From an uncultured Flavobacterium sp. (GTDB lineage: Bacteria; Bacteroidota; Bacteroidia; Flavobacteriales; Flavobacteriaceae): DNA of 8,385 nt. Location of the stretch: positions 1 through 8,385 of the forward strand of contig NZ_CAMLIX010000212.1 of assembly GCF_946479975.1 (NCBI RefSeq). Direction: 5' to 3'. The notes below the pieces were generated by a model. It was not told where the DNA came from. It saw only the letters and a list, made by a program, of their open reading frames with translations, and searched no databases. The position numbers and the translations under genes were made by a program. Below, piece by piece: positions 1 to 8,385 of this stretch. The first letter of the stretch is position 1; each line of letters starts with the position of its first letter.

Positions 1-946
1 TATATGGAATCAGCATTGCTGATTTTACAATTTCACGCGTGTAACATTGCAGGCCTATAAAATCAAAATCGAATGCCAGATTATCTAAATCGCCTGCTAA
101 AATGTAGTTATTGAGTTTTTTAAGAACAGGAAGATCTTTCTGCGGATAACCCAATCCTAAAATGGGTTCAATAAAAGTTCGGTTCAATAAAGTATCTACA
201 CGTTTTGCGGCTTCAATATCTTTGGCACTTTCTGTGGCAGGCTCAATGTGCGTGCAGGAAAAAGTCGTTCCAATATTGGCTTGCGGGATTTTATTCCGAA
301 TAATTTTAGCGCCGGCAGTCGTTGCTAAAGTAACATGATGCATGGCTTTTAGATAATTCGTAATGCCTCTTTTTCCGGGTGCATGAATGCCTAGAAAATA
401 GCCAGCTCCAGTAAAAACGGAAGGTTCGTTGATAACCATCCAGTTTTTTACGCGGTCGCCAAAATGCTGTACACAAACTTCTACATATTCTGAAAACCAA
501 GCAACCGATTCACGGTTGGTCCAGCCTCCTTTTAATTCGAGTTCGTGTGGTAAATCCCAATGATAAAGTGTGATCCAAGGTTCGATTCCAGAAGCTAGAA
601 GCGAATCTATTATCTTGTTGTAGTAGTCGATTCCAGCCTGATTTACAGGATGAATTCCAGTTGGCATAATTCTAGGCCAGCTGATCGAAAATCTGAAATT
701 TGGAATATTTAATTCTCGAATCAGGCCGATATCATCTTGATACGAATTGTAAAAATCACAGGCGGTTAGGGCATGATGACCGTTTTTTATTTTTCCTTTT
801 TGAGAGGTAAAAACATCCCAGATAGAAGAACCTTTTCCGTCAGAATCATGTGCTCCCTCAATTTGAAAAGCGGCGGTAGAAACACCCCACAAGAAATCCT
901 CCCCAAATTGGTTTTTGTTCAAAAATGAGTTTTCAATTTTATTCAT
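1..946 (-). CDS. GH1 family beta-glucosidase, N-terminal part (truncated by window edge)
   Basis: Glycoside hydrolase family 1 enzymes cleave terminal beta-linked glucose (or galactose) from oligosaccharides by a retaining mechanism. The open frame runs from an ATG at 944-946 to the left edge, giving 315 codons of a protein that is normally about 450 residues. The GH1 N-terminal signature is intact (FLWGVSTAAFQIEGA, residues 18-32), as are YHWDLP (128-133), the acid/base motif NEP with E174, and a CYTR segment near 301-304 matching the usual NYYTR. The catalytic nucleophile (the ENG motif) would lie beyond the edge. No signal peptide is visible, so a cytoplasmic enzyme acting on imported sugars is likely. 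It stands apart from the neighbouring genes, with 211 bp of non-coding DNA upstream. The family call is firm; substrate preference cannot be read from the sequence. Confidence 0.95.
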   Translation of the reverse strand, partial: MNKIENSFLNKNQFGEDFLWGVSTAAFQIEGAHDSDGKGSSIWDVFTSQKGKIKNGHHALTACDFYNSYQDDIGLIRELNIPNFRFSISWPRIMPTGIHPVNQAGIDYYNKIIDSLLASGIEPWITLYHWDLPHELELKGGWTNRESVAWFSEYVEVCVQHFGDRVKNWMVINEPSVFTGAGYFLGIHAPGKRGITNYLKAMHHVTLATTAGAKIIRNKIPQANIGTTFSCTHIEPATESAKDIEAAKRVDTLLNRTFIEPILGLGYPQKDLPVLKKLNNYILAGDLDNLAFDFDFIGLQCYTREIVKSAMLIPY

Positions 947-1068
947 TCAATATGTCTTTCCTTGATTTTTAAACGGTTTATTAGTGTAGGAAAGAAGATT
1001 GCATAGCTCTTAAAAAAAGCCATTCTTTGAATGATACTAGGAATTTTAAATTAAAGAATTTCATAACG

Positions 1069-1099
1069 ATTAGTTTTATTTCAAATTAATAAAACTAAT
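1069..1099. repeat. 12-bp perfect inverted repeat, 7-nt spacer
   Basis: ATTAGTTTTATT (1069-1080) is followed after seven bases by its exact reverse complement AATAAAACTAAT (1088-1099). It lies 123 bp upstream of the GH1 start and downstream of the terminator of the 1158-1788 unit. No T-run follows on the minus strand, so it does not look like an intrinsic terminator. It could be an operator for the glucosidase gene or simply an AT-rich hairpin. No convincing -7 box was found in 947-1157. Confidence 0.6.
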
Positions 1100-1139
1100 G
1101 TGAATTTATCGTAAAGTCATTATTATCAAATAATTAAAT

Positions 1140-1169
1140 AAAAAAGTGGGAAGATCATTAATCTTCCCA
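1140..1169 (-). terminator. intrinsic terminator overlapping the end of the small Cys/His gene
   Basis: On the minus strand a 9-bp stem, TGGGAAGAT / ATCTTCCCA, closes a 5-nt loop and is followed by C and then six Ts. The upstream arm encodes the last three residues (Trp-Glu-Asp) of the small secreted protein, and its TAA stop codon lies in the loop. It ends transcription of the lipoprotein/small-protein unit. Confidence 0.85.
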
Positions 1170-1367
1170 TCCACAAAGTGTCAATCCTAAACCCTGCGCT
1201 TTTTTGAGTGATGTTTTTACCGTTCCGTGACTACAAGATCCTAAACCACGACAGCTTTCGCTCAAATGGTATTTTTTGGCGCCTGTAGGTCCGCAGATGT
1301 AAACATTGGTTTCTGGTGCTCGAAATGAAGTTGCAGCAACAAAAAGTAGAATTAAAATATATTTCAT
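1158..1367 (-). CDS. small secreted Cys/His-rich protein (69 aa)
   Basis: A 69-residue protein with an N-terminal hydrophobic signal (KYILILLFVAATSF, 2-15) and probable cleavage near residue 17. The mature part has a regular Cys/His pattern: C25, H34, C39, C45, H47 and C65, with the core VYICG..KKYH....CRGL..C. This resembles small Bacteroidota domains of the form C..KxYHxxxxCxxL that look like zinc-binding or disulfide-held knuckles; the usual C-terminal CxxC appears here as a single C65 before GWED. I chose the ATG at 1365-1367 over an in-frame TTG at 1380-1382, because the TTG would overlap the upstream gene and would put five polar residues ahead of the signal. The start is 4 bp after the stop of the lipoprotein gene, so the two are very likely co-transcribed. 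Function is unknown. Confidence 0.8.
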   Translation of the reverse strand: MKYILILLFVAATSFRAPETNVYICGPTGAKKYHLSESCRGLGSCSHGTVKTSLKKAQGLGLTLCGWED

Positions 1368-1371
1368 CAGT

Positions 1372-1788
1372 TTATTTGACAATTAGTTGGTATTCGTTTC
1401 CTTTTTTATCAAGGGCTTTTAGTTTTCCGTATGAAATCCATTCCGTGTCAATTTCGATTTCGCCAACGGTATCAATCTTTAACATTCCGGCACCGTACTT
1501 TCCTTCGGTATTAATGTTTCCAAAGACCGAATCTCCTTTAAAATCAATTCCTTTTACATCATAATTGTATTCATAATGTCCTGGATCTCCGGTTCTGTAT
1601 TCGTATTGGTAAGTCGTATTGACATGATACGTTTTGGCTTCTTCGGGTGTAATCGTTTTGCGGTCGTCGGCCGTAATCGTTGTTTTATAAAATGAATTTA
1701 TTTGTGGCGGAGGCGAGGCCGTAACTTTTTTACAGGAATAAAATGGTACTAAAAAAAGTAAGATGAGGTATTTTTTTTGCATAGGCAT
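1372..1788 (-). CDS. hypothetical lipoprotein (138 aa)
   Basis: The N-terminus MPMQKKYLILLFLVPFYSC is a lipoprotein signal: basic start, hydrophobic core and a lipobox-like FYSC with the lipidated C19. The mature domain is beta-rich and dominated by Tyr, Asp and Gly: a TYQYEYRTGDPGHYEYNYDV stretch (59-78), then SVFGNINTEGKYGAG (86-100), an acidic strand EIEIDTEW, and YGKLKALDKKGNEY near the end. It looks like a small conserved Bacteroidota lipoprotein of unknown function; I know no assigned role. It probably sits in the envelope. Either M1 (1788) or M3 (1782) could be the start. It is the first gene of a two-gene unit with the small Cys/His protein. An 83-bp gap separates it from the nuclease gene upstream, where I see no strong terminator, so read-through is possible. 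Confidence 0.85.
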   Translation of the reverse strand: MPMQKKYLILLFLVPFYSCKKVTASPPPQINSFYKTTITADDRKTITPEEAKTYHVNTTYQYEYRTGDPGHYEYNYDVKGIDFKGDSVFGNINTEGKYGAGMLKIDTVGEIEIDTEWISYGKLKALDKKGNEYQLIVK

Positions 1789-1834
1789 TTGGGGGATTTA
1801 CTGAGGCCAGAAACTTCAGTTAATTAAACTGCGA

Positions 1835-1842
1835 TAAATCTA
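1835..1842 (-). promoter_or_regulatory. possible weak -7 box (TAGATTTA)
   Basis: On the minus strand TAGATTTA differs by its last base from the Bacteroidota -7 consensus TAnnTTTG and lies about 46 bp upstream of the lipoprotein ATG. No clear -33 TTG accompanies it. It is the best promoter candidate in this gap but is weak in such AT-rich DNA. Confidence 0.25.
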
Positions 1843-1871
1843 AACAGAATAAAGTTCTTTAAAATAAGTAC

Positions 1872-2939
1872 TTATACGGGATTTAACTCTGTTTCGTAAA
1901 GTGCCACAGTTTCCAATAATTCTTTTTCATATTGATAAATGTCATCAATAGAAGAGATTGCGACTTTAGTTTCGCTTTTATTATTGTTAAAAAGACTTAT
2001 GTATTTTTTTCCACTGTTTAAATGAAGTCTGCAAAGCGGTTTTCTATTGTTGTCGTCCAGCAGAATTCCAAAATACGATTGGGTATCACGATATACGATT
2101 CTGGCAATTGGAAGTTTTCGGCGTAAAATAGCAACTACAATACGATAACCGTCAAGTTCTTCTTCTGTTGTAACCACTTTATTGTCGTCTTCAACTATTT
2201 TAATTTCTTCATCTTGCTGTTTGATCGTTTCTTTAGTTAAAGCGGCATTCAAACGATCATTAATTTTGTCATTAATAAATTGACTAACCGATTTCTGAAC
2301 CAAATCTTTAAACTCATCAACCACTTTTTCAGTCAATCTTCCTGTATATATTTTGCTAGCAAATAATTTTGTAAAATCGTTTGATGGACTTTCTAATTCG
2401 GCATTTATAAGTTTCTTGATTTCTTTAATGTATTTTAATGAACTTGCATTGCTTACAATATTATTGACATCAAAATTGGCTTTATGAAATTTTGCAATTT
2501 CGTTGATCGTATTTTCTTTAAGATTACAAATATCAAATTCTAAAAATGGTTTTTCATCCATTTTGTTTTGATCGTCAAGATCAGTAAAAAACTGATAATT
2601 AATTCCGTTTGTTAAAAGTGCGAAACGGGTTTTGGTCACATGAAAATAGCGGAATAATTGAGAATTATGAACCGTAAGTTTTTCTTTCCAGCTTTTGCAT
2701 TCTACAATGATAATAGGTTCCCCGTTTTGAAAGATGGCATAATCTACTTTTTCACCTTTTTTAAGTCCAAGATCAGCTGTAAATTCTGGAACTACTTCCA
2801 GCGGATTAAATGCGTCGTAACCCAGTATGTGAATAAATGGCAATACAAAAGCGTGTTTTGTAGATTCTTCGGTTTCAATTTTATTTTTTAGCTGACTGAT
2901 TTTGTCTGCCAGTGACTTTAGTTGAATATTCATTTCCAT
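1872..2939 (-). CDS. HsdR N-terminal-like restriction endonuclease-fold protein (355 aa)
   Basis: The N-terminal half matches the type I restriction enzyme R-subunit N-terminal (HSDR_N) nuclease fold of the PD-(D/E)xK class. E25 lies in a helix leading to HILGYD, followed by D66 in KVDYAIF, and E80-C-K82 in IIIVECKSW, which is the E-x-K pair, then a QLFRYFHVTKTRFALLTNG segment typical of these proteins. No helicase motor or methylase follows, so this is not a full HsdR. The middle (140-262) is helical and charged, and the C-terminal part (263-355) is a separate domain with IVYRDTQSYFGILLDDNN. An ATG at 2939 (or 2933) is chosen; a TTG at 2978 lies upstream of the predicted -7 box and cannot be in the transcript. 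The gene has its own promoter with an element shared with the five-gene operon. It may be a stand-alone DNA repair or defence nuclease; the fold is fairly certain, the role is not. Confidence 0.85.
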   Translation of the reverse strand: MEMNIQLKSLADKISQLKNKIETEESTKHAFVLPFIHILGYDAFNPLEVVPEFTADLGLKKGEKVDYAIFQNGEPIIIVECKSWKEKLTVHNSQLFRYFHVTKTRFALLTNGINYQFFTDLDDQNKMDEKPFLEFDICNLKENTINEIAKFHKANFDVNNIVSNASSLKYIKEIKKLINAELESPSNDFTKLFASKIYTGRLTEKVVDEFKDLVQKSVSQFINDKINDRLNAALTKETIKQQDEEIKIVEDDNKVVTTEEELDGYRIVVAILRRKLPIARIVYRDTQSYFGILLDDNNRKPLCRLHLNSGKKYISLFNNNKSETKVAISSIDDIYQYEKELLETVALYETELNPV

Positions 2940-2963
2940 AGTTTTGTAGTTTAAATTAATATT

Positions 2964-2971
2964 CAAATGTA
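2964..2971 (-). promoter_or_regulatory. promoter -7 box of the nuclease gene (TACATTTG)
   Basis: TACATTTG on the minus strand fits the Bacteroidota -7 consensus TAnnTTTG exactly. It predicts a transcript start near 2957-2959 and a leader of about 20 nt before the ATG at 2939. No TTG lies at the usual -33 distance; that region carries the conserved AATACTAG and, just upstream, the inverted repeat, as expected of an activator-dependent promoter. Confidence 0.7.
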
Positions 2972-2992
2972 AAACCAATAAAAACTAGTATT

Positions 2993-3008
2993 TTATGGAA
3001 ATCCGTAA
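2993..3008 (-). promoter_or_regulatory. 7-2-7 inverted-repeat operator upstream of the nuclease gene
   Basis: The + strand reads TTATGGAAATCCGTAA, two 7-bp half sites in inverted orientation around AA, with one base pair off perfect symmetry. It is 22 bp upstream of the -7 box, so centred about 43 bp before the predicted start, a typical activator position. A second copy with the same spacing lies at 6275-6290. The repeated block is longer than the operator: 2969-3008 matches 6251-6290 at 34 of 40 positions. Confidence 0.7.
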
Positions 3009-3055
3009 CGGAAGAAAATTTTTGAAAAGATGTTTTTTACAATAACTGTAAACCG

Positions 3056-3083
3056 AAAAAAGAGGACATTGAAGTTCCTCTTT
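3056..3083 (-). terminator. intrinsic terminator after the five-gene operon
   Basis: On the minus strand an 8-bp stem, AAAGAGGA / TCCTCTTT, closes a 9-nt loop, and the run of Ts continues for three more bases. It lies 22 bp after the stop of the vWA-like lipoprotein gene and separates the operon from the nuclease gene's own promoter. Confidence 0.85.
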
Positions 3084-3104
3084 AAAACACAGTTGTTTAG
3101 CTTT

Positions 3105-4004
3105 TTATTCTTTTTCTAAAATAAAATCTTTGATAATTTTATCCAAGTTAGAAGGAAGATCAGCATTTTTAATTTCGAAATGTTTTATTTTCATTTCAGA
3201 AAACCATTTAGACCAATATGCTTTTATAATTTTTTCTTCAAAAGGATTATTCTTATTTGGATTTATGCCTAAAACTAAAACTTCAAGATTAGATAAATCA
3301 GCATCAATTTTAATGAAACCAAAATTTTCTGTTTCAAATTTTTTCTGCCAATTATTGGTGTTGAGTCCGTTTTGTTTAATGAGTTGAGGTGTTAAGTACG
3401 AAGATAAATTTCCTTCTTTAATTTGAGTTCCTTCGTAAAACATATAACCGTCTGTTAAAATAATCAAGATATTTCTAAAATCTTTTTCTATACATTGATC
3501 TTGAACTTTGCTGTCGAAAAAATTCCAAATATCTGAACCAATATATTTATCATCTTTAATTGCCGACTCATAGATTTTTGCCGTTTTTAAAGAATATGTA
3601 TTGTTAATAGAATTTAGGAATGTTTTGGAAGCATTGTCTTTATTTACAGCAATTCTTAATTCTTTTGAGATTGAATTAATTTCAGGGTTTTCAGGTTCAG
3701 GATTAAAAAACAATTGCATTTTGTCATTAATCTGTCTCATTCTTTTTGATTTTAAATGCTCGGTAAAAGCTTCAGAAATAGATTTTATATATCCCAAATC
3801 TCTTTGATAAATTTCCATCGTTGGATTTGGATTTTTTTTGAGACTTATTCTATCTGATAAATCGACAAGAATACTGATATTATAATTTTCTGAAACAGAA
3901 GTTTTAACCGCGGTTTCTTTCGCTTCGTTCTTCTTTTCTTCTTTGCATGAAAAAAAGAAAATCAGTACTAACGACAATGAAATTTTGAGTAAAGTATTTT
4001 TCAT
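3105..4004 (-). CDS. vWA-like lipoprotein (299 aa)
   Basis: The signal is of lipoprotein type: a hydrophobic core (SLSLVLIFFF) and FFSC with C20. K-E-E directly after the Cys resembles the charged tags that send Bacteroidota lipoproteins to the cell surface, though this is only a resemblance. The mature part looks like a von Willebrand factor A fold. The first strand ISILVDLSDRIS (43-54) gives D48 and S50 of the metal-site motif DxSxS, but the second Ser is replaced by R52. The central strand NILIILTDGYMF (178-189) supplies the TDG motif with D185, and a late strand is LEVLVLGI (240-247). vWA domains usually bind partner proteins through a metal ion; here the site may be altered. It is the last gene of the operon, 5 bp after the coiled-coil membrane protein, suggesting the two work together across the envelope. 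The fold assignment is from motifs only. Confidence 0.75.
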   Translation of the reverse strand: MKNTLLKISLSLVLIFFFSCKEEKKNEAKETAVKTSVSENYNISILVDLSDRISLKKNPNPTMEIYQRDLGYIKSISEAFTEHLKSKRMRQINDKMQLFFNPEPENPEINSISKELRIAVNKDNASKTFLNSINNTYSLKTAKIYESAIKDDKYIGSDIWNFFDSKVQDQCIEKDFRNILIILTDGYMFYEGTQIKEGNLSSYLTPQLIKQNGLNTNNWQKKFETENFGFIKIDADLSNLEVLVLGINPNKNNPFEEKIIKAYWSKWFSEMKIKHFEIKNADLPSNLDKIIKDFILEKE

Positions 4005-4009
4005 AAATA

Positions 4010-5278
4010 TTAGTTTTTGGAATACACTAAATGCTGGAAATCGGGATCAACGAGATTTAATTTGCTGAGGTGTTCCTCAGAGAAAAGTTCACAACTTTGC
4101 AGAAGTTCTTCTTTTTCTTTATATGGCAGTGCTAACTCAGTACCAATTGCTTGAAACCATCCCTCTTTATACTGATGATGATAGTGGAGATACTCTTTGA
4201 CAGGAAAAACAAAACCATCAATTTTAGATTGAAGTTCAGATATTTTACCATTTATGGTTACAGTTTGTTGTTTAAAATCGTTGATTTTGTTTAAATAATC
4301 GGTTTTAAGTTTTTCCAGATTGAGTAAGTTTTCTTTTTTACCTCTTATAAAAGCTCTGATTTTATCTATGTTTTCAAATTCCTTCATTACAAAATCAAAT
4401 ACAAGTCCCCAGATAATATATACCACAAACCCAGCAAATATGATCATCCAGAATTCTGGCTCTCCCAAAGCAATATTTAAATTATATGGAGAAGATTCTG
4501 TTGTTTTGTTAAACTCATATATTTTCTTTTCAATAATGTAGGCCAAAAGAGAATCGAATAAAAAAGTAATGGCAAAAAGTGCAATAAGTCTAAAAATATT
4601 TTTAATTCCTTTTCCTTTTTGAACCATATGAATAACATATCCTAATCCCATAAAAACAAACGGAATTGTAACCACTAAAACTCCTTCTAGCCAGCTTGCT
4701 TTAAATGCATTTGTAAAAGCATCGGCATCAAATATTGCTGCAGTTAAACTATCATTCGAAAACTCTTTGAAAAAAGCAGAATAAGAAGCTGAAATGTAGA
4801 AAACCAAAACATATAATGTAATGGGCAGTAAAAGAATTAGACCAATATAAAATTGAGCTTTTAAGCCTTTTCCTTCTTCGATTCCGTATTTATCAGGATT
4901 GCGTTTTACCTCGATAATTTCATTTTTTATCTGATCCATATTTTCATTAATATCCTGCTCTTTTTTTTCATAGATCCCAATAGCAGTTTCAGACTTTTTA
5001 AGTTCGGTTCTGTTTTTTTCCTGTTCTTCGCGATAAGGCTGTTTTAATCGGTCTTGTTCCATTTTTTGTTTCCGACATTGATCTTCAAAACTCATATATA
5101 AATTTTGAAGACATGCTTTTAGAACAATTGGTTTTCCCGTTGCCTTAACCGATGCAGCGAAACCGCTTTGATAATATGTTATGCGAATTTGTTCTCTGTC
5201 TTCTTCATTTTCTTCCAAAACTTTAGCAGAGGAATCTTCAGATTTTTTTAAACTAAATAATTGTGTAAGTGGTTTCAT
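4010..5278 (-). CDS. four-TM membrane protein with flanking coiled coils (422 aa)
   Basis: I do not recognise a named family. The N-terminal region (1-63) is soluble. A charged helix of about 65 residues follows (64-128, rich in Lys, Glu and Gln), probably a coiled coil. Four hydrophobic segments come next, at about 143-166, 197-219, 227-249 and 276-298. The short loop QKGKGIKN between the second and third is basic, which places it, and both tails, in the cytoplasm. A second coiled coil (300-354) leads to a C-terminal domain with EYLHYHHQYKEGWFQAIG (362-379). This architecture suits a scaffold or mechanically coupled inner-membrane protein. It begins 3 bp after the TerB-like gene and ends 5 bp before the vWA-like lipoprotein gene, so translation of all three is likely coupled. 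A transport role seems unlikely, as the TM segments lack obvious charged pore residues, but this is inference. Confidence 0.85.
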   Translation of the reverse strand: MKPLTQLFSLKKSEDSSAKVLEENEEDREQIRITYYQSGFAASVKATGKPIVLKACLQNLYMSFEDQCRKQKMEQDRLKQPYREEQEKNRTELKKSETAIGIYEKKEQDINENMDQIKNEIIEVKRNPDKYGIEEGKGLKAQFYIGLILLLPITLYVLVFYISASYSAFFKEFSNDSLTAAIFDADAFTNAFKASWLEGVLVVTIPFVFMGLGYVIHMVQKGKGIKNIFRLIALFAITFLFDSLLAYIIEKKIYEFNKTTESSPYNLNIALGEPEFWMIIFAGFVVYIIWGLVFDFVMKEFENIDKIRAFIRGKKENLLNLEKLKTDYLNKINDFKQQTVTINGKISELQSKIDGFVFPVKEYLHYHHQYKEGWFQAIGTELALPYKEKEELLQSCELFSEEHLSKLNLVDPDFQHLVYSKN

Positions 5279-5281
5279 AAC

Positions 5282-5677
5282 TTAAGTGTTTAGTTGACTA
5301 ATAATTTCTTCTTTGCCAATGTTTTTCTGCACACAATCAATAAGATAGTCAGATAAATCATTGATGTTTTCTTCGACGAAATCAAATTTTCTACAATATT
5401 TTCTCAGCATATTTAATTCGTCGTCGGTTATTTTTCCGTCAGCCCAAATAATTCTGGTGAGATCATATAGATATTCAATTTTAGTGTTTAAAGCTTCAGG
5501 AACAATGAATTCGGTATTAACAGGATTTAAAAAAAGTTTGTCGAGTTCCTCTTTAGGAATTCCTCTTTCATCTGCAAAATGATACAGCATTTGAAGTTCT
5601 AAAACATCAAATTGATCATCTGATAATGCCATTTGGTATAATCTTAAAAAATGGCTTTTAAGTTCTAGTGTTATCAT
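5282..5677 (-). CDS. TerB-like (tellurite-resistance/DjlA N-terminal type) protein (131 aa)
   Basis: All-helical protein with the internal duplication typical of the TerB/DjlA-N fold. The first unit has YQMALSDDQFDVLELQML (14-31, acidic D20, D21 and E27) and the second has IIWADGKITDDELNMLRKYC (76-95, with D80, D85, D86 and E87). In TerB-like domains such acidic residues bind metal ions, and the family is often linked to stress response and membrane-associated complexes. There is no signal peptide, so it is cytoplasmic. Position in the operon, just before the coiled-coil membrane protein (3 bp gap), suggests it docks on that protein's cytoplasmic tails. This is not proof of tellurite resistance; no other ter genes (terC, terD, terZ) are in the window. 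The ATG at 5677 is 17 bp after the YidD-like stop. Confidence 0.8.
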   Translation of the reverse strand: MITLELKSHFLRLYQMALSDDQFDVLELQMLYHFADERGIPKEELDKLFLNPVNTEFIVPEALNTKIEYLYDLTRIIWADGKITDDELNMLRKYCRKFDFVEENINDLSDYLIDCVQKNIGKEEIISQLNT

Positions 5678-5694
5678 GGTGGGGTGTTTTTGGT

Positions 5695-5976
5695 TTATTT
5701 AATTAACCTGTCAGCGATTTCTTCACTATTAATTATTAATTGAGAAGGAAGGATCATTTGAATTTTATTGTCTATTGGATTCTGAAAAATTGAAAAATTT
5801 CCTCTGCAATTTTTATATCTAAATTTAAAAGCTTTTAATCCTTTTAAAAATCCTTCTTTTTGAGTTGTTTCAAAAACATAATTGGAGCAGGATTTTTTAA
5901 AAATGCATTTTCTTCTTTTATTTTGAGGAATTAAGATCCAATACAATCGAATAATTAATAAGATGAAAATTTTCAT
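5695..5976 (-). CDS. YidD-like protein, divergent paralogue (93 aa)
   Basis: It matches the YidD (membrane protein insertion efficiency factor) family. An N-terminal amphipathic/hydrophobic helix FILLIIRLYWILIP (4-17) is followed by the Cys motif C24-x5-C30 with CSNYVFE (30-36), which corresponds to the family's CRFxPTCSxYA, then GFLKGLKAFKFRYKNCR (42-58) matching the GLxKGxxLxxxRxxRC segment, with C57. Housekeeping YidD is about 70-85 residues, basic, and encoded beside rpmH, rnpA and yidC. This copy is in a stress-like operon, lacks the Pro of FxPTC (KKS instead) and has its own C-terminal tail (59-93). It probably sits on the inner face of the membrane and may help insert the operon's four-TM protein. 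The start overlaps the upstream stop by 4 bp (ATGA), which implies coupled translation. Confidence 0.75.
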   Translation of the reverse strand: MKIFILLIIRLYWILIPQNKRRKCIFKKSCSNYVFETTQKEGFLKGLKAFKFRYKNCRGNFSIFQNPIDNKIQMILPSQLIINSEEIADRLIK

Positions 5977-6206
5977 TTTTTATGAAAAACAACCATTTGA
6001 CTATTTGTTGTATAGCCTGGTTTGGCTGCAATTCCAAAGCATCCGTTATCTGGATGTACGAATGTCGAAACACTTTCTAAACGTATATATTCCCAACCTT
6101 GATTTGTAAAATTTTTTATCAAGCTTTCAAGCTGTTCAGCAACATGATTTGAAGTTCCTTTTTTGGGATCAATTGAAGCTACGAATGGCACTACTTTGTA
6201 TTCCAT
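5973..6206 (-). CDS. DUF4177-like small protein (77 aa)
   Basis: A 77-residue cytoplasmic protein starting MEYKVVPF and ending SQMVVFHKK. The order is a beta-strand, an amphipathic helix (AEQLESLIKNFTNQGW, 23-38), then WEYIRLESVSTFV. This is the pattern of DUF4177-type domains, in which a strand YKVV is followed by LExxLNxxGxxGWE. Between 53 and 66 lies NGCFGIAAKPGYTT, an insertion with one Cys that is less typical. The function of the family is unknown. It is the first gene of the operon, with a leader of about 35 nt after the predicted start, and its TGA overlaps the next ATG. The ATG at 6204-6206 is the only plausible start. Confidence 0.75.
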   Translation of the reverse strand: MEYKVVPFVASIDPKKGTSNHVAEQLESLIKNFTNQGWEYIRLESVSTFVHPDNGCFGIAAKPGYTTNSQMVVFHKK

Positions 6207-6245
6207 AATTTTTGATTTTAATTAATTTTAAATTGATTTATAAGC

Positions 6246-6253
6246 CAAAAGTA
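6246..6253 (-). promoter_or_regulatory. promoter -7 box of the five-gene operon (TACTTTTG)
   Basis: TACTTTTG on the minus strand is an exact Bacteroidota TAnnTTTG box and lies 22 bp downstream of the 7-2-7 inverted repeat. It predicts transcription from about 6239-6241. No TTG is found at -33, as in the nuclease promoter, which fits a promoter needing an activator. Confidence 0.7.
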
Positions 6254-6274
6254 AACGCAATCAAAACCAGTATT

Positions 6275-6290
6275 TTACGGAAATCCATAA
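6275..6290 (-). promoter_or_regulatory. 7-2-7 inverted-repeat operator upstream of the five-gene operon
   Basis: The + strand reads TTACGGAAATCCATAA, the second copy of the operator found upstream of the nuclease gene. The half site that departs from TTACGGA is the opposite one from the other copy, so the inferred ideal is TTACGGA-N2-TCCGTAA. It lies between the terminator of the response-regulator gene and the operon promoter. The distance to the -7 box is identical in both copies (22 bp). Confidence 0.7.
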
Positions 6291-6319
6291 TCACTAAATT
6301 TTAAACTATAGAAATAAGA

Positions 6320-6339
6320 AAAGCTCCCGAAGGAGCTTT
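6320..6339 (-). terminator. UUCG-tetraloop intrinsic terminator after the response-regulator gene
   Basis: On the minus strand a perfect 8-bp stem, AAAGCTCC / GGAGCTTT, encloses a TTCG tetraloop closed by C-G, which is exceptionally stable in RNA, followed by TCTTATTTC. It lies 20 bp after the regulator's stop and separates the two-component unit from the downstream operon, which therefore needs its own promoter. Confidence 0.9.
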
Positions 6340-6359
6340 ATAAATGAAGTAAAAGGAAT

Positions 6360-7028
6360 TTAAATTATTCCCATATCTTTTGTAATCGAAACCAAATGAA
6401 TGGTATTATTGGCTTTAAAAAAGTCTTTTAGTTTTGCCAATCTTTTTTCCATTGCACTTTTACTATTGGGTTTAATATCTGAGTTTTTAAAAATTTCTAT
6501 AATTTCATCTTGAGAAGTTCCAGACGATAAATATTTTAGAATTTTAACGTCGACATCGTCTATTTCGTAGTTGCCTTTTTCCTGAAGCGCAGAAGCAACT
6601 TCAGAAGAAATAAATTTTTGATCAGAAGTTGAAATTACAGAAATCGCTTTTTTTAGATCCTCAATACTGTTTCGGCTTTTGAGCACAAAGGCGTTAATTT
6701 CAGAATCTTCAAAAAGTGATTTTATGCGAACTTTTTTGTCTTCAACAGAATAAGCAATGATTTTAATATCTGGCTGGAGTTCACGAACTTTCTGAATTAG
6801 TTCGTCGCCACTGCCAATTTTTACTTCGCGATGATCTTGTTTAAACGAAAGATCGCTGATTAATAAATCGTATGGTTCATTGTCCTGAATGGCCTTTCTT
6901 ATTTTTAGAAAAGCATCGTCGCAATATTTTGCATGTTGAAAATTGTCAATATTAAAATCATTCAAGGTTTGTTTAACAGCTAAATTGAATTCTTCAAAAT
7001 CCTCGGCTATTATTACTTTTTTAAACAT
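6360..7028 (-). CDS. response regulator with LuxR/NarL-like DNA-binding domain (222 aa)
   Basis: The receiver domain occupies roughly residues 1-135. It has the acidic pair E9-D10, the phospho-acceptor D59 in LLISDLSF, the switch residue S94 in IIAYS and the conserved K117 in VLKS. The C-terminal part (156-222) begins with the helix VDVKILKYLSSGTSQDEIIEIF, which matches the LuxR/GerE pattern (EVLxLLAxGxSxxEIA). The recognition-helix region, KPNSKSAMEKRLAKLKDFF (186-204), is longer than usual, and the tail HLVSITKDMGII goes beyond the standard domain. It is most likely phosphorylated by the adjacent kinase, whose stop is 6 bp upstream. It is the best candidate for binding the 7-2-7 inverted repeats in this window, since NarL-type proteins bind that geometry, but this is inference. 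Confidence 0.9.
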   Translation of the reverse strand: MFKKVIIAEDFEEFNLAVKQTLNDFNIDNFQHAKYCDDAFLKIRKAIQDNEPYDLLISDLSFKQDHREVKIGSGDELIQKVRELQPDIKIIAYSVEDKKVRIKSLFEDSEINAFVLKSRNSIEDLKKAISVISTSDQKFISSEVASALQEKGNYEIDDVDVKILKYLSSGTSQDEIIEIFKNSDIKPNSKSAMEKRLAKLKDFFKANNTIHLVSITKDMGII

Positions 7029-7034
7029 AGGCTT

Positions 7035-8385
7035 TTATTTAGGCATTGTTATTTTTACTCTAAAACCTTTATCTGGTTCGGTGTCAAAAGTAATAGTTCC
7101 TTTATTAGACAAAATACGGTTTTCCATATTTTGTAAACCATTTTTTATAATTTTATCTTTTTCAGATCCTTTTCCGTTATCTGTATAGTCAATAAAAATT
7201 GTTTTGCCGTTGCTGTCAAACTTTACCACAACTACAGCTGCGTTGCTGTGTTTTTTCATATTGACCATTAATTCTTGTAAAACCCTGTAGATGGTTACTT
7301 TTTTTATTTCGTCAATTAAATCCCAATTTACTTTTTCGATGCTGTTAATAATAACGTTTGTGTCTTCACTATTATAAGTCGAAAGCATATCTTTTAAGTT
7401 GCCTGCATAATTTGTTTTAATATCAATACTATTATTTTCTTTTGAAATGCCTCGGACACGAGCGTAAATATGATCTAATTTTTGAACTAGAACTTCTTTT
7501 GTACTTTCAATTTCTAAAGTCTGTGTCTGTGTAAACGTAAGTGTGTTAAAGACATCATTTGCCAATTCGTCGTGAATATCTTTGGCAATTCTGGTTTCGG
7601 TATCGTAAGCCGTTTGTAATTTTTCAGTACGGTTTTTATTTCGGTAATATTTTCTCAGATAAAAAATAAGCACAGCTAAAAAAATAGAAATCGTGACAAA
7701 TAAATACTGTTGATATTGCCCGCGCTGAATCGATAGCAAATTTTCAGCTTTTTCTAAACGAAGTTTCTGGTTTTCGTCTTTTTCTTTTTTAGAATCGTAT
7801 TTTATTTTGGCAAACTTGTTTTTAAAGTTGTTTCTAACTTTAATGATGCTGTCGTTTAAAACAACAAACTTTTTAGCGTATTTAGAATCAATAGCACTTT
7901 TGTTGTTTGTGATTAAAAAAGATAAAGCTTCTAGTCTTTCGTCTACACTATTGAGTTTTGTAGAAATTTCATAAGCTTTTAATGCAAATTGATTGGATTT
8001 TTGAGGATCTATTGCTGCGTAAAATTCTGTTAGATGAAGATAACTTGCGATGCTCCCATAAAGATCGTCAGATTTTATTCTGTTTTCAAGACTTTCATTC
8101 ATTAGCGAAAATCCTTTGTCAAGTTTTCCTTGTTTAAAATAAGCAAAACCTAAATTATCTAATATTCTATTTTTACTTTCTTTAGATATATCTTTATTGT
8201 TTAAGATAGATTCTAAAATTTCTATGGCTTTGCCGTATTTTTTTTGCTGAATATAAATGACTGCAATATTGTTTAATGGAGATAATTTTGATGCAGGATC
8301 AGTAAGTTCTTTAATGGCTTCATTATAGAAAAAAATGGCATCGTTATAAATAGAAAGTTCTTTATCGGCAATTCCAAAATAATTG
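7035..8385 (-). CDS. TPR-containing sensor histidine kinase (5' end beyond window)
   Basis: The frame is open to the right edge with 449 codons visible and no start required inside; an internal ATG at 8102 is not the start, since TPR-like sequence continues upstream of it. Residues 1-150 (numbered from the edge) form TPR helices, for example SPLNNIAVIYIQQKKYGKAIE and DNLGFAYFKQGKLDKGF. Then come a charged helical linker (about 189-219), one membrane segment (about 225-245), and the HisKA_3-type dimerisation helix ETRIAKDIHDELAND with phospho-acceptor H271. The ATPase domain has ELMVNMKKHS (N-box N375), DNGKG (402-406) and NGLQNM. This is the NarX/LiaS-like kinase class that normally pairs with LuxR/NarL-type regulators, in agreement with the next gene. 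In Bacteroidota the TPR part of such proteins is typically periplasmic, with the signal peptide lying outside this window. Input signal unknown. Confidence 0.92.
   Translation of the reverse strand, partial: NYFGIADKELSIYNDAIFFYNEAIKELTDPASKLSPLNNIAVIYIQQKKYGKAIEILESILNNKDISKESKNRILDNLGFAYFKQGKLDKGFSLMNESLENRIKSDDLYGSIASYLHLTEFYAAIDPQKSNQFALKAYEISTKLNSVDERLEALSFLITNNKSAIDSKYAKKFVVLNDSIIKVRNNFKNKFAKIKYDSKKEKDENQKLRLEKAENLLSIQRGQYQQYLFVTISIFLAVLIFYLRKYYRNKNRTEKLQTAYDTETRIAKDIHDELANDVFNTLTFTQTQTLEIESTKEVLVQKLDHIYARVRGISKENNSIDIKTNYAGNLKDMLSTYNSEDTNVIINSIEKVNWDLIDEIKKVTIYRVLQELMVNMKKHSNAAVVVVKFDSNGKTIFIDYTDNGKGSEKDKIIKNGLQNMENRILSNKGTITFDTEPDKGFRVKITMPK

Follow-up and report, generated by a model that had tools for sequence, protein, structure and literature searches.

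Gene Organization of the Window

The window, by which we mean the whole stretch of 8,385 nucleotides analysed here from an uncultured Flavobacterium sp., carries on its minus strand, in this order, a sensor kinase gene, a response regulator (RR) gene, a terminator-like hairpin, a palindrome with a promoter box, a five-gene operon (6206-3105), a second palindrome with its box, a nuclease-like gene and two small genes (Table 1). The RR is the sole recognised transcription regulator among the scanned window genes. The start of the nuclease-like gene was set at ATG 2939 because the longer listed reading frame would overlap the promoter. Between 2850 and 6420, three terminator-like sites were found against 1.1 expected, and a sigma-70 scan of the same interval returned 13 promoter-like sites against 16.6 in shuffled sequences, which is no excess.

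We also considered the window operon as a defence system and set this aside, because the PADLOC matches of the window proteins are only weak: the best is between the TPR part of the kinase and PDC-M71B (6e-8), and the TerB protein matches PDC-S48 at 3e-5. In the available part of a paper on NTP-dependent conflict systems (eLife 2020, PMC7159879), the terms TerB, YidD, DUF4236 and flavobacteri have no occurrence.

Table 1. Features of the window, with positions counted from its first base
Feature	Position	Strand	Description
Candidate operator 1	6275..6290	minus	Palindrome TTACGGAAATCCATAA, minus-strand reading TTATGGATTTCCGTAA; 69 bases past the RR stop
-7 box of promoter 1	6246..6253	minus	TACTTTTG; predicted transcription start ~6241
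Candidate operator 2	2993..3008	minus	Palindrome TTATGGAAATCCGTAA, minus-strand reading TTACGGATTTCCATAA
-7 box of promoter 2	2964..2971	minus	TACATTTG; predicted transcription start ~2959
Terminator-like hairpin	6320..6339	minus	Between RR gene and operator 1; terminator scan
Response regulator (RR)	6360..7028	minus	Divergent NarL/LuxR type of 222 aa, proposed to bind both operators
TPR sensor histidine kinase	7035..8384	minus	Cut by window end; 566 aa in locus L001
Operon gene 1	5973..6206	minus	77 aa; weak DUF4177 match, below cut-off
Operon gene 2	5695..5976	minus	93 aa; YidD family
Operon gene 3	5282..5677	minus	131 aa; TerB family
Operon gene 4	4010..5278	minus	422 aa; hydrophobic segments by eye; no family above cut-off
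Operon gene 5	3105..4004	minus	299 aa; lipoprotein-like, vWA-like by eye; no family above cut-off
Nuclease-like gene (HSDR_N)	1872..2939	minus	Behind operator 2
Conserved island end gene, cluster c3	1372..1788	minus	76 members; no family above cut-off
Conserved island end gene, cluster c4	1158..1382	minus	71 members; 74 aa

Two Palindromes at a Fixed Distance from TAnnTTTG Boxes

The initial annotation reported that 6251-6290 and 2969-3008 match at 34 of 40 positions, each with an inverted repeat. A recount gave the same figure for the first 40 positions (38 of 45 over the whole 45-bp elements), and the palindromes were confirmed at both places. With the pattern TTAYGGAWWTCCRTAA at zero mismatches, the two palindromes are the sole matches within the window; with up to three mismatches there are four matches, compared with a shuffle mean of 0.97, and four or more were reached in 4 of 200 shuffles. 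The absence of a -33 TTG at both promoters was upheld by eye at the usual distance of this element. Two further statements of the initial annotation needed correction. The TAnnTTTG box, described as exact and 22 bp away, is exact at both promoters, but 21 bases lie in the gap; 22 results when one counts from the final base of the palindrome to the opening base of the box. The palindrome itself stands, but its reading as a NarL-like 7-2-7 repeat of heptamers was dropped for TTACGG-N4-CCGTAA (6-4-6), with TTACGG as the half-site in the consensus of relatives.

Transcription starts of F. psychrophilum, in the part of that study available to us, put TAnnTTTG at -12 to -5 (PMC9723704). Combined with the 21-base gap, this would place the operator at about -49 to -34, centred near -41.5, which is an activator position. 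With start sites as predicted, both promoters would have the layout of class II activation, namely a centre near -41.5 in a promoter without a -35/-33 element, and an activator at -41.5 could stand in for the missing -33 contact.

The Response Regulator Is Predicted to Fold like NarL/LuxR-Type Regulators

The RR belongs to a family of which the best 80 of 98 relatives were kept; among these, the closest (93-94% identity) include proteins of Flavobacterium anhuiense and F. panacis. The Response_reg score of the window RR lies just under its cut-off, and the domain was found in 40 of 42 family members (E<=0.01). The acceptor aspartate and the lysine expected of a receiver domain, D59 and K117, are invariant across the members. 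Pfam GerE was matched in none of the 42, so that we regard the family as a divergent branch; DUF5932 was matched in 17. In the AF2 model (mean pLDDT 90, pTM 0.66), a receiver domain is followed by a four-helix output domain (helices 158-168, 173-182, 190-204 and 209-219). The best full-length Foldseek matches of this model are spr1814, RcsB, LiaR and EvgA, and the sequence profile matches RcsB and spr1814 and, weakly, DesR; the modelled fold resembles that of NarL/LuxR-type regulators. A search of 72,556 plasmid records gave no match to the RR.

The Palindrome Is Often Kept Downstream of RR Genes

We then asked how often a palindrome lies within 300 bp downstream of an RR gene. This was the case at 74 of 82 close relatives (RR identity 72-93%), 5 of 5 further close relatives, 32 of 55 distant loci of the genus (RR identity 41-58%) and 30 of 41 family loci, the last rate being biased since these loci were mostly picked for a nearby site (regions L237-L276, 40 of 129 RR entries). 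The corresponding background is 54 of 1568 other open reading frames of the same loci, and some of these 54 may be genuine second operators located deeper in the islands. The close and distant groups were taken by RR homology except for L129 and L136, which were fetched for their site; without these two, the distant group has the palindrome at 30 of 53 RR genes. The genus regions cover 64 of 95 strong RR entries, with 1 of 56 distant and 3 of 8 close matches dropped as duplicates or for want of sequence. No exact palindrome was present within 300 bp of 8 of the 82 close and 23 of the 55 distant RR genes; some of these, L169 and L180 among them, have one-base variants.

Spacing is regular: at 141 sites, the gap to TAnnTTTG is 21 bases in 130 and 20 in 5, with no box in 6. 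Among distant members the consensus is TTACGG-N4-CCGTAA, usually followed by GG, with TAnnTTTG 21 bases on, and the spacer varies over most of its length. In the close clade, AATACTGG comes after TTATGGATTTCCGTAA, and the flank of distant members is GGAA; a flank that differs by RR clade is expected if paralogues read different extended sites. Two RR paralogues lie about 10 kb apart in one island at L064/L079 and at L077/L080, and the operators there have a spacing of 20.

The same layout could serve repression, with an RR dimer bound at the sites blocking the promoters until a signal releases it, and a site beside the -33 region could indeed block polymerase. We consider this rather unlikely, since unaided polymerase should start poorly at the window promoters, which by eye have no -33 TTG, and since the fixed 21-base gap (130 of 141 sites) suits an activator that touches polymerase better than a blocker.

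Genomes with the Site Are Mostly Genomes with the Regulator

The initial annotation proposed asking whether the site accompanies the regulator, and the frequency of the motif was measured in genomes of relatives. Sixteen close-relative genomes hold the exact motif with its box zero to four times each, at 32 places in 15 of the 16 genomes, and 25 of these places are at the RR island. In the genus, 31 of 121 genomes have motif and box. The pattern read backwards gave no match in either set (16 and 121 genomes), and since palindrome, spacer and box recur together in relatives, the window motif is beyond chance. With a looser centre, 299 family genomes yielded 116 places in 76 genomes, compared with 10 for the reversed pattern; the gap, allowed to vary from 18 to 24, is 21 in 108 of the 116, 22 in 6 and 20 in 2. 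Seventy of the 116 lie no more than 10 kb from an RR-family gene, 38 of them directly downstream; for the other 46, the listed RR-family genes are over 10 kb away or on a different contig.

The site follows species that carry the regulator. In raw counts, which ignore kinship, 29 of the 121 genus genomes have both site and RR, 2 the site only, 37 the RR only and 53 neither; genomes with RR only are expected, because the search pattern was fitted to the close clade. In the 299 family genomes, the respective counts are 72, 4, 45 and 178. A survey of 247 genomes of the class found the RR in 9 (E<=1e-30; four of these, G001, G004, G075 and G265, were already in the earlier samples) and the site in 7, all among the 9, with none in the 238 genomes without an RR match; the sites of G472 and G649 lie away from any RR gene. 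In the genus, the listed RR matches are separated by a wide gap, with full-length proteins at 41-93% identity and at least 158 bits and others at about 51 bits or less, two RR fragments apart. The gap is less sharp in the family, where the limit was 109 bits (the lowest being a fragment in G388), G193 with 88 bits was scored as lacking the RR, and at most nine candidates per genome were scored, so some RR genes may have escaped the count. Contig breaks, missed RR genes, variant sites or other regulators perhaps account for RR loci that have no palindrome, for far sites and for genomes with the site only. Fisher tests on the genus and family counts take no account of kinship either, and we give them no weight; the position of the site next to the RR gene is a stronger point than these co-occurrence counts.

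The site also occurs in six genomes that have no strong RR, four from the family and two from the genus (G073 and G129). They would suit a reading in which some other, unlinked DNA-binding protein recognises the palindrome and the RR is merely a neighbour, and adjacency alone is compatible with a second binder of the site. We give this reading little credence, as the site adjoins RR genes at many genus and family loci, is found in 0 of 238 class genomes without an RR match, and has in the RR the only recognised regulator among the scanned window genes. In G129, the site lies before a likely D-Tyr-tRNA deacylase gene. A site precedes such a gene at L103, L119 and L123 (the family match is on L103 only, and the L119 protein starts alike); G129 is the genome of L119, its best RR match has an E value of 3.7e-9, and it is either a counter-example or a case of another regulator. 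In genome G204 the site is matched five times, in four cases with similar C-rich spacers, and each match is more than 10 kb from the listed RR gene; the regulon of this genome is perhaps larger.

Exchangeable Genes behind the Candidate Operator

If the RR reads these sites, the genes that it would control vary greatly. Between the RR gene and the end genes, 43 orders of named clusters occur in 78 loci, counting named clusters only and leaving out 2 of 80 loci that have no end gene; 7 of the 78 show no named cluster and 7 no palindrome there. The most frequent cargo is HSDR_N (42 loci), the TerB-c12-c13 triplet (38) and Excalibur (32), followed by c15 (30; DUF4236-like through a relative in L116), YidD (25) and a DUF4177-like cluster (23). 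Same-strand runs behind operators also hold HNH and SNase nucleases and an ABC transporter. Ten cargo proteins picked as the most defence-like were compared with PADLOC models, and five had no match; rarer cargo matched Old (L050, L079) and PDC-S06 (L046), and cargo of family genomes matched a type I methyltransferase (L264) and STK_OB (L256).

At L006, L011 and L025, the RR gene, two palindromes and the nuclease gene are kept and the genes between the palindromes differ, a pattern that exchange through the repeats would produce. That the shared 45 bp are nothing but duplication or recombination scars of exchanged modules is highly improbable: the modules between the two copies do differ in these close relatives, and the copies may also serve recombination, but distant members retain palindrome, spacing and box although the spacer has diverged, and nine inspected sites away from the island all lie outside open frames of more than 100 codons, each with an ATG after it (by eye).

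Returning to the sites as operators, some of those away from the island precede a caspase-domain gene (L127), an ion channel gene (L113) and a gene for a nucleoid-associated protein (L120), and for this reason the regulon may not be purely local. The initial annotation had proposed a small regulon of two promoters; the shared site is upheld, but the regulon looks wider, as a divergent gene (see below) and some genes elsewhere carry the site. The caspase-domain gene occupies L127:16-1503, behind an operator and off the RR island. The divergent neighbour at L086 is similar to that of L127, but the protein there is another one, with no Pfam family.

A TPR Kinase, a Small Lipoprotein and a Divergent Gene

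The window kinase has TPR repeats, an HATPase_c domain above cut-off and a weak HisKA_3 match below it. The model of the kinase from the relative L001 (mean pLDDT 84, pTM 0.54) shows a solenoid of helical repeats together with a long helix and a kinase core. Its partial fold matches were best to DesK and to the peptide-binding TPR domain of LGN, with low whole-chain TM-scores. HATPase_c, the weaker HisKA_3 match and the DesK fold together agree with a HisKA_3/DesK-type partner kinase. Judging by a signal-like N-terminus, the TPR part probably lies outside the cytoplasm.

In 118 of 167 distinct loci (17 of 184 were left out, having no kinase or no sequence), the kinase gene is directly preceded by a lipoprotein-like gene of 40-95 aa, compared with 32 of 591 other open reading frames, a background that may include genes adjoining similar lipoproteins; the rule behind this count was drawn up after examples had been seen, and the tail of the protein is not part of it. 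One example is L023:6041-6235. The middle of the protein is variable among relatives and the tail often proline-rich or acidic (by eye), with a CCGDDG-like motif in several family loci. Upstream of the lipoprotein, kinase and RR genes, the close clade has a divergent gene, c0 (L051:4739-5701 and relatives), whose copy from L051 matches no Pfam family. In 68 of 75 loci it carries a degenerate third operator that is followed by TAnnTTTG after 19-22 bases. Both the lipoprotein gene and c0 are located outside the window and are known from relatives.

Comparison with Known Two-Component Systems

ComA of Bacillus subtilis differs from the system described here in kinase, signal and phylum. The available part of one report gives the ComA box as TTGCGG-4 nt-CCGCAA and describes ComA as a tetrahelical HTH response regulator that binds as a homodimer and activates transcription (PMC4797271). 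The geometry is the one found here, a hexamer inverted repeat with a 4-bp gap, but the box sequence is not, as the half-site found here has A at its third base where that of ComA has G; ComA promoters also carry an additional downstream direct repeat, unlike the promoters here.

Both the structural and the profile search with the RR give RcsB, of the enterobacterial Rcs system, among their best matches. Rcs also includes a small lipoprotein, RcsF. Here, in contrast, the kinase has TPR repeats, the lipoprotein gene adjoins it, no phosphorelay protein was noticed in the module and the operator is different. NarL sites of Escherichia coli are 7-2-7 repeats with the heptamer consensus TACYYMT. They share with the present sites two inverted half-sites around a short centre, and NarL is of the same regulator superfamily, but TACGGAT does not match that heptamer. 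As for DesK-DesR of B. subtilis, the kinase core of the relative matches DesK and the RR profile weakly matches DesR; however, DesK is described as a membrane thermosensor and is not known to carry TPR repeats, unlike the kinase here.

The RRNPP receptors have a TPR part and are intracellular, whereas the TPR repeats here are fused to a kinase and probably periplasmic. The likeness is one of idea only, a small gene for an exported product beside the gene of a supposed receptor, as in the accessible part of an RRNPP paper (PMC10075063); for the present system it rests on gene adjacency (lipoprotein by kinase in 118 of 167 loci). In the accessible parts of the mainly open-access literature searched, we found no report of the motif or of a module of lipoprotein, TPR kinase and RR.

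A Proposed Built-In and Swappable Regulon

We think it likely that the palindromes serve as operators for the two-component system next to them, which would activate the five-gene operon and the HSDR_N nuclease gene. This reading rests on sequence, spacing, co-occurrence, adjacency, predicted fold and variable cargo, from which we infer binding and activation by the RR, as well as a signal and the function of the cargo. The terminator-like hairpin that separates the RR gene from operator 1 also agrees with this reading. The initial annotation had already assigned activation of both transcription units to the RR at 6360-7028: position, co-occurrence and fold support the RR as the probable binder, which would act as an activator. 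In the mechanism that we propose, the TPR kinase, probably facing the periplasm and perhaps together with the small lipoprotein, would phosphorylate the RR. An RR dimer would then bind TTACGG-N4-CCGTAA centred near -41.5 and recruit RNA polymerase to TAnnTTTG promoters that have no -33 element, and could in this way switch on the operon, the nuclease gene and, in relatives, the divergent gene upstream of the kinase. Operator and promoter would form a fixed socket, with the genes behind it exchanged between species. That the site is often kept downstream of the sensor-regulator pair while the cargo changes points to a built-in, swappable regulon.

It is tempting to go further, if only tentatively, and to imagine a three-part flavobacterial module in which the lipoprotein acts as ligand or envelope probe, the periplasmic TPR kinase senses it and the RR drives a universal socket; exchangeable islands with anti-phage and nuclease genes might then share one control, and the 45-bp repeats might aid their swapping by homologous recombination.

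Bacteroidota promoters differ from those of E. coli, and to our knowledge few regulator-operator pairs have been worked out in this phylum. From one sequence rule (TTACGG-N4-CCGTAA, 21 bases, TAnnTTTG), regulator, operator, promoter and targets can be predicted together across many of the sampled genomes of a single family, and this family-wide prediction is testable by a single binding and expression experiment. The rule also opens a way to study how the variable islands, which are partly defence-like, might be turned on, and to approach a signalling unit of lipoprotein and TPR kinase.

Two variations on the arrangement were observed in relatives. At G145:C45:10902-10976 and G376:C3:19600-19674, two opposite matches share one palindrome, as for divergent promoters. 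Loci L009, L014 and others have, downstream of c5, a second cluster c1 kinase that has no RR of this family beside it; the related site TTACGGTTTTCCACAA lies nearby, and this kinase may share the RR.
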